Assembly: GCA_015654675.1 (NCBI GenBank)
Contig: JAATGM010000049.1
Coordinates: 1-64,000, forward strand
From: Planctomycetota bacterium
Lineage (GTDB): Bacteria; Planctomycetota; Phycisphaerae; UBA1845; UTPLA1
Reading direction: 5' to 3'
Length of the DNA stretch: 64,000 bases
A program made the position numbers and the translations under genes. Positions 1 to 64,000 of the stretch are shown here, one piece after another (within the stretch, counting starts at the first letter, position 1; every line of letters begins with the position of its first letter). The notes below the pieces were generated by a model. The model had not been told where the DNA came from. It was given only the letters and a program-made list of their open reading frames with translations, and made no database searches.

Positions 1-51
1 CCACTTTCCTTCACTCTGCCTCCGCCGCCCACTCGTATCTCCACCGCTCCC

Positions 52-309
52 CTACGCCACGCCCTCCCCCTCCCCCTTTCCGCACGTTCGAGCCCACAGC
101 CCCACCCCTACCGTCGCCGTCCCGATAAATCGCACCTCCGTCCCCTCCACCAGCTCCCGCCCCACGCGCACCCCGGATCGGACGACCAGTGCCTCCGCCC
201 CCTTGAGCCGAGCGGCCACAATCTCTCGTGCCGGCAGGACCGTCACTCTCCCAAACTGCCCAAACAGCTCCGACGCGCCCCACACCGCCTCATCCACCAC
301 AACATGCAT
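52..309 (-). pseudogene. Truncated erythronate-4-phosphate dehydrogenase (PdxB-like) remnant
   Basis: Read on the minus strand from the ATG at 309, the first ~67 residues look like the N-terminus of PdxB, the NAD-dependent dehydrogenase of pyridoxal-phosphate synthesis. VVDEAVWGASELFGQFGRVT resembles the family opening, and VVRSG and FIGTATVG match the segments just before the nucleotide-binding domain. After GTATVG the family expects a TDHVD-like continuation. Here the frame instead runs into Gly/Arg-rich sequence and stops at 52, and I cannot recover the rest in any frame down to base 1. I infer a truncated gene, though an assembly break near the window edge is possible. It diverges from the GH57 gene at 430. 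Confidence 0.45.
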
Positions 310-414
310 GCCGCCAAAGGAAACCCCATGCCCCCGAAAAGTCAAAACCAACCCGCGGCCACCAGGCTTCCGCCGCCAAATATCCGGCCGCATGGCCCAA
401 TCGGGCGCGCCGCA

Positions 415-420
415 TATAAT
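415..420 (+). promoter_or_regulatory. Perfect -10 box (TATAAT) directly before the GH57 start
   Basis: TATAAT lies 9 bases before the ATG at 430, so the transcript would begin at about 427 with almost no leader. I see no good -35 at 17 bases and no Shine-Dalgarno sequence. This suggests a leaderless mRNA. Confidence 0.4.
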
Positions 421-429
421 CGCGCCGCG

Positions 430-1614
430 ATGGCAACCGTCTGCTTCTACTTCCAGGTCCACCAACCCTTCCGGCTCCGTCGCTATAGCGTCTTCGATAC
501 CGGCGCAAACTACTTCGACGAAACAGCCAACCGCGAAATCCTCCGCAAAGTCGCCAAGAAGTGCTACCTCCCGGCCAACGAGGCCATGCTGGACCTCATC
601 AAGCTCCACGAGGGCCGCTTCCGAATCGCCTACTCGCTCACCGGCGTCCTCGTGGAACAACTCGAGCTTTACGCCCCCGAAGCCCTCGAATCCTTCCAAA
701 AGCTAGCCCAGACCGGTTGCGTCGAGTTCTTAAGCGAGACGTCGCACCACTCGCTCGCCTTCCTCTACTCGCGCCAGGAGTTCAACGAACAGGTCGCGCT
801 CCACAAGCAGATGATGAAGCGCCTTTTCAACCACGAGCCGCGCGTGTTCCGCAACACCGAGCTCATATACAGCAACGACGTCGCCCACGCCGCCGCCGAC
901 CTCGGCTTCATCGGTGTCCTCGCCGAAGGCGCCGACGCCATACTCGGATGGCGCTCGCCCACCTTCCCCTATCGCGCCCCCGGCGTCGCCAACCTCACCG
1001 TTCTGCTCAAGCACTACCGCCTCGCCGACGACATCGCCTTCCGATTTAGCAACCACTCATGGGCCGAGTGGCCGCTCACCGCCGAAAAATTCGCCCGCTG
1101 GGTCAATCAGGTCAACGGCGTCGGCCACACCGTCAATCTCTTCATGGACTACGAAACTTTCGGCGAGCACCAGTGGGCCGAAACCGGCATCTTCGAGTTC
1201 CTCCGCCACATGCCGCGCGAAGTTCTGAAGTCCGCCGATAACAATTTCCTCACCCCAACCCAAGTCGTGCAGACCTATCCCGTCGTCGACGAGTTTGACG
1301 CACCCAACATGATCTCCTGGGCCGACACCGAGCGCGACCTCTCCGCCTGGCTCGGCAACGCCATGCAATCCAACGCCCTGCACGAGCTCTTCCGCATGGA
1401 GGCCGAAATCAAATCCTCCGCCGACCCCGACATCCTCCGCGACTGGCGTCGCCTCCAATCCAGCGACCACTTCTATTACATGTGCACGAAATATTTCGCC
1501 GACGGCGACGTCCACAAATACTTCAATCCCTACGACTCCCCGTACGACAGCTACATCAACTTCATGAACGTCCTCGACAACCTCCGCACTCGCATCCGCC
1601 ACACCCACCCCTGA
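430..1614 (+). CDS. Glycoside hydrolase family 57 (alpha-amylase / 4-alpha-glucanotransferase type)
   Basis: A 394-residue cytoplasmic enzyme predicted to act on alpha-glucans (glycogen or maltodextrin). The N-terminal HQP motif of GH57 is at residues 11-13 (FQVHQPFRL). The region holding the catalytic aspartate is MDYETFGEHQW (residues 239-249, D240). E166 in GVLAEGADA is the best candidate nucleophile. No signal peptide is present. The frame is open upstream to 304, but that stretch is basic, Pro-rich and unlike GH57, so I chose the ATG at 430, which follows a TATAAT box. Hydrolase and transferase activities cannot be separated by eye. No glycogen synthase or other glycogen gene is adjacent. 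Confidence 0.85.
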   Translation: MATVCFYFQVHQPFRLRRYSVFDTGANYFDETANREILRKVAKKCYLPANEAMLDLIKLHEGRFRIAYSLTGVLVEQLELYAPEALESFQKLAQTGCVEFLSETSHHSLAFLYSRQEFNEQVALHKQMMKRLFNHEPRVFRNTELIYSNDVAHAAADLGFIGVLAEGADAILGWRSPTFPYRAPGVANLTVLLKHYRLADDIAFRFSNHSWAEWPLTAEKFARWVNQVNGVGHTVNLFMDYETFGEHQWAETGIFEFLRHMPREVLKSADNNFLTPTQVVQTYPVVDEFDAPNMISWADTERDLSAWLGNAMQSNALHELFRMEAEIKSSADPDILRDWRRLQSSDHFYYMCTKYFADGDVHKYFNPYDSPYDSYINFMNVLDNLRTRIRHTHP

Positions 1615-1679
1615 ATCGCCGACACCCCTCCGCTATCCCTTTTCACGACTCAACACGTCCTCCTCCGGGAGGATTAACG

Positions 1680-3686
1680 ATGTTACGAATCCGATTGATC
1701 CAACTGGCCGCCGCGACGGCAACGCTCCTGACGCTGACACCGGCCCGCGCCACTTACTACTCATGGTTTGCTAGCTGTACCAGCGAAAACTGGCACGCCT
1801 GCTGCGAAGACGCCGCCGGCCACCACAACAACTGGTGGCCCGGTCCCTATGTCATGTGCCCCGGCTTCCCCGCCAGCGCCGACGACGTCGAAGTCGGCGG
1901 CTCCGCCGTCTATCTCGTTAGCAGCGCCGACGTCTGGAGCTTCCACAGCAGCGGCGTCTTCAAGCTTTACGACTCCGGCCTGAGCGTTCACACCGCCGCG
2001 ACGTTCGACGGCCCGTTCGAATGGAACGCCGGCTCGCTTGCCACCGGCGTCTTCAACATTAACTACACCGCCAATCTCGCCACCACCGGCCGCAAGCAAC
2101 TCGCCGCCGCCCGGCTCAACATCGTCGGCGTCGCAAGCATCACAGCCGACGAAATCGTCGACATGGACAACCACGCCCTGATCGACATCGCCCCTGGCGG
2201 CCTCTTCGAAATCCAAACGGTTTCATCCATTCACGACACGCCGGGCACGACGGTTTCCGCAGACGGCATCCACGTTCGCGGTGAACTTCGCAAAAATCTC
2301 TCCATCGGCACGCTGGACATTAGTGTCCCGCTCAACAACGACGGCCTCGTCAAAGTCCTGACCGGCACGCTCAGTTTGCAAAATGCCTACGGCGACAGCA
2401 GCGGAATCTTCGACCTCGCCGCCACCACCGTGCTCGACTGCAAGAGCTACAAGATGAGCGCCGGCACAACCATCACCGGCGACGGCCTCGTTCGGCTCCC
2501 CTATCTCGGCATCCTGCTCGTCGATGCCGGCGCGACCATCGACATCAAGAATCTGGAGCTCGACTCTGTCTCCCAACGCCGCGGCGCCGGCCACATCCGC
2601 GTCACAAGCGCATTCAACTGGCTCGGCGGGGCATTGGGCGCTCCCGGCGTCGGCACAACCAGCATCCTCCCCGGCGCAACGATGACCATCAGCGGTCCCG
2701 ACTACAAACTCCTCGGCTCGCACACACTCAATAACGCCGGCGCGGCCGTCTGGACCGGCGACGGTCCGCTCAACATCACCGGCACAGAAAGTGCGCCCAT
2801 CTTCAACAACCAGGCCACCGGCGCCTTCGACATTCAAACCGACGCCGACATGTCCGCCATCTGCTGCGGCTACGAAGGCATCATCAACAATGCAGGCCTG
2901 CTCAAGAAATCCGCCGGCGCCGGCGTTACCGACATTTTCCCCAGCGTCAACAACACCGGCACCGTCGAGGCCCGCAGCGGAACAATCAACTTCTATACCG
3001 AGTTCACGCAAACCGCCGGCCGAACGCGCCTCCTCGGCGGCGCGATCACCGGCAACAGCACCTTCACCCTCGACGGCGGCACGCTCGAGGGCTCCGGCCT
3101 CCTCGGCCAGCGCTTCACAAACTCCGGCGGCGAAGTCAGCCCCGGCCTCTCTCCCGGCTCAATCACCTTCGACGGCTACCCCGGCTACGTCCAAAACGCC
3201 GGCGGCTCTCTCAAGATCGAAATCGGCGGCCACACACCCGGCAGCGAGCACGATAAAATTCTTGTCACCAACTTCGCCTACCCCGGCGGCACATTGAAAC
3301 TCTCGCTCATCAACGGCTTCGTCCCAGCAGCCGGCGACACCTTCGTCATCCTGCATGCCTACGGCGTCTTCGGCACATTCGACTCCGTGACGCTCACCGG
3401 CTTCCCAACTGGAATGGACGTCGAAGTCCTGTACACCTACAACGACATCACCGTCCACATCCTCTCCTCCGCAGTCCCAAGTTGCTCCGGCTGCGCGGGG
3501 GATCTCAACACTGACGGACGCGTTAACGGCAAAGACATCTCCACTTTCACCGGTTGTCTCGTCAGCGGAACGCTCTCCGCGAGCTGCGCCTGTGCGGATA
3601 TGAACAGTGATTACGTTCTCTCCGGAGTCGACGCATCCATGCTCGTCACGAAACTTATCACCGACGTAGACACGCTCTGCCCATAA
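1680..3686 (+). CDS. Secreted beta-strand-repeat protein with dockerin-like C-terminus
   Basis: A 668-residue exported protein. The ATG at 1680 follows a good ribosome site (CGGGAGGA) and opens a signal peptide (residues 1 to ~23, ending near ARA-T). The body is rich in Gly, Asn, Thr and Asp, with many short beta-strand repeats such as NNAG, NNTG and LDGGTLEGSG, as in autotransporter-associated or passenger-type beta-solenoids. The last ~65 residues carry a dockerin-like pair: GDLNTDGRVNGKDISTF and a second, Cys-flanked ADMNSDYVLSGVD half. Three Cys pairs (CSGC, CAC, terminal LCP) are shared with the other dockerin-tailed proteins here. A cell-surface or matrix role is inferred; no enzyme motif is visible. 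Confidence 0.75.
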   Translation: MLRIRLIQLAAATATLLTLTPARATYYSWFASCTSENWHACCEDAAGHHNNWWPGPYVMCPGFPASADDVEVGGSAVYLVSSADVWSFHSSGVFKLYDSGLSVHTAATFDGPFEWNAGSLATGVFNINYTANLATTGRKQLAAARLNIVGVASITADEIVDMDNHALIDIAPGGLFEIQTVSSIHDTPGTTVSADGIHVRGELRKNLSIGTLDISVPLNNDGLVKVLTGTLSLQNAYGDSSGIFDLAATTVLDCKSYKMSAGTTITGDGLVRLPYLGILLVDAGATIDIKNLELDSVSQRRGAGHIRVTSAFNWLGGALGAPGVGTTSILPGATMTISGPDYKLLGSHTLNNAGAAVWTGDGPLNITGTESAPIFNNQATGAFDIQTDADMSAICCGYEGIINNAGLLKKSAGAGVTDIFPSVNNTGTVEARSGTINFYTEFTQTAGRTRLLGGAITGNSTFTLDGGTLEGSGLLGQRFTNSGGEVSPGLSPGSITFDGYPGYVQNAGGSLKIEIGGHTPGSEHDKILVTNFAYPGGTLKLSLINGFVPAAGDTFVILHAYGVFGTFDSVTLTGFPTGMDVEVLYTYNDITVHILSSAVPSCSGCAGDLNTDGRVNGKDISTFTGCLVSGTLSASCACADMNSDYVLSGVDASMLVTKLITDVDTLCP

Positions 3687-3753
3687 CACTCGCACAAGCC
3701 GTCAACCTCGATGTGCAAACACGCACAATCACCGCAAACCGCGCGCGAAAATC

Positions 3754-3782
3754 TTGAACCACGCTCTCCATCCCGATAAACT
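3754..3782 (+). promoter_or_regulatory. Candidate sigma-70-type promoter for the PEP-CTERM gene
   Basis: TTGAAC (3754-3759) and TAAACT (3777-3782) are separated by 17 bases, about 75 bases before the ATG at 3857. Each hexamer matches consensus at four positions, so support is moderate. Confidence 0.4.
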
Positions 3783-3856
3783 GAACTTCTCGCGAAGGGC
3801 AATCCGCTCCAGCGCGGCCTGCCCTATCAACCACAATTCAAGGAAGGGATGAGACG

Positions 3857-4492
3857 ATGAGACTCTCGACACGAACGACTTTGTTCGCCGCGGTTCTGGC
3901 ATTCGGCGCCGCTTCGGCTTCCGCCGATGTCATCTTCGATACCGGCTTGCCCGGCGGCTTCTTCGGCTACATCGGATACGACGTGAGCAGCACGCAGTCG
4001 GTCGGCGTCGCGTTCACGCCCAGCGCCAACTACACGCTTGACGATGTGGGCGTGTGGTTCATGAGCAACGATTTCGATAATCCCGGTCGCACCTTCACGC
4101 TGTCACTCCGCAACAGCGTCCCCGGCAGCAACAACGGAGTTCCCGGTCCGATCACCTATGAAACGTGGAACATGGCCGCCACCGCAATCGGCTGGGATCC
4201 GATGCTCGAAACGGCCACATCGTCGCTTCATCCGTTGCTTGTCGCTGGAACGCAATACTGGCTCGTCGCCGAATCAAATGAGATCGGCGGCCTCGACCCG
4301 GTTTGGGTCTGGGGCGATTCACCCGATCCCGTCGTGTCCGGCAACGACGACTTCTTCAATCCCGGCTGGCAGAGCGGCGTCACGCAGGGCAGCGCGCCCG
4401 GCACGATCATTCACGCTTCGCCTGTTCCCGAGCCGGCGACGATTTGCCTGCTGACATTGGCCGGCATGGCAGTGTCTCGTCGGCGGCGCTGA
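3857..4492 (+). CDS. PEP-CTERM sorted exported protein
   Basis: A 211-residue protein with an N-terminal signal peptide (residues 1 to ~23, ending ASASA-D) and a C-terminal PEP-CTERM module: PVPEPATICLLTL, a short hydrophobic span and a terminal RRRR. In known PEP-CTERM systems an exosortase recognises and cleaves this module during export. The middle resembles the 'choice-of-anchor' jelly-roll domains of such proteins (YTLDDVGVWF, TQYWLVAES). The ribosome site AAGGAAGGG is well placed. No exosortase or exopolysaccharide gene is in the window, so its processing partner lies elsewhere. Confidence 0.85.
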   Translation: MRLSTRTTLFAAVLAFGAASASADVIFDTGLPGGFFGYIGYDVSSTQSVGVAFTPSANYTLDDVGVWFMSNDFDNPGRTFTLSLRNSVPGSNNGVPGPITYETWNMAATAIGWDPMLETATSSLHPLLVAGTQYWLVAESNEIGGLDPVWVWGDSPDPVVSGNDDFFNPGWQSGVTQGSAPGTIIHASPVPEPATICLLTLAGMAVSRRRR

Positions 4493-4543
4493 AACGCCTC
4501 GCGCTCGGCAGAGATCAGCCGACCATCACATTCCTGAGTAAGT

Positions 4544-5149
4544 CTATTTCGGCCAGCCGCGCAGCGCAACGTCGATCGCGCTCAGCATCGTTTCGCGATC
4601 TGCGCCGCCCGCCATCTGCACGGCGATCCCGTTTTGAAGCGTTGCCACAAACTTCGCCAGGGCCGCCGGATCAGCTTTACGAGGCAAGTCGCCCTCCGCA
4701 ATGCCGCGTTCGAAGCGCTCGCGTAAAGTTCGCTCGGTCGCCGCGCGCCGCGCAGCCAGGGCCTTTCGAATCGGGTCGCTCGAATCGCGACAGGCCAGCG
4801 CACCCTGGACGAGCAGGCATCCGCGGATCTGCCCCGTACTCAGTTTTCGCACAATGCTTGTCAGCAATCGCTCGACGGCCCGGCGCGAAGTCGGTTCGGC
4901 CATCGCGTCGCGCAGCAATGCGCCGCCTTCCTCCATGTAACGGTCAAGCGCTTTGCGGAAGAGCGCCTCTTTATTGCCGAAGGCGGCATACATGCTCGGG
5001 CGATTGATTCCCATGGCGCGGGTCAGCTCGGGCAGCGAGGCGCCCTCATAGCCGCGCTTCCAGAAGACACGCATGGCGGCCCCCAGGGCTTTGTCCGCGT
5101 CAAAAGCCCTTGGCCGGCCGCGCTTTCCGTGTGGTGTGTTCTTTTTCAT
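4544..5149 (-). CDS. TetR/AcrR-family transcriptional regulator
   Basis: A 201-residue one-component repressor. A basic N-terminus (GKRGRPRAFD) leads into a TetR helix-turn-helix at about residues 15-60 (LPELTRAMGINRPSMYAAFG), typical of the AcrR/NemR-like subgroup. The C-terminal half is helical and would bind a ligand and dimerise. I chose the ATG at 5149 because it places the RGRPR arm at the usual position; an upstream ATG at 5191 would add 14 unrelated residues across the operator. It is divergent from the SDR gene at 5251, with a palindrome between them, so it probably represses both itself and the SDR gene. Confidence 0.88.
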   Translation of the reverse strand: MKKNTPHGKRGRPRAFDADKALGAAMRVFWKRGYEGASLPELTRAMGINRPSMYAAFGNKEALFRKALDRYMEEGGALLRDAMAEPTSRRAVERLLTSIVRKLSTGQIRGCLLVQGALACRDSSDPIRKALAARRAATERTLRERFERGIAEGDLPRKADPAALAKFVATLQNGIAVQMAGGADRETMLSAIDVALRGWPK

Positions 5150-5155
5150 ACCGCT

Positions 5156-5168
5156 TAATACATTATTA
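5156..5168. promoter_or_regulatory. Candidate TetR operator palindrome
   Basis: TAATA-CAT-TATTA is a perfect inverted repeat with a 3-base centre. It sits between the divergent TetR and SDR start codons and just upstream of the SDR -35 box. Position and symmetry suit the regulator's binding site. Confidence 0.5.
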
Positions 5169-5171
5169 CGC

Positions 5172-5200
5172 TTGACGACCGAAATCCACACTCCTATATT
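5172..5200 (+). promoter_or_regulatory. Sigma-70-type promoter of the SDR gene
   Basis: TTGACG (5172-5177) and TATATT (5195-5200) are spaced by exactly 17 bases. The predicted start is near 5207, followed by the ribosome site AAAGGAG at 5237-5243. The palindrome at 5156-5168 abuts the -35 side. Confidence 0.6.
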
Positions 5201-5250
5201 TTTACCCAGCGGTACAAAACAGCGTTCATCTCGAAGAAAGGAGACTTCTA

Positions 5251-6000
5251 ATGGCCAAGCTGCAAGGGAAGGTCGCGATCGTCACCGGGGCATCCAAGGG
5301 CATCGGGGCGTCGACCGCCGTCTACCTCGCCGACGCGGGCGCGTCCGTCGTCGTCAATTACTCGTCGAGCAAGCAGGATGCCGACCGGGTCGTCGCCGAG
5401 ATCGTGGCGAAGGGCCAAAAGGCCGTGGCCGTCCAGGCCAATCTTTCAAAGGAAGCCGACGTCCGCCGCCTCTTCACCGAGACGAAAAAGGCCTTCGGCC
5501 GGGTGGACATCCTCGTCAACAACGCCGGCATCTACGAATTTGCGCCGCTCGACGCCATTACCCCCGAGCACTTCCGCAAAATGTTCGACCTCAATGTCTT
5601 GGGCCTTCTCCTCGCCTCGCAGGAAGCCGCCCGCCACATCGGCCCGGCTGGTGGTTCGATCATCAACATCAGCTCGGTGGCCGGCAAAACTTCCTTGGCC
5701 ACCGCCGCGGTCTACTGTGCAACGAAAGCCGCCGTCAATTCCATCACCGGTACGCTTGCCCAGGAACTCGGCCCTCACAAAATACGCGTAAACGCCATCG
5801 GCCCGGGCATGGTTGAGACTGAGGGCGTTCGCACGGCGGGAATTGATAAAGGCGAGTTGCGAGTGAACATCGAAGCCCAGACGCCGCTCGGCCGAATCGG
5901 CCGCCCGCAGGACATTGCCCCCGCCGTCGTCTTCCTCGCGTCAGACGACGCCGCCTGGCTCACTGGTGAAACGCTCTACATCTCCGGTGGCTATCGCTGA
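5251..6000 (+). CDS. Short-chain dehydrogenase/reductase (FabG/glucose-dehydrogenase-like)
   Basis: A 249-residue classical SDR oxidoreductase. The dinucleotide-binding TGASKGIG motif is at residues 12-19, NNAG at 90-93, and the catalytic S142-Y155-K159 set lies in SSVAG and YCATK. The C-terminal PGMVET and TGETLYISGGY segments are typical of the family. The residues around the first loop (NYSSSK) suit NADP(H), as in 3-oxoacyl-ACP reductases and quinone or aldehyde reductases. It stands alone rather than in a fatty-acid cluster and is divergently paired with a TetR gene. A detoxifying or stress reductase controlled by that regulator is therefore more likely than housekeeping FabG. The substrate cannot be told. 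Confidence 0.9.
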   Translation: MAKLQGKVAIVTGASKGIGASTAVYLADAGASVVVNYSSSKQDADRVVAEIVAKGQKAVAVQANLSKEADVRRLFTETKKAFGRVDILVNNAGIYEFAPLDAITPEHFRKMFDLNVLGLLLASQEAARHIGPAGGSIINISSVAGKTSLATAAVYCATKAAVNSITGTLAQELGPHKIRVNAIGPGMVETEGVRTAGIDKGELRVNIEAQTPLGRIGRPQDIAPAVVFLASDDAAWLTGETLYISGGYR

Positions 6001-6059
6001 TGCGCTCCGGACCGCAAACTCGGCGCGGCCCGCGGTGGTATGCCGCGGGCGCGCGCCGC

Positions 6060-7187
6060 CTATTTGTGTTCCTTGATCAGCGCCGCAAGGGCCGCGTCGC
6101 ACGCTTTGTGCGCCGCATCATCACCCTGATTGCACCCGATCAGAATCGCGAAATGATCATCCGGCGCGATCCACGCGATCGCCAGCCACATCGTATTGCT
6201 CCCCGCGTGCCGCAATACTCGACCCTTCTTTCCGCCGACGTCCGAGTTCTCGACGCCCCAGCCCATCGCGTACGCCGGCTTCGACCCCGCCGGCGGCGTG
6301 TGCAGCTTCTTGAACGTCTCGGCCTTCAGCAGCTTCGAACCGCCTTCCTCCCCGTTCAGATGATTCTCGACGAACTTCGCCCAATCCCCGACCGAGCAAT
6401 GCACGGTCCCCGCCGGACCAATCGCCGCGGGATTGTCCGCCCGCGGACCCGGGCTCATCGGCTTGCCGCCCGGCCGGTGCCCCCACGGCTGATCCTCCTT
6501 GCCCGGAGTTCCCGGCGCGCCGAATCCGGCCGAGGACATCGCCAGAGGTTCAAACAACCGTTCACGAATCAGGTCTTCCCACGGTTTGCCGGTCACACGC
6601 TCAGCGATCGCGCCCGCCATCGTGAAGCCCGCATTCGAGTATATGAATTTCGTTCCCGGCGGCGCCTCGGGCTTCTTGGCGATGACGGCATCCAGCATCT
6701 GAAGTCGCGCCTCCGGCAGCGGTCCCCGGGTTGTTGCAATCTTGAGCCAGACCGGATCCTTTTCAATTTGTCCCGGCGCCCCGGCTCGATTCGTCACCAG
6801 CTGTTCCACCGTCACCTTGCGCCAATCCGGATGCATTTTCTTCGCCCGCTCCGGAAACACATCCGCCAGCGTCGTGCTCCATTTCAGCTTGCCTTCTTCC
6901 ACCAGCATCGCGATCAACGTGGCCGTCATCGCTTTCGTGTCCGACCCAATGTGGATCTGGTCGTCCGTCGTAAATGGCTCCTCGCCGCCGAGCTTTCGGA
7001 CCCCCGCCGCCCCGACCGCCACCACCTGATCACCCTCGATGATCGCCGCGACCATCCCGGGGACTTTGTATTTCTCAACGATGGGCTTAAGCACCGCGTC
7101 CAGGTTATGAACGTCGGCTTCGCTCGCAGTGGCTCCGACACAGAGCCCCAGTCCAATCGCCAATCCGAGAACATGAGTAATCTTCAT
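6060..7187 (-). CDS. Exported serine hydrolase of the beta-lactamase/D-alanyl-D-alanine carboxypeptidase clan
   Basis: A ~375-residue class C beta-lactamase-like (PF00144) protein. The signal peptide is residues 1 to ~21 (cut near ATA-S). The nucleophile motif is SDTK (S82, K85), the second motif is YSN (Y183) and a third HAGSN motif lies near residue 329. This family includes esterases, D-amino-acid peptidases and carboxypeptidases, and the sequence does not say which this is. I chose the ATG at 7187, preceded by AAAGGAG; a longer frame to 7256 would bury the signal peptide. It is convergent with the SDR gene and divergent from the efflux operon. Confidence 0.85.
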   Translation of the reverse strand: MKITHVLGLAIGLGLCVGATASEADVHNLDAVLKPIVEKYKVPGMVAAIIEGDQVVAVGAAGVRKLGGEEPFTTDDQIHIGSDTKAMTATLIAMLVEEGKLKWSTTLADVFPERAKKMHPDWRKVTVEQLVTNRAGAPGQIEKDPVWLKIATTRGPLPEARLQMLDAVIAKKPEAPPGTKFIYSNAGFTMAGAIAERVTGKPWEDLIRERLFEPLAMSSAGFGAPGTPGKEDQPWGHRPGGKPMSPGPRADNPAAIGPAGTVHCSVGDWAKFVENHLNGEEGGSKLLKAETFKKLHTPPAGSKPAYAMGWGVENSDVGGKKGRVLRHAGSNTMWLAIAWIAPDDHFAILIGCNQGDDAAHKACDAALAALIKEHK

Positions 7188-7340
7188 CGAGTCTCCTTTA
7201 TCGTCGACCACGCAAACTCGGCCCCGATTATTCCAGCACGCGCCGTGCGCCGCCACCGCGCCCGATTTCGAAACTTGTTCAATCGCGACCGGCGAGATTC
7301 CACCCCGATGCCAATTGCATTCGATTCGCTACAATCAGCG

Positions 7341-8636
7341 ATGAAAGTTCGCCGTTCCTCGCAAACCATGCCAACACGCCACCGACAATCCCGCCTACTG
7401 CCCTTCATCGCAACTACCGCTCTCCTCGCCCTTACCGCCTGCGACCGGAAGCCCACGCCCTCTACCATCGTTCCAACCGTCACGGTCGCCCGCCCCGTTC
7501 AGCACGATGTGCTGGAATGGGACGAGTTCACCGGCCATCTCGCTCCCGTCGAATATGTTGACGTCCGTGCCCGGGTCAGCGGCCTGGTCGTCGCCACGCC
7601 ATTCACGGAGGGCGCGATCGTCAAACAGGGCGAGCTGCTGGTCGAAGTCGATGTCCGGCCGTTTCAGGCGGCGCTCGATAGCAAGCTGGCCGACGAAAAG
7701 CGCGCCGCCGCACAGGTCGACATTGCCAAGATCGACTACAACCACATGAAGGAGCTGCTGCCACGAAACTCGGCCTCGCCGATCGAGTTCCAGCGCTCCG
7801 AAGCCATGCTCAGGCAGGCCGAAGCCGGAGTGGCCGCTGCAAAGGCCGCCGTCGAAGCAGCCCGTCTCGATGTTGAATGGTGCCGCGTGCTGGCCCCGAT
7901 CACCGGGCGGGTCAGTCGAAAATCTGTCACCCCCGGCAATCTCATCACCGGCGGCAGCGGGACCGGCACGCTGCTGACCACCATCACTTCGATCGACCCC
8001 GTTTATTGCTACATGGACGCCGACGAGCAATCAGTCCTGAAGTATCAGCAGCTTGCCCGCGAAGGAAAACGCGTCAGCGCCCGCGACGCGCGCATCCCCT
8101 GCCTCCTGCAGCTCTCGAACGAAAGCGGTTTCCCGCACCGCGGCGTCATCGATTTCGTCGACAACCGGCTGGACACCGCGACGGGAACGATCCGGGCCCG
8201 GGGCGTTTTCTCCAATGCCGACGGGTCACTCACGCCCGGCTTTTTTGCACGAGTTCGCATTCCCGGCAGCGGCAATTACAAAGCCCTGCTGGTCCCGGAT
8301 GGCGCCGTAACGACTGATCAGAATCAGAAAGTGCTGCTCGTCGTAGGACCGGATGACATGGTGGTGGCCAAAGCCATCAAGCCCGGGGCGCTGTTCGGCG
8401 ATCTGAGATCGATCGAATCCGGCATCACGCCCGACGATCGCGTCGTCATCAACGGCCTCATGCAGGCCCGGCCCAACACCAAGGTCGCCCCGAAGGAAGG
8501 CGCCATTTCACTCGCCGCGTTCGACCCGACGCCAAGCGACGTGGCTGTTACACAGCCCGCCTCCACCATGCCGGCGGATAAAGCTCCGGCCGCGAGCCCC
8601 GCCGTCAAGTCCGACGCCCCCAAGGGCCGCTCATGA
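7341..8636 (+). CDS. RND efflux periplasmic adaptor lipoprotein (membrane fusion protein)
   Basis: A 431-residue adaptor linking an inner-membrane RND pump to an outer-membrane channel. The signal peptide ends in the lipobox LTAC (C34). The barrel-sandwich/lipoyl halves (RARVSGLV and APITGRVSRKSV) flank a helical hairpin at about residues 95-180, followed by beta-barrel and membrane-proximal domains. The C-terminal tail is Ala/Pro-rich. The start is uncertain: ATG 7341 or ATG 7368, neither with a clear ribosome site. The stop overlaps the pump start (ATGA), so the two are translationally coupled. Confidence 0.88.
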   Translation: MKVRRSSQTMPTRHRQSRLLPFIATTALLALTACDRKPTPSTIVPTVTVARPVQHDVLEWDEFTGHLAPVEYVDVRARVSGLVVATPFTEGAIVKQGELLVEVDVRPFQAALDSKLADEKRAAAQVDIAKIDYNHMKELLPRNSASPIEFQRSEAMLRQAEAGVAAAKAAVEAARLDVEWCRVLAPITGRVSRKSVTPGNLITGGSGTGTLLTTITSIDPVYCYMDADEQSVLKYQQLAREGKRVSARDARIPCLLQLSNESGFPHRGVIDFVDNRLDTATGTIRARGVFSNADGSLTPGFFARVRIPGSGNYKALLVPDGAVTTDQNQKVLLVVGPDDMVVAKAIKPGALFGDLRSIESGITPDDRVVINGLMQARPNTKVAPKEGAISLAAFDPTPSDVAVTQPASTMPADKAPAASPAVKSDAPKGRS

Positions 8637-11600
8637 AGTTTGCCCATTTTTTCATCGATCGGCCGGTCTTCGCCGCCGTCATTTCGATCGTCACCATCAT
8701 AGTCGGTGGCATCGCGATCTTTACGCTGCCGATCAGTCAGTATCCCGAGATCGTCCCGCCCACGGTCGTCGTCACTGCCAGCTATCCGGGGGCAAACGCC
8801 CGCGTCGTCGCCGAAACTGTCGCCACGCCGATCGAGGAACAGGTCAACGGCGTCGAAAACATGCTCTACATGTCGAGCCAGTCGACCAATGACGGAAACG
8901 TCAACCTCACCGTCACCTTCCGGCTCGGCACCAATCTCGACATTGCCCAGGTGCAGGTACAGAACCGCGTCGCGCTGGCCCTGCCCCAGCTCCCCGAAGA
9001 CGTTCGCCGATTCGGTGTGGTCGTGAAGAAGGCATCGCCCGACCTCACCCTCGCCGTCAGCATCTATTCGCCCGACAACAGCCGCGACACGCTCTATCTC
9101 AGCAACTACGCCACGCTTCAGATTCGCGACGAACTCGCCCGCCTGCCGGGCGTCGGCGATCTCACCATCTTCGGCGCGCGCGACTACGCCATGCGGCTCT
9201 GGCTCGATCCCGAAAAACTCGCCTCGCGCGACATGACCGCGGGCGACTTCATCACCGCCGTGCAGGAGCAAAACGTCCAGGTCGCGGCCGGCATCATCGG
9301 CGGACCGCCGCTCCCCGCGGGAACGACCAAGTTCCAATACACCGTCTCCGCCATGGGGCGGCTCATCGACGAAAAAGAGTTCGGCGACATCGTCATCAAG
9401 ACTGGCAGCAACGGCCGAATCACCCACGTCCGCGACGTCGCTCGCGTCGAGCTGGGCGCGGCCGATTACACCATCGCCTTCGCCTTCGACGGCAAACCCT
9501 CGGTCGGCATCGGCATCTTCCAGCTTCCCGGCTCCAACGCCATCCAAACCGCCAACGCCATCTACGAAAAAATGGCGCAGCTCAAGAAGAGCTTCCCACC
9601 CGGCATCGACTTCGGCATTCCGTACGACACCACCGTCTTCGTCCGCGAATCGATCCGCGACGTCGTCAAAACCCTTTTCGAAGCCGTCGGGCTGGTCGTC
9701 ATCGTCGTCCTGGTTTTCCTGCAGAACTGGCGCGCCTCGCTCATCCCGCTGCTCGCCATCCCGGTTTCGCTGATCGGCACCTTCGGCATCATGGCTGCCG
9801 CCGGCTTCTCCATTAACAACCTCTCACTGTTCGGCATGGTGCTCGCCATAGGTATCGTCGTCGATGACGCCATCGTCGTCGTCGAAAACATCGAACGCTG
9901 GATCGAGCAGGGTCTCTCGCCGCGCGAAGCCGCCTACAAGGCCATGACCGAAGTCACACCGGCGGTTATCGCCATCGCCTTCGGTCTCTCGGCCGTCTTC
10001 GTCCCGGTCGCATTCATCAGCGGAATCACCGGGCAGTTCTACCGGCAGTTCGCCCTCACCATTGCTTTCTCCACCCTGCTCTCGGCATTCAACTCGCTCA
10101 CGCTCAGCCCAGCCCTCGCCGCGCTCATCCTCCGCCCGCACCAATCTCGAACCGACCCGCTAACGCGCCTCATCAACGCCCTCATCGGCTGGTTCTTCCG
10201 CCTCTTCAATCGAACGCTCGCGGCCTCCACCACCATCTATGTCGCCGCCCTCCGCCGCGTGCTGCGGCTAGCCGTCCTCGCGCTCGTAATCTACGTGGGG
10301 TTTGTCGGCCTGACCTACTTTGGCTTCAAGAACGTCCCTACCGGCTTCATCCCCGCCCAGGATCAGGGCTACCTGCTCGTCAACCTGCAGATGCCCAACG
10401 CCTCGACAATCGATCGCACTGAGCGCGTCCTGAATCAACTCGCCGATTTCGCCCGCAAGACGCCCGGCGTCGAGCACTCCATTGCCATCGCCGGCATGTC
10501 CATCCTCACACGCACAAACCAGACCAACGCCGGCACGGTGTTTCTCAATCTCAAGCGATTCGACGAACGAACCAAAGACCCCGACCAGGCCGCCAACGCC
10601 ATCGTCGGCAAACTCTCGAAGGAATTCGCGAAAGTTCAGGAAGGCGCCGCCTTCGTCATTCCACCACCGCCCGTTCGCGGGCTCGGCAACTCGGGCGGCT
10701 TCAAGATGCAGGTCGAAGATCGCGTCGGCCGGTCCACGCCGCAGGAGCTTCAGGCCGTCATCGACAAGCTCATTGCCGAGGCCCGCAAGGACGGCCGCGT
10801 CGTCGGACTTCTCTCGACGTTTCGCGCCAACGTGCCCCAGCTCTTCGCCGACATCAATCGCGCCAAAGTGAAAATGCAGGACGTCCGCATGACCGACGTC
10901 TTCCAGGCGCTGCAGGTCTATCTCGGAAGCTTCTACATTAATGACTTCAACCTTTTTGGCCGGACCTACCGCGTCATGGCCCAGGCCGACGCCCCGTTCC
11001 GCGCCACCGCCGACGAAGTCGCCCAGCTCAAAACTCGCAACCGCGCCGGCGACATGGTCCCACTCGGCGCAGTCCTCAACCTCAAGGACACCATCGGCCC
11101 CGATCGCATCAACCGCTACAACCTCTTTCTCTCCGCCGAAATCAACGGCAACAACGCCCCCGGCGGAAGCAGCGGCCAGGCCATCTCCGTCATGGCCGAC
11201 ATCGCCCACAAAAATCTCCCGGCCGGCTATGACTATGAGTGGACCGAAATGGCTTACCAGGAGCAGCTCGCCGGCAATACCGCCTTCTTCATCTTCCCGC
11301 TGTGCGTGTTGTTCGTCTGGCTGACCCACTCGGCCGAATACGAAAGCTTCGCCCTCTCAACGGCCATCATTCTGATTGTCCCCATGTGTCTCTTGTGTGG
11401 CATCGCCGGCGTGTGGGCCCGCGGCATGGACAACAACATCTTCACCCAGATCGGCTTCATCGTTCTGGCCGGCCTCTCCGCGAAAAATGCGGTACTCATC
11501 GTCGAGTTCGCGAAGCAGCAGCAGGAAGAAGGCGCCAATGCCCACGACGCCGCCATCGAGGCCGCGCGACTCCGGCTCCGCCCGATTCTCATGACCAGCT

Positions 11601-11845
11601 TCGCGTTCATCCTCGGCGTGTTGCCGCTCCTGATTGCCAAGGGTGCGGGTTCCGAAATGCGTCAGGCACTCGGCACGGTCGTCTTCTTCGGAATGCTCGG
11701 CGTCACTTTCTTCGGACTGTTCTTTACACCGGTCTTCTTCACCGTCATCCGCAAGCTGACCGGCCGAACCGTGCTTCCGCTGGACGAGCGCCATCACGCT
11801 CACCAGTTTTCCACGCCCCCTCCGCCGCACACAACTGCCCACTGA
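8633..11845 (+). CDS. RND multidrug efflux pump, AcrB/HAE1 type
   Basis: A 1070-residue proton-driven inner-membrane transporter of hydrophobic or amphiphilic drugs. It has the HAE1 layout: an N-terminal helix (FFIDRPVFAAVISI), two large periplasmic loops and two six-helix bundles. The proton-relay aspartates are D411-D412 (GIVVDDAIVVVENIER) and the relay lysine is K951 (GLSAKNAVLIVEFAK). Length and order are normal for the family. It overlaps the adaptor gene by four bases. No TolC-like gene follows, so the pump presumably borrows a channel encoded elsewhere. The tail after the last helix is His/Pro-rich. Confidence 0.93.
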   Translation: MKFAHFFIDRPVFAAVISIVTIIVGGIAIFTLPISQYPEIVPPTVVVTASYPGANARVVAETVATPIEEQVNGVENMLYMSSQSTNDGNVNLTVTFRLGTNLDIAQVQVQNRVALALPQLPEDVRRFGVVVKKASPDLTLAVSIYSPDNSRDTLYLSNYATLQIRDELARLPGVGDLTIFGARDYAMRLWLDPEKLASRDMTAGDFITAVQEQNVQVAAGIIGGPPLPAGTTKFQYTVSAMGRLIDEKEFGDIVIKTGSNGRITHVRDVARVELGAADYTIAFAFDGKPSVGIGIFQLPGSNAIQTANAIYEKMAQLKKSFPPGIDFGIPYDTTVFVRESIRDVVKTLFEAVGLVVIVVLVFLQNWRASLIPLLAIPVSLIGTFGIMAAAGFSINNLSLFGMVLAIGIVVDDAIVVVENIERWIEQGLSPREAAYKAMTEVTPAVIAIAFGLSAVFVPVAFISGITGQFYRQFALTIAFSTLLSAFNSLTLSPALAALILRPHQSRTDPLTRLINALIGWFFRLFNRTLAASTTIYVAALRRVLRLAVLALVIYVGFVGLTYFGFKNVPTGFIPAQDQGYLLVNLQMPNASTIDRTERVLNQLADFARKTPGVEHSIAIAGMSILTRTNQTNAGTVFLNLKRFDERTKDPDQAANAIVGKLSKEFAKVQEGAAFVIPPPPVRGLGNSGGFKMQVEDRVGRSTPQELQAVIDKLIAEARKDGRVVGLLSTFRANVPQLFADINRAKVKMQDVRMTDVFQALQVYLGSFYINDFNLFGRTYRVMAQADAPFRATADEVAQLKTRNRAGDMVPLGAVLNLKDTIGPDRINRYNLFLSAEINGNNAPGGSSGQAISVMADIAHKNLPAGYDYEWTEMAYQEQLAGNTAFFIFPLCVLFVWLTHSAEYESFALSTAIILIVPMCLLCGIAGVWARGMDNNIFTQIGFIVLAGLSAKNAVLIVEFAKQQQEEGANAHDAAIEAARLRLRPILMTSFAFILGVLPLLIAKGAGSEMRQALGTVVFFGMLGVTFFGLFFTPVFFTVIRKLTGRTVLPLDERHHAHQFSTPPPPHTTAH

Positions 11846-12079
11846 CGATGAGGTTGTGCGGTTTTTACTACGCCGCGGCGCACCAAGTCCAGACCCGAAT
11901 TGGCATGAGAAATTCCCGGCTACCTATCCAGGTCTGACTTAGCCGGCGGACGATTTTTTCCTGAAATCTGACGCCCCGCATGCCCCGTTTACGCATAATG
12001 AGTCGCAGCACGGCACGACGATCACCCGCCGTGAATCGGCCATCGTCGTGCCCATGGCGCATTTCCGGAGGGCGAGAAC

Positions 12080-14668
12080 ATGCAGAGTTCAATTGTGCGC
12101 GTTTCAAATGCAATTCGGTGCATCGCGATGCTCGCAAGCTTTTCGCTCAGCACCGCCGTTGTCTCCGCGCAATCCAATCCGAACGCCAAGCCCCCCGGAA
12201 AATCCGTGCACCCCGCGCGAGCCGCTTCCGCTCCCCCGCGCTCCGCGCCGATCGAAACGTCGTTGCCGGCCGGTTGGAAGTTCGACGCCCCCGCCAATGA
12301 CGCCCCGCCGCAGCCATTTGATCTTTTGCCAACGGGCTACCGCCGCGTAGCACGTACCACCCACGCCCCGCTCGAAGCCAAAATCCGCGCCGCCCTCCAA
12401 CAAGCCGGCAAGTCCGCCGAAATCGATCCGGCCACGGGCGAGCGAATCGTCCATGCCATTACCGACTACCTCCCGGAACATTGGGGTGCCACCGATCCGG
12501 TGCTCGGCCCTGCCGACTCTCTCGGTCGCCCGATCGTCAACAACGCCGACGGCCTGCCCGGCTGGGCACAGGCCGACGTCGACGCCCTTCGCGCCGCTAT
12601 CGCTGATGCAATCGCCGCGCGAGCCCGCCAACTCGCCGCCGCACAGAACACAGCCGAAGCCGACGGCGTCCTCGGCAACTTCATCGCCCAGGCCATCATC
12701 CGCCGCATTCCCTTTGCCGACCTCGCCCGCCTCGACGACACCGCCGTCGTCACCGAGCCCGTCGCCCAATCGATCCTCGGCCTCCTCCATCACTACGAAA
12801 GCGTCAAGTTCATCCACGCCGAAGACGGCCGATTTATCTACCAGCCCACTGCCTATCCCAACGAAGTCGTCGCCTTCGTCACTGCACACGGCGCTCGCAT
12901 GCCGGACGTTCTCGCCGTCGAAGCATCCGCCGACGGAGTCATCCAACGCGGTGGCGCGCCATCCGGCTGCTACGCCCGCACCGCCTTCGCCCGCGGCATG
13001 ATCGACCTCGTCGGCCAGACCGACATCTGGGTCGCTAACGGCTTCGACGACGAGTCTGCCGACATCATGACCGGCCTGGACATGTTCTTCTTCTACGACT
13101 GCCAGGATCCCGACAACAACACGGCCGTCCGCGTCTCGACCGATGGCTATATCACCTTCTTCCAGCAGGGCGGCGGTGCCCTTGACGGCATTAACTTCAC
13201 CAACGACCCCATTCCCGATTCGGCCGACACACCCAACGGCTTTGTCGCCCCCTGGTGGGACGATCTCATCATCGCCACCAGCCAGGGCTCGACTGACCGC
13301 GTCTCCTTTAAGACCGAAGGCGCTGTGGACTCGCGCGTCTTCACCGTCGAATACATCTCGGTTACCCGCCTCAACGGCAGCACCGGCGACTTCCACTACT
13401 TCCAGGTCAAGCTATTCGAGACCACCGACGTGATCGAATTGCACATCGGCCTCGACACGTCCGCCTGGTCGCCCGACACGCTCGACAGTTCCACAACCGG
13501 CATCGAAAACTACACCGGCGCCGGCGGCGACTGCGGCCCCAACTGCCTCAACACCAACAACCCCCCACCGCCGAACGACTACCGCTTCACTCCGTTCCCG
13601 CGTCCCGAGAACGACAATTGTGGAAACGCCACCGAGCTCATCAACGGCGCCAGCGTTATCGGCAATCTCCACCGGGCCACGCCCGACGGCAATGCGAACT
13701 GCGGCGATTCATCCAACAACCGCGATATCTGGTATACCTTTGTCGCCCGCTGCAACGGAACACTCTTCGCCGATACCTGCGGCTCGCGCGACATCGACGG
13801 CACCCAAACCGGCGTCGACACCGTTCTCTCCGTTCACTCCGGCTGCCCCGGGACCATCGCCAACCAGCTCGCCTGCAACGACGACGACGCCGCTCTCGGC
13901 TGCGGTGACACCGACTCCGGTGTCTCCGTCCCCATGGTTTCCGGCCAGCGCGTCTTCATCCGCGTGACTCACTTTGGTGATATTGCATTCCGCTTCGGCA
14001 ACGGCGCGTTCCTCCTGAATCTCAACTTCGTCTCGACCTCCTCGCCGGCCAATGACAACTGCGCAAACGCGATCGCCGTGAGTGACGGCTCCGTTGTCGT
14101 CGGCAACCTCCTCTGCGCCAGCAACGACGGCTCCGCCGATTGCGGCTCCTCCGAGACCAACCCCGACGTCTGGTATAAGTTCACCGCCCCCTTCTTCGTC
14201 CGACTCGAGGCCAACGCCTGCGGCTCGCGCAACAACGCCGGCACCGACACCGGCCCCGACACCGCCGTCTCGATCCACTCCGGTTGCCCTGGCATCATCG
14301 CCAACGAGCTGGGCTGCAACGACGACGGCTTCAGCCTCGGCTGCAACACCCTCGATTCGCGCGCCCTGGCCTACGTCCCCGCCGGCCAGACGGCCTTGAT
14401 CCGCGTCACCCACTTCGGAGACAACGCTTTTCGCGTCGGCAACGGCGTAGTCGTCCTCAGAACCAGCATCTGCCGCGCCGCCGACCCCAACTGCGACGGG
14501 AAAGTGAACGGCCTCGACATCCAGGCCTTCGTCCTAGCTCTGCTCAACCCCGCCGCCTACAACGCCCAGTTCCCAAGCTGCAACATCTGCCACAGCGACA
14601 TGAACGGAGACGACATAGTCTCGCTAGCCGACGTCCCGCTCTTCGTCACGGCCCTGCTGGGAACATGA
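12080..14668 (+). CDS. Large secreted repeat protein with dockerin-like C-terminus
   Basis: An 862-residue exported protein with ribosome site CCGGAGGG and a signal peptide (residues 1 to ~30, ending VVSAQ). The N-terminal ~270 residues are helical. Residues ~290-490 form a beta-rich domain with DMFFFYDCQD and APWWDDLI, reminiscent of nidogen-like extracellular domains. Two ~145-residue tandem repeats follow; each begins with ANDNC or ENDNC and contains WYTF/WYKF, SVHSGCPG and FIRVTHFG/LIRVTHFG. The last ~60 residues are dockerin-like (NCDGKVNGLDIQAF, then SDMNGDDIVSLAD). An extracellular structural or binding role is inferred. A 63-base piece of its 3' end has a second copy at 15854. Confidence 0.75.
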   Translation: MQSSIVRVSNAIRCIAMLASFSLSTAVVSAQSNPNAKPPGKSVHPARAASAPPRSAPIETSLPAGWKFDAPANDAPPQPFDLLPTGYRRVARTTHAPLEAKIRAALQQAGKSAEIDPATGERIVHAITDYLPEHWGATDPVLGPADSLGRPIVNNADGLPGWAQADVDALRAAIADAIAARARQLAAAQNTAEADGVLGNFIAQAIIRRIPFADLARLDDTAVVTEPVAQSILGLLHHYESVKFIHAEDGRFIYQPTAYPNEVVAFVTAHGARMPDVLAVEASADGVIQRGGAPSGCYARTAFARGMIDLVGQTDIWVANGFDDESADIMTGLDMFFFYDCQDPDNNTAVRVSTDGYITFFQQGGGALDGINFTNDPIPDSADTPNGFVAPWWDDLIIATSQGSTDRVSFKTEGAVDSRVFTVEYISVTRLNGSTGDFHYFQVKLFETTDVIELHIGLDTSAWSPDTLDSSTTGIENYTGAGGDCGPNCLNTNNPPPPNDYRFTPFPRPENDNCGNATELINGASVIGNLHRATPDGNANCGDSSNNRDIWYTFVARCNGTLFADTCGSRDIDGTQTGVDTVLSVHSGCPGTIANQLACNDDDAALGCGDTDSGVSVPMVSGQRVFIRVTHFGDIAFRFGNGAFLLNLNFVSTSSPANDNCANAIAVSDGSVVVGNLLCASNDGSADCGSSETNPDVWYKFTAPFFVRLEANACGSRNNAGTDTGPDTAVSIHSGCPGIIANELGCNDDGFSLGCNTLDSRALAYVPAGQTALIRVTHFGDNAFRVGNGVVVLRTSICRAADPNCDGKVNGLDIQAFVLALLNPAAYNAQFPSCNICHSDMNGDDIVSLADVPLFVTALLGT

Positions 14669-14744
14669 TCGTCCACTCTGTTTCATTCCAGCTCACTATT
14701 TGGCGTCGCGGAGCAATCCCGAGCAGCGTTGGTACAATCCGGCC

Positions 14745-15866
14745 ATGCGCGCACGCTTCCGCCCACCTTCGATCAAGCAATTCAGCGTCGTTACTGCCAC
14801 GCTGATATTCGTCCTATGGATCGCGTCCACACAGTTCGGATTCCGGTGGCAGCTATCCGACCGAAACTCAATCCGAATCCGCAACGGCATTGCGTCGTTT
14901 GAGCGCATGATTGGCCGCGATGACCAGATTGCCTACTCCCAAAGTCTTCACGGAAAGACAAATTCCATCTCTTTGCATCGACATTCGTCCGGTTCGCTGC
15001 TCTCGCAGTTCACACGCCCCCAATGCGGGGATTTCATGTACTGCGTCTGTGGCGGCAACATGCCAATGTGGCGAACTTTCAATCTGCCCTTCTGGCTCCC
15101 TTTCATCGCAGCCGCCACGCCAGCCGCCCTGATTTCTCTTCGAGACCGCCGCCGTGCACCGGGACATTGTCGCAAATGCAACTACGACCTCACCGCCAAC
15201 GAGTCCGGACGCTGTCCCGAATGCGGGACCAACGTGTCACAAAATACACTTGAGCCTCCCAACCCGACGCCCGCGCGCTCGATCTTCTTGGCAAAGTGGA
15301 TGATGATCATTGGATTGATCTTTGGCGCTTCCATTAACTGCGCGTTCGAATGCGACAAATGGGTGTCCCGTCCGCCAGACCCCGGAATAATGCCGATTCC
15401 GGGACGGCTAGACTTCGAAGCCATTCTTGGCCTTCCCGATCCGGGATATTTGTTTCAGGTTACGCCTGAAATGCTCACGGAATGGCCAAAGCTTCGGCCG
15501 TTCTGCGACACAGTCATGAGGCGGGTAAGAGCCGCAGTGGCGACCGCGAAGATTGCCTTCGTCTCAATGACGCTGCCTCCCGTACTCGGAAGGGGCTGGC
15601 CCTTCGAAACAACAGCGCCAACCTACTACGTCTTCATTTCCGATAAGACCTCAACAACTTTCGAAACGCTCCTTCTCGATAGCAATGGAGAGTCGCCCGT
15701 GCGCCGCAGCGGATGGATTCTGAACACCGGCGCGTTCGCAACATTCTTCGGAACGTTCATTTTGCTCGTCAGAGCCGCATATCGAAAGATCAGGCATTCA
15801 CCGCAGCGCCGATCGCCAGCTGCGCCACCCATTTCCGAACCTGCGGCGTGTCTCACAGCGACGTGA
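14745..15866 (+). CDS. Two-helix membrane protein with planctomycete-type zinc ribbon
   Basis: A 373-residue protein, counted from the ATG at 14745 (the frame opens at 14700). It has an N-terminal membrane helix (VVTATLIFVLWIAS), an extracytoplasmic stretch, then FWLPFIAAATPAAL as a second helix, an Arg-rich turn and the zinc ribbon CRKCNYDLT...CPECGT. Unlike its relatives at 19488 and 20881, it continues past the ribbon with two more hydrophobic helices (MMIIGLIFGASI, ATFFGTFILLVRAA), so it may be two related modules joined. Its last ~12 codons run out of frame through a decayed dockerin-tail fragment (15854-15916), so the natural C-terminus may have been replaced. The function is unknown. 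Confidence 0.65.
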   Translation: MRARFRPPSIKQFSVVTATLIFVLWIASTQFGFRWQLSDRNSIRIRNGIASFERMIGRDDQIAYSQSLHGKTNSISLHRHSSGSLLSQFTRPQCGDFMYCVCGGNMPMWRTFNLPFWLPFIAAATPAALISLRDRRRAPGHCRKCNYDLTANESGRCPECGTNVSQNTLEPPNPTPARSIFLAKWMMIIGLIFGASINCAFECDKWVSRPPDPGIMPIPGRLDFEAILGLPDPGYLFQVTPEMLTEWPKLRPFCDTVMRRVRAAVATAKIAFVSMTLPPVLGRGWPFETTAPTYYVFISDKTSTTFETLLLDSNGESPVRRSGWILNTGAFATFFGTFILLVRAAYRKIRHSPQRRSPAAPPISEPAACLTAT

Positions 15867-15916
15867 ACGGAGACGACATAGTCTCGCTAGCGCGCATCCC
15901 GCTCTTCGTAACAGCC
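15854..15916 (+). pseudogene. Displaced fragment of a dockerin-like coding tail
   Basis: By my count 56 of 63 bases match 14591-14653, the 3' end of the secreted protein at 12080. In the matching frame it reads HSDVNGDDIVSLARIPLFVT, against HSDMNGDDIVSLADVPLFVT in the intact gene. It lies in a different frame across the stop codon of the gene ending at 15866. This looks like a partial duplication or a remnant of a second dockerin-tailed gene. Confidence 0.65.
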
Positions 15917-15923
15917 CCGCAAT

Positions 15924-15962
15924 CCCCTCTCCCTGGAAGGGAGAGGGTTAGGGTGAGGGTCG
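15924..15962 (+). repeat. Interspersed hairpin repeat (copy 1)
   Basis: CCTCTCCCT-gga-AGGGAGAGG forms a 9-bp hairpin (15926-15946), followed by a TTAGGGTGAGGGTCG-like tail. Two further copies with the same arm and tail are at 62659 and 63318. Confidence 0.6.
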
Positions 15963-16134
15963 ATGCCACAACCGCAAAGCAGATTTGCAATGCGCTCCCG
16001 CGCGTACAAGCGAAAACGCAGCCGAAACCCGCGGCCGAGCGAAAAACGCCGCGCCGAATCAATTTAAACTTAAAACGATAATCTGTATATTGTAAATTAT
16101 ATATTACTAATTATCAATTACTAATGAATCCGGC

Positions 16135-17223
16135 TTACCGCCCATTCACCACATAATCATAAGGCAGTGGCATCCGAACCCCCTTCTCAATTCCCAGCGC
16201 CTTCGCCGCATGCAAAGGCCAGTACGCGTCGCGCAAAAACTCCGACGCCAGCAAAACAATATCCGCCTTGCCAGAACGAATGATCTCATCCGCCTGCTTC
16301 GCCTCGGTGATCATCCCAACCGTCGCCGTCGGCACGCCCGCCTCGCGCCGCACCCGCTCCGAAATCGGCACCTGCCACCCCGGACCGATCGGATAGTGCG
16401 CCCCCGCCGACCCGAAGCCCGAGCTGCAGTCGATCAGGTCCACGCCCTCCGACTTCAGCCGCCGCGCCAGCTCCACCGACTCATCTACCGTCCACCCGCC
16501 CTCCACCCAGTCCGTCCCCGAAATCCGCGCCGCCAGCGGCTTCTCCTCCGGCCACACCGCCCGCACCGCCCGCGCCGTCTCCATCGCAAACCGGATGCGA
16601 TTCTCAAACGACCCGCCGTACAGATCCGTCCGCTTGTTCGACAGCGGAGAATAGAAGCTGTGTGCCAGATATCCGTGTGCGTAGTGCAGCTCCAGCCACT
16701 CAAACCCCGCCGCCAGACTCCGCCGCGCTGCTGCCACAAAAAGCTCGCGCGTCGCCGCAATCTCCGCCACCGTCATCTCTGTCGGAACGCGCCACAGCCG
16801 ATTCCCCGTCCCGCCAAACGCGATCGGACTCGGCCCAATCGGCTGCCACCCGCCCTCCTCGTCCTTCAAATGCCGATCGCCCTCCCAGGGCCGGCTCGCA
16901 CTCGCCTTCCGCCCCGCATGCGCAATCTGCATCGCCGGCACCGCGCCCTGCTCCTTCACGAATCGCGTGACGCGCGACCACGCCTCCGCGTGCGCATCTG
17001 ACCAAATGCCCGCGCAGAACGGCGTGATCCGCCCGCGCGGTTCCACCCCCGACGCCTCGGCGATCACGAGTGCGGCCCCGCCCACCGCCCGCGACCCCAG
17101 ATGCACGAGGTGCCAGTCCGAAGGCATCCCGTCGTTCGACCAGTACTGACACATCGGCGACACCCCGATGCGATTCCGCAAAGTCACCGACCGCAACGAA
17201 AACGGCTCAAACAAATGCGCCAT
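16135..17223 (-). CDS. Old Yellow Enzyme-family NADH:flavin oxidoreductase (YqjM-like)
   Basis: A 362-residue TIM-barrel flavoenzyme expected to bind FMN and reduce activated alkenes (enoates, quinones, nitro compounds) with NAD(P)H. The N-terminal SPMCQY (C25, Y27) is the redox-tuning cysteine motif of the 'thermophilic-like' YqjM subgroup. ELHYAHGYLAHSFYSPLSNKR near residue 175 carries the paired histidines that bind substrate. GGSFENR and the C-terminal phosphate-binding stretch fit the family, as does the length. No signal peptide is present, so it is cytoplasmic. It lies 110 bases downstream of the alpha/beta hydrolase on the same strand, but the gap is too long to assume an operon. Confidence 0.92.
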   Translation of the reverse strand: MAHLFEPFSLRSVTLRNRIGVSPMCQYWSNDGMPSDWHLVHLGSRAVGGAALVIAEASGVEPRGRITPFCAGIWSDAHAEAWSRVTRFVKEQGAVPAMQIAHAGRKASASRPWEGDRHLKDEEGGWQPIGPSPIAFGGTGNRLWRVPTEMTVAEIAATRELFVAAARRSLAAGFEWLELHYAHGYLAHSFYSPLSNKRTDLYGGSFENRIRFAMETARAVRAVWPEEKPLAARISGTDWVEGGWTVDESVELARRLKSEGVDLIDCSSGFGSAGAHYPIGPGWQVPISERVRREAGVPTATVGMITEAKQADEIIRSGKADIVLLASEFLRDAYWPLHAAKALGIEKGVRMPLPYDYVVNGR

Positions 17224-17333
17224 GAAAAGTCACCCTGAAAGAACTCCACTCCACTCCGCCCCGGTCACAAGACCGGGTTCCGACGTCCGGCATGATAGTC
17301 GCCCCACTGCACACCGGACCGCGCCGGCACGGC

Positions 17334-18122
17334 TCAATCTCGCAAGAACGCCGCGACATCCCGCCCGAACCTCGGATCAAACATCGCCCCGATGTGCCCC
17401 CGCCGCGGATACAGCACTAGCTGGGCGCCACGAATTCCCGCCGCGGTCGCCTCGAACAGCTCCCGCGAAAACGCGCGATCGCGCTCGCCCGCGATAACCA
17501 GCGTCGCCGCGCGAATCGCATCCAGCCGATGGGTCACATCGAACCCGCACTCCGCATCGATCACCGCCAGCATGTTGCTCGGATCGATATGCCGCTCGCG
17601 CCGCCAACTCAGCCAGATCAGCGCCGCCGCCGGCCAGCGTAGCAACGGCCCCGCGAGCACCGACGCGAGCACACTCGCCCCGCTCTTGCCCTGCGAAACC
17701 AGCTCGCCATACCTCCGCAGCCGCCTCCGCCCGACTTCGCCCAGCCAACTCGCCGCACCGGCCACCACCAGCTTTCGCACGACGCCCGGATGATCCACCG
17801 CAAGCTGCAACGCAATCGCCCCGCCCGTCGATACGCCCATCAAGTCCACCGGCTCGCCAAACCGCGAAGCGAGCGCCGCTGCATGCATCGCGGCCAGTTG
17901 CGCCATGCTCGTCCCCGCCGCAATCTCGCGCGGCCGGCGCACAACAAACACAGTTCGCCCCGTCACGCGCGCCAGCCCGCGATACCGGCCACCCTCGCGT
18001 TCCGGCGAATCGACGGCCATTCCCTCCGCGCGCGTTAACCCCGGAAACAGAACCAGCGGCGCCCCTTCGCCGATCGCAACAAATCCAAGCCCCCCGGCAA
18101 GCTCTCCCGACGAAATCGTCAT
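17334..18122 (-). CDS. Alpha/beta-fold hydrolase
   Basis: A 262-residue cytoplasmic hydrolase. The nucleophile elbow is GVSTGG (S98); the acid is probably D in AGERDRAFS and the base H in RRGHIGAMF. LVLFPGLT near residue 23 supplies the oxyanion loop. It is slightly shorter than typical haloalkane dehalogenase or proline iminopeptidase relatives, and the cap region is Arg-rich. The substrate is unknown; esterase or lactonase activity is the default expectation. It is divergent from the PEP-CTERM gene at 18414. Confidence 0.85.
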   Translation of the reverse strand: MTISSGELAGGLGFVAIGEGAPLVLFPGLTRAEGMAVDSPEREGGRYRGLARVTGRTVFVVRRPREIAAGTSMAQLAAMHAAALASRFGEPVDLMGVSTGGAIALQLAVDHPGVVRKLVVAGAASWLGEVGRRRLRRYGELVSQGKSGASVLASVLAGPLLRWPAAALIWLSWRRERHIDPSNMLAVIDAECGFDVTHRLDAIRAATLVIAGERDRAFSRELFEATAAGIRGAQLVLYPRRGHIGAMFDPRFGRDVAAFLRD

Positions 18123-18336
18123 CGCCGAATCTTACAGTCGCCGGAAGCGAATCCGACATTCGCCCGAAATGCCGCACCCCAATTCCCGTCCCATTCGTCG
18201 CAACTCTCACAATGGCAAGCGTTGAAGGTCAAATCGCTCGCGTAGCGAAAGAAGGTCCGATTTCTAACTCCGATATCCAATGTAGGGATTGTCCTATGTT
18301 GCACGCAAATTCTGCACCTGGCGCGAGAGTTTCGTC

Positions 18337-18364
18337 TTGAACGCGCGTGCGCACCGATTAGCAT
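18337..18364 (+). promoter_or_regulatory. Weak candidate promoter of the PEP-CTERM gene at 18414
   Basis: TTGAAC (18337-18342) and TAGCAT (18359-18364) are 16 bases apart. The -35 is identical to that proposed at 3754 before another PEP-CTERM gene. The -10 is poor. Confidence 0.3.
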
Positions 18365-18413
18365 TCAGCCCTCGGGGATTTCCAACACTTTCACTGACTT
18401 GGGAGGATCAACA

Positions 18414-19334
18414 ATGATTTCAAATGCCACCAACCACACGCGCAACGCACTCTCGATCGCCTTGTCGGCCGTCGTGCTTCTGGTGCTCGGTCACTCGGTC
18501 TCGGCGCAGTCCTCGCTCGACTCCAGTGCCGTCGTCGGCGTCACAAACCGCGGCGGCTTCGTGGCCGGCCTCGACTCTCATTCCGTACCCGACAGCGGTA
18601 ACGTCTCCGCAACAGCCGACCACTTCTTCACCGGCCTCGACGGCGCGGGCGTCACGCAGACGATGGAATTCTCCGGCACCACCGTTGCCCAGTCCGACTA
18701 CGGCCGCCTGCACTGCTATACCACCGGAACGGTGCTGAACTCCTACTACAACCAGAACAATCCCGATTTCTCCAATCACAACGGCCAAATCGTCGACCCC
18801 AACGGCTCACCCGCCTCGCTCGTCAGTCTCGGCTTCGCCACATTCACCGACACGCTCCAATATGGCGGCCAGCTCCAGAACGGCTACCGCGTCCGCTACA
18901 TCTTCCACGTCTCCGGCACCAACACCGGCACCGGCGCACTGGCCGATCTTGCGTTTACGATCGACAACCTGCCCGGCGAGGCCTTCTTCGCCGGCGACGT
19001 CCGACACTATTCCGAAGACTGGGTCACGCAGGACTACATCGTCGACGGAGTCTCGGCGCAGCACGTTCACGTCCAGTTCTCCGACCAGGTCGTTTTCGAT
19101 ACGTTCAGTCTGGCCCAAGGACAGGACTACACCGGCACCTCCGACTTCTCCGCAACACTCGAACTAACCGCCATCGAAATGGTTGACGCCAACGGCAACC
19201 CCGTCATCGACGGCTGGACCGTCACCTCCGCCTCGGGCACCGAATACCCCCACTACACCCCCGAACCCGCCACACTGACGCTGCTGGCCCTCGGCGCGTT
19301 GGTACTGCGTCGCGGAAGCAAGCCGACTCGCTAG
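18414..19334 (+). CDS. PEP-CTERM sorted exported protein
   Basis: A 306-residue exported protein. The ATG at 18414 follows GGGAGGA (18401-18407). The signal peptide is residues 1 to ~31 (ending SVSAQ). The body is beta-rich with long Thr/Ser/Gly strands and no recognised enzyme motif. The C-terminus is a clear PEP-CTERM module: YTPEPATLTLLALGALVL followed by RRGSKPTR. It would be an exosortase substrate. The middle domain (HFFTGLDGAGVTQTMEF, DYTGTSDFSATLEL) is a beta-sandwich type common in these proteins. No functional partner is adjacent. Confidence 0.82.
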   Translation: MISNATNHTRNALSIALSAVVLLVLGHSVSAQSSLDSSAVVGVTNRGGFVAGLDSHSVPDSGNVSATADHFFTGLDGAGVTQTMEFSGTTVAQSDYGRLHCYTTGTVLNSYYNQNNPDFSNHNGQIVDPNGSPASLVSLGFATFTDTLQYGGQLQNGYRVRYIFHVSGTNTGTGALADLAFTIDNLPGEAFFAGDVRHYSEDWVTQDYIVDGVSAQHVHVQFSDQVVFDTFSLAQGQDYTGTSDFSATLELTAIEMVDANGNPVIDGWTVTSASGTEYPHYTPEPATLTLLALGALVLRRGSKPTR

Positions 19335-19487
19335 GGCCAAGCGCCCAATCACAACCGGAAAACCGTCCGCGCCGCGCGAACCCGCGCGCTCAGAGCCCCC
19401 GGCAAGGCCGGGGGTCATCGCCCAATCCCACGAGCCCCGTTTCAAATCGCGAGTCGATACAATCCAACCGTGCGCCTCTATCATCGA

Positions 19488-20096
19488 ATGCGAAGCTCGG
19501 CCAAATGGTGGGGTTTAGGCCTATGCACCTTAATCGGGGCCGTATGGGCGATCAGCCCGTGGTGGTACTTCGAATGCAGCCTGTCGCGGGTTGCCGCTCG
19601 TTGCGAAGATGGCGCGATCAAGATGAAGGTCGTGCATGGCGCGCAATGCGATATTTCGAAGTTCCCCAATTGGAGTGACTGGAACGGTAAGCCAATGTGG
19701 CACGTCGGTGGGATATATCGATGGAACCTCAGATGGTGGCAGATCGACCATCGAGACGTTGGATTAATACTCCCATCGCTTTTCGCGAACCGGTGGCCAG
19801 CTGGGACGCAGGATTTCTGCGTTAATGAGGACTTGCTGGAATTTGTGACGAGCGGTCCGGTGGCCGAATATGTGCTAACAATCCCGATGTGGCTACCGTT
19901 TGCATTGGTGGGCGGAGCCGTTGGAATGAAGTTCTGGCGAAACAGAAGACGTCGGCTACAAAGCCACTGCCCCCGCTGCAACTATGACATGACCGGAAAC
20001 CAATCCGGCAAATGCCCCGAATGCGGAACGCCCGCCACCGACTCCGGCCTGCCGGCTCCCAAATCCGAGCCGCTAACGGAAGTGGCCGGTCGATGA
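19488..20096 (+). CDS. Two-helix membrane protein with C-terminal zinc ribbon
   Basis: A 202-residue protein from the ATG at 19488; an in-frame GTG at 19470 is also possible. It has an N-terminal helix (GLGLCTLIGAVWAIS), a ~110-residue extracytoplasmic segment rich in Trp (NWSDWNGKPMWH, RWNLRWWQID), a second helix introduced by IPMWLPFALVGG, an RNRRRR turn and the ribbon CPRCNYDMTGN...CPECGTP. The architecture and the WLPF motif match 14745 and 20881, so this is a paralogous family. The ribbon would face the cytoplasm if the basic turn obeys the positive-inside rule. The role is unknown. Confidence 0.7.
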   Translation: MRSSAKWWGLGLCTLIGAVWAISPWWYFECSLSRVAARCEDGAIKMKVVHGAQCDISKFPNWSDWNGKPMWHVGGIYRWNLRWWQIDHRDVGLILPSLFANRWPAGTQDFCVNEDLLEFVTSGPVAEYVLTIPMWLPFALVGGAVGMKFWRNRRRRLQSHCPRCNYDMTGNQSGKCPECGTPATDSGLPAPKSEPLTEVAGR

Positions 20097-20181
20097 CCCG
20101 CGAGTAAGAAGCGCGCTACACAGTCGACTAATCACGCCACCGAAATCACTTCCCGAGTATTATTATTCGTAGCGAGCGCAC

Positions 20182-20823
20182 ATGGCATCAAAAGAACAAC
20201 TTGATCAATGGCGGCGCGAAGCGTATCTCAAGGACTACCCCTGGAGCGCCATTCGTGATAACCCGGAAAGCTGGCGGGAGCGCGCGGCGGAAGCACGCGC
20301 GACGCCGCAGTTCTGGAGTCGTTGCCAGGCCCTCGCCAAAGTTGCCCGTCTCGGCCCACCAGAGCAGGTTTTACCGCTGGTGGACGATGCCCTGCTCGAG
20401 GCCGCGAAAGAGCCCGACCTCTACCACGCAGTCTTTCCGACCGCATGGCCAATTCGAGCCCTGATCGAACGCGGACTCATCATCGATGCGATTCAACGCC
20501 TGTCGCCCATCATCGAAAAAACTCGCGGCGTGCAGCCGAATTCAAGTCGCTCCGAGGCGCTTCATACGCTGGTGCAAGCCGCCATTCCCGGCGGCGAAGC
20601 TTGCTGGCGGCCGGTGATGGACGCCCTCGTCGAGTCGTGCATCCCACCCGAACACTGGCGTCAGGCAAGAAACCTGATCAGCGCCATCCTCTTCGCCGAA
20701 CGCCTCGATCCCGAATTGGCGACGAGCGTGGCCGCGCGGATCACAGACGCGCGCATCCGCCGCAAGCTGGACCGCGAACTGCAGGCCAGGGGCCATCAAA
20801 AACCGCGCGACTTCTTTTGGTAA
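20182..20823 (+). CDS. Hypothetical helical-repeat protein
   Basis: A 213-residue soluble protein without a signal peptide or membrane helix. It is almost entirely predicted helix: repeated patterns such as AKVARLGPPEQVLPLVDDALLEA, WPIRALIERGLIIDAIQRL and PELATSVAARITDARIRRKL suggest a small HEAT/TPR-like helical stack. I do not recognise the family. An ATG start and a low-complexity-free sequence with normal codon usage support a real gene. It lies between two zinc-ribbon membrane protein genes, 85 bases after the first and convergent with the second. Confidence 0.6.
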   Translation: MASKEQLDQWRREAYLKDYPWSAIRDNPESWRERAAEARATPQFWSRCQALAKVARLGPPEQVLPLVDDALLEAAKEPDLYHAVFPTAWPIRALIERGLIIDAIQRLSPIIEKTRGVQPNSSRSEALHTLVQAAIPGGEACWRPVMDALVESCIPPEHWRQARNLISAILFAERLDPELATSVAARITDARIRRKLDRELQARGHQKPRDFFW

Positions 20824-20880
20824 GTCTAATGGCCAATTCCCCCGCTCTCCGTCGACATCGCATCATGCATTTCGGCCCTT

Positions 20881-21447
20881 TTATTGAGCGCAGCTCCCCG
20901 CCTCCAACCCACACTCCGGACACCGCTTCGGCGTAGCCCGCATGTCATACCCGCAGCCGGCGCATCGCCCCGCCACGTTCAACCGCCGTCGCAGTCGCTC
21001 AAGAAATTGAAGCGGCACAACGATTGCCGCCAGTCCCGCAACCGGAATCCAGAGCGGAAACATAAAGATGCGCGATCCCGGTCCTCCGTCGTCCCACCTG
21101 ACCGCGGAAGCAAAGTTGTTTGTTACTGCCCGCACAAACTTCATCGAGTCAAGCTGACCAAGGCTCAATCGTCGCGGATCGCCCCACTCCGCGAAGAAAT
21201 GCCACACCTGCTCCTTCGGGAATTCTGCGTCCCACTCTTCCGGAGTGTAGAGCCGCGATGACCAATTGACGCGGTCGATCAAGCCCGCTTGTCCACGCGC
21301 CAATTCAACGCGAAAGAGACCCTGCGATCCGCGCTGCCCGCCAACATACATCCCCACCGAACTCAAAACCCAAAGCAACCCCACCCCCACCAGCAGGAAT
21401 GTCGCCACGCGCCGCACCCATCGACTACACGAACCTGCCATCATCAA
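20881..21447 (-). CDS. Two-helix membrane protein with C-terminal zinc ribbon
   Basis: A 188-residue paralogue of 14745 and 19488. The order is an N-terminal helix (VATFLLVGVGLLWVLSSVGM), an external segment of ~90 residues, FPLWIPVAGLAAIVVPL as the second helix, an RLRRRL turn and the ribbon CAGCGYDMRATPKRCPECG. Three consecutive ATGs (21447, 21444, 21441) make the exact start uncertain. Its 3' end is convergent with the gene ending at 20823, with a 57-base gap. The function is unknown. The conserved ribbon suggests metal-stabilised protein or nucleic-acid contacts on the cytoplasmic side. Confidence 0.7.
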   Translation of the reverse strand: MMMAGSCSRWVRRVATFLLVGVGLLWVLSSVGMYVGGQRGSQGLFRVELARGQAGLIDRVNWSSRLYTPEEWDAEFPKEQVWHFFAEWGDPRRLSLGQLDSMKFVRAVTNNFASAVRWDDGGPGSRIFMFPLWIPVAGLAAIVVPLQFLERLRRRLNVAGRCAGCGYDMRATPKRCPECGLEAGSCAQ

Positions 21448-21759
21448 CAGCCATCATCCCGCACCGAGCCCGACATGAACAGATTGCAGCCCCAACGCCG
21501 CCTTGCCGTCCCATAAGAGTCTGAATTTCAGATTTTCTGAATTTCAGAATTCCTGATTCTCTGAATGTCTGAAATTCAGATCTTGCGACGAAACTGCGCC
21601 CAAGTGGTCCACGGCGACTCAGTCATGCAATCAGAGGATTTTGTTGTTTGCGTCTTGGATTAGCTCGTGTCCGGCTACAGCGGATTGGGGAACGGGCGGA
21701 CGGCGCAGCGCCAGCCCTTTTCGGCCGGCGAGACGCCTGTAAGCATCCCTCGCTCGGCC
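21448..21759. other. Intergenic region with a dense palindromic repeat
   Basis: No gene is supported in this 312-base gap. Its main content is the CTGAATTTCAG repeat cluster at 21520-21580. Confidence 0.5.
21520..21580. repeat. Clustered TCTGAATTTCAGA repeats
   Basis: TCTGAATTTCAGA occurs at 21520-21532 and 21536-21548, and its exact reverse complement TCTGAAATTCAGA is at 21568-21580. A diverged unit (CTGATTCTCTGAATG) lies between. The block can form alternative hairpins and is AT-richer than its surroundings. Confidence 0.6.
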
Positions 21760-22446
21760 TCAATAATCGATCTTGTCCTTGCGAGCCGCATATTCCTTCC
21801 ACACTTCCACCGCCGCCGGCCGCAGCAAATCCTGTTCTGAAATCGCCCGATCCTTGATCGGCTTGGCAAACTGCGCATAGATGAAGTCATCATCAAAGTT
21901 GCCATACTTCTTCGAGTCGGCAACCGTCGCCCCGTAGAAAATCCCGTCCAGTCCCGCCCAGTAAGCCGTCGCAAGGCACATCGGACACGGCTCCGACGAC
22001 GTGTAGAGAACGCACCCGCTCAACTTCGGCGATTTCATCAGCGCGCATGCCTGTCGGATCGCGTGCATCTCCGCATGCCACGTCGGATCGTTCTGCGCGA
22101 TGACGTGGTTCATCCCATCCGCCAGCACCGTGCCGTCCTTGTTCACGATCACCGCCCCGAATGCCCCGCCCGTCTTGTATTGCACGCCCGCCTTCCGCGA
22201 GTTCGCGATCGCCCGACGCATGAACTCCTCCTGCTTCGCCATCGGGAACCGCGTTCGAATCTGCTCCGCCGTAAACGGCTTCTGCTCGCTCGGAACCTGA
22301 ATGAACCCCATTGCAATGCCCGGCCGCATCGCCGACCCCAGCCAGAAGGCCCCGGCCACCAGCGAACCGGCCATCAGCACGCCGACCGAAACCCGCGCCG
22401 CACGACTCCAACGCATGACCGAATCACTCGCAAACGAATTACACAT
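21760..22446 (-). CDS. Membrane-anchored or exported nucleoside/guanine deaminase-like protein
   Basis: A 228-residue zinc deaminase of the cytidine/deoxycytidylate (CDA) fold. Zinc ligands and the catalytic acid are in WHAEMHAI (H124, E126) and EPCPMC (C154, C157). GGAFGAVIV, DGMNHVIAQNDPTWHAE and the C-terminal region resemble guanine deaminases (GuaD type). The N-terminus is unusual: residues 11-38 form a basic-then-hydrophobic segment (MRWSRAARVSVGVLMAGSLV), a signal anchor or signal peptide absent from normal cytosolic homologues. I chose the ATG at 22446 because AGGAAAGGA precedes it. Periplasmic purine salvage is an inference. Confidence 0.82.
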   Translation of the reverse strand: MCNSFASDSVMRWSRAARVSVGVLMAGSLVAGAFWLGSAMRPGIAMGFIQVPSEQKPFTAEQIRTRFPMAKQEEFMRRAIANSRKAGVQYKTGGAFGAVIVNKDGTVLADGMNHVIAQNDPTWHAEMHAIRQACALMKSPKLSGCVLYTSSEPCPMCLATAYWAGLDGIFYGATVADSKKYGNFDDDFIYAQFAKPIKDRAISEQDLLRPAAVEVWKEYAARKDKIDY

Positions 22447-22657
22447 AAAAAATCCTTTCCTGATGAGCATCCTTAATCATCGGCCAGCCGCGATCCCATT
22501 CGACAAGATTCGACGCCATCGCGTCTCAATCCATCGTCTACCCTTCAATAGGATTGATTGAGCGTCCACGCCGGATAAATCCACACCGCCGGCATCGCCG
22601 TATCCATCTGTAACGCAGAGGGCCCGCTCCGCATCTCACTTTCTACCGGAGAGGCCG

Positions 22658-23596
22658 ATGTCCACCCTCGCTGCTAAAGTACCCACAATGGAAGCCGCCC
22701 AAATCCATCCCGATGCCCCGATCACTAGCCACGCCGCTGCGCCGGCGACCGCCTCCGAAAAGCCCGCTCGCCTCGTCTGTTCCGAGGTCTGGGGCGGCAA
22801 CCGCACCATCCACACGGCCGTTAACCTCCCCGGCCTGCATGGCGTTCTGTTCTCGCAGCCCGCCCAGGGCGGACGCGGCGGCGACGTCCACTACCTCTCC
22901 GTATGCGGCTCCGGAATTCTCTCGCGCATGTGCCTGGCCGATGTCGTCGGACACGGCGAAGCCGTCGCGCGCTTCAGCAGCGAAATGCACGCCCAGCTCC
23001 GCCGCCTCATGAACTGGCCGGACGAACGCAGCGTCTTCAAGGCCCTTAACCGCCGACTCGTCGACATCGGCCTCGACGCAATGACCACCGCCGCGGCTGT
23101 CTCCTACTACCCGCCGCGCCGCAAGCTCTCCGTCAGCTACGCCGGCCACCCGCCCGCCTGGTTCTATCGCAAATCCGAAAACCGCTGGGTGCAATGGTCC
23201 ATTCAGTCGCGCGAAGGCGCCGCCGGCCTCGTCGACGGCCCGCTCGCCATCGACCCCGACGCCGCCTACTCTCGAAATTCACTGAAGGCCGCCGAAGGCG
23301 ACCGCCTCGTGCTCATCACCGATGGCGTGTTGGAAGCCCCGGGCCCGAACGGCCAACAGTTCGGAACGAACAACCTCGAAGCCGCGCTCAATCGCGCCGG
23401 CGGCGGCTCCATCCAGCAGCTCGCCGGCGGCGTCCTCGACTCGCTCCGCGACTACGTCGGCCCGGCCGGCCTCGTACATGACGACGTCACCTTCCTCGCC
23501 GTCGAGTTCATTCCCGGCCCGACGCTGGGCCGCCACGTCTGGCTCGCATTACGAAATAGAATCTTCCCGCCCCGGAACGAACTTCCCGACGCGTGA
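22658..23596 (+). CDS. PPM-type (SpoIIE/RsbU-like) serine phosphatase
   Basis: A 312-residue cytoplasmic metal-dependent phosphatase of the type acting on anti-sigma-factor antagonists. Metal-binding aspartates are in GGDVHYLS (D76), CLADVVGHG (D95), LVLITDGVLEA and HDDVTFLAVEF. The domain covers about residues 55-295. The first ~45 residues are Ala/Pro-rich with no sensory domain, and the last ~20 are basic. RsbU-like enzymes are usually fused to or encoded near sensors, but none is adjacent, so its input must come from elsewhere. The ribosome site CCGGAGAGG precedes the ATG. Confidence 0.85.
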   Translation: MSTLAAKVPTMEAAQIHPDAPITSHAAAPATASEKPARLVCSEVWGGNRTIHTAVNLPGLHGVLFSQPAQGGRGGDVHYLSVCGSGILSRMCLADVVGHGEAVARFSSEMHAQLRRLMNWPDERSVFKALNRRLVDIGLDAMTTAAAVSYYPPRRKLSVSYAGHPPAWFYRKSENRWVQWSIQSREGAAGLVDGPLAIDPDAAYSRNSLKAAEGDRLVLITDGVLEAPGPNGQQFGTNNLEAALNRAGGGSIQQLAGGVLDSLRDYVGPAGLVHDDVTFLAVEFIPGPTLGRHVWLALRNRIFPPRNELPDA

Positions 23597-23667
23597 TCTT
23601 CCGGTACCAGTCCGGCGGGTGATGTCACCGTCGCCTTACCGCGGCAGATATCGGCCCACACCTTGAA

Positions 23668-24189
23668 TCACAAGTGCGCCTGGATCGCGCCAACCAGATC
23701 CGCAAGCTCAAACGGTCCGTCGTGGCGTTTCCCATTGATGAAAAACGTCGGGGTGCCGTTGACCCCGCTGCGAATGCCCCCGATGAAGTCCTCCTTGACC
23801 CGCTTGGCGTATTCGCCCTCCTTCAACGCGCTCGCGAGTGCTTGCCCGGACAACTCCATCCGCTCAGCCAGTTCGAGCAGGAGCGGCGGCCCCAGCGCGT
23901 CCTGGTTCTCGTAAATAGCGTCGTGCATCTCCCAGAATCGATTCTGCCCCGCCGCGAACTCCGCCGTTTCCGCGGCGCTTTCCGCATTCGGGTGAATCTC
24001 TTTCAAGGGGAAGTTTCTGAACACGAAACCCAGTTGCTTCCCGAAATGCTTCTGCACCTGTTTCACGATCGGACATGCGTGCCGGCAATGCGGGCACTCA
24101 TAATCCCCGTATTCAACCAGAATGACCGGCGCGTTTGAATCGCCTTGAACGTGATCGCGCGCCGCGACCGGCACCTTGAGCGTCGACAT
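23668..24189 (-). CDS. DsbA-family thioredoxin-fold oxidoreductase
   Basis: A 173-residue DsbA/FrnE-type protein. The active site is CPHC (C32, C35) in GDYECPHCRHA, followed by the helical insertion and the cis-Pro loop GTPTFFING. No signal peptide is seen, so unlike classical DsbA it is predicted to be cytoplasmic. The start at 24189 is fixed by AAGGAG just upstream; the open frame extends to 24303 but would overlap the peroxiredoxin gene. It follows the peroxiredoxin gene by 10 bases on the same strand, so the two probably form a peroxide-defence operon in which this protein could act as reductant or thiol repair factor. Confidence 0.87.
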   Translation of the reverse strand: MSTLKVPVAARDHVQGDSNAPVILVEYGDYECPHCRHACPIVKQVQKHFGKQLGFVFRNFPLKEIHPNAESAAETAEFAAGQNRFWEMHDAIYENQDALGPPLLLELAERMELSGQALASALKEGEYAKRVKEDFIGGIRSGVNGTPTFFINGKRHDGPFELADLVGAIQAHL

Positions 24190-24199
24190 AATGGCTCCT

Positions 24200-24670
24200 T
24201 CACGATTTCGAGAGATCCTCGAGCGCCTGGAGAATGCCATCGGCCCCCGGGTTGACCGACACGGGCGAACAATAGCTCCAGGCGATCTTCCCCTTGCCGT
24301 CAATTACGAAAAGCGCTCGCTCGCAATACCCATCGCCGGCTCGGAAGGCCCCGTATTTCTTCGCCACCTCGCCCTTCGGCTCGAAATCGGCAAGGAGCGG
24401 AAAATGCAAATGGCGGGTCTGCGCAAACGCCGCATGACACCAGGCCCCGTCAACTGAAATGCCCAGCAGTTCCGCACGATGTTTCTGAAACTCCGGTAGG
24501 ACTTCGTTGTAGAGCGCCATCTGGTCGCCGCAAACGGGACTCCAGTCGGCCGGATAAAAGGCCAGGATGACCGGTCGGCCCAGCAGTTCCGTCAGCGACA
24601 GCTTTTGATCCGGTGTGACATGCAGCGTGAAATCGGGAGCCCGCGTCCCGGCTTCCAGAAGTTGAGCCAT
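24200..24670 (-). CDS. Peroxiredoxin (AhpC/TSA family)
   Basis: A 156-residue thiol peroxidase. The peroxidatic cysteine is C47 in FYPADWSPVCGDQ, where the usual Thr is Ser. Later cysteines (C78 and others in GDGYCERA and SYCSPVS) could resolve the disulphide. Domain coverage is complete: an N-terminal GTRAPDFTL, the CxxC-lacking active loop, and a C-terminal NPGADGILQALEDL helix. It is first in a two-gene operon with the DsbA-like gene, which begins 10 bases after its stop codon. A cytoplasmic antioxidant role is expected. Confidence 0.9.
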   Translation of the reverse strand: MAQLLEAGTRAPDFTLHVTPDQKLSLTELLGRPVILAFYPADWSPVCGDQMALYNEVLPEFQKHRAELLGISVDGAWCHAAFAQTRHLHFPLLADFEPKGEVAKKYGAFRAGDGYCERALFVIDGKGKIAWSYCSPVSVNPGADGILQALEDLSKS

Positions 24671-25042
24671 TCTTTACCCTTTCGATGCTAACGATCCAAC
24701 GGCGCTCGCCGGGATTGTAACACGCGCCGATCGCGCGTCAGCGAAGCTGTAGTCGGGCGGAGCGCGAGCGCAAACGCCATGTCGCCATGCCGCCAATTTC
24801 AGGGAGACCCTGGCTCCCTCCATGCGCCGACAACATGACCTGATAAGCGTGCAGCACAGGACAGAGTTTTCCGTCCTTCCATCGCCGGGTATCGGTGCCC
24901 GAATCGGCCGCGCGGCCGCTTCCAAGCCGTTCGATTGGCGGTATCATGCAGCTTCGTTTTGTCGATTTGGCCGAGGACTCGGGTTGCGACACGACAACTC
25001 AATCGTGGCGGAAACCGGGAATCCTTCGGTGAAGCAGACGTC
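24671..25042. other. Intergenic region between the peroxiredoxin gene and tRNA-Gly
   Basis: This 372-base stretch shows no convincing gene. Short open frames here lack ribosome sites and family features. It must contain the promoters of both the peroxiredoxin operon (minus) and the tRNA (plus), but I see no strong hexamers. Confidence 0.4.
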
Positions 25043-25114
25043 GCGGGCGTAGCTCAATGGTAGAGCTCTAGCCTTCCAAGCTAGACGTTGTGGGTTCGAA
25101 TCCCATCGCCCGCT
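25043..25114 (+). tRNA. tRNA-Gly (anticodon TCC)
   Basis: The cloverleaf is complete: acceptor stem GCGGGCG/CGCCCGC with discriminator T; D-arm GCTC/GAGC; anticodon stem CTAGC/GCTAG with loop CTTCCAA (anticodon TCC at 25075-25077); T-arm GTGGG-TTCGAAT-CCCAT. The 3' CCA is not encoded. It reads GGA and, by wobble, GGG codons. No neighbouring tRNA or integrase is seen. Confidence 0.96.
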
Positions 25115-25544
25115 GTAGAGCACATCCTCGGCAAATTCGGAGCGGTGCATTCTCGGGCCTGCCAACCCAGCGTGCCCGCCTCGCGTGGCCTCGCCCCGCT
25201 AACTGGCGTTATTTCCGATACTTGCCCTCCGAAGCACAGTCCCGCCACCGATCCGGCTTCGCGCCGCCTTGACGACCGGCTAACACGATTTTCGCCCGAA
25301 TCGCGCGATATCCGTAGACAGAGCGATTGGCCTTTGCGTTACAATTGGGTGCAGGTCCTTAGAGGAGGTAGGAAAGCCGTTTGCGCGCCGCAGCGAGGGA
25401 TTGGCCGCTCACGGGTTTCTCGGGCAGCAAGAAGAATTTAGAAAAACCGGCCGCCGCCGATTCGCCATCGACGCGCCCAGCCCCCGAGTCATTCGCGCAA
25501 GCGTCTCGGTCGGCCGAAGAACAAGAACGATTGGATCAGTACAC
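25115..25544. other. Intergenic region between tRNA-Gly and the large secreted protein gene
   Basis: No gene is supported. A possible promoter, TAGACA (25315-25320) with TACAAT (25340-25345) at 19 bases, could serve the gene at 25557. An orphan GAGGAGG at 25361 has no reading frame behind it. Confidence 0.35.
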
Positions 25545-25586
25545 GGAGGAAGAACCATGAACTCTGGAGGAAGAACCTTGAACCAG
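25545..25586 (+). repeat. 21-bp tandem duplication of a ribosome site and start codon
   Basis: GGAGGAAGAACC followed by ATGAACT (25545-25563) recurs 21 bases later as GGAGGAAGAACC followed by TTGAACC (25566-25584). The two starts, ATG 25557 and TTG 25578, are in the same frame. Confidence 0.8.
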
Positions 25587-28550
25587 CGAAGTATGGCATG
25601 TACAGCGATGCTCGCCATCGCCCTGATGGCCACCGGCGTCGGAAATGCAGCAACATATACCCCGGGCAACATCGTCGTCGCGACTTGTCCGACGACGGCA
25701 GGCGCGCAGCAGGTCACTCTCACCGAGTACACCTCGACGGGTGCCATCGTGGGCGTCGGCTACGCGATCCCCGTCAGCGGTTCGCCTCCGTTCGGCGGAA
25801 TGAACGGCAGCTCAACCACTTCCAGTCAGATCAACTTCGGAAGCGAAAGTAATCAGATCATCTACGTCGCCACGTCGTTCACAAACGCAACCGGAACCAC
25901 ACCGCGCGTCCCGGGCTTCGTCCGAGTGAACAACACCTCCGGCACCCCGGTCATCGACCAGGCCACTCCGACAGGTGATGGCGATCAGGACATGCGCGGT
26001 ATCGAGCAGTTCGATTGCCGTGTCTTCACCGGGTCGGGCAGCCGGATGAAGCGCACCACCGGCGTCACGATCGAAGACTTCCTTGCGCCGAACGGTGCCA
26101 CCGCCCCGAACTGCCGCTGGATGGGTGGCCGGCTCGGATCCGACATGTACATGTCCACTGGTTCAGGCGCCACCCCGTTCACCGGTGGTCCGGGCGTTTT
26201 CAAGGCCGTCCTTACCGACCCCTTGCCCGTAACCCCGACGCTGGTGATCCCGTTAGGCGCGTCTGCGTCGCCGCTCGGGCTCTTCGTCCCCGACGCAAAC
26301 ACAGTCTATATTGCGATGCAGTCAGGCGGTGGTTTCTCCGCCACGGGTCTTTACAAGTTCACATTCGACGGTTCCAGCTGGACCAACCAGGGCCTCAATA
26401 CCGCAGTCGGCTCGCTCTCACAGGTCAGCGACGTCGACGGTACTGTCAGCGGCGGCAACGTAACGCTCTATGCGATTAATAACACCTCGGTCTGGCGCCT
26501 GACTGATACCCTCACCTCAACCGGCGCCACATGGACAGGTGCGGCCGCTACCCAGATCGTCACCAGTCTGGCCCGCGGTCGATCCGTCGCGATCGTTCCG
26601 CCGGTCCCCGCCGCGCAAACGTTTAACGTCAACGTCTCGACCACCGGCTCCGGGTTCGGCTCGGTCGCCAAGAGCCCGCCGACCGGCCCCTACGCGAAGT
26701 GCAGCACCGTCAACCTCACTGCGACCGCCAATCCGGGCTCGGTTTTCGTCGGCTGGGGAGGCGACGCCAGTGGCGTCACCAACCCGCTCCCCGTCCTCGT
26801 GGATGGCAACAAAAATATCACCGCTCAATTCGACCTGCTTGCCGGCCAGAAGATCTTGAATCTCACCGGCGTCGGCGATGGTTCGATCAACGCCACCCCG
26901 CCCAATACCAACTTTGCATCACCGGGCGGCCCCTACCCGATCGTCCAGCCGAACAACACCGCGATCACCCTCTCTGCGACGCCTGACTCAAATTGGATCT
27001 TCGACCACTGGTCGGGCGACGTGAATCCCGGCGATGAGTTCTTCGACACCATCACCGTCACTCTCACCGCCAACAAGAACGTCACCTGTGTCTTCAAGCA
27101 ACTCTTCCGCGTGCGAAACTTCGCCACCGGAAACGGCACTAACACCATCACCGGCCCGACGCCCGACGGAACCGGACCCGATGGATTCCCGCTTTACCGC
27201 GATGGCACGCAGGTGAGCTTCTCCTCCACTGCCGGCAACATCGGCTCGCCGGCCAATACGTGGACCTTTACCGAGTATCAGGACGCGGCCCTCGTGACCC
27301 TGAGCACAAACCCAATCTTCACAACGGCTCCGCTGACCGCGCCGCTCGATGTCACCGCCGTCTTCGTCGAAACGCCGAACTCCAATACGGCATCGGCCTT
27401 CGCTCCGCGCGACATCGTCATCGGAACGATCAAGGACTTCTTTAGCCCCGGCGTGATTCAGCTCCGCGAGTACAACTCCGCCGGCCAGCTCGTCCAGCCG
27501 GTCGTTACTGTGCCGTCAACGGGAACTCCCTCAGCCGTGACCGACCTTCCGACCAGCACGACGGCGTTCGACATCAACTTCGACGCTGCAAATGACAGTC
27601 GGCTCTACATTGCCGGTCAGGGAATCAACGCGGTTTTGCCCAATCAAGTCGGATTCATCCGCACACAGTTCAGCGGCGGTTCACATATCTTCGACTTGGC
27701 CAAGGGCAATCAGGCCAATACCAACGGCCGCGGCGCTGCCGCCAATGGGAATGACGTTTACTGGAGCTTCGACAGCGGCATTCGTCGCTACGACATTGCC
27801 GGCGATGCGATCAGCACCGTGCTCGGAAGCACCGCGAATACACGAATGATCGAAGTGTTCAACTCCGCGTTGTACAGCTCGACCTCATCGGCGAGTGGTC
27901 TGTACACCGGTGGTCCGGGCATCTTCCGGGTTGACGATCCGAACGGGACGCCCTCGGCCAACCTCGTCTTCCAAGTGCCGACCATCACCGCCAACGCCCC
28001 CAATCTGTTGTCATTCAAGTTCGCGAACGCCAACAACTGCTACATCGGCCTTCAGGCCGGCAACGGCTACGGCGGTCTGTTGAAGTTTTACTTCGACGGG
28101 TCCAACTGGATTAACCGCAACACCCCGCTCGCGCTCGGCACCGACTGGGCTCGCGGTGTTGATGTCGTCGTCAGCGGAAACAACGTCCGCGTTTATTTCC
28201 AGCACACCTTCGCCACCAGCGAAGGCCGGCTGAGCTATATCGACGACACCCTCGACAACACCTCGGACTGGGAGAACCTGCCTCTGACCACCATCGTCCC
28301 GCTCGTTTCGCGCGGCCGGTCGGTGGCCATCGTTCCGGGGAACCCGGTGCCGGTCTGCACGACCTGCCTCGGCGACGTCGTCCAGGACAGCAAGGTCAAT
28401 GGCGTCGATGTCCAGGGCTTCGTGAAGTGCCTCCTCGGAGTTGGCGGAACCAACTGCCAGTGCGGCGACTTCAACGGCAGCGGCACGGTGACGAGCGCCG
28501 ATATCGCTCCGTTCATCATCGCCCTGCGGACCTCGACTTCCTGCCCGTAA
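25557..28550 (+). CDS. Large secreted modular protein with InlB-like repeats and dockerin-like tail
   Basis: A 997-residue exported protein. The signal peptide ends near residue 32 (GVGNAA). Residues ~33-350 and ~615-925 are two copies of a beta-rich module that the paralogue at 28694 carries once; shared hallmarks include SSTT, YVATSFTNATG, GGPGVFK/GGPGIFR and ARGRSVAIVP/SRGRSVAIVP. Between the copies (~354-610) are three bacterial (InlB B-type) repeats, e.g. VFVGWGGDASGVTNP and DHWSGDVNPGD. The last ~65 residues are dockerin-like with four Cys pairs (CTTCLGD, KVNGVDVQGFVKCLLG, CQCGDFNGSG, terminal SCP). Each module could be a beta-propeller. A terminator follows at 28578. Confidence 0.75.
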   Translation: MNSGGRTLNQRSMACTAMLAIALMATGVGNAATYTPGNIVVATCPTTAGAQQVTLTEYTSTGAIVGVGYAIPVSGSPPFGGMNGSSTTSSQINFGSESNQIIYVATSFTNATGTTPRVPGFVRVNNTSGTPVIDQATPTGDGDQDMRGIEQFDCRVFTGSGSRMKRTTGVTIEDFLAPNGATAPNCRWMGGRLGSDMYMSTGSGATPFTGGPGVFKAVLTDPLPVTPTLVIPLGASASPLGLFVPDANTVYIAMQSGGGFSATGLYKFTFDGSSWTNQGLNTAVGSLSQVSDVDGTVSGGNVTLYAINNTSVWRLTDTLTSTGATWTGAAATQIVTSLARGRSVAIVPPVPAAQTFNVNVSTTGSGFGSVAKSPPTGPYAKCSTVNLTATANPGSVFVGWGGDASGVTNPLPVLVDGNKNITAQFDLLAGQKILNLTGVGDGSINATPPNTNFASPGGPYPIVQPNNTAITLSATPDSNWIFDHWSGDVNPGDEFFDTITVTLTANKNVTCVFKQLFRVRNFATGNGTNTITGPTPDGTGPDGFPLYRDGTQVSFSSTAGNIGSPANTWTFTEYQDAALVTLSTNPIFTTAPLTAPLDVTAVFVETPNSNTASAFAPRDIVIGTIKDFFSPGVIQLREYNSAGQLVQPVVTVPSTGTPSAVTDLPTSTTAFDINFDAANDSRLYIAGQGINAVLPNQVGFIRTQFSGGSHIFDLAKGNQANTNGRGAAANGNDVYWSFDSGIRRYDIAGDAISTVLGSTANTRMIEVFNSALYSSTSSASGLYTGGPGIFRVDDPNGTPSANLVFQVPTITANAPNLLSFKFANANNCYIGLQAGNGYGGLLKFYFDGSNWINRNTPLALGTDWARGVDVVVSGNNVRVYFQHTFATSEGRLSYIDDTLDNTSDWENLPLTTIVPLVSRGRSVAIVPGNPVPVCTTCLGDVVQDSKVNGVDVQGFVKCLLGVGGTNCQCGDFNGSGTVTSADIAPFIIALRTSTSCP

Positions 28551-28577
28551 GCGGGCCCCCATAGCGAAGTCCATCAC

Positions 28578-28609
28578 AGCGGAGCGGCCTTGTGCCGCTC
28601 CGCTTTTTT
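28578..28609 (+). terminator. Rho-independent terminator
   Basis: AGCGGAGCGGC (28578-28588) pairs perfectly with GCCGCTCCGCT (28594-28604) around a CTTGT loop and runs into TTTTTT. It ends the 25557 gene. Confidence 0.85.
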
Positions 28610-28693
28610 GCGCGCATACACCCATTCCCCTTCGCGCCGCGCCACCCGTTTCGATATACTGACTCCACGGTCCGAATCGGGAGTAACACTAAA

Positions 28694-29893
28694 ATGCACA
28701 CACCTCGATACGCCCTGATTTTTGCGCTGGCGACTTCCAGTCTGGCCACTCCGCTGCTCGCCGCCCCCTTCACCGGCGGCAACTTCATCGTCGCCACCGC
28801 CCCCACCAGCTCGGCCAGCTCTACCCAGATCACCATCGCCGAATTTAGCCCCGCCTTTGGCCCGCCCATCCAAACCTTTGCCATTCCTTCCACGTCCCCC
28901 ATCCCCTTCGGCGGCACCGTCGGCAGTTCCACCACCGAAATGCAGATCGCCTTCCGCGCCGCCGACCCCCAGTTCCTCTATGTCGCCACCACATTCACCA
29001 ACGTCACCGGCGCGTCCGCATCCGCCGGCTACCTCCGCGTCAATGCCTCTGGCCCTTCCCTCGTCGCCGACGAAGCCATCACCAACGGCCGCGGTGGCGC
29101 CAACTGTCGCGGCGTCGGCTCCTCCGGCAGTTGGGTCTTCACCGGCTGCGGCAGCAACGTCGTCCGCCAGATCGGCACGACCCGCGAAGATCTCATCCTC
29201 GGCAACGCCCGCTGGCTCGAAATCGTTGGCAATGATCTCTATGTCACAACCTCAGTTGCGTCAGGAGGCGGATTCATCGGCGGCCCCGGCCTCTTCAAAA
29301 CCGCCATCGACGCTCCGGCGCCATCCACACCCGTTCTGGTTTTTCAAACACCCGCAAACAGTCAACCGGTCGGCTTCGCTGTCGCCAGCGCCGACACCAT
29401 TTACCTCGCTCAAAATGGAGACGCCGCCACCGACGGCCTCTTCAAGTGGACTTTCGCGGCCGGCGCATGGATCAACCAGGGCCGCATCGCGTCGATCCCG
29501 ACGCCGACCTTCGACGTCGAAGCCGTCGTCTCCGGCACGACCGCCACCCTCTACGTCGTCACCAATACCTCAATATGGAAAGCAATCGACACGCTCGGCT
29601 CATCGGGCCCCGCCTGGACAGGCCTCGCCGCCACCGAAGTCCTCACCGGTCTCTCCCGCGGCCGATCCATCGCCCGCGTCCCCGGCTCCGCCGCCCCCGT
29701 CTGCGCCACCTGCGCCGGCGACCTCGACAACAACAGCGTCGTCAACGGCTCCGACATCCGCGGCTTTGTCGCCTGCTTGTTCGGCAGCGGCCCCAATTGT
29801 GCCTGCGGAGATTTCAACGCCAGCAGCAGCGTCACTGCCGCCGACATCGCCCCCTTCGTTCTTCAGTTGCGAACCGGAACAACCTGCCCCTGA
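28694..29893 (+). CDS. Secreted beta-rich protein with dockerin-like tail, paralogue of the 25557 gene
   Basis: A 399-residue exported protein with a signal peptide to about residue 24 (ending LLAAP). It consists of a single copy of the module found twice in the gene at 25557 (GGNFIVATAPTSS, YVATTFTNVTG, GGPGLFK, SRGRSIARVPG), plus the same dockerin-like end (CATCAGDLDNNSVVNGSDI, FVACLFGSG, CACGDFNASSSVTAADIAPF, TTCP). The two genes are adjacent and colinear, so they arose by tandem duplication; the longer gene probably expanded from this form. The ribosome site is weak. It converges with the gene at 29897, with stops only a few bases apart. Confidence 0.75.
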   Translation: MHTPRYALIFALATSSLATPLLAAPFTGGNFIVATAPTSSASSTQITIAEFSPAFGPPIQTFAIPSTSPIPFGGTVGSSTTEMQIAFRAADPQFLYVATTFTNVTGASASAGYLRVNASGPSLVADEAITNGRGGANCRGVGSSGSWVFTGCGSNVVRQIGTTREDLILGNARWLEIVGNDLYVTTSVASGGGFIGGPGLFKTAIDAPAPSTPVLVFQTPANSQPVGFAVASADTIYLAQNGDAATDGLFKWTFAAGAWINQGRIASIPTPTFDVEAVVSGTTATLYVVTNTSIWKAIDTLGSSGPAWTGLAATEVLTGLSRGRSIARVPGSAAPVCATCAGDLDNNSVVNGSDIRGFVACLFGSGPNCACGDFNASSSVTAADIAPFVLQLRTGTTCP

Positions 29894-29896
29894 ACG

Positions 29897-30157
29897 TCAT
29901 CGCCAAAACCAGACGATCACCACCATCACCACCACCGCAACGACGCTCCACATCCAGCGCCGCCACCCGCCGCGCTCCGCAAGACGCGTCACGATCCAGT
30001 CTCCGCAATGCGGACAGCGCTGCGTCCCCTCCGCCACCATCTTCCCGCACGACGAACATGGCAGCACATCGATCGAGTCGTCCCCGTCCCCGGAGTCGCC
30101 CTCGTCCGGCCACTCGTCATCATCCAGCGGGTCATCAGGTTCAGCGTCGCGCAGCAC
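29897..30157 (-). CDS. Small zinc-ribbon protein with C-terminal membrane anchor
   Basis: An 86-residue protein. An acidic N-terminus (Asp/Glu-rich, residues 5-30) is followed by a treble-type zinc ribbon CSSCGK...CPHCGDW (residues ~34-54), a basic stretch and a single C-terminal helix (WMWSVVAVVVMVVIVWFW). It resembles the tail-anchored zinc-ribbon proteins common in planctomycetes. It starts 18 bases after the stop of the TPR-YggX gene on the same strand, so it is probably co-transcribed. Its acidic segment and ribbon would face the cytoplasm. The function is unknown. Confidence 0.7.
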   Translation of the reverse strand: MLRDAEPDDPLDDDEWPDEGDSGDGDDSIDVLPCSSCGKMVAEGTQRCPHCGDWIVTRLAERGGWRRWMWSVVAVVVMVVIVWFWR

Positions 30158-30175
30158 GATGGTCCTCGCCGTCGC

Positions 30176-30778
30176 TCAATCCGGCAGCGTGAGGAACTCT
30201 TTCATGTGCTTGTCGAACATCTCTTGCGCCTGCGGGTCATGCATCGGCAACCGCAGCTCGTTGATCACCTTGGTCCCCATCTTGATCCACTCCGCCCAGC
30301 ACCCCTGGCAGACGTTCGCCAGAATCTTCTCGCCCATCGGTCCCTTGAACGGCCGCTCGGCCATCTTCGTCCCGCCGCCGCACCGCGAGCAGACAAAGCC
30401 GTCGACTCCTGCCCCGCCTGTGGCCGCCGCTTTCGCCTTCGCCTCTGGATCAGGTACGGCCGCTCCGAGCGACTTGAGCACCTCGCCCATCTCATTCCGC
30501 GGCATCAGGTCGCCGCGCTTGTGCGCCACGAGGTAGCCGTTCTTCAGCGTCTCAATCGCGAGTTCTTTGTGCCCCGTCTCCACCTGCGTCTTGCCCAGCA
30601 TTAGGAATGCCCGCGAGTAGTGCGGATTCATCGCCAGCACCCGCTGAAATGCCGGTCCGGCCTCGGTGAACCGCTTGGCCTCAAACAGGGCATTGCCGAG
30701 GCTGAAGTACCCCAGCTCGTTATTCGGGTCCGTCTCAACCATCTTCTGAAACTGCACGATCCGTTCATCCAAAGTCAT
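30176..30778 (-). CDS. TPR domain fused to a YggX-like Fe(II)-trafficking/oxidative-protection domain
   Basis: A 200-residue cytoplasmic protein. Residues ~1-85 are tetratricopeptide repeats (NNELGYFSLGNALFEAKRF, YSRAFLMLGKTQVETGHKE). An Ala-rich linker leads to a C-terminal half resembling YggX, the small protein that protects Fe-S enzymes and handles iron: GPMGEKILANVCQGCWAEW, then INELRLPMHDPQAQEMFDKHM, matching YggX's GELGKR..WAQW and INEKKLNM..HRKLLEQEM. CSRC and CQGC add two Cys pairs not standard in YggX and could bind zinc or iron. The zinc-ribbon membrane protein follows it in the same operon. Confidence 0.75.
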   Translation of the reverse strand: MTLDERIVQFQKMVETDPNNELGYFSLGNALFEAKRFTEAGPAFQRVLAMNPHYSRAFLMLGKTQVETGHKELAIETLKNGYLVAHKRGDLMPRNEMGEVLKSLGAAVPDPEAKAKAAATGGAGVDGFVCSRCGGGTKMAERPFKGPMGEKILANVCQGCWAEWIKMGTKVINELRLPMHDPQAQEMFDKHMKEFLTLPD

Positions 30779-31017
30779 GCGAAGTTGCTCCCTTCATCTG
30801 CCATTTTCCGACTCAAAGAGGTTAGCCGACCATCCCCCAGAGGCAAGCGCCGCTCCGCCGGCCTCCACTGCCACCCACTGCCCCAAAACGCACGGGAGGA
30901 CGGGCAATAAATCTTCAAATGATGCACAAGATTCGCCCGGCAGCTCGGTACTACGGGTGTATGCGGTCGCGACGCGACTGCTGAACAACGAAAACCGGAT
31001 GTGTAAAGGAGTTTCCC

Positions 31018-31185
31018 ATGATCGCTCGAAACACCAAGAAGACCCTGGCCGCCGCCCTCATGCTCGCCGCCGTTGTCCTCACCCAGGCCGTCGGATGCTC
31101 GGTGGACCCGCTCACCGCCGCCATCAACGACGCCCAGCAAACCGCCTCCGGCCTGATCGACGCCGTCGCCAACGCCCTCAAGTAA
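31018..31185 (+). CDS. Small predicted lipoprotein (55 aa)
   Basis: A short gene with a good ribosome site (TAAAGGA). The product begins MIARNTKKTL, has a hydrophobic core (AAALMLAAVVL) and then AVGC (C27), a slightly imperfect lipobox. The mature part would be only ~29 residues (SVDPLTAAINDAQQTASGLI), an amphipathic helix. It is followed by a strong hairpin at 31205. The size and helical tail recall Lpp-like or entericidin-like mini-lipoproteins, but I see no clear family. Confidence in the gene rests on signal sequence, ribosome site and terminator. Confidence 0.65.
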   Translation: MIARNTKKTLAAALMLAAVVLTQAVGCSVDPLTAAINDAQQTASGLIDAVANALK

Positions 31186-31204
31186 ACCGTGGCGGAAAAA
31201 CAAA

Positions 31205-31237
31205 ACGGGCGGCCGATTGCTTGAATCGGCCGCCCGT
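31205..31237. terminator. Bidirectional terminator hairpin
   Basis: ACGGGCGGCCGATT (31205-31218) pairs over 14 bp with AATCGGCCGCCCGT (31224-31237) around GCTTG. It separates the small lipoprotein (plus) from the convergent 31316 gene (minus); A-rich sequence on its left gives a T-run for minus-strand transcripts. Confidence 0.75.
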
Positions 31238-31315
31238 CTTCGATTTCAGCTTCGCCGGTGTCGGCGCCCGCCGCGGACTCCCGGCCGCGGCGAACACCGA
31301 TCCGTTCGCTTCGCC

Positions 31316-34300
31316 TTAATCGCAATTACCCTTGTGCCACTTCTTGCCTTCGATGTCGAGCTTCGACGCCGGAAGCGAAGTGCTGCCCGGGTAGGCCTCG
31401 GTGCCTACCGTCACCGACAGACCCAGCGTTCGCGGCGTCGTGTTCACGCCGGCCGGGAAGCTGGCGCCGCTGAAGTTGGCCTCGATTCGGTATCGCCCGA
31501 CCGAAGCCGTCAGGAACGACGCCACGTTGATCGTCTTCGACTGCCCCCCGCTGATCGTGATCACCGAGGTGTTCAACAGCGGGAACGGCAGCGTCAAAGT
31601 CACTTCCTTGCCCGGCTTGTCGACATCGAACGGCGCTGAAGACGTCACATTGCCGTTGTTGTCGATGTTCACCGTGGCCTGATTGTTGATATTGATCACC
31701 ACCGGTCCGCCCAGCTTCTTCTTGTTATAGCTGATGTTCAGGACCGTCTCGGAGCTGGAGATCAACTCGCTCTTCAAATCGATCGGGAAGCCCGCCAGAC
31801 TGTACTTGAAGCTCGCGCCGTCCCAGTCGATCTCGTATTTCGTGATCGGCCCGGTGTTGCTGCTGAACTTCCACTTCTTCCCGTCGTTGCCGCTCTCGCT
31901 GAACGTCACCGACTGATTCGAAACAATCGTCTGGCCCGCCAGGACGATCGTCGCAGCGGCCTTCGGCGTCAGTTCGCTGAAGTCCACGCCGAACGGCAGT
32001 CCGATGTCGCCGTTGATCTTCACCTTCTTCGGCTCGGCCGGGTGGAAGTTGACGTTCGCCGTGTCGATCTCGAGCAATGAGAGCTGCGATGGGCTCAGCG
32101 TGATCGTCTTCGTGTTCTCGTGCCAGCCGTTGGCCGGATCGGTCACACGCAGCGTTACCGTGTACGACCCGTAAGGCAGCGACACGATCGTGTTCGCGCA
32201 ACTCGCCGAAGTGCCGTTGCACATCACCGTCGAATTGACCGTCCAGCGGAACGATAGCGTGTTGAACGCATCGTCGGCATCAGACGAACCCACGGCCGAC
32301 AGCCGCACCTGCGCCGTCGCGCCGATGTTGGTCAGCTGTGTAACCGTGGCGACCGCCGTCGGCCGCGCGTTGCACGGGCTGAAGCCCATACCCGCCTCGG
32401 CTCCGTCCGGAATGCCGTCGTTGTCCGAATCCGCATCGAGCGGGTCCGGGCACGGACCGCCGGCCGCCGCGGCGATTTCGGCCGCATCGCTCATGCCGTC
32501 ATTGTCGTCGTCGAGGTCGCAGGCATTGCCCTGACCATCGCCGTCGGTGTCGAGTTGATCCGCATTCGCAACCGTCGGACAGTTGTCGACGTTTCCGCAG
32601 ATACCATCGCCGTCCGCGTCGTTATTCGGATCGAGCGGACACGGATCGCACGCGTCGCCCAGCGCATCGCCGTCGGCGTTGGCCTGGTTAGCGTTCGAAA
32701 CGCTCGGGCAGTTGTCCACGTTGCCGCAGACCCCGTCACCGTCCTGATCGTTGTTCGGGTCGAGCGGACACGGATCGCAGGCATCGCCCAGCCCGTCGCC
32801 GTCCGTATCAACCTGCGTCGGATTCGCGACGGTCGGACAGTTGTCGCAGGCGTTGCCCTTTCCGTCGCCGTCCGTATCAACCTGCGAAGGATTGGCCGTC
32901 GCCGGACAGTTGTCGCAGGCGTCGCCCACTCCGTCGCCGTCGGCGTCCGCTTGCGCCGGGTTCACCGCGTTGGGGCAGTTGTCGCACGCGTCGCCCTTGC
33001 CGTCGCCGTCCGCGTCGGCCTGAGTCGGGTTGGCCGTGGCCGGACAGTTGTCGCAGGCATCGCCGACACCGTCCCCGTCCGCGTCCGCCTGGTCCGGATT
33101 GGCCACGGTCGGACAGTTGTCGCACGCATTACCGCGTCCATCGCCGTCGCCGTCCGCCTGGTCGTTGTTCGCCGCATTCGGGCAATTGTCGCAGGCGTCG
33201 CCGCGATTATCCCCGTCGGCATTCGCCTGGTCGGAGTTAGCCAGCAGCGGACAGTTGTCGGCTCCATCCAGAACGCCGTCGCCGTCGTCGTCGCCGTCGC
33301 AGGCGTCGCCGAGGCCGTCGCCGTCCGTATCGAGCTGATCCGGGTTCACCACCAGCGGACAATTGTCGGCCGTGTCGAGCACGCCATCGTTGTCGTCGTC
33401 GGTATCGCAGGCGTCGCCCTGCCCATCGCCATCCGTATCGATCTGGTCGTTGTTCGCGACCGTCGGACAGTTGTCGCAAGCGTCGCCGAAGCTGTCGCCG
33501 TCACCGTTCGCCTGATCTGCATTGGCCGCGTTGATGCAGTTGTCGCACGCATCGCCCACGCCGTCGCTGTCCGCGTCGGCCTGCAGCGGATTCGCCGTGC
33601 TCGGACAGTTATCCGTGGCACACGTGTTCGCCGGGTAGCCCGGGTTACCAAACCCATCGCCGTCCGTGTCGGTGCAGGTGTCGCATGTGTCGCCGATACC
33701 GTCACCGTCCGCATCCGCCTGGTCCGCGTTCGCCACAGTCGGACAATTGTCCGATGCGCACGTGTTGGCCGCGTAACTCGGATTGCCGAACCCGTCGCCA
33801 TCCGTGTCGGTGCAGGTATCACACGCATCGCCGATGCCGTCACCGTCCGCATCGCCCTGGTCGGCGTTCGCAATCGACGGACAGTTGTCGGTCACGCACG
33901 TGTTGGCCGGGAACCCGGGATTGCCGTACCCATCACCGTCCGTATCGGTGCAGCTATCGCATGCATCCCCGATGCCGTCGCCATCCGCGTCGGCCTGCGT
34001 GGGGTTCGCAACCGTCGGACAGTTATCCGTCGTGCAGGTGTTCGCCGGGAATCCGGGATTTCCAAACCCATCGCCGTCCGTGTCGGTGCAGGTATCGCAC
34101 GCGTCGCCGACCCCATCACCGTCCGCGTCCGACTGGCTCGCATTCGCGACCGTAGGACAGTTGTCCACGTTGCCGCAAACCCCGTCTCCGTCGGCGTCAT
34201 TCGCCGGATCGAGCGGGCACGCATCGCACGCATCACCCAGCGCATCGCCGTCCGCGTTCGCCTGCCCGGGGTTCGCCACCAGCGGACAGTTGTCGATGCA

Positions 34301-35887
34301 GTTTGCCTTGCCGTCGCCGTCCGTATCCGTGTCGGCCACGCCGCATCCACAAATCCCCGGCGCAATCTTGTTCGCATCGTTCGGGCAACCGTCGCACGCA
34401 TCACCCAGCGCGTCGCCGTCCGCGTTCGCCTGGGACGTATTCGCTACCTGCACGCAGTTGTCGAGCGTGTCGGGCACCGTATCGCCGTCGCCGTCCACCA
34501 GCTCGAACGCGCCCATGTCCACGATCGGAGCACTGCCCGCGCCCGTGTCAGCCGTGTAAATATCATTCGTGAATCGCGCGTTGCCGTCGCGATCCGTCAA
34601 AATCCCCGCCGGAACCAGCGAATTGTTGCCCGCGTCCACCGCCGGCGAAGACGACAGCAGCCGCAGGTCGTCGTCCGCCGTTCCGAAAGTGTTGTCGGCC
34701 CCGTCCGCGTCGACAAACAGCGGATTCGCGTCTTTGTTGCCGCCGCCGTTCGTCCCGAGCGAAGCCACCCACGCCGCGCTCCCGCCCGAGCCGCGGATGT
34801 CCGAATGCCGGAACGTCGGCGAGCTCCCCGCGTTCGCCACTTCATTGCCCGTCACCGTCGCCGTGTTGCCCCACACCACGCAGTTGTTGTACTGCGGAAA
34901 GTTCGACGGCCCGCCCGACGTATTCGAGATTCCGCCGCCCGTCGCGGCCGTGTTGCCGCTGAACGTGCAGTCAGACATCGTGAAGAAGCCCTGCACCGCA
35001 ATCGTCTGCAACCCGCCGCCGTTCGAAGCGGTGTTTCCGCTGAACGCGCAGTTCGTCACCGTCGCCCGCGCCCGCACATACAAACCGCCGCCGTCCACCC
35101 CGCCGTTGTTGCCGCGGAACGTACAGTTGACGATTGACGTTGAAGTCGTGGCCACCGTCGTATTGGTATAAAAGCCGCCCGCCTGCTGCCCGGCCCGATT
35201 GCCGGCGAACGTGCAGCCGATCACCGTCGCGCTCGCCCCGCTCTCGTTCAGCATGCCGCCGCCGAACTCAGCGTAATTCGAGGCGATGAGACAGTTCTTC
35301 ACCGTCCCGCCGAGTACTGTCGACCCGTTCGTTCGATTGTTGACGATTCCGCCACCGAATCGATCCGGATTAACGCTCGACTCCGCGCTCCCGTGCGTAA
35401 TGGTGAATCCGTCGATTTCCGCCGTCGAATCCGTATTGCTGATCGTCACGACGTGATAGCTGTTCTCGTTCCACGTCGCGCCCGGCGACCCGCTCGCCGC
35501 CATCGCCGCGTCGTTGCCCGCTATGTCGCCCGACAGGATCGATTGCTGCGTCACCGTGTTCCGCAGATCAGGATTCGCCGCGCCATACCCTGCGTAGCCG
35601 CCGCGCACCGAGACGCCGTTGAGCATCAGAAACGTCGCCTGCCGCCCCGCCGGTGTCGATGGCTTATAAGTTCCCTGCCCGACGCGAATCTCGGTGATCG
35701 TCCCGCCCGAACCGGCCGCCGCCGTCAACGCCGTTTGCAGATTGTTATATGCCGTGGCCCATGCCAGACCATTGCCGCCCCCCGGCGCGCTGTCATCGAC
35801 ATACCGGACCGACTGCCCCAGTGCCGCGGAGCAAAAACAGGTAAGGGAGAGTGCGACAAGAATCCGAGCGGATCGCACAAAAGTCAT
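31316..35887 (-). CDS. Giant secreted beta-helix protein with 19 thrombospondin type-3 repeats
   Basis: A 1523-residue exported protein. The ATG at 35887 follows GGAGACAAC and starts a signal peptide (cut near AALG-Q). Residues ~25-460 form a right-handed parallel beta-helix of the polymorphic-outer-membrane/pectate-lyase type ([25 protein letters not shown]). Residues ~465-1190 carry thrombospondin type-3 calcium-binding repeats; I count 19 units of the form DxDGDGxGDACD, several separated by longer [13 protein letters not shown] inserts. An Ig/PKD-like domain ([28 protein letters not shown]) and a ~300-residue beta-rich C-terminal region complete it. A calcium-stiffened stalk holding the beta-helix away from the cell is inferred. 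No sorting tail is seen. Confidence 0.85.
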
Positions 35888-36281
35888 GAGTTGTCTCCAC
35901 GGCGAAGTGGCGAGATCGGGCGGCTGATGTCCCGATGCGACGATGAGTATGAACTTTGGGGCGGCCCCATTCAACGCTTTTTTTGCGCTAGCGGGTTTGT
36001 TCGCAGCGCAGAAATCGCACGGCCCATAAAGAAACGACGCGCGCCGCATGAGCGGCACGCGTCGCGATTGTTCAACAGTTATCGTCCGCTTATTTTTACG
36101 GCGTCAGCAAACAAGCCACGAACTGCGGCGACGCCAAATCTCCTGAACAGATATCACGCCACTTCGCTCCGCCGGGAAATTGCCTGTTCACCGGCTCTTC
36201 ACCATCGAGGCCGTTCCTCATTGCCCGGAGCAAACTCTCCCCGCGACTCACATGTCACCGCAAGACTATTCTCCGCGGTCG
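35888..36281. other. Intergenic region carrying a decayed dockerin tail
   Basis: No intact gene is supported in this 394-base gap. Besides upstream sequence of the giant protein, it holds the dockerin-tail remnant at 36096-36221. Confidence 0.5.
36096..36221 (-). pseudogene. Remnant of a dockerin-like C-terminal domain
   Basis: The minus strand reads [21 protein letters not shown] and then a stop. The intact gene at 40806 ends WRDICSGDLAPPP...FVACLLTP. Upstream, MRNGLDGEEPVN aligns with NGLDIQAFENK. There is no start or body, and the segment lies in the same frame as the beta-helix gene ending at 36282 but beyond its stop and a second stop. Confidence 0.7.
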
Positions 36282-37484
36282 CTAATATGAAACGTTGGCA
36301 TTGGCGTCGGTCGAACCCAGACTGCTCAGAGCGCTGAACCCGGATACGGCCGCGCTCGATGGAGAGCGGCGGTCGATGATTGGCCCGAAAACATTATTGG
36401 CCGCGATGACCCAGTCAATGGTGTTTCGTGAGCAGGTGTTCCTGATGATGACGTTGTTGGCCTCGCTCACTTCTATCCCGCGGTCGGCGCCCCAGCAGTT
36501 ATTACCCTCGATACGATTGGCGGTGAACCAGGCGTGGATCCCTGCGCCGTTGCCGCCTCCGTATCCATTATCCGTGCTGTTGTTGCCACGGATCACGGCT
36601 TCGTCAGTGCACTCGATACCGTCGAAGGTGTTCTTACTGGCGACACAGCCGATGACCGCGCAGTCGAAGTTGACGGCGATGCCGCTGCCGCCGTTCCGGT
36701 ACGCCGAGCAGTTCGTGACCGCGCAGCCGGAGCTGACGTTGAGTCCGGTGCTCCCGTTGTTGCTTGCCGCGCAATTTGAAAGCGTGCAGCCGTCGAAGGT
36801 GCTGATGCCAAAGCCGTCGTTGTGGTTTGCCAGGCAGCCGCCGAGCGTGCAGCCGGCGCCTGCGACGATGCCATCGGCGGTGTTAAATGACGCCGAGCAG
36901 TTGGCAAACGTGCAGCCGTCGCGCGCAAAAATGCCGGCGCCGGTGTTCAAGGAGGAGGAGCAGTTGGCGACCGCGCTGTCGCCGCCGAGGAAGATTCCAC
37001 GGTTGGCGTTGCCGCTCGCGAGCACGCCTTCCACGCGGCAATTGGTCATGCCAATAGCCCCAAGGTTTACGCCGTCAGCTCCCCAGCCGAGGACCGAACC
37101 ATTAAATACCTTGATGCACGTCAGCGCGATGACGGTAGCACTCACGCCGTCCAACGAGCCGGCACTGCCCCGCAGGTCAAACCCGTTAAGGTCCAGTGTC
37201 ACGCCCACGGCGGCGATCTCGACCCCGTACTTGCCGGCTACGCCCTGAATGTTGCCCGTGAGGTAGTACGAGCCGGGTTGCGAGATCTTGAACACGCTGT
37301 CGGCATCGCCGGGCGTGTTGGTCGCGTTGACCGCGACCCGCGGTTCGACCTCGGTCAAGGTCTTGTGCGTCGGCGCAACCGGTCCGGCGGGCGGATTCAA
37401 ATCGCCCGCGCCGGCAAACTCACCGGCAGCGACCACCAGGGCAAGGCAGATCGGCACCGACACAGTAAGAAAAAGCCGCTTCAT
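36282..37484 (-). CDS. Exported right-handed beta-helix protein (paralogue 1)
   Basis: A 400-residue secreted protein; the ATG at 37484 follows AAGGAG. The signal peptide ends near residue 26. The conserved N-terminal domain (LNPPAGPVAPTHKTL, NTPGDADSVFKISQPGSYY, VTLDLNGFDL) is shared with the three neighbours. The remainder is a stack of ~22-residue beta-helix turns such as GCTLSNCAASNNGSTGL, ending with EGNNCWGADRGIEV and a C-terminal segment AAVSGFSALSSLGSTDANAN. This is the PbH1 fold of pectate-lyase-like and carbohydrate-binding proteins; no catalytic residues are evident. It is first of three tandem paralogues on the minus strand. Confidence 0.82.
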   Translation of the reverse strand: MKRLFLTVSVPICLALVVAAGEFAGAGDLNPPAGPVAPTHKTLTEVEPRVAVNATNTPGDADSVFKISQPGSYYLTGNIQGVAGKYGVEIAAVGVTLDLNGFDLRGSAGSLDGVSATVIALTCIKVFNGSVLGWGADGVNLGAIGMTNCRVEGVLASGNANRGIFLGGDSAVANCSSSLNTGAGIFARDGCTFANCSASFNTADGIVAGAGCTLGGCLANHNDGFGISTFDGCTLSNCAASNNGSTGLNVSSGCAVTNCSAYRNGGSGIAVNFDCAVIGCVASKNTFDGIECTDEAVIRGNNSTDNGYGGGNGAGIHAWFTANRIEGNNCWGADRGIEVSEANNVIIRNTCSRNTIDWVIAANNVFGPIIDRRSPSSAAVSGFSALSSLGSTDANANVSY

Positions 37485-37524
37485 GACGTGCTCCTTGATT
37501 CGTTCCATCGATCGCATTCACGGT

Positions 37525-39036
37525 TCAATTCGAAAAGTTCGCATTCGCATCGGTCGTGCCGAGGCTGCTGCTGGCACTGAAGCCGGATACGCTGGCGCTG
37601 GGCAGCTGGCGGTGGTCGACGATCGGCCCAAAGATGTTGTTCGGGCCAAGCTCCCAGTCGCTGGTGTTAAGCGAACAGGTGTTCCTGAAAATAAAGTTCC
37701 CGAGACCAGTTACCTGGATGCCGCGATCCGCGCTGGCGCAGTTATTCCCCTCAATGCGGCTGTGCGCGCTGGCGTGGATGCCCGCGCCGGAGCCCGTGTT
37801 CCCGTTGAATGTGCAGTTATTGTCGCGGATCATGCAGGAAGCTCCGCAAGATACTCCGTCGAGTGTATTGAGGGCCGCCGAGCAGTCGGAGACCGTGCTA
37901 CCGTTGTAGGCAAAGATGCCGTCGCGGGTGTTCTCTACGGCGGCGCAGTCGGCGACCACGCAGTTTGTGTCAGCGGAGATCCCGTCTTCGCCATTCTGGC
38001 GCGCCGAGCAGTTCGAGACCGTGCAGCCGGTGCCGACGACAATGCCGGAGCTGATGTTGTCATACGCCGAGCAGCCGCCGAGCGTGCAGCCTGCGACGGT
38101 GACGATGCCGGTGATGGCATTGTTGTACGCCGAGCAGTTCGACACCGAGCATCCGTCGCTGGTGCTGATGCCGTAGCCGCCGTTGCCGAACACCGAAACA
38201 TTTGAAACCGTACTGCCGCCGTTGGTGATGATGCCGCTGCCGCCGTTCTGGTACGCCGAGCAATTCGAGACCGTGCAGCCGCTGCCCATACTGAGACCGG
38301 TAGCGGTGTTGTTGTTTGCCATGCAGCCGGCGAGCTTACAACCGTCGGCAGCGAAGAAACCGTTCCCGGTGTTGTGGTACGCCGAGCAGTTCGAGACTGC
38401 GCCGGCGGTGCTGGTGCTGATGCCCGTGCCGCCGTTGAACGACGCCGAGCAGTCGGCGACCGTGCAGCCGGTATTGGCATTGATGCCGGAGCCGGTGTTC
38501 GAAGCTGCCGCACAGTCGGTAACCGTACTGCCTTGGCCGGCGCTGATTCCTGCGCCGGCATTGCCGCTGGCGAGAACGTCCTGAATACGGCAGTTGGTTA
38601 CACCGATAGCGGCAAGACTCACGCCGTCGCCGCCCCAGTTGCGGACCGAGCCGTTGACCACCGCGACGTTTCGCGTGCCGATGACGGTGACGCCCACGCC
38701 TTCCAGCGAGCCGGGAACGCCAAACAGGTCAAACCCGTTGAGGTCAACCTTGACGCCGCTCGCGGCGATTTCGATACCGCGCTTGGCGGCGATGCCCTGG
38801 ATATTGCCCATCAGGTAGTAAGACCCGGCCTGGCTGATTTTGAACAGGCTGTCGGCATCGCCGGGCGTGTTGGTCGCGTTCACGGCCGTCCGCGGTTCGA
38901 TCTCCGTCAACGTCTTGTGCGTCGGCGCGACCGGTCCGGCAGGCGGAATCAAATCTCCGGCGTAAGCGAGCCAGGCCCCGGCCGCGAGGACGGCCGCACA
39001 AATCGGAAGCGTGACATGTATCGGACGGGCGTTCAT
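37525..39036 (-). CDS. Exported right-handed beta-helix protein (paralogue 2)
   Basis: A 503-residue member of the same family, with ribosome site AGGAGG just before the ATG at 39036 and a signal peptide to ~residue 26 (ending AYA-G). It has the same N-terminal module (DLIPPAGPVAPTHKTL, NTPGDADSLFKISQAGSYY) followed by a longer run of ~22-residue turns of the form GCTVSNCSAYQNGGSGI, several more than in paralogue 1. It ends SVSGFSASSSLGTTDANANF. The Cys within each turn (NCS) are regularly spaced and would stack as a ladder in the helix. Only 40 bases separate it from paralogue 1, so the pair may be co-transcribed. Confidence 0.82.
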   Translation of the reverse strand: MNARPIHVTLPICAAVLAAGAWLAYAGDLIPPAGPVAPTHKTLTEIEPRTAVNATNTPGDADSLFKISQAGSYYLMGNIQGIAAKRGIEIAASGVKVDLNGFDLFGVPGSLEGVGVTVIGTRNVAVVNGSVRNWGGDGVSLAAIGVTNCRIQDVLASGNAGAGISAGQGSTVTDCAAASNTGSGINANTGCTVADCSASFNGGTGISTSTAGAVSNCSAYHNTGNGFFAADGCKLAGCMANNNTATGLSMGSGCTVSNCSAYQNGGSGIITNGGSTVSNVSVFGNGGYGISTSDGCSVSNCSAYNNAITGIVTVAGCTLGGCSAYDNISSGIVVGTGCTVSNCSARQNGEDGISADTNCVVADCAAVENTRDGIFAYNGSTVSDCSAALNTLDGVSCGASCMIRDNNCTFNGNTGSGAGIHASAHSRIEGNNCASADRGIQVTGLGNFIFRNTCSLNTSDWELGPNNIFGPIVDHRQLPSASVSGFSASSSLGTTDANANFSN

Positions 39037-39101
39037 TGATCGTTCCTCCTAGGTTGCTGGTTTTCAGCCAATCGCCGTCTCGCGGGCGCGGTCAGATTCG
39101 A

Positions 39102-40438
39102 TCAATATGAAAAATTGGCGTTGGGGTCGGTCGAGTCCAGGCTGCTCGGGGCTGAGTTGCCGCTTACGGCTGGACTCGCCGGGATGGTGCGATCGATGAT
39201 GGGACCGAAGACGTTGTTGGCGGCCATTACCCAATTGAGCGTGTTCATCTTGCAGGCGTTCCGGACGATGATGCTGCCCGAGGAGTTCACGTCGATGCCG
39301 CGGTCCGCACCGGTGCAGTCATTGCCCTCAATTAAATTGGCGGCGCCCAGGGCGTGGATGCCCGCTCCGTCGCCGTCCGAAAAGCCGTTCTTCTCGCAGC
39401 TGTTGCCACGGATGACGCAACCGAAAGTACACACAATTCCATCGAGGGTGTTGAAGGTGGTGGAGCAGTCGGCGACCGTGGAGCCCTGGGTTACATTGAT
39501 TCCTATTTGGGTGTTCTTGTACGCAGAGCAGGACGTCAGCACGCAACCAGCGCTGGAAGTGATGCCGACTCCCGTATTTGAGAATGCCGTGCAGTGGGTT
39601 ACTGCGCCGCCACTGCCGACTCTGATGCCGTGAGAAGTGTTGGTGCCGGCCGAACAGGCGGAGATGGTGCAACTGTCGCCCGCCGAGATACCGATTCCCG
39701 CGTTCGAGTATGTCGAGCAATTGGCGACCGTGCAATTGTCGCTCGATTCGAAGCCGTCGACGGCGTTGTGGTAAGCGGCGCAGCCGGCGACTCTGCAGCC
39801 GGTGCTGGTTTTGATGCCGCTGCCGGAATTGAAGGAGGCCGAGCAGTCGGCGACCGTGCAGCCAAGGCCGGTATTGATGCCGTCGTCCGTGTTACTGCTT
39901 GCTATGCAGCCCATGACGCTGCTGCCCTGGGCGATGCGAACGCCGGCCCCGGTGTTATGATTGGTCAGGATGTGATCCGCACGGCAGCCGGATATTCCAA
40001 TCGCCGCAAGGTTGACGCCATCGCCCCCCAGTAGCGGACTGAGCCATTGACTATCGCGATGTTCGCCAGACCGATCACTGTGCCGCTAACTCCATCCAAA
40101 GACCCGGCCACGCCCAGCATGTCAAAGCCGTTAAGGTCAAGCGTCACACCACTAGCGGTGATTGCGACGCCATATTTAGCCGCCACGCCCGTGATGTTGC
40201 CTGTGAGGTAATAGGAACCCGGCTGGGTGATCTTGAAAGCGCTCGTAGCATCGCCGGGCGTATTGGTCGAGTTGACTGCGATCCGCGCCTCTACCTCGGC
40301 AAGCGTCTTCATCGTTGGCGCGATCGGACCGACTGGCGGGTTCAGACCGCCGGCATTTGCAATCACAGCGCCGCCCAGAAAGATGCCGGCGCAGATCGAG
40401 AGTGTCGCCCACGCGAGAATCCGGCCCCTGAATGTCAT
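39102..40438 (-). pseudogene. Beta-helix paralogue 3, interrupted by a one-base frameshift
   Basis: Two frames together make a full-length paralogue. From the ATG at 40438 the first frame gives a signal peptide, LNPPVGPIAPTMKTL, VTLDLNGFDMLG and NGSVRYWG. It then diverges (AMASTLRRLEY) and stops at 39965. The second frame, to 39102, supplies GCIASSN, the beta-helix turns and the family C-terminus SSLDSTDPNANF. The break is at a run of six C (40024-40029); paralogue 2 has one more base here. Restoring a base gives YWGGDGVNLAAIGISGC without interruption. It could be a true pseudogene, a phase-variable gene or a base-calling error in the homopolymer. Confidence 0.8.
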
Positions 40439-40805
40439 ACCTTGCCTCTTTCTCGGAAAGATGTGATTCGCCCGTCGTCGCCCCCGATCGGGTAGTGGCA
40501 TCGTACCACGCTTCCCGCCCGGGCCGGCCGATTTTCGAGGATTATTGCGATCTTTTGGGTCCCGGAGGGTGTGTTCGATGAATCCTGTCGATCATCAATG
40601 CTGATCGATCCGCGATTGACGGCGGCCACTCAAGCGAATTGTGGCAAACGCGACCGGAAAGGAGATCATCCGACGTGCGCGCCGGGTCCAGGCGCGCCGA
40701 CATCAATCAAAGCGGCGAGCGCATGCTCGCGAATTTCAACTTCGCTTCAGACCCGAAGCCTGGGAGATGATCGAGGACGCCCAGTGACTGGGCGATGCGC
40801 GGCGC
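40439..40805. other. Intergenic region, no gene seen
   Basis: A 367-base gap between beta-helix paralogue 3 and the WGENVGWIN gene. Short open frames lack ribosome sites and family features. A small hairpin, GCCCAG-tga-CTGGGC at 40779-40793, lies just beyond the stop of the 40806 gene and might act as a weak terminator; it has no T-run. Confidence 0.4.
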
Positions 40806-41507
40806 CTACGGCGTGAGCAAACAAGCCACAAACGGCGGCACATCCGCCGGCGTCAAAACACCCGGCGGCGGAGCCAGATCGCCCGAACAGATATCGCGCC
40901 ACGTCGCCCCGCCCAGCAGCAGCTTGTTCTCAAACGCCTGGATATCCAGTCCGTTCTTCACGCCGTCATGATTCATGTCGCACAGCAGCGGAACAAACGA
41001 CGACACCACCGAAACAAACTGCCCCGGCGTCAGAACCGAAAGGTTGATCCACCCGACGTTTTCGCCCCATGCATAGCCCGTCAGTCGCCCCGAACAAAGG
41101 ATCTTCGCGGGTTGCGCCGGTGTCGCCATTGCACCGCCGTCGAAGTTGATCCAGCCGACATTCTCACCCCAGCCATATCCATGCAGCGTGCCGTTCGCGG
41201 AAATGTTGACGCCGAAGTCCGTCCCGTTCGCGTTTGCATAACAGGCCAGCCCCGAGCAAACCGAACCCGGCGTCCCGTCGCCGACGTTGATCCACCCGAT
41301 GTTCTCGCCCCAGATGTACCCTTCCATGATCGAGCCGCCGACGTTGACGCCCTGCGTCCCGCCGTTGGCGTCGCGCCAGTTCATCCACCCGACGTTCTCG
41401 CCCCACGAAAACTTATTCGGCACGGTGTTGTCAATGTTCGAAGCCGCCAGCAGCGCCCCGGCCGTGGCCAGCGCAACGAACCCCGCCGAGATGATGGTGC
41501 GATTCAT
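40806..41507 (-). CDS. Secreted WGENVGWIN-repeat protein with dockerin-like tail
   Basis: A 233-residue exported protein; the signal peptide ends near residue 21 (LLAAS). The mature region contains four copies of a short aromatic repeat at ~35-50-residue intervals: SWGENVGWMNW, IWGENIGWINV, GWGENVGWINF and AWGENVGWINL. Each is preceded by a G-Y turn. The repeat recurs in planctomycete and other secreted proteins, but I know of no characterised function. The C-terminus is dockerin-like (CDMNHDGVKNGLDIQAF, then [27 protein letters not shown]). It sits between beta-helix genes on the same strand. Confidence 0.72.
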   Translation of the reverse strand: MNRTIISAGFVALATAGALLAASNIDNTVPNKFSWGENVGWMNWRDANGGTQGVNVGGSIMEGYIWGENIGWINVGDGTPGSVCSGLACYANANGTDFGVNISANGTLHGYGWGENVGWINFDGGAMATPAQPAKILCSGRLTGYAWGENVGWINLSVLTPGQFVSVVSSFVPLLCDMNHDGVKNGLDIQAFENKLLLGGATWRDICSGDLAPPPGVLTPADVPPFVACLLTP

Positions 41508-41564
41508 CGTTCTTCCTCCCAGATAGATCGATTCTCGAACCTATAGCTTACCCAAACGTCAGGC

Positions 41565-42926
41565 CTACTGGCAAACCCCGTTGACGCAACTCTGCGTTCC
41601 GGGACAGATGTGCCCGCAGTTACCGCAATTGTTGTTATCCGTCTGAAGACTGACCTCGCAGCCGTCCGTCAGATTGCCATTGCAATCCGCAAAGCCCGTA
41701 TTGCACGCATACTGGCATTGGCTCGCCACGCACGTCGCGGTCATATTCGGATGCGTCGCGCAATCCGCCGCGCTATTACAGAACCCCGCCGGCGGCTGGC
41801 AGACTCCAGCCTGGCATATCCCGCTCACGCAGTCCGACCCCGCCGCGCACGTCTTGCCGTTACCGCACCGCGGACAAGCCGTCGCCCCGCCGCAATCGAC
41901 ATCCGTCTCGCCGCCGTTCTTGATTCCATCCGAGCAACTCGGCGTCACGCCATCCGCAAAGTTCGCCCACGCCGCCGAGCTCGTGAACGCCGCCCCCGGA
42001 CTGCTCAGGATCACGCCATAGTCATTGCTCGCCGCGATATTGAACCCCGTCGTGTTTCCCTTCGCATTGTTGCGAATGATCAGGTTCCCAGTGCCCGTCA
42101 CGCGCACGCCCGTCGCGTTCTGAGTCACCGAATTCAAGTCGACCGTGTTCGAGCCCCCGCCGACGGCGATGCCGATTCCGGTGTTGTTGCCCACCATGTT
42201 CTCGACGGCCCGGCTCGTTCCAGAAAGCTGAATCCCATCCGTCGTGTTGCCGAACACCGCGCACTGGCTCACCAGTACGCCCCCGCCCGCCACAATGCCC
42301 ACCGAATTGCCGTTCGCCGCGCATCCCAGCAGCGACGACCCGTTGCTGACGCTGAACCCCTGACCCGAGTTGCTGACCGCATGGCAATTCTGGTATGTGG
42401 CCCCAAACCCCTGGAATCCATTCTGATTCTGCTGCGCGACGCAATCAATCACGTTCCCCCGACATGTAACGAACGCATAATTGCTGTTCCCCGTTGCGCG
42501 CAGACTCTGAAGCTGCGACGTATTGCAAACATTAACGCCACCCCCCGGCCACGCGCTCACCGCGCCGTTCCGGACGGTCGCCCCGCCTCCGGCGACGATT
42601 CCCACCAACGCACCGGGAATCCCCACGACATTGAAGCCCGAAAGGTCGAGCGTCACCTGCACGTTCGCAATCTCGATCCCGTTCTTGCCGGCCACTCCGA
42701 GAATATCACCCGTCAGGTAATACGAACCCGGCTGTGTAATCGCATAAACTGCCGTGGCCGAGCCGGCCAGCGACTGCACCGGCACGCGTGGTTCGACGTC
42801 TTGCAGCGTCTTCATCGTCGGCGCAACCGGCCCCAGCGGCGGATTGAGATTCCCCGCCAACGCCAATGCGCATGAAGTAACAACCGCCCCGAACGACAAC
42901 AGCGAACAGAAACCAGGCCGATTCAT
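41565..42926 (-). CDS. Exported beta-helix protein with Cys-rich C-terminal domain (paralogue 4)
   Basis: A 453-residue secreted protein. The ATG at 42926 follows GGGAAGGAAG; the signal peptide ends near residue 24. The N-terminal module (LNPPLGPVAPTMKTL, AITQPGSYYLTGDI, VTLDLSGFNVVG) makes it the diverged fourth member of the neighbouring family, followed by fewer, less regular turns. Uniquely it adds ~130 Cys-rich residues: CSDGIKNGGETDVDCGG, CPRCGNGKTCAAGSDC, FADCNGNLTDGCEV, and CGNCGHICPGTQSC at the end. These match the 'DGIKNGDETDVDCGG' and 'DCNGN..DGCE' disulphide modules of myxobacterial and planctomycete surface proteins. Confidence 0.8.
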   Translation of the reverse strand: MNRPGFCSLLSFGAVVTSCALALAGNLNPPLGPVAPTMKTLQDVEPRVPVQSLAGSATAVYAITQPGSYYLTGDILGVAGKNGIEIANVQVTLDLSGFNVVGIPGALVGIVAGGGATVRNGAVSAWPGGGVNVCNTSQLQSLRATGNSNYAFVTCRGNVIDCVAQQNQNGFQGFGATYQNCHAVSNSGQGFSVSNGSSLLGCAANGNSVGIVAGGGVLVSQCAVFGNTTDGIQLSGTSRAVENMVGNNTGIGIAVGGGSNTVDLNSVTQNATGVRVTGTGNLIIRNNAKGNTTGFNIAASNDYGVILSSPGAAFTSSAAWANFADGVTPSCSDGIKNGGETDVDCGGATACPRCGNGKTCAAGSDCVSGICQAGVCQPPAGFCNSAADCATHPNMTATCVASQCQYACNTGFADCNGNLTDGCEVSLQTDNNNCGNCGHICPGTQSCVNGVCQ

Positions 42927-43162
42927 CTTGCTTCCTTCCCGCGTCCAGCTTGCTACAGGCGCCGTCACCCAACCGGACAGCCGCCCCGACCCGGACGCAA
43001 AGGAGCATTGCCGCCGCCGGCATGCTCCAAGTGGAAGACGTAGCCAACCCCGCGCAGGCCATCCCAATCTCGCAAGATTTCAAAAAATGTTGAAATAGGG
43101 AACGAGTGCAGCGCGCAGTGGCGGCGGCGAAAGCCCAATTCACCCGATAGGACCAGGAATTT

Positions 43163-45040
43163 CTAAGACGCTGCCGCCACAGCCGCCCCGACGCCGCCCG
43201 TCAGAGACGGCTTGATCGAAAGCTGGATCAAGCCCTTCTGCGAAGGCCGCGGCAGATCATGGCAACCCGTCTCGCCCGCAACGCATCGCAGCGGAATCCG
43301 GCTCGCCGGCAGCGACATCCGCCGATCGATCTTTCCGGTCTTCAGCCGCCACGCCCAGCCCAGCGTCCGGCGAACTGTCTGCGTCACGCCCCACATTCCC
43401 AGAAGCTGAATGAACATGTCCGTGAAGACCAGCAGGTCCTTCGGCATCAGCGCGGACTTGGCAAGCTGCAACGGATTATAAAAGTACAGATACGCCGCCA
43501 AAATGTTGAACTGCTTCTTCCACGGCTCATCCACCGCCGTCGCGACAACATAGTTGCCGTCCATCATGTGCTGCTCGACCTTCCGGCCGCCCGCCGACTC
43601 GATCACCATTCCATCCGTGAACGGCGCCTCGTACAGCTTCGACCCCGTCGCCGGCGTCATCATCAGCACTTGTAGACTCGAAGAGCCCCACTTCTTCAAC
43701 AGCCGGACCTGATTGAGCAACCCGTAGTTGCTTCCCGGTGTATAGAGCGGCTGTGTATCGTGATGCATCATCATCGGCATCGGCGAGATGCCGTTCTTCC
43801 GCAGCAGATGGAAGGCCTCTTCCGTCCGACCGACGTTCTGGCCCTTTTTCACAAACGTCGCGGTGATGTCCTCGACACCCAGCCACAACATCTGCACGCC
43901 CGCCCCGCGAACGTATTTCAGATCATTCTTCATCGCGATGGTGTCGTGCACGGTCACTTCCGTGCCCCAGTTCACCTTCTTATAGAATCGCTTCCCGTCG
44001 ATCTTCGCCCGCGCCATCGTCTCGATGATGTCGCGCGTTCGATCGTGGTCGTTGAAGAAATTGTCATCCGCGCCGAAGAAGTACTTGATCCCGAATTCCT
44101 TCCGCAATCGCGACATCTCGTCCACGATCCGGTCCGGGCTCTTCAGCCGATGCTGCCGCTGGTTGTACGCCGGAATCGGGCAGTACGGGCACGCAAACTT
44201 GCATCCGAATGTCAGCACCAGCGAACCGATCGGGGTGTTCCAATGCACGCCGCGCGGCCCAAGCGCCCGCTCGCGCAGCCCTGTCCGCCACCGGCTAGGC
44301 GCTTCAAGCAATCGGTATCCCAGCACCGGATGCGGCAGCTCATCAAGATCGCTCAGCAGCCGCTGAATGCCGGTATCAACCAGCTCCTCGGCCACCCCTT
44401 CAAATTCGCCCCGCGCATAGACCAGACCGGGAATCGAATCCAGCAATCCACTGTTCCGAGCCCGCAGAAACGCCGATCGCACCGATTCATTGTTCGCCCG
44501 GCACGACAGCACCACTTCCAGCAGACTCAACAGGACGAACTCTTCGCCCGTCACCGCGATGTCCGCGCCCCACGGCATCGACGGATCGGTCCCGAAAACG
44601 TCCCACGGCTCGTAAATCGTTTTCGGCCCGCCCGCAATGATCAGCGGCCGCTTGCTCGGCTCAATCCGGCACGCATCCTGAATCATCTCGCGGCATCGCT
44701 GCGAGTGAATCTGCATGCTCGAAACCATCAAAATGTCGGGAATGCCGCCATCGAGCTCTGCGTCCGACGGCCGGAAGTTCGGATTCCAGGTTTGCAGGAC
44801 GATTCGGGTCTTCTCAAACCCCGACGCCACCATCGCTGCCCCGACCGCCCGGACGCCTGCCGGAGCCATTCGCTTGTCGGCATAGATGAAAGGCAGCATC
44901 CGCGTTCGGTGGTCAAACGCGTACGCAATCACGGTTCGCAGGTCATGGCGAGGCGCAATAGTACGCAGGCGACCGACAAGCTCCGTCAGCTCGCCGGGTT
45001 TCAATAATTCATCGCCTCGCGTTCGCCGCGGTAGTTCCAT
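43163..45040 (-). CDS. B12-binding-domain radical SAM protein
   Basis: A 625-residue cytoplasmic enzyme. Residues ~70-190 form a cobalamin-binding-like Rossmann domain (GIPDILMVSSMQIH, PLIIAGGPKTIYEP). The radical SAM cluster motif CKFACPYC (C-x3-C-x2-C) is near residue 285 in LTFGCKFACPYC, followed by the barrel with FFGADDNFFND and WGTEVTV. A C-terminal region of ~100 residues contains hydrophobic stretches. The arrangement is that of B12-dependent methyltransferases or lipid/hopanoid-modifying enzymes (HpnJ/BchE class). The substrate is not deducible. It is monocistronic, 236 bases from the beta-helix gene. Confidence 0.85.
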   Translation of the reverse strand: MELPRRTRGDELLKPGELTELVGRLRTIAPRHDLRTVIAYAFDHRTRMLPFIYADKRMAPAGVRAVGAAMVASGFEKTRIVLQTWNPNFRPSDAELDGGIPDILMVSSMQIHSQRCREMIQDACRIEPSKRPLIIAGGPKTIYEPWDVFGTDPSMPWGADIAVTGEEFVLLSLLEVVLSCRANNESVRSAFLRARNSGLLDSIPGLVYARGEFEGVAEELVDTGIQRLLSDLDELPHPVLGYRLLEAPSRWRTGLRERALGPRGVHWNTPIGSLVLTFGCKFACPYCPIPAYNQRQHRLKSPDRIVDEMSRLRKEFGIKYFFGADDNFFNDHDRTRDIIETMARAKIDGKRFYKKVNWGTEVTVHDTIAMKNDLKYVRGAGVQMLWLGVEDITATFVKKGQNVGRTEEAFHLLRKNGISPMPMMMHHDTQPLYTPGSNYGLLNQVRLLKKWGSSSLQVLMMTPATGSKLYEAPFTDGMVIESAGGRKVEQHMMDGNYVVATAVDEPWKKQFNILAAYLYFYNPLQLAKSALMPKDLLVFTDMFIQLLGMWGVTQTVRRTLGWAWRLKTGKIDRRMSLPASRIPLRCVAGETGCHDLPRPSQKGLIQLSIKPSLTGGVGAAVAAAS

Positions 45041-45337
45041 AAATGGCAGACTCCATTGCCTCTGAGCCCGGATCCGTTGTGCAGGAATGATAACAGCCGC
45101 AGCGGAACCTGGCGAGCATCAATCTACCCAACGTCAAGGGGTCACGCGCCCTATTTGCGGGTCGCGTTAACAAACCATTTCAACCCCTAAAGAGCGCTGA
45201 AAAATGATCTTGCGCACATTTGGCCGGACTCTGACTCCCATTCAACAACTTCATTACATCGTCCGGAAACTCCGGCTATTGTCTCCCATATATCGACTCG
45301 GCACCCCAACCCCGCCCGACCCGGAATCGGAGTAGCC

Positions 45338-46192
45338 ATGATCTTTCGCAACGCCGCCGCGTGTCTCGCAGTCCTTTTTCTCGCCGGCTGCGCCCCCGAC
45401 GCCATCAAAAGCTCCCGTCCCCGCCACGTCATCGTCTGCCCCGGAATCGCCGGAGCCGACCTCTTCTGCCAACGCCTCACCTGGATGCTCGACGGCGACG
45501 TCCCCGGCCAGTCCGCCCAGCTCTGGGACTGGACCAGCGTCAAACCCACCGGCGACCTCTCCACCCTCAGCAACATCTATGACTACACCCGCAACCGCTA
45601 CCGCGCCGACGAACTCGCCCGCCAGATCGTCGAATGGCAACGCGACCACCCCGACGGTCGGCTCTCGCTCATCGGCATGTCCGGCGGCGCCGGAATCTGC
45701 TTCTTCACCGTCCAGCGCCTGCCCAAAGAAGTCATGCTCGATCGCATCGTCCTCGTCTCGGGCGCCGTCTCGCCCTCCTTCGACTTGGCCCCCATCATCG
45801 CCAAAACACGCATCGGACTCTTCAACTACTACAGCGAAAAGGACATCGCCGTCCTTCGCAACGGAACCATAAAGGTCGGAACCATGGATCGGAAAAACGT
45901 CCCCGCCGCCGGATTCTGCGGCTTCGATCCCCCCGCCGACCCTGCCGTCGCCGACCGAATCTGGCAACTGAAATGGATCCCCGCCTACCGCGACCTCGGC
46001 AATGACGGCGGCCACATCGGCGGCCTCGCCGTCCCCTTCGATCGAAAGCTCATCCTCCCGCTCTTCGCCGATCCGCCCGATATCCCGGCCGATTGGAAAA
46101 AAATCCCTCCACGCGCCGCGCCGCCGAAGGCAACCCAGGCCCCCGATTCCAACGTCCACCGCGATTATCACCTCGCCGATCGCGCGCTTTAG
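45338..46192 (+). CDS. Alpha/beta-hydrolase lipoprotein
   Basis: A 284-residue predicted lipoprotein. The lipobox LAGC (C18) closes a short signal peptide. HVIVCPGIAGADL resembles an oxyanion loop, and GMSGGAG (GxSxG) is the nucleophile elbow in SLIGMSGGAGICFF. The late NDGGHIGGL motif can supply the histidine. A lipase or esterase role at the cell envelope is likely. Weak similarity to larger alpha/beta-hydrolase envelope proteins is all I can claim. It starts 113 bases before another lipoprotein on the same strand. Confidence 0.75.
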   Translation: MIFRNAAACLAVLFLAGCAPDAIKSSRPRHVIVCPGIAGADLFCQRLTWMLDGDVPGQSAQLWDWTSVKPTGDLSTLSNIYDYTRNRYRADELARQIVEWQRDHPDGRLSLIGMSGGAGICFFTVQRLPKEVMLDRIVLVSGAVSPSFDLAPIIAKTRIGLFNYYSEKDIAVLRNGTIKVGTMDRKNVPAAGFCGFDPPADPAVADRIWQLKWIPAYRDLGNDGGHIGGLAVPFDRKLILPLFADPPDIPADWKKIPPRAAPPKATQAPDSNVHRDYHLADRAL

Positions 46193-46304
46193 AGACCTGC
46201 CCGGCCTCTCATTCTTCCGCATCTTCAAACCGATAGTCGTTGTGATCGAGCATGTGCGTCGCCACGGGCGCACAGTCGAGTTTCTATCTAATGGAGGAGA
46301 CTAA

Positions 46305-47024
46305 ATGCGCGCACAGAGTCCGTTCCGAATTCGTATCCTCGTTCTCGCTGCATCCGCGGCCGCGGTCGCCGCCGCTGGCTGCGCCACCGTTCCGGCTCTT
46401 ATTCTCGCTCAGCTCGCCGGCGTTTCCGGCGTCGCCGGCGTCGAAGACAAACCATCGCTCGACGGCTCCTGGGAGATTCAGTTCACCGTCAACGACGCCG
46501 GTGCGTGGAACGACCCCGCTTCGCCCGTCGCACAACGCATCCAGTTCTGGGGCAATCCCATGGGCGGCGATCCCAGCAACGGCATGCGAACGTTCGCCAC
46601 GTTCAATGCCAAGAACGTCTTCACCGCAACCTACTCCTATGACCAGGCCAACAACAAGCTCTTCGTCGACACGCCTAACGACAATCCGTTCATGGGCAAA
46701 ATGCTCACAGAGCAGCCCGACGGAACCTTCTCCATCCTGTCGACGCAGTTTCAGGACGGCGATAACAACGGCACCTTCCAGTCCGACATGAGCGCCTCGC
46801 TCGTATTGGGCCCCAACGACTCCGGCGGCTGGAGCGGCCAGATCATCTTCACCCTCACCTTCACGGCCGTCGCGCCCATGTCCGAGGACGTCGGCAACAA
46901 TCTCCCGGCCATCAACACGGGCGACACAGCCACCTTCTCAGTCCACTGGGATCTCTCCCTCAGCCCATCTGATCCGCCCGTCACCTTGTTCCCGAACGCC
47001 GAATGGACCATCTCCGGCCACTAA
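46305..47024 (+). CDS. Lipoprotein of unknown function
   Basis: A 239-residue protein; the ATG at 46305 follows GGAGGAGAC. The signal sequence ends in AAGC (C26), a passable lipobox. The mature protein is beta-rich with a lipocalin-like rhythm (LDGSWEIQFTVND, GTFSILSTQFQDGDNNGTF, SGQIIFTLTF), suggesting a small barrel or sandwich. The start of the mature region, VPALILAQLAGVSGVAGV, is hydrophobic and may be a second membrane-associated segment. No family is recognised. It follows the hydrolase lipoprotein by 112 bases. Confidence 0.7.
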   Translation: MRAQSPFRIRILVLAASAAAVAAAGCATVPALILAQLAGVSGVAGVEDKPSLDGSWEIQFTVNDAGAWNDPASPVAQRIQFWGNPMGGDPSNGMRTFATFNAKNVFTATYSYDQANNKLFVDTPNDNPFMGKMLTEQPDGTFSILSTQFQDGDNNGTFQSDMSASLVLGPNDSGGWSGQIIFTLTFTAVAPMSEDVGNNLPAINTGDTATFSVHWDLSLSPSDPPVTLFPNAEWTISGH

Positions 47025-47153
47025 TGCCCGAGCGTCCGTCGCGACCGCTGCGATGACGGACGCTTCCCGCCGATATACCCGCTGCGGAACGGCGCGCAGA
47101 ACCGACCACCGTCGGCAGATTCTGCGCGTCGTTCCGCGATTGCGGAGTGCGCC

Positions 47154-48194
47154 ATGCGGGTACTCGTCACTGGCAGCAGCGGCCTGATCGGTTCCGAAGC
47201 CGTCCTCCACTACGACGCCGCCGGCGCGCACGTCGACGGCATCGACAACAACCAGCGCCGCAAATTCTTCGGCGAGGCCGGCGACACCACCTGGAACCTC
47301 GAACGCCTGAAAAGCCAGACCCATCGCTTCACCCACCACGCCATCGACATCCGCGACCGTCGCGCAATCGACTACCTCTTCAAGGCCTCGCGCTTTGACC
47401 TCATCATCCACTGCGCCGCCCAGCCCTCCCACGACCTCGCCGCCAAGTGCCCGTTCGACGACTTCGACACCAACGCCGGCGGCACGCTCAACCTCCTTGA
47501 AGCCACTCGCCGCAGTTGCGCCGACGCCGTCTTCATCTTCATGAGCACCAACAAAGTCTACGGCGACGCCCCCAACCGGCTCGAACTCATCGAAACCGAA
47601 TCCCGCTACGACTACGCCGACCCGCAATGGTACGACGGCATCCCCGAATCCTTCGGCATCGACCAGTCGCTTCACTCGCTCTTCGGCGCATCAAAAGCCG
47701 CCGCCGACCTCATGGTCCAGGAGTACGGCCGCTACTTCGGCCTCCGCACGGCCTGCTTCCGCGGCGGCTGCCTCACCGGCCCGAACCACAGCGGCGTCGA
47801 GCTTCACGGCTTCCTCTCCTATCTCGTGAAGGTCGCGACCACCGAGCGCCCCTACACCATCTTTGGTTACAAAGGCAAACAGGTCCGCGACCAGATCCAC
47901 TCCGCCGACGTCGTCGCCGCCTTCGATGCGTTCTACGAAAACCCCCGCAGCGGCGAGGTCTACAACCTCGGCGGTGGACGAGACAACAGCATCAGCGTCC
48001 TCGAAGCCATCGAAATGGTCGAAGACCTCACCAACCGCAAACTCGAAGTCACCTACAAAGACGATGCCCGCCGCGGCGACCACATTTGCTACATCAGTGA
48101 CCTGACCAAGCTCCGCCAACACTTCCCCAGATGGCGAATCACCCGCTCCATCCCCCAAATCCTCGAAGAAATGACCCAACCCGTCTGCGTCTAG
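47154..48194 (+). CDS. Extended SDR nucleotide-sugar epimerase (CDP-paratose 2-epimerase-like)
   Basis: A 346-residue NAD-dependent enzyme of the extended SDR class. GSSGLIGS (residues 7-14) is the dinucleotide motif. [37 protein letters not shown] and [13 protein letters not shown] follow the pattern of CDP-paratose/tyvelose epimerases, suggesting a role in deoxyhexose synthesis for surface glycans. The usual catalytic Tyr of YxxxK is Phe here (LFGASK), with the Lys kept. Convergent terminator hairpin arms follow at 48235. No other sugar-nucleotide gene is next to it; the glycosyltransferase at 52495 is the nearest possible partner. Confidence 0.85.
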
Positions 48195-48234
48195 TTCGCG
48201 GCGAGCGAAAGCGTTCAAACAGTAATTGTAATTA

Positions 48235-48265
48235 GGGGGCGGAACGAACCACTCGCTCCGCCCCC
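48235..48265. terminator. Hairpin between convergent genes
   Basis: GGGGGCGGA (48235-48243) pairs with TCCGCCCCC (48257-48265) around 13 bases. It lies between the stops of the epimerase (plus) and the TIGR03067-type gene (minus). No T-run is seen. Confidence 0.5.
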
Positions 48266-48270
48266 GCAGA

Positions 48271-49335
48271 TCACTTACTCAATCGCCACTGACTCAACGT
48301 CCGCCCGCTACCGGCCGGACACTCAAAATCCCCCGGCCGCGCCTGCCCCGGAGCAGCCATGCAGAAACAGGCCGACGCGCCCTGCCACCGCATGATCCCC
48401 TGCTGCATCGCCCCCTTCGCCGCCCCGCCAACGTTGTAATAATCGATCTGCACCGGCTGCGTCCGCTCATCAACGCGAACCAGCGCATGAATCATCACCT
48501 GCCCGCCGAACGTGATCTTGATCTCATTCCCCTTCGCCGAGCGACGCCCGCCCGAAAGCATCATCTTCGGCAACTCCTGGCCGTCGCGGACCACCTTCTC
48601 CGCCACCCACTCGCCCTGCAATCGACTAAGCGTCGCCGAGGCCACGTATTCGAACCCGCTCCCGTCATGCTTTGCCGCTGCCGTCTGTGCCGGCGGCGGC
48701 GTACCGCCAGTCACCTCTGCCGGCCGCGCACTGGACGCCCGCCGAAGCGTCTCGAGCGCATGCCCGCTTCCCGCCGCGGTGCGAAAAGCCGTCGGCCGCG
48801 GCTTGCCATTCACATCGAGACATATCTCAAGCCGATCGCCCGCAATTCGAAAGATCCCATGGTTCGTATTCCCCGCCTCCGGACCGGCCACGAACTCGAT
48901 ATCGATGCCATGCGGCTCCGCCTCAACATCAATATTGAAGACGCCTTCGTAATTCGCCTCGGGCGACTCCATGCGAAACCGATCGCCATCGATCAGCAGT
49001 CGCGAAGCCGAGAGCGAATCGGGCGGCATCGTCCCGCCATCGATCTCCAGCGCCGCAAACTCCCACGTGCCCTCCAGCGCCCGAAGCTGCTCGACGTGCC
49101 GCGCCAGTTGCGGCCAGCTCGCAAATCCGGTCTGCCGTGCCACGGCCGACTGCGCATCCGCGAGCCGGAATCGCGCACCACGAATCTCCGCCGCGCTCAG
49201 CTTCCGCGCCTCGGGCAGATGCTCCACGATCGTCGCGATGGCCCGCGAGTCACCCGCTTCCAGCGCAGCCAGCATCGCCTTCGCTTGGCGTCGAAGGTGA
49301 TCCAGATTGGGACGTGAGTGAAGTTGTTTATCCAC
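48271..49335 (-). CDS. Planctomycete TIGR03067-type two-domain lipocalin-like protein
   Basis: A 354-residue cytoplasmic protein. The first ~80 residues are helical with RQAKAMLAALEAG, RFRLADAQSAVAR and GFASWPQL, a motif block common before such domains. Residues ~95-205 form the first TIGR03067-like domain (LEGTWEFAALEIDGG, LLIDGDRFRMES, GDRLEICLDVNG) and ~225-354 a second, diverged copy (LQGEWVAEKVVRDGQELP). The start is probably GTG at 49335 (VDKQLHSRPN), as homologues begin DKQL and TGGAGA lies just upstream; an ATG at 49380 is the alternative. The family is expanded in planctomycetes but lacks an assigned function. Confidence 0.75.
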   Translation of the reverse strand: MDKQLHSRPNLDHLRRQAKAMLAALEAGDSRAIATIVEHLPEARKLSAAEIRGARFRLADAQSAVARQTGFASWPQLARHVEQLRALEGTWEFAALEIDGGTMPPDSLSASRLLIDGDRFRMESPEANYEGVFNIDVEAEPHGIDIEFVAGPEAGNTNHGIFRIAGDRLEICLDVNGKPRPTAFRTAAGSGHALETLRRASSARPAEVTGGTPPPAQTAAAKHDGSGFEYVASATLSRLQGEWVAEKVVRDGQELPKMMLSGGRRSAKGNEIKITFGGQVMIHALVRVDERTQPVQIDYYNVGGAAKGAMQQGIMRWQGASACFCMAAPGQARPGDFECPAGSGRTLSQWRLSK

Positions 49336-49648
49336 GATTGTTCTCCATGCATCTCGCCCGGATCCGCAAACAGGCGGCACGAAGAACGTGCGAATTCTTG
49401 AAATGTTTGAATCGGTGAAGTTGGGTTAAACCCTTCCCGCGGATCCGGCGGCTTCCTTCAAGCCAAGGTCCATCGTATCAAATCCCCGTCGAAAGATGCA
49501 ATCACCCTCGCACACACGCCCAGGCCATTCGAATTAGGGAAAACCCTCGTGAGCAATGGACCGGAGGCCTTCCAAAAATCATCGCGTTCCGTTAGCATTC
49601 CCGCAGATCAGTCACCTCGCCACAACCCAGAACTAGGGAGGGAGAAGA
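49336..49648. other. Intergenic region, no gene seen
   Basis: A 313-base gap between divergent genes. No coding or RNA feature is supported. GTTAGCATTC (49586-49595) resembles the sequence before the other PEP-CTERM gene at 18414 (ATTAGCATTC) and may be part of a promoter; AGGGAGGG is the ribosome site for 49649. Confidence 0.4.
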
Positions 49649-50407
49649 ATGAATATCCGACGAATCACAACCATCATCGTTTTCGCTGCGGGCCTTTTCG
49701 CCACACAGGCCAACGCCGGGCCCATCTCGCCGTTCCCCGGAGCCGGTGTCGACGGACTCTCGTCACAATTCGATTTCACCATCGAATTCATCGCCAATCC
49801 GTTCGGAATCCCGGTCACCCCGCCGACCCTCATAACGTCCACCGGAACGACCACCTACACACGCAGTAACCCCTACCTGCCGGCCGCCCAGACGCAATAC
49901 CGCATCGACACCGACGTCAACTTCTTCCACACCGGCACCGCCTTTGGCGGCTTCACCCTCACCGATCCGACCGTCCCCACCGTCCCAGGCAACGGCGGAC
50001 AGCTCCGCGAAATCGCCGCCAGCGCGGCCCCCGGCCACTTCCCGGCCGACAGCTTGATGGAGCATCACCTCGAAATGCACATCAACTCACTGCCCGGCGT
50101 CACCATCTTCTCGGAAGAAGCCCTCTTCATGCCGAGCACCGCGCAGGTAACAACCCTGCCCTACGCCGTCGGCACGCGCCACACCGCCACCGGCTGGATC
50201 GATGAAGACGTCACGAACTATCAGTTCGAAGACATCATGTTCCTCAACGCGTTCCCAATGCCCGTCACCGTCCCGGACCCCACTGGCAGCGGCGCATTCA
50301 TCCTCGTCGGCTACATCACCACCGCCACCCACGTCATCACCCCCGAGCCGGCAACCGCAATGCTGATCCTCGCCGGCATCGGCATGCTCCGCCGCAAAAC
50401 CCGGTAG
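49649..50407 (+). CDS. PEP-CTERM sorted exported protein
   Basis: A 252-residue exported protein. The ATG follows AGGGAGGGAG. The signal peptide is residues 1-23 (ending ANA-G). The body is beta-rich with no known domain (SSQFDFTIEFIANP, HHLEMHINSLPG, GWIDEDVTNYQF). The C-terminal sorting module is TPEPATAMLILAGIGMLRRKTR-like: Pro-Glu-Pro, a short hydrophobic span, then basic residues. It is the third PEP-CTERM protein in the window and the only one followed by an obvious strong terminator (50435-50493). Confidence 0.83.
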   Translation: MNIRRITTIIVFAAGLFATQANAGPISPFPGAGVDGLSSQFDFTIEFIANPFGIPVTPPTLITSTGTTTYTRSNPYLPAAQTQYRIDTDVNFFHTGTAFGGFTLTDPTVPTVPGNGGQLREIAASAAPGHFPADSLMEHHLEMHINSLPGVTIFSEEALFMPSTAQVTTLPYAVGTRHTATGWIDEDVTNYQFEDIMFLNAFPMPVTVPDPTGSGAFILVGYITTATHVITPEPATAMLILAGIGMLRRKTR

Positions 50408-50434
50408 CCCGTCCGGCCCCTTAGTAAGCCCTTA

Positions 50435-50493
50435 ACTCAACCCGCGAAGTGAGAGGTTAGATGAACCACTCACTTCGCGGGTTGAGTCTTTTT
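50435..50493 (+). terminator. Strong rho-independent terminator
   Basis: ACTCAACCCGCGAAGTGAG (50435-50453) pairs perfectly over 19 bp with 50469-50487 around a 15-base loop, followed by CTTTTT. It ends the PEP-CTERM gene. Confidence 0.9.
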
Positions 50494-50631
50494 GCGCGCC
50501 TTGCCCCTGAACTTCCACGTCCCAACGCACCGAAAATTGGCTCGAACTTCGCCTAAGTAGGTGATAACTTATTATCGAAATGTGGCCCCCCAGCCAGGGG
50601 CCGATACGCCAACGCACACTGAGTTCAATTC

Positions 50632-51444
50632 ATGAGCGAGTTGCCGACCGAAAAACCCGAAACGCCTCTGAGCTTCGATCGCGCCGAGTACAGCGACACC
50701 GCCGCGACGACCGACGGTGTGCGTTGCGCGCAGTGTTCCACACCCCTCAACGACAACTACTTCACCGTCGGGCGGCTCGTGGTCTGTCAGACCTGCTCCG
50801 CGCTGATCGCCGCCGCCCTGCGCGGCGGGTCGCCGGCAAAACGCACGATTGTGGCGCTGGTGGCGGGCATCGCGGCGAGTCTGGTCGGGGCGGGAATTTA
50901 CTACGCCGTGGCCGCCATCACCGGCTACGAACTGGGACTCATCGCGATCGTCGTCGGCCTGCTCGTCGGCGCGGCCGTCCGCTGGGGATGCGAACGGCGC
51001 GGCGGCTGGTTCTATCAGACTATGGCAATCCTTCTCACCTATTTCTCAATCGCGCTCTCTGATTCGATCTTCGCCGTGCAATACATCATGAAACACGAAT
51101 CCAACACGGCCGCCAACAAACGCGCCGCCGAATTGGAAGGAAAGACGACTTCCAAACCAGATGCACTGCACGCCGACGGCGAAGGCGACTCCGAAGAAGC
51201 CGACACGGACCACGAACCCGCGACCCTCCGTGGCACGCACGGCATTGTCCGCGTCGTCATTGCGTTCGGCATGACGTTCTTCTGGATGCTGGCGCTGCCG
51301 GTCATCGTCGGCATGGGTTCACCCATTTCATTTCTGATCTTGGCAATCGCACTGTGGGAGGCATGGAAACTCAACAAGCGATTGATGATCGCAATCGCCG
51401 GCCCGTTCGCCATCAGCCACGCCCCGCCGTCGTCACCCGCATGA
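50632..51444 (+). CDS. Multi-pass membrane protein with N-terminal zinc ribbon
   Basis: A 270-residue membrane protein. Residues ~32-56 hold a zinc ribbon (CAQCSTPL...VCQTCSALI). Hydrophobic helices follow at about 68-85, 90-115, 128-148, 205-228 and 230-245; between them is a charged, acidic segment (residues ~155-200) with EGDSEEADTDHE. Its stop overlaps the start of the zinc-ribbon site-2 protease by four bases (ATGA), so the two are translationally coupled and probably function together. No known family is recognised. Confidence 0.75.
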   Translation: MSELPTEKPETPLSFDRAEYSDTAATTDGVRCAQCSTPLNDNYFTVGRLVVCQTCSALIAAALRGGSPAKRTIVALVAGIAASLVGAGIYYAVAAITGYELGLIAIVVGLLVGAAVRWGCERRGGWFYQTMAILLTYFSIALSDSIFAVQYIMKHESNTAANKRAAELEGKTTSKPDALHADGEGDSEEADTDHEPATLRGTHGIVRVVIAFGMTFFWMLALPVIVGMGSPISFLILAIALWEAWKLNKRLMIAIAGPFAISHAPPSSPA

Positions 51445-52457
51445 ACGACCTCCCCGCGACAGCCACCTGCCCCGAGTGCGGAACGCAGTTGGGCCCCGCC
51501 ATGCTCAACTGCCCGACGTGCAAGCGCCTCCGCCATTCAGACGAATTGAAACAACTCGCGCAGAGTGCTGAGCAGTCGGAGGCCGCCGGCGACCTCTCCC
51601 TCGCCCTTGGCGCGTGGCGCCGCGCCCTGGAGCTCTTGCCTCCCGGAACGAAACAGGGCGAAGTCATCTCCGCGAAAATCGGCGTGCTCAGTCTGCGCGT
51701 GGAGCGCGATCCATCCGCCGCCCCCAAACAGATCGTCGACGGCGCAACAAAGCCGCGCAAGGGTGGACTTGCCTGGCTCCTCGCCACGGCGGCGCTGCTG
51801 CTCTCCAAAGCAAAAACACTCCTCCTCGGTCTGACCAAGGGCAGCACGTTCTTCTCGATGTTGTTGTCGATGGGAGTCTACTGGGCGGCGTTCGGTTGGC
51901 GGTTTGCCGCCGGCCTGATCGTGTCCATATACATCCACGAAATGGGCCACGTCGCAGCGCTCGCCCGCTACGGAATTCGAGCATCAGCCCCGATGTTCAT
52001 TCCCGGCCTGGGCGCCGTCGTACGCATGAAGCAATATCCACACTCGCCGCGCGAAGACGCGCGCGTCGGACTGGCGGGCCCGTTGTGGGGCATGGCCGCG
52101 GCCATCGGATTCTGGAGCATCTCGCTGGCGACCGGCTGGCAAAGCTGGGCCGCGATCGCAAAAGTCGGGGCCTGGGTAAATCTCTTCAATCTCATGCCCG
52201 TGTGGCAGTTGGATGGCGCACGCGGACTTCGCGCGCTGACGCGTATTGAACGAATCGTGCTCATATTCGCCCTCGCCGTCGCCTGGGTACTGACACACGA
52301 GGGTCTTCTGATTCTCCTTCTGCTGGTCGCCGCCTGGCGCGCCCTGGCCGAAAAGGGCGCCGAAAAGCCCGACGTCGGAATTCTGGCGACATTCATTGTG
52401 CTTCTGGCGATTCTGTGCCCGCTGACGCAACTCAAAGTGCGCGGCCTCGCGCAATGA
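51441..52457 (+). CDS. Site-2 protease family (M50) membrane protein with N-terminal zinc ribbon
   Basis: A 338-residue intramembrane metalloprotease. The N-terminus is a zinc ribbon (CPECGTQLGPAMLNCPTCKRL) followed by a short helical TPR-like stretch (AAGDLSLALGAWRRALELLP). The active site is HEMGH (residues 166-170) in a membrane helix; the third zinc ligand is D258 in NLMPVWQLDGARG. Six or so helices complete the core. I chose the ATG at 51441, overlapping the upstream stop; the frame is open to 51354 but that part duplicates the neighbour's coding region. Partners of such proteases are usually membrane-bound anti-sigma factors; the coupled upstream protein is a candidate substrate or cofactor. 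Confidence 0.83.
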   Translation: MNDLPATATCPECGTQLGPAMLNCPTCKRLRHSDELKQLAQSAEQSEAAGDLSLALGAWRRALELLPPGTKQGEVISAKIGVLSLRVERDPSAAPKQIVDGATKPRKGGLAWLLATAALLLSKAKTLLLGLTKGSTFFSMLLSMGVYWAAFGWRFAAGLIVSIYIHEMGHVAALARYGIRASAPMFIPGLGAVVRMKQYPHSPREDARVGLAGPLWGMAAAIGFWSISLATGWQSWAAIAKVGAWVNLFNLMPVWQLDGARGLRALTRIERIVLIFALAVAWVLTHEGLLILLLLVAAWRALAEKGAEKPDVGILATFIVLLAILCPLTQLKVRGLAQ

Positions 52458-52494
52458 CGCCCCCGCCCGGCTACACTACCCGCGCGATCCACGG

Positions 52495-53910
52495 ATGGAG
52501 TTGCCCTTGCGCGTCCTCTGCCTCACCAACCCCGGAACAAACTCCCGCGGCCTCCTCCTCGACCTCGCCGCCGGATTCGAAGAACTCGGCCATCAGCTCT
52601 TCTATCTCGACCTCGCCGCCACCTGGCACCTCAAACAAATCTTCGCGGCCCAGGCCGACGCCGTCACCGGCGCGTTCGGCCACCTCGTCAAAGAGTTCAT
52701 CGACCGCAACCACATCGACTTCTCGTTCGCCATGTGGTCGAACGCCACACTCTCGCTCCCGCTCGCCCAGCACCCCCACGGCCGCCTCTCCACCTTCTTC
52801 GACGCCATCCAACACCCGCACCTCCACTACTGGTGGGACGCCCCGCACTGGTTTAATAACGGTGCAATCCTCCCGCTCCTGAACACCGGCCTCTTCTCCG
52901 GTCCGCTCCAGCTCCACGCGATCAACAATCCGCACACCGCCGCTGAAATGCAGAACCTCATGGGCTTCGCCAATGTCATCGCCGCCCCCAACGCCGCGAA
53001 TCCGAAGCTCTTTCGCCCCCACCCCGAAATCAAACCCGAGTACGACCTCATCTTCCTCTCCGGCGGCGGAGACGAACCACCCACACCCGTCATGCTCGAG
53101 GAACTGGCGAAAGAAACCCCCGACATCGAGCGCATCCGCCGCGACGTCGCTGCGCGCCTCGCCCCGCGCCTCGACGCCATTGCCGGCAACTTCCCCGACC
53201 CGCTCCGCCCGCAGCTCCGCCGATTCCTTGATGCCATGCTCGAGCAGCGCCTCGCCGATCGCCACGCCCCCGCCCTCACCCATCTGCAGCGCGCCGCGCA
53301 TGCCCATCGCGACCTCGCCAACGCCGCCCTCGAACTCACGAAAAACCCCATCCGCTTTATCGAAGCCACCGCCGCCATCCGCTCCATCGAAACCTGGGAG
53401 CGCCCCTTCCTCGTCGCCTTCCTCTCGCGCTTTTTCAAATGCCTCCGCCTCGGCCAGCAGTCCTACGACGCGTGGGGCATCCGCGGCGATATCGCGGCCT
53501 TCGTGCCCTACGAGCGCCAATCCGAGGCCTATGCCCGCGCCCGCTTCGCGCTAAACGTCATGCGCTGGCAGGACGACTGCAGTCTCAACTCAAAAATCTT
53601 CGAAATCACCGCCGCCCGCACCGGCTGCCTCCAGGCCTGGCGCGCCGGTGTCGAAGAATTGTTCGAACCCGAAATAGAAATCGCGACCTTCAAAACCCCC
53701 GCCGAAGCCCGCGACAAACTATCCGACCTGCTCGCCAACCCGGCCCGCAGCGAAGCCCTGGTAGAAGCCGGCCACCAGCGCACCCTCCGCGACCACACCT
53801 GGAAAAACCGCGCCGCCCTCTACGCCGCCGCGGTGAAAACAATTCGAGAACCGCAGCACCCCCGACCCGCCCCAGTAGAAAAATCCCCCACACAATCTAT
53901 CCCGGCCTAG
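52495..53910 (+). CDS. CgeB-like glycosyltransferase
   Basis: A 471-residue cytoplasmic GT-B-type protein. The N-terminal Rossmann-like half starts RVLCLTNPG and contains GFEELGHQLFYLDL. The C-terminal ~110 residues are the conserved Glyco_trans_1_2/CgeB domain: ARARFALNVMRWQDD, SKIFEITAARTGCL, then FKTPAEARDKLSDLL and HTWKNRA. The insertion between them is Ala/Arg-rich and helical. The donor and acceptor are unknown; spore-coat or O-antigen glycosylation is typical of relatives. An ATG (52495) and an in-frame TTG (52507, six bases after GGAG) are both possible starts. It lies 37 bases after the protease gene. Confidence 0.78.
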   Translation: MELPLRVLCLTNPGTNSRGLLLDLAAGFEELGHQLFYLDLAATWHLKQIFAAQADAVTGAFGHLVKEFIDRNHIDFSFAMWSNATLSLPLAQHPHGRLSTFFDAIQHPHLHYWWDAPHWFNNGAILPLLNTGLFSGPLQLHAINNPHTAAEMQNLMGFANVIAAPNAANPKLFRPHPEIKPEYDLIFLSGGGDEPPTPVMLEELAKETPDIERIRRDVAARLAPRLDAIAGNFPDPLRPQLRRFLDAMLEQRLADRHAPALTHLQRAAHAHRDLANAALELTKNPIRFIEATAAIRSIETWERPFLVAFLSRFFKCLRLGQQSYDAWGIRGDIAAFVPYERQSEAYARARFALNVMRWQDDCSLNSKIFEITAARTGCLQAWRAGVEELFEPEIEIATFKTPAEARDKLSDLLANPARSEALVEAGHQRTLRDHTWKNRAALYAAAVKTIREPQHPRPAPVEKSPTQSIPA

Positions 53911-53919
53911 CGTCCGCCT

Positions 53920-54525
53920 CTACTGCTCCCGCGGCGTCAATATCGGCTCCTCCCCCGGAACAAACTTGTCCATGTCCGGCGAACTCGTCGACTGCGTCGG
54001 CAGCGACGAAAATCCCGCCGACAGTGTGTCGATGATCGGCCCCGCCGCCACCACCCACTTCCCCTCGCGCCGCTCGACAAACATGTTTCGCTCCATCAGC
54101 GAAACCAGCTTGATATCCTCGCCAATCGCATCCGCCGGCACCGGCCGCACCACCTTCGACCCCCCCGGCGGGCTGATCGTGACCAGCTCCCCCGCCTGAA
54201 ACTCGTGCACCTTTCCCTCCATGCAATCCTTCATCGCCGCCTGCCGCGAAGCCGGATCGACCCACGGCGAAACCGCGAACAAAACCCGATACCGCCTATC
54301 CGGATCAATCGCCGCTTTCATCAACGAGTCATTCCCGCTGATCCACGCATACATAAACCGCCGCGCCGCCCCTTCCGGCGTATTTGCAAACTCCGGCCCC
54401 GCCGGCCGCGTCGTCGCAACCACCGGCGCGCTCGGAGCATCCGGGATCGCCGGCTTCGCCTCCTCCCGCCGACAACCGCAAACCGCCGCCACCACCAACA
54501 CAGCCGCCATCCATCGCATCAACAC
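53920..54525 (-). CDS. Lipoprotein of unknown function
   Basis: A 201-residue predicted lipoprotein; the signal ends VCGC (C18). The mature part begins with an Ala/Pro-rich linker, then a domain with TPEGAARRFMYAWISGNDSLM, GELVTISPPGG and GKWVVAAGPIID. This pattern resembles the small alpha+beta (NTF2/DUF4878-like) domains that follow 'A..F..A...GD...'. Its start overlaps the stop of the M24 peptidase gene by seven bases, so the two are one operon. No enzymatic motif is visible. Confidence 0.7.
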   Translation of the reverse strand: MLMRWMAAVLVVAAVCGCRREEAKPAIPDAPSAPVVATTRPAGPEFANTPEGAARRFMYAWISGNDSLMKAAIDPDRRYRVLFAVSPWVDPASRQAAMKDCMEGKVHEFQAGELVTISPPGGSKVVRPVPADAIGEDIKLVSLMERNMFVERREGKWVVAAGPIIDTLSAGFSSLPTQSTSSPDMDKFVPGEEPILTPREQ

Positions 54526-55637
54526 GCAATCTCCATCAGTTGCTTCGGCGACTTGGTGATGTTCGTCGATCCCTTCTCGTTCAAAATCACCACATCCTCA
54601 ATCCGCACCCCGCCCCATCCGTCGTAATACAACCCCGGCTCGACCGTGATCGCCATCCCCGCCTCGAGCACCATGTCAAACGCCGGCTTCAACCGCGGCA
54701 GCTCATGAATCGCCAGCCCCAGCCCATGCCCCGTCCCATGAATAAACCGATCCGCGCACCCGTGCCCCGCGAAATAATTCCGCGACAGCTCGTCCGCATC
54801 CTTTTCCGTCATCCCCGGCTTGATCGCCCGCAGACACGCCTCCTGCGCCCCCAGCACCCACGTGTAAACCTCGCGCTGCCGAGCATCCGCCTTCCCCATG
54901 AACACACACCGCGTCATGTCACCGTGATACCCCTCCCACACCCCGCCAAAATCCATCAACACCAGATCGCCCTTCTTCAACTTGTTGCTCGCCGAAGGGT
55001 GATAGTGCGGCGCGGCCGCCGCCGGCCCGAATCCAACGATCGTGTCAAACGCCAGCCCCTCCGAGTTCTCGCGCAAATAGGCCCCGATCTCCGTCGCAAC
55101 ATCCTTCTCGCTCATCCCCACTTTGAGCGTGCTCACCACATGCGTAAACGCCCCATCCGTCACCTGCGCCGCCTTCTTCAGCAGCTCCTGCTCCTCCGCA
55201 TCCTTGATGATCCGCAGCCGGTTGATCAGCTCATCCGCCGCCTGCCACTTCAACTTCACCTGCTGCATCATCCCCAGCGCATCCGCGTGCAAGATGCTCG
55301 AAGACTCAAACCCAAACGTCTTCGCACCCGCAGCCAGCGCTCCATTCACAACCTTCGCCACCATCTCCACGCCGCCCGGCGACATCACCCGCCCATGCTC
55401 GCACCCGTTCTTCAGCGCCGGCGAGGGGTCATGCCGATCGTCGCATAGAAATGTCACCCGATCCTGCTGCACCAGCGCCAGCGCCTCCAGATCGTTCAGC
55501 GGCTGACACAGCGACCAGCTCCGGCACCGATACCCCGTCAGGTAATAAACATTCAGCGGCTGCGACACGAACATCGCATCGATATGCGCCGCCTTCATCG
55601 CCGCCCGCAACCGCTCAATCCGCTTCGTAGCCGCCAT
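54519..55637 (-). CDS. M24-family metallopeptidase (Xaa-Pro aminopeptidase-like)
   Basis: A 372-residue cytoplasmic pita-bread peptidase. The N-terminal creatinase-like domain (~1-125) precedes the metal-binding half. Ligands are in LVLMDFGGVWEG (Asp), YHGDMTRCV (Asp), HGTGHGLGLAIHE (His), ITVEPGLY (Glu) and VRIEDVVIL (Glu), a complete set for two Mn/Co ions. The conserved IHGTGHG loop contacts substrate. It hydrolyses Xaa-Pro dipeptides or N-terminal Xaa-Pro bonds. It is first in an operon with the lipoprotein gene, which starts within its final codons. Confidence 0.92.
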   Translation of the reverse strand: MAATKRIERLRAAMKAAHIDAMFVSQPLNVYYLTGYRCRSWSLCQPLNDLEALALVQQDRVTFLCDDRHDPSPALKNGCEHGRVMSPGGVEMVAKVVNGALAAGAKTFGFESSSILHADALGMMQQVKLKWQAADELINRLRIIKDAEEQELLKKAAQVTDGAFTHVVSTLKVGMSEKDVATEIGAYLRENSEGLAFDTIVGFGPAAAAPHYHPSASNKLKKGDLVLMDFGGVWEGYHGDMTRCVFMGKADARQREVYTWVLGAQEACLRAIKPGMTEKDADELSRNYFAGHGCADRFIHGTGHGLGLAIHELPRLKPAFDMVLEAGMAITVEPGLYYDGWGGVRIEDVVILNEKGSTNITKSPKQLMEIAC

Positions 55638-55681
55638 GTGAACTCCTCAACGCTCCATGCCCGCCGGCCGCCCACGTCGCC

Positions 55682-56773
55682 TTACGGCCGCGCATCCTTC
55701 TTCCATTTTATCGTACAACCGGACGGCTCGATTCGCGCTATCTCCGGCCGCCGCCCGGCCACCACCGCATCCAGCGCATCCTGCAGGTATCGCCGCGAGA
55801 CCTTCCCCGCATCGGTGGGATTGTCATCGATCGGCCCCGCATATCGAACCACCCCACCCCCATCCACGACAAACACCTGCGGCGTCCGCGTCGCCCCAAA
55901 CGCCTTCGCCACATCCTGCGTCTCGTCGTATAAGTACGCAAACGGATACGCCTTCGACTTGGCCAATACTCGCATCGCGTCGAACGAATCCTCCGCCACC
56001 TGCCGCACGTCGTTCGAATTGATCAACACAATCTCCGCCGCCGCCTCGCGCACGTCCGGCTTGTATCGCTTCGCCAGCGCAATTAACCGCTCCTGATACT
56101 CAATCGCCTCCGGACAACTGTTGCACGTAAACACAAACGCCGTCGCCTTCCGCTTCAACGGCGGCGAAAAACGGTGCAACTCGCCATCGACGCCGACCAG
56201 TTCAAACGCCGGCATCCGCTCCCCCGCCGCCAGCGAATGATCCGATTCGCGCGGCACAAGCCCCTCGCTCAACCGCAGCGGCGTCCCCTTCATCGCCGGC
56301 CCGCTCGCCGGCGCAGCCCGCCCCGCCGCGATCGCCTCCAGCGCCGCCGGCAACCCCGCCAGCCCGCCGACATACGCAATCGCCCCCTTCGCATCCACGA
56401 CAAACACCGCCGGCGTCATCGCCACGCGATAAGCCAGCGCCGTCTGCTGCGTGAGATCCTTCACATACGGAAACGGCAAATACTCCCCGTGATAAAGCCG
56501 CTGCATATCAGCAAACGACTCCCCGCGCTCGCGCCCCCCATCCGCCGAATTGATCGCAACAAACGCAAACCCCTTCCCCATCCACTCAGCCGCGATCTTC
56601 CGCAGCGCCCCGGTCTCCGAGCGACAAACAGTACAACCATTCCGCCAGAAAACGACGACAGTCCCCGCCCGCCCATTCTGCTCGCTTAACGAATGAAACC
56701 GATCCACCCCGGGCAGATTGAACCCCGGCGCCGCATCCCCCACCGAAAGCGCCGGCAACGGCATCCCCCCCAT
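55682..56773 (-). CDS. Double thioredoxin-fold protein (two TlpA/AhpC-TSA-like domains)
   Basis: A 363-residue protein if started at the ATG 56773 (alternatives: ATG 56764, or TTG 56803, which would add MLIRLLVCCS). Domain 1 (~10-155) has the redox motif GCTVC in VVVFWRNGCTVCRSE and the cis-Pro in MTPAVFVVD. Domain 2 (~190-345) has CNSCPEAIEYQERL and RTPQVFVVDGGG. Both keep a CxxC-type pair, so both may be active. Tandem thioredoxin fusions of this type are usually periplasmic thiol-disulphide proteins, but a convincing signal peptide is missing; a seven-G tract lies at the start. Confidence 0.78.
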   Translation of the reverse strand: MGGMPLPALSVGDAAPGFNLPGVDRFHSLSEQNGRAGTVVVFWRNGCTVCRSETGALRKIAAEWMGKGFAFVAINSADGGRERGESFADMQRLYHGEYLPFPYVKDLTQQTALAYRVAMTPAVFVVDAKGAIAYVGGLAGLPAALEAIAAGRAAPASGPAMKGTPLRLSEGLVPRESDHSLAAGERMPAFELVGVDGELHRFSPPLKRKATAFVFTCNSCPEAIEYQERLIALAKRYKPDVREAAAEIVLINSNDVRQVAEDSFDAMRVLAKSKAYPFAYLYDETQDVAKAFGATRTPQVFVVDGGGVVRYAGPIDDNPTDAGKVSRRYLQDALDAVVAGRRPEIARIEPSGCTIKWKKDARP

Positions 56774-56817
56774 CGAACAACAAACCAAGAGTCGTATCAG
56801 CAAGCAACAACCTCAAC

Positions 56818-56847
56818 ATTCAGAGCCGCGCACGTAAGTAAGCGGCG
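56818..56847 (+). repeat. REP-like hairpin element (left copy)
   Basis: A 30-base element containing GCCGC-gcacgtaagtaa-GCGGC, a 5-bp stem with a 12-base loop. It is identical to 57429-57458, so two copies bracket the transposase gene in the same orientation. Confidence 0.8.
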
Positions 56848-56932
56848 TGTGACGCACAACCCGGCGAAAAACCCGCGATCAGCATAACTACGCCGCCTTG
56901 ACGCTGCCACACAACGACGACATTCTCCGCGC

Positions 56933-57448
56933 GTGCCCCGCGAATTCTCATCTCACCCCATCGCCTATTTCATCACGTTCTCCACCCACGGAACACGCCT
57001 CCATGGCGATGCACGCGGCTCCGTCGACCGAAAGCACAATCAATTCGGCGCCGCCTACTTGCCCATCGATGCGAACAAAATGGACTACGAATCAGGAATA
57101 ATGAAGAACGAGCCCATCATTTTGACCGCCGCCTGTCGCGAACAGGTTCACCGAGCAATAGTCGAGGTCTGCGCTCATCGCGGCTGGGAATTACACGCCC
57201 TGAACGTGCGAACAAATCACGTGCACGTCCTCGTGTCAACGATGAACACGCCCGAGCGCGTCATGTCCTCGTTCAAATCATGGTCCTCGCGCCGCCTCAT
57301 CGAAGATCAAAGTTTCCAACGCGGTACCAAGATCTGGTCCCGGCACGGCAGCACTCGCTACATCTGGAATCGCGACCAATTCAACGCCGCCGGCCGCTAC
57401 GTGGTAGAAGGCCAGGGCCCCGACCTTAATTCAGAGCCGCGCACGTAA
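56933..57448 (+). CDS. REP-associated tyrosine transposase (RAYT; IS200/IS605-like Y1 family)
   Basis: A 171-residue HUH-type single-strand transposase. The metal-binding HUH motif is NHVHVLV (near residue 94). The catalytic tyrosine is likely in STRYIWNRDQF or GRYVVEGQG. The first segment ITFSTHGTRLHGDARGSVD is the classical RAYT N-terminus. The start is GTG at 56933. RAYTs cut and join REP hairpins without flanking long inverted repeats; here two identical REP-like hairpins (56818 and 57429) bracket the gene, and its last codons (NSEPRT and stop) are encoded inside the right-hand copy. The length is normal and the frame intact, so it may be active. Confidence 0.9.
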   Translation: MPREFSSHPIAYFITFSTHGTRLHGDARGSVDRKHNQFGAAYLPIDANKMDYESGIMKNEPIILTAACREQVHRAIVEVCAHRGWELHALNVRTNHVHVLVSTMNTPERVMSSFKSWSSRRLIEDQSFQRGTKIWSRHGSTRYIWNRDQFNAAGRYVVEGQGPDLNSEPRT

Positions 57449-57458
57449 GTAAGCGGCG
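57429..57458 (+). repeat. REP-like hairpin element (right copy)
   Basis: Identical over 30 bases to 56818-56847. It overlaps the 3' end of the RAYT gene, supplying its stop codon. Confidence 0.8.
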
Positions 57459-57476
57459 CGCGAATCGCGACGCAAA

Positions 57477-57701
57477 TCAATCCTGCGATTCCCCGATGAG
57501 CGCCCCCGCCCGCCCCGAATCCTCATGCGCAATCCCCAAAATCAACGCCGACCCCACCGCCAGAATCGTGTAAATCATCTCCTCCTTCACCGCTAACCCA
57601 TACTCCGCCAACAGCGCCCCAATCACCGTCGCCAGCGCCACCCGCACCTTCCGCGACTTCAAAGGCGAAACCGCCCGCACCACCACATCCCGAATCCCCA
57701 T
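57477..57701 (-). CDS. Small two-helix membrane protein, holin-like in size
   Basis: A 74-residue protein whose ATG at 57701 is preceded by GGGGAGG. A basic N-terminus (VSPLKSRKVRVAL) leads into two hydrophobic segments, ATVIGALLAEYGLAV and MIYTILAVGSALILGIA, with a short acidic tail. Size and topology fit small holin-like or phage-derived membrane proteins, but there is no recognisable holin family signature and no lysis gene nearby. It lies 72 bases downstream of the ABC-GNAT gene on the same strand, with a hairpin between them. Confidence 0.65.
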   Translation of the reverse strand: MGIRDVVVRAVSPLKSRKVRVALATVIGALLAEYGLAVKEEMIYTILAVGSALILGIAHEDSGRAGALIGESQD

Positions 57702-57720
57702 CGCAACCTCCCCCCGTGTG

Positions 57721-57741
57721 CCACTGCTGTGTCAGCAGTGG
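57721..57741. repeat. Short perfect inverted repeat
   Basis: CCACTGCTG-tgt-CAGCAGTGG forms a 9-bp stem in the gap between the ABC-GNAT gene and the small membrane protein. It could be an attenuator/terminator or an interspersed repeat; no T-run follows on the minus strand. Confidence 0.5.
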
Positions 57742-57773
57742 ACAAGCCCCCAAAAACAAATGACCCCGCGCGA

Positions 57774-59183
57774 TCACCTCCGAAACGGATCATGCCGCGC
57801 GCGTTCCCCCACCTCCCCCCGCTCATTCCGCCGCGGAAACTCCCCTTCCCGATCCCACAAGTAATACACCGGCCGCGGCCCCACCAGCCCGCGAAACCGC
57901 GCCGCCAGCTCCTCCACCCCGCACCGGATCGCCCGCCGCTCGCCCCCGCCCGTCGTCGCCCGCCGCCAATCCCGGATCGTCTGCTCCACCATCCGCCGCA
58001 CCCGCGGACACCGCCGAATCCGCCCCGCAAACCCCTCCGAAAACGGATCAACCTTCATCCCCCGCATCCGCGCCAGCAGCGCCATCCGCCCGCGCGGCAG
58101 CCCGCTCACACCCACCCGCGCCATCCCCGCCCGCTCCAAGGCAGGGTTCACCGCCCCCATCGACGCCAGACACTCCACAAACCGCGTCCCCGCCGCCGGC
58201 AAAGTCTCGCGCACCAGCCGATGACCAAAGCCGCATCCGCGCACATCCGGATGCACCACCAGCCGCCGCAATATCCGCACCTCGCGATTCAACCGAAACG
58301 GATTGCACGCAAACCGGGCGCCCGTCGCCGCATTCCGCGCCGCCAGCTCGATCGGCGGCATCGCATACACCACCACCCCCAGCGGAGCCCCGCCCGCCCG
58401 CTCGCGCATCACGAACACCTTGTCCACAAACCCCAGCGCATCCCCCGCGCGATAATGCATCCCCGCAAACGCCGAATAGTCCCGCACCGACCCGCGCTCG
58501 ACAACCGCCTCATCCACCAACCGCGATCCACCGCGCGCGGTCCCGCTGTCCGATTCTCCATTCAACCGAATCACCACATCCGGCAGCAAGTCTGGAAGCA
58601 GCTCCTCGCGCGTCGTCGCCAGCACAATCGCCAGCCCGCGCCGCGTCGCCAGCCGCCGCAGGTTCATCGCCACCGCCCGCGCCACGCGCTCATGCAACAG
58701 CGCCGCAAAGTCGTCGCACAAAATCACCACCGGCTCGCGCGCACCCATCGCCCGCCCGATCGCCACCGCCAAAGCAGCCCGAAACCGCTCCCCCTCCGAC
58801 AACTCATTCACGCGCTGCAACCAGATCCGCGGCTCACCCAACCCGCACGCCGTAAGCACCTCCATCGCCTCCCCCACCGGCCGCCCGGGAACAACGGAGT
58901 CAATCAAACTAACTTCGCGCCGCACCGAGGCCGCCCCAACCCACCGCGCGCCCGGACATTGCCCAGCAATTTCCCGCAATACAGACGACTTCCCAGCCCC
59001 CGAAGGCCCAATCAGCACGGTCACCAGGCCCGCCCCAACCCGAACCCCCAGATCCCGACAAATCACCCGCCGCCCGCTATCGCCCATGAACCCGAATTCC
59101 GAACAAACCGTCGCCATTCGCGAAGAATTCACCACCGCGGCCCCGCCCACCACCACCGAAACCCGAATCGTCCGAACCGACAT
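57774..59183 (-). CDS. ABC-type ATPase fused to a GNAT acetyltransferase domain
   Basis: A 469-residue soluble fusion; ribosome site GGGAGGG precedes the ATG at 59183. Residues ~25-210 are an ABC ATPase: Walker A GPSGAGKSS (59-67), signature LSEGERF (128-134), Walker B VVILCDD (152-158). The residue after the Walker-B Asp is Asp instead of the usual catalytic Glu, and the switch His is replaced (LATTREE). Residues ~235-400 are GNAT-like with SAFAGMHYRAGD and the acetyl-CoA loop RGCGFG (315-320). No membrane segments are present, so it is not a transporter. I recall an uncharacterised orthologous group of this architecture (COG2401); a DNA- or protein-modifying function is only an inference. 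Confidence 0.8.
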   Translation of the reverse strand: MSVRTIRVSVVVGGAAVVNSSRMATVCSEFGFMGDSGRRVICRDLGVRVGAGLVTVLIGPSGAGKSSVLREIAGQCPGARWVGAASVRREVSLIDSVVPGRPVGEAMEVLTACGLGEPRIWLQRVNELSEGERFRAALAVAIGRAMGAREPVVILCDDFAALLHERVARAVAMNLRRLATRRGLAIVLATTREELLPDLLPDVVIRLNGESDSGTARGGSRLVDEAVVERGSVRDYSAFAGMHYRAGDALGFVDKVFVMRERAGGAPLGVVVYAMPPIELAARNAATGARFACNPFRLNREVRILRRLVVHPDVRGCGFGHRLVRETLPAAGTRFVECLASMGAVNPALERAGMARVGVSGLPRGRMALLARMRGMKVDPFSEGFAGRIRRCPRVRRMVEQTIRDWRRATTGGGERRAIRCGVEELAARFRGLVGPRPVYYLWDREGEFPRRNERGEVGERARHDPFRR

Positions 59184-59367
59184 GACAGCCCTCCCGATAC
59201 ACGACCAAAACCAAACACTGTCCGAACTTTCGTAGTGTATCGAGCGCCCGGATCGAATTCAACACCAAGCAATAGATTATTGCGCTCCTCTGCCGATCGG
59301 AGGTCGCAACTTTGGCTGCCGGAACTAGTTACGAAGCATCGGTATCATCGACAACCGCGACGAGGAC

Positions 59368-59850
59368 ATGCCGGTGCGCGCGATTCAACGCATTGCTACT
59401 TCAATGGCCCTGAGCTGCGTCGTCGCTGCCTGTAACGCGAAATCTCCGCCTACGGCCCGCGCCGGGACACCCACGGCGGACGCATTTTCGATCCGCACAG
59501 CGACGACAACGCCTGATTCCGAGCATCAAGTGGCGATGCCCGACCGAGACGGAATCACATGGGCCGTTTCGACACAGCCCGTCGCGGACGAACAAAGCGT
59601 CGATCGCGCGAAAACTCGCGCCCTCAAGGGCCCGTCCGGCTGGGGTTTGAGTGTGGCCTTCCAACCGGCCGCCGATATGAAACTGCACGAATGGTCGAGT
59701 GCACACATCGGAAAGAATTGCGCGGTAATCGTCAATGGACGCCTGATGCTGGTGGCGCCCCTCCAGCGCCCGCTCTCAAGTGTCATTTGGATCGACGGCT
59801 TCGCAGGCGAAACCGAGGCCAGAAAAGCAGCCGCGCGCATTCTCGACTAA
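59368..59850 (+). CDS. Lipoprotein with a SecD P1-head-like domain
   Basis: A 160-residue predicted lipoprotein (lipobox VAAC, C22). After a Thr/Ala-rich linker, residues ~85-158 resemble the P1 head subdomain of SecD: GWGLSVAFQPAADMKLHEWS, then HIGKNCAVIVNGRLMLVAP, then GFAGETEARKAAARI. In SecD this piece precedes the membrane helices and helps pull proteins through the Sec channel. Here it is free-standing and lipid-anchored with no SecDF core. The gene is convergent with the nitrilase gene; their stop codons abut at 59850/59851. Confidence 0.65.
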   Translation: MPVRAIQRIATSMALSCVVAACNAKSPPTARAGTPTADAFSIRTATTTPDSEHQVAMPDRDGITWAVSTQPVADEQSVDRAKTRALKGPSGWGLSVAFQPAADMKLHEWSSAHIGKNCAVIVNGRLMLVAPLQRPLSSVIWIDGFAGETEARKAAARILD

Positions 59851-60798
59851 CTACTCCCCGTACGGCCTGAACTGCGACGGATCGGCCGGATACCCCTTCG
59901 ACAGCCCCTTGAACACTTCCCCGTTCTCAATCCCCTTTTCGTACGGCGGAAAGTGCTTGAACGCGCGCTGATACGCCCAGAACTTCAGCAGCGTGAAGCC
60001 GCCGGCAAACGACCCGTGCTCCCGAACCTGGTGCACCTTGTCCAGGTCGAGCACGGCCGAAGTGTACGACTCGCTCGTGCCAAGCTGCTCCACGATCCGC
60101 CCCTCGGGGTCCACGATCGACGAGTGCCCATTGCACAACGGCGCCGAGGCGTTGCAATCCACCACATACGCCTGATTCTCAATGGCCCGCGTGATGCACA
60201 TCGGAATGCGGTTGTTGATGCCGCCCTCCGAGTCATCCTGAAACGTCGGCTTCAAAATGACTTCGGCCCCCATCCACGCCAGCGTCCGCGCGACCTCCGG
60301 CTGCCAGATGTCGGCACAGATCAGGATGCCCATTCGCCCCTTGCCGGGAATGTCGAACACAACAAACTCGCTCCCCATCGCCGACGGCTCCGGCGGCCGC
60401 GCCGGAAAAAGTTTGCGATACCGGGCAACGATCTCGCCCTCCGGCGAAATCACGATCGCCGTGTTGTAGACTTTGCTGTCAGCCCCCTTCTCGAACAGCG
60501 TGCCCGGCACGAGCCAGACTCTCTGCTCCTTGGCGAGTTTAATGAGCGCCTGCGTGATCGGCCCGCTCGGAATCGGCTCGGCCATCTCGTGCGAATGCGC
60601 CCCGTCCGGCCCCTGAATGAAGACTTCCGGAAAAACAATCAGGTCCGCGTGCCGCAGACTCGTGATGAGTTCCGTGTACGAACTGAGTTTCCCCAGATTC
60701 GTCGCAATTCGCTTCTTGCGGTCCCCGTCCAAATTGCAATCAAGCTGCGCAATCGCCACAGAAAGGTAACGACGCTTCGACCCGGCCGGGTCACCCAT
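59851..60798 (-). CDS. Carbon-nitrogen hydrolase (nitrilase superfamily)
   Basis: A 315-residue cytoplasmic amidase of the nitrilase superfamily. The catalytic triad is complete: E58 in IVFPEVF, K129 in RYRKLFP and C161 in ILICADIW. NRIPMCITRAIENQAYVVDCN and the C-terminal tail fit aliphatic amidase or N-carbamoyl hydrolase branches. The substrate is not clear. It follows, by 15 bases on the same strand, a small gene with a twin-arginine-like signal, so the two are probably an operon. Confidence 0.88.
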   Translation of the reverse strand: MGDPAGSKRRYLSVAIAQLDCNLDGDRKKRIATNLGKLSSYTELITSLRHADLIVFPEVFIQGPDGAHSHEMAEPIPSGPITQALIKLAKEQRVWLVPGTLFEKGADSKVYNTAIVISPEGEIVARYRKLFPARPPEPSAMGSEFVVFDIPGKGRMGILICADIWQPEVARTLAWMGAEVILKPTFQDDSEGGINNRIPMCITRAIENQAYVVDCNASAPLCNGHSSIVDPEGRIVEQLGTSESYTSAVLDLDKVHQVREHGSFAGGFTLLKFWAYQRAFKHFPPYEKGIENGEVFKGLSKGYPADPSQFRPYGE

Positions 60799-60813
60799 GA
60801 CGATTGCTCCGCT

Positions 60814-61041
60814 TCAAACCGTCGGCATAGTCGAATCGCCAGCTGTGCGAGGCCGCCAAGCGCCATAGTTGGGCGTGGGCGGCAGCTGCTCGTCGGCGGG
60901 CGCCGGCTCCTCGTCAGAGTTTCCACGGGCCAGGCGCAAAAGCCCAATCAGCGTCGTCAACCCCACCCCTAACGCAACCGGGAACCGTCTTCTGCTCATT
61001 CGTTTGTGCAAGAGCTCATTCAGTTGTCGCATCGGCCGCAC
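60814..61041 (-). CDS. Small protein with Tat-like signal/anchor
   Basis: A 75-residue protein starting MRPMRQLNELLHKR; an internal MSRRRFPVALG at about residue 15 would give the shortest form. SRRRFPVALGVGLTTLIGLL is a twin-arginine-like signal or anchor, and the remainder is a short, Pro/Glu-rich tail (EEPAPADEQLPPTP) with no fold. It is first in a probable operon with the nitrilase, so it could anchor or guide a partner. The small size and low complexity leave the function open. Confidence 0.55.
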   Translation of the reverse strand: MRPMRQLNELLHKRMSRRRFPVALGVGLTTLIGLLRLARGNSDEEPAPADEQLPPTPNYGAWRPRTAGDSTMPTV

Positions 61042-61097
61042 CTCGTATGGACGACTTGATATCCGGCAACCCCATCCCCCGCAAACGCTTCGTCAAT

Positions 61098-61610
61098 TCA
61101 CTCCTTGTCCCGCACCGACCGATTGCCAACCCGCTTGCCAAGTCTCACCAAGCCCCAAACTTCCTCCCACGTCGCCCGCAACGATTCCCTGTCACACTCA
61201 AACCCGCACTCCGGACAACGTCCCCGCTCCGCAAGCCCGGCCAGCCGATACTCGCAATCCGGACAAACTTCGAATCCCAGCCGCTCGACGCGCCGGCGCA
61301 GCGAGAAAAACCGCGCATACGTCAATGCGATCCCACCGAAGATGAGTATCTGACCCAGGAACCGAATCGGCTCCACGCTCGGAATCCCCAAAACCCGCGC
61401 CCCAATCCCGACGACGAGTATCGACGCCCCGACAATAACCAACACAAACGGATAGCCAGCTCGAACGATTCGTCTGACTCGCCGCCGACTCTCACCTCGT
61501 CGCGTGGCGTTGGGCACCGACCGCCGGTCCCCCGCAATCTGCCGCCAAAGCAGGGCCACGGTAAGCATGACCACGACAACAACGGCAATCGCAATCACTA
61601 CGACATCCAT
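61098..61610 (-). CDS. Membrane protein with C-terminal zinc ribbon
   Basis: A 170-residue protein. The N-terminal helix (VVVIAIAVVVVVMLTVALLW) is followed by a basic loop (RRGESRRRVRRI), two more helices (FVLVIVGASILVVGIGA, FLGQILIFGGIALTYARF), an Arg-rich turn and the ribbon CPDCEYRLAGLAERGRCPECG, then a charged tail. It belongs to the same zinc-ribbon membrane style as 14745, 19488 and 20881 but has three helices rather than two plus a large external loop. It is the last such member before the window end. The role is unknown. Confidence 0.7.
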   Translation of the reverse strand: MDVVVIAIAVVVVVMLTVALLWRQIAGDRRSVPNATRRGESRRRVRRIVRAGYPFVLVIVGASILVVGIGARVLGIPSVEPIRFLGQILIFGGIALTYARFFSLRRRVERLGFEVCPDCEYRLAGLAERGRCPECGFECDRESLRATWEEVWGLVRLGKRVGNRSVRDKE

Positions 61611-61643
61611 ACGCCCCGGTCCTCACCGACCGCCGACCAAGCC

Positions 61644-62501
61644 TCACCGGCGTTCACGGAGTTCGCCGTGCAGCTTGATCTCATCCATTATCGACTTGAT
61701 GATCGCTTGAAGACGCCCGGCCAAACGATACTCCTCTGCAATTCTCTGAGCTGACCATAGCAGTGGAACCATCGTCATGACCCAAGGATTAAAATGATAC
61801 CGTTTCCTTGAAACGGGGCCGTACGAGAAGTGCAGAGTGCCGTTAACGATCTTCGTACCAAATACCTTCAGATGGTGCGGCCTCGAATGCGCGACCGCGT
61901 TCCCCTCGTGCATCACGAATTTGAAGATCTCCCAAGCGTCGCGTCCGAAAGGGGCGCCTTCGGCCTTCTCCTGCCAAGAAAGGAACATCCATCGAGCGCC
62001 CCCCGGCTTTGGTGGCATCGATTGCCTTCGCCTACTTCGTCTCTTACGGCTAAGGGTCTTCCATTGAGCGGTCGCAGTGCTGTACGCGTCGATGATTCTC
62101 TGGCAATTCGGTCGTTCAGCTATTAACTGCTTCACAGTCTTCCCGTCGCGCGCTGCGACTACCCTAAGCAAGCGATAATCGTCCTCAGCACGCTCAAGCA
62201 AATATGCTTCTCGCAGCCTCCTAGAGTTCTCGGGATTGGCAAGAATGTAATGGACATCGACAGCGGCCTCATGCATTCGGCGACTAATCAGCAGGCAGTC
62301 CCAGATTCGACGGTGCCGTAAGAGCGTACGAATTGAATATCCTGAGCTCGCAATGCTAGCCAACAGGCTTAAGAGCCATGCCAGATCACCGCGTATTATT
62401 TTGTCTCGCTGGCACGCTTTGATCACGCCGCCTGCGCTTCGAAGCGACGCGTCAAGCAGCGTCGAATATTCGCGTGGTTTCCTCCGGACGGGAGCCGACA
62501 T
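61644..62501 (-). CDS. Hypothetical protein, possibly DUF5677-like
   Basis: A 285-residue cytoplasmic, largely helical protein. LLISRRMHEAAVDVHYILANPENSRRLREAYLLERAEDDYRLL and a later MHEGNAVAHSRPHHLK recall the 'EA..d..yi...' and paired-His pattern of DUF5677-type proteins, but I hold this loosely. It is Arg/Leu-rich with no signal peptide and no clear ribosome site at the ATG 62501. Codon choice looks less GC-biased at third positions than its neighbours, a possible sign of transfer. It lies 33 bases from the zinc-ribbon gene on the same strand. Confidence 0.6.
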   Translation of the reverse strand: MSAPVRRKPREYSTLLDASLRSAGGVIKACQRDKIIRGDLAWLLSLLASIASSGYSIRTLLRHRRIWDCLLISRRMHEAAVDVHYILANPENSRRLREAYLLERAEDDYRLLRVVAARDGKTVKQLIAERPNCQRIIDAYSTATAQWKTLSRKRRSRRRQSMPPKPGGARWMFLSWQEKAEGAPFGRDAWEIFKFVMHEGNAVAHSRPHHLKVFGTKIVNGTLHFSYGPVSRKRYHFNPWVMTMVPLLWSAQRIAEEYRLAGRLQAIIKSIMDEIKLHGELRERR

Positions 62502-62844
62502 TCAACAATACTCCGACTTCAGCCAGTCCCAAATTTGCGGCACGTGCCGCCAATGCGCAATCCGGTCGAGTGAAATCAATAGCATGCCTTCAACATCTTA
62601 CTTGTCGTCGCCGTCGCAAAACAACCCAGGAGGTGTGTCCCGATCCTCCTTCAATTGTCCGCTCCTCTCCCTGAGATAGGGAGAGGTTGGGTGAGGGTCG
62701 AAATCGCAAGACCGAACCACGCGCACAGCAACGCTTGACGGTCAAGGCCCAGCCTCAGATCCAGTCCGACAGCCGAATTAACCCGTTGAACCGAGCACTC
62801 CACAAAATTGGCAGCGACCCAAGCCACCCAGATATCATCCCCGC
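62502..62844. other. Intergenic region with a hairpin repeat
   Basis: No gene is supported in these 343 bases. The main content is the second copy of the CTCTCCCT repeat at 62659-62714. Confidence 0.5.
62659..62714 (+). repeat. Interspersed hairpin repeat (copy 2, intact)
   Basis: CCTCTCCCT-gagat-AGGGAGAGG (62664-62686), then TTGGGTGAGGGTC and AAATCGCAAGACCG. It serves as the reference for the interrupted copy at 63318. Confidence 0.65.
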
Positions 62845-63201
62845 ATGAGCGGACTATTCGACGGAACCCCTCTCGAACGGCCAGTCACCTGCGAGCAATG
62901 CGGCAAACCACGCAAGCAATGCAAATGCCCCCGCAATGCAACCGGCCAAATCCTCAACCCCCGCGATCAGCACCCCCGTGTCAGCCGCGAACGGAGAAGC
63001 GGTGGCAAAACCATCACCATCATCACCGGCCTCGACAACCGCGCAACCAACCTCCAGCAACTCCTGAAAGACCTTAAAACAAAGTTCGGCGCCGGCGGCA
63101 CAATCACCGAAGGCCGCATCGAACTACAAGGCGACCACCGCGACAAGCTGGTCGCCATACTGAAAGAGCGCGGCTACCAGGCAAAACCCTCCGGCGGCTA
63201 G
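62845..63201 (+). CDS. SUI1/eIF1-like translation initiation factor (YciH family)
   Basis: A 118-residue protein. Residues ~52-115 are the SUI1 fold: GGKTITIITGLD, LLKDLKTKFGAGGTI, GRIELQGDH, and the C-terminal LKERGYQAK. Bacterial members (YciH) can influence start-site fidelity and are related to eukaryotic eIF1. The N-terminal ~45 residues contain a Cys cluster (CEQCGKPRKQCKC) that may bind zinc. The start is the ATG at 62845. It stands alone between repeats. Confidence 0.85.
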   Translation: MSGLFDGTPLERPVTCEQCGKPRKQCKCPRNATGQILNPRDQHPRVSRERRSGGKTITIITGLDNRATNLQQLLKDLKTKFGAGGTITEGRIELQGDHRDKLVAILKERGYQAKPSGG

Positions 63202-63568
63202 CCCGCCCCACGCCGACGCGCTTCGCCCATCCAATCCGAGCCCGAGGCGTAAGCCCGGGAACAGTGCTCGCACCAGCACGAATGACGCCCGTGCCGCCCC
63301 GATGCCGTTCTAATTCTCCGCTCCTCTCCCTGAGATAGGTCTGGGAGTCGCCGTGTCTGGGACTCGCCGTGACGAGGAGACGAGAGGTTGGGTGAGAGTC
63401 AAAATCGCAAGACCGGAAAAAAGCTCGAATAATGGCTAGGCGCGCGGGATGCGCGATTACAATAGTAGTACAGGGTCCGGCGGCGTGCCGGGCTGCCTCA
63501 TCTCGGAAACGCCGGCCAGGACGACGCTCAAAAATGGCAAGCGGGAATACACTCGGAGGAGGGATTCA
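63202..63568. other. Intergenic region with an interrupted repeat
   Basis: No gene is supported in these 367 bases. They hold the third CTCTCCCT repeat with its 42-base insertion (63318-63415). CGGAGGAGG just before 63569 is the ribosome site of the cytochrome gene. Confidence 0.5.
63318..63415 (+). repeat. Interspersed hairpin repeat (copy 3) with a 42-bp insertion
   Basis: It matches copy 2 on both sides, but 42 bases (63340-63381) are inserted after GAGATAGG. The insert starts with two 16-base units, TCTGGGAGTCGCCGTG and TCTGGGACTCGCCGTG, that differ at one base. Confidence 0.7.
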
Positions 63569-64000
63569 ATGAAATACTTGAATATTTCGATCTTGGTGAT
63601 CGGTGCGATTCTCGTTGGAACGGGATGTTTCTTCTTCCCCTTCCTGAACCCCGGCCAACAGCGTCTCATGGCGGCCCAGACTGCCTTCAAGGAAAAAATA
63701 TTTCAGCCCTTTTTTCAGAACAGACGCTGCCAAATCTGTCATAACTTTGATGCCCAACGCGCCGGCATCTTTGCGACTCATCCCGACAGGACGTCGAATT
63801 GCACCGGCTGTCATTCCTCAACCCTCTTGGGTTTCGGCCCGCCGGACTGGAAACTCCCTCCCGATGCCGACAAGTGGAGCGATAGCTCCGATCCCAACGC
63901 CGTGCGCGAACACATCATGGAAATGGGGCCGAGTCTGTATAACCATCTCGTAGGCGAAGGCGCCAACAAAGCTCCCCTGGTGCAATGGGCATTTTTCAAT
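63569..64000 (+). CDS. Multihaem c-type cytochrome, N-terminal part (runs off the window)
   Basis: The first 144 codons of a longer gene. The ATG follows CGGAGGAGGG. A signal sequence or anchor (ISILVIGAILVGTGC, C20, imperfect lipobox) exports it. Two haem c attachment motifs are visible: CQICH (C54-H58) and CTGCH (C78-H82). KWSDSSDPNAVREHIMEMGP continues without a stop to base 64000. A periplasmic electron-transfer role is expected. Further CxxCH motifs or a catalytic domain may lie beyond the edge. Confidence 0.8.
   Translation, partial: MKYLNISILVIGAILVGTGCFFFPFLNPGQQRLMAAQTAFKEKIFQPFFQNRRCQICHNFDAQRAGIFATHPDRTSNCTGCHSSTLLGFGPPDWKLPPDADKWSDSSDPNAVREHIMEMGPSLYNHLVGEGANKAPLVQWAFFN

Follow-up and report, generated by a model that had tools for sequence, protein, structure and literature searches.

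A fusion of an ABC ATPase with a GNAT acetyltransferase, encoded in the 64,000-nucleotide stretch of Planctomycetota DNA analyzed here (the window), is probably a DNA-packaging accessory of a domesticated, vertically inherited tailed-phage system that resembles a gene transfer agent (GTA). Comparisons of genes and genomes demonstrated that the ABC-GNAT family has a phage ancestry, that outside the window's order its members lie in a cassette with packaging genes, and that within the order the gene has been retained vertically alongside Mu-type virion genes. Many of the genomes compared were draft, metagenome-assembled genomes.

The ABC-GNAT fusion and its holin-like partner

The initial annotation of this DNA had described an ABC ATPase fused to an acetyltransferase, followed on the same strand by a small two-helix protein. 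The fusion was confirmed by its open reading frame, Pfam matches, predicted fold, and presence in 51/61 genomes of the order, and the small partner proved to be a real, conserved gene. Their features in the window are as follows.

57774..59183, minus strand: ABC ATPase-GNAT fusion, 469 aa (ORF, Pfam, PHROGs, AlphaFold2)
58530..59123, minus strand: ABC nucleotide-binding domain (NBD) of the fusion, residues 21-218 (motifs, fold match)
58986-59009, minus strand: Walker A, GPSGAGKS, in the ABC domain
58788-58802, minus strand: signature, LSEGE, in the ABC domain
58710-58715, minus strand: Walker B, Asp157-Asp158 (position 158 is Glu in relatives)
58059..58508, minus strand: GNAT domain of the fusion, residues 226-375 (Pfam, alignment, predicted fold)
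58452-58457, minus strand: His243-Tyr244 dyad, in the GNAT domain
58224-58241, minus strand: acetyl-CoA loop, RGCGFG, in the GNAT domain
57834..58058, minus strand: C-terminal helical extension of the fusion, residues 376-450 (conserved in the order)
57477..57701, minus strand: two-helix holin-like membrane protein, 74 aa (core SRKVRVALATV...ILGIAHED conserved in the family alignment)

Pfam matched the first half of the fusion to ABC_tran (2.6e-7, residues 44-142) and the second to Acetyltransf_7 (6.8e-4, residues 302-327). A single profile from a phage protein family, phrog_11143, spanned both domains (residues 54-326, E 9e-24), the NBD preceding the GNAT in one chain; phage members matched this profile at 3e-103 and 5e-80. 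An AlphaFold2 model, made with 30 homologues as input, had a pLDDT of 85 and consisted of an NBD (residues 1-218) and a GNAT domain. A fold search of the PDB, informative for the ABC half only, placed that half near transporter NBDs (Z 17.9 to 7w78_A over 185 residues, rmsd 3.1). When viral models were searched instead (BFVD), the first-ranked match was a full-length one to the ABC-GNAT from Leptospira phage LE4 (E 5.5e-18), and a Mom protein was among the matches over the GNAT half.

The count of 51 genomes of the order reflects the search threshold; clear homologues made up about 45 of them, and the gene was usually present as a single copy. Homologues within the order were about 50% (41-55%) identical to the window copy, far beyond chance, and phage homologues 21-26%. 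At E 1e-20, ABC/GNAT matches were found in 145/198 Phycisphaerae, a count that includes matches to a single domain, and outside the window's order the two domains were often encoded by adjacent genes. In a sample of the phylum, 31/246 genomes had an ABC-GNAT.

The window copy carries the catalytic motifs of both domains (Walker A, LSxG, Asp157, the HY dyad, and RxxGxG), with Glu158 changed to Asp. Among 30 homologues from the order, Walker A, LS-G, Asp157, Glu158, the acetyl-CoA loop, and His243-Tyr244-Arg245 were invariant or nearly so; because Glu158 is so widely kept, the Asp158 of the window copy is an exception. Glu was also found at this position in 15/16 of a wider set that included phage homologues. 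The switch-His position was variable, with His in some relatives and in 6/6 phage homologues, R, N, or Q in others, and no His in the window copy. Of the altered catalytic residues noted in the initial annotation, the Walker B Asp is thus peculiar to the window copy, the family keeping Glu, and the missing His falls at a position that varies in the family. Lacking both the catalytic Glu, replaced by Asp, and the switch His, the ATPase of the window copy may be slow. The acetyl-CoA loop, previously judged to be intact, is so, and its RGCGxG motif was nearly invariant across homologues. His243 and Tyr244 were found in 16/16 members of the set with phage and other-class homologues, the phage version being HHYL. 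The Mom protein of phage Mu has KHYS ahead of its GNAT core, a likeness to the fusion GNAT that is suggestive only.

The holin-like gene begins 72 nt downstream of the fusion in the window. Wherever both genes were present among the loci checked, the holin-like gene was downstream of the fusion on the same strand (22/22), with a gap of 38-455 nt in 21 loci and 1111 nt in one. It was detected in 37/61 genomes of the order at the threshold used, and its matches to holins were weak (PF16938, E 0.01; phrog_9987, E 0.02). A single-sequence search at the level of the phylum gave 1/149, since that sample held no relatives from the order. Three other genes of the window lie close by: an IS200/RayT-like Y1 transposase (56933-57448, plus strand; PF01797, E 1.9e-10) convergent with the holin-like gene, and, as neighbors that are not conserved, a small protein weakly similar to SecDF_P1_head (59368-59850, plus strand) and a DUF5677 protein (61644-62501, minus strand).

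Repressor and packaging genes near ABC-GNAT

A protein with an XRE-type HTH and a peptidase S24 domain (HTH_3 2e-13, Peptidase_S24 2e-12), similar to CI and LexA, was found in 43/61 genomes of the order. Conservation extends to its catalytic residues, Ser (in DSMEPTLK) and Lys (in TLKRV). Across the 61 genomes, 42 had both S24 and the fusion, 3 the fusion only, 1 S24 only, and 15 neither (Fisher 1.7e-10). The joint absence of the two genes in family f4 may represent one loss, and outside f4 their co-occurrence had a Fisher value of 0.025. In many genomes of the order S24 lies 50-350 nt upstream of the fusion on the same strand; in the window's genome the two share contig and strand, S24 lying about 8 kb upstream, past the window's end (C2:67106-67723). 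The S24 protein presumably controls the fusion gene.

An operator-like site of the TATTG-N5-CAATA type was found upstream of the fusion in four genomes and upstream of S24 in three, at about tenfold over background (26 sites in 1.01 Mb of loci, scanned with a gap of 4-6 and one mismatch). The motif was derived from S24 upstream regions, so that only the sites upstream of ABC-GNAT, 4 versus about 0.35 expected, are an independent test, and a modest one. The site occurred in six genomes only, having first been noticed in family f8, and was absent upstream of the capsid genes. A general search for any palindrome common to the S24 and ABC-GNAT upstream regions gave no excess over mismatched genome pairs. 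In two close genomes (G006 and G014; locus L041), an inverted repeat, GGTCAGGT...ACCTGACC, flanks the S24 promoter; it may represent a repeat element or a further operator.

In other Phycisphaerae families, the neighbors of ABC/GNAT included packaging genes. Among 20 loci fetched from these families, large terminase (TerL) was near ABC/GNAT in 15, a ParB-like gene in 13, a small terminase (TerS)-like gene in 13, and a divergent S24 in 8, and the gene names were confirmed by PHROGs. The Planctomycetota have a conserved chromosomal cassette of XRE-S24 repressor, ABC and GNAT (fused or split), ParB-like protein, and small and large terminase. HMMs built from these loci, when run against further classes, found TerL beside ABC-GNAT in 5/5 loci of family f35; in f24, f50, and f21 its neighbors included S24 and ParB. 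Within the window's order, ABC-GNAT had no flanking ParB or terminase.

Phages carry the same cassette. Pseudomonas phage ZY21 has ParB, ABC, GNAT, and TerL, and its TerL matched the planctomycete TerL HMM at 3e-30; in phages Jace, LE4, and SSU5, ParB adjoins the ABC(-GNAT). In phages PX29, VmeM-32, and Komp_PAO1_1 the fusion was present with no recognized packaging neighbors. The phage-derived origin that the initial annotation had raised as one possibility is strongly supported by these loci: in phages the fused or split pair adjoins ParB and precedes terminase, and planctomycete copies have terminase, ParB, and a CI-like repressor for neighbors. The annotation had also envisaged homologues that were all isolated genes with no conserved partner; partners were instead conserved.

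Mu-type virion genes, their inheritance, and selection

Genes for a Mu-type phage head are widespread in the order, and the fusion presumably works with them. Portal_Mu was found in 54/61 genomes and the capsid protein gpT in 53/61, compared to 0/14 and 1/14 controls. The genes of the capsid cluster are ordered TerL, portal, protease, decoration, MCP, gp36, gp37. In the window's genome the cluster is on a different contig (C53) from the fusion, and there Pfam and PHROGs identified the Mu portal (1e-82), Mu protease I (3e-50), gpT (8e-58), gp36 (1e-22), and a gp37-like gene in the order found in Mu; gp30 and G were not found in this cluster. It is flanked by host genes, PEP carboxykinase upstream and heme oxygenase downstream, and no transposase was among the conserved neighbors of the main capsid cluster. 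An HK97-type capsid (PF05065) was rejected as the particle of the system, being present in only 7/61 genomes.

No tail genes were recognized beyond the gp36/gp37 connectors, and the genes downstream of gp37 had no family match. The contractile sheath (PF04984), the counterpart of the Mu sheath L, was found in only 1/61 genomes. In one genome (G014; locus L116, 1908-7248), six ORFs follow gp37, several of them conserved in about five genomes and with no PHROG match; these are candidate tail or appendage genes. In family f5 the gene order is ABC-GNAT, holin, lipoprotein, a gene of about 100 aa, gp25-like, and gp26-like, the last matching phrog_436, a family that contains Mu gp26. On contig C53 of the window's genome, 6 kb separate the lipoprotein, 100-aa, and gp25-like genes from the capsid cluster. 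In family f4, capsid genes are present and the holin-like gene follows the cluster with the gpT-like capsid and gp36, but ABC-GNAT and S24 are both missing, and the capsid module therefore persists without those genes. Presence of ABC-GNAT showed no statistical association with presence of the portal, since each is found in nearly all genomes outside f4.

In the portal tree, the main copies of families f1 (16), f4 (12), f5 (11), and f8 (10/11) formed clades with support of 97-100. The second portal copies of four genomes formed a separate group, and Mu-like prophages with a MuA-like transposase branched apart from the main copies. One such genuine prophage, in genome G001 (locus L133, 2745-6031), has a divergent second portal next to genes for a MuA-like transposase and a MuB-like AAA ATPase, and similar second portals occur in G005, G006, and G010. 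The portal of an f8 genome (G040, locus L158) stood apart on a long branch; it may be a replacement or come from a prophage.

The ABC-GNAT tree likewise recovered host families f1, f2, f5, and f8. Distances between ABC-GNATs were correlated with those between portals in a mirror-tree comparison (r 0.83, 0/2000 permutations), and this was also seen within f1 (0.66) and f8 (0.77), both with 0/2000, and within f5 (0.39, 62/2000). In close pairs, dN/dS was 0.06-0.28 for ABC-GNAT, 0.04-0.06 for the capsid, 0.06-0.16 for the portal, and 0.11-0.25 for TerL. Judged from trees and substitution rates, these results demonstrate that the main virion genes and ABC-GNAT are under purifying selection and have been inherited vertically, a combination that is one of the features expected of a GTA.

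Interpretation and comparison with known systems

Planctomycetes may make phage-like particles of their own. In the mechanism that we propose, a self-cleaving S24 repressor would silence the genes until DNA damage or some other signal relieves the silencing. The ATPase would then dimerize on DNA, possibly brought there by a ParB-like protein or terminase, and the ATP-gated GNAT, ahead of packaging or while it proceeds, would acylate either a base or a packaging protein. Chromosomal DNA would fill the capsids, for which the holin-like protein would provide a release route. Modification of DNA by the fusion GNAT is plausible; it accords with the invariant His-Tyr dyad and with an earlier prediction (Iyer 2013), as related in a passage of PMC7824862, that an ABC ATPase-coupled GNAT performs an uncharacterized acyl modification of a DNA base. 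We offer only tentatively the fuller proposal of an independently evolved, order-wide planctomycete GTA with a Mu-type head, in which a repressor-controlled ABC-GNAT operon marks the packaged chromosomal DNA, for example protecting it in recipients.

A GTA appears to be the best single reading of these genes, and some other use of the particle, such as interference, its main rival. Domesticated packaging and capsid genes would then serve a role other than transfer, in phage interference or as a killing or storage particle, with ABC-GNAT as a self-DNA marker or sensor. We consider this rather unlikely. It would fit the lack of a recognizable tail sheath, the separate loss of the capsid and ABC-GNAT modules, and the best PADLOC score of ABC-GNAT, which was to MADS mad3/mad8 through a generic ATPase stretch. 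Conversely, purifying selection extends to terminase, portal, protease, capsid, and head-tail connectors, a pattern to be expected of genes that still serve to package DNA, and no conserved defense genes are nearby. The defense or conflict role suggested in the initial annotation found no backing, as PADLOC gave generic ATPase similarity only and no restriction or toxin neighbors were found.

It is improbable that these genomes acquired the genes repeatedly and independently as ordinary prophages, satellites, or decaying remnants, with ABC-GNAT as phage cargo, and for the main copies this has largely been refuted already. Genuine Mu-like prophages with MuA/MuB-like genes do occur in some of the same genomes and phages do carry ABC-GNAT, but there is one main copy per genome, the trees track host families over about 40 genera, dN/dS is low, and the genes of the window's genome sit among host genes with no transposase among the conserved neighbors. 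Very improbable is a stand-alone host enzyme (a protein or small-molecule acetyltransferase or a ribosome-associated ABC) merely located beside phage-like genes. The neighbors of the fusion inside the window are housekeeping genes, and three genomes, one of them only 75% complete, have the fusion but neither portal nor S24 under the thresholds applied; yet most of the loci from other families, and several phages, link it to TerL, ParB, TerS, or S24.

If the GTA-like reading is correct, phage particles were domesticated once more, in a major environmental phylum, with a set of capsid, terminase, and packaging-accessory genes found across the order and in part elsewhere in the phylum. The genes also offer a natural chromosomal setting for examining the long-standing prediction that ABC-GNATs modify DNA. 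To our knowledge, few gene transfer agents are known. The open literature that we searched contained no GTA from the Planctomycetota, no paper on a phage ParB-acetyltransferase-terminase set, and no description of the present system. COG2401 ("ABC ATPase fused to acetyltransferase") is presumably a related archaeal family; the search turned up no publication that names it. The inherited, clade-wide system appears to be undescribed, ABC-GNATs as DNA modifiers having been predicted already in the work related by PMC7824862. A planctomycete prophage TerL has been placed near the TerLs of RcGTA, not as part of a planctomycete GTA (PMC7947584).

Several known systems share parts of this arrangement. 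The ABC-GNATs of phages (phrog_11143: LE4, Gordonia phage Jace gp86, and Nonlabens phage P12024S) are the same two-domain fusion, and Walker A, LSxG, the Walker B Asp, the His-Tyr dyad, and the GNAT loop are invariant between them and the window's protein. Those of LE4 and Jace adjoin ParB, whereas the fusion of the window's order is paired with the holin-like gene and, unlike the phage proteins, is chromosomal, vertically inherited, and extended by C-terminal helices. The P1-like phages ZY21, nickie, and SSU5 have ParB, ABC, (GNAT), and terminase, in order and proteins as in planctomycetes outside the window's order; their ABC and GNAT are separate genes, whereas in the window's order the two are fused and adjoin neither ParB nor that terminase. 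Mu Mom resembles the fusion GNAT in its fold and in the His-Tyr pair before the GNAT core, and, as is proposed for the fusion, it modifies DNA in connection with a Mu-type virion; Mom has no ABC domain, however, and the fusion did not match the Mom family, PHROG 1384. With RcGTA and other GTAs the planctomycete set shares vertically inherited capsid and terminase genes, purifying selection, dispersed loci, and a chromosomal regulator; it differs from RcGTA in being known here from genes alone, in its lack of recognized tail genes, and in its Mu-type head, with portal gp29 and gpT.
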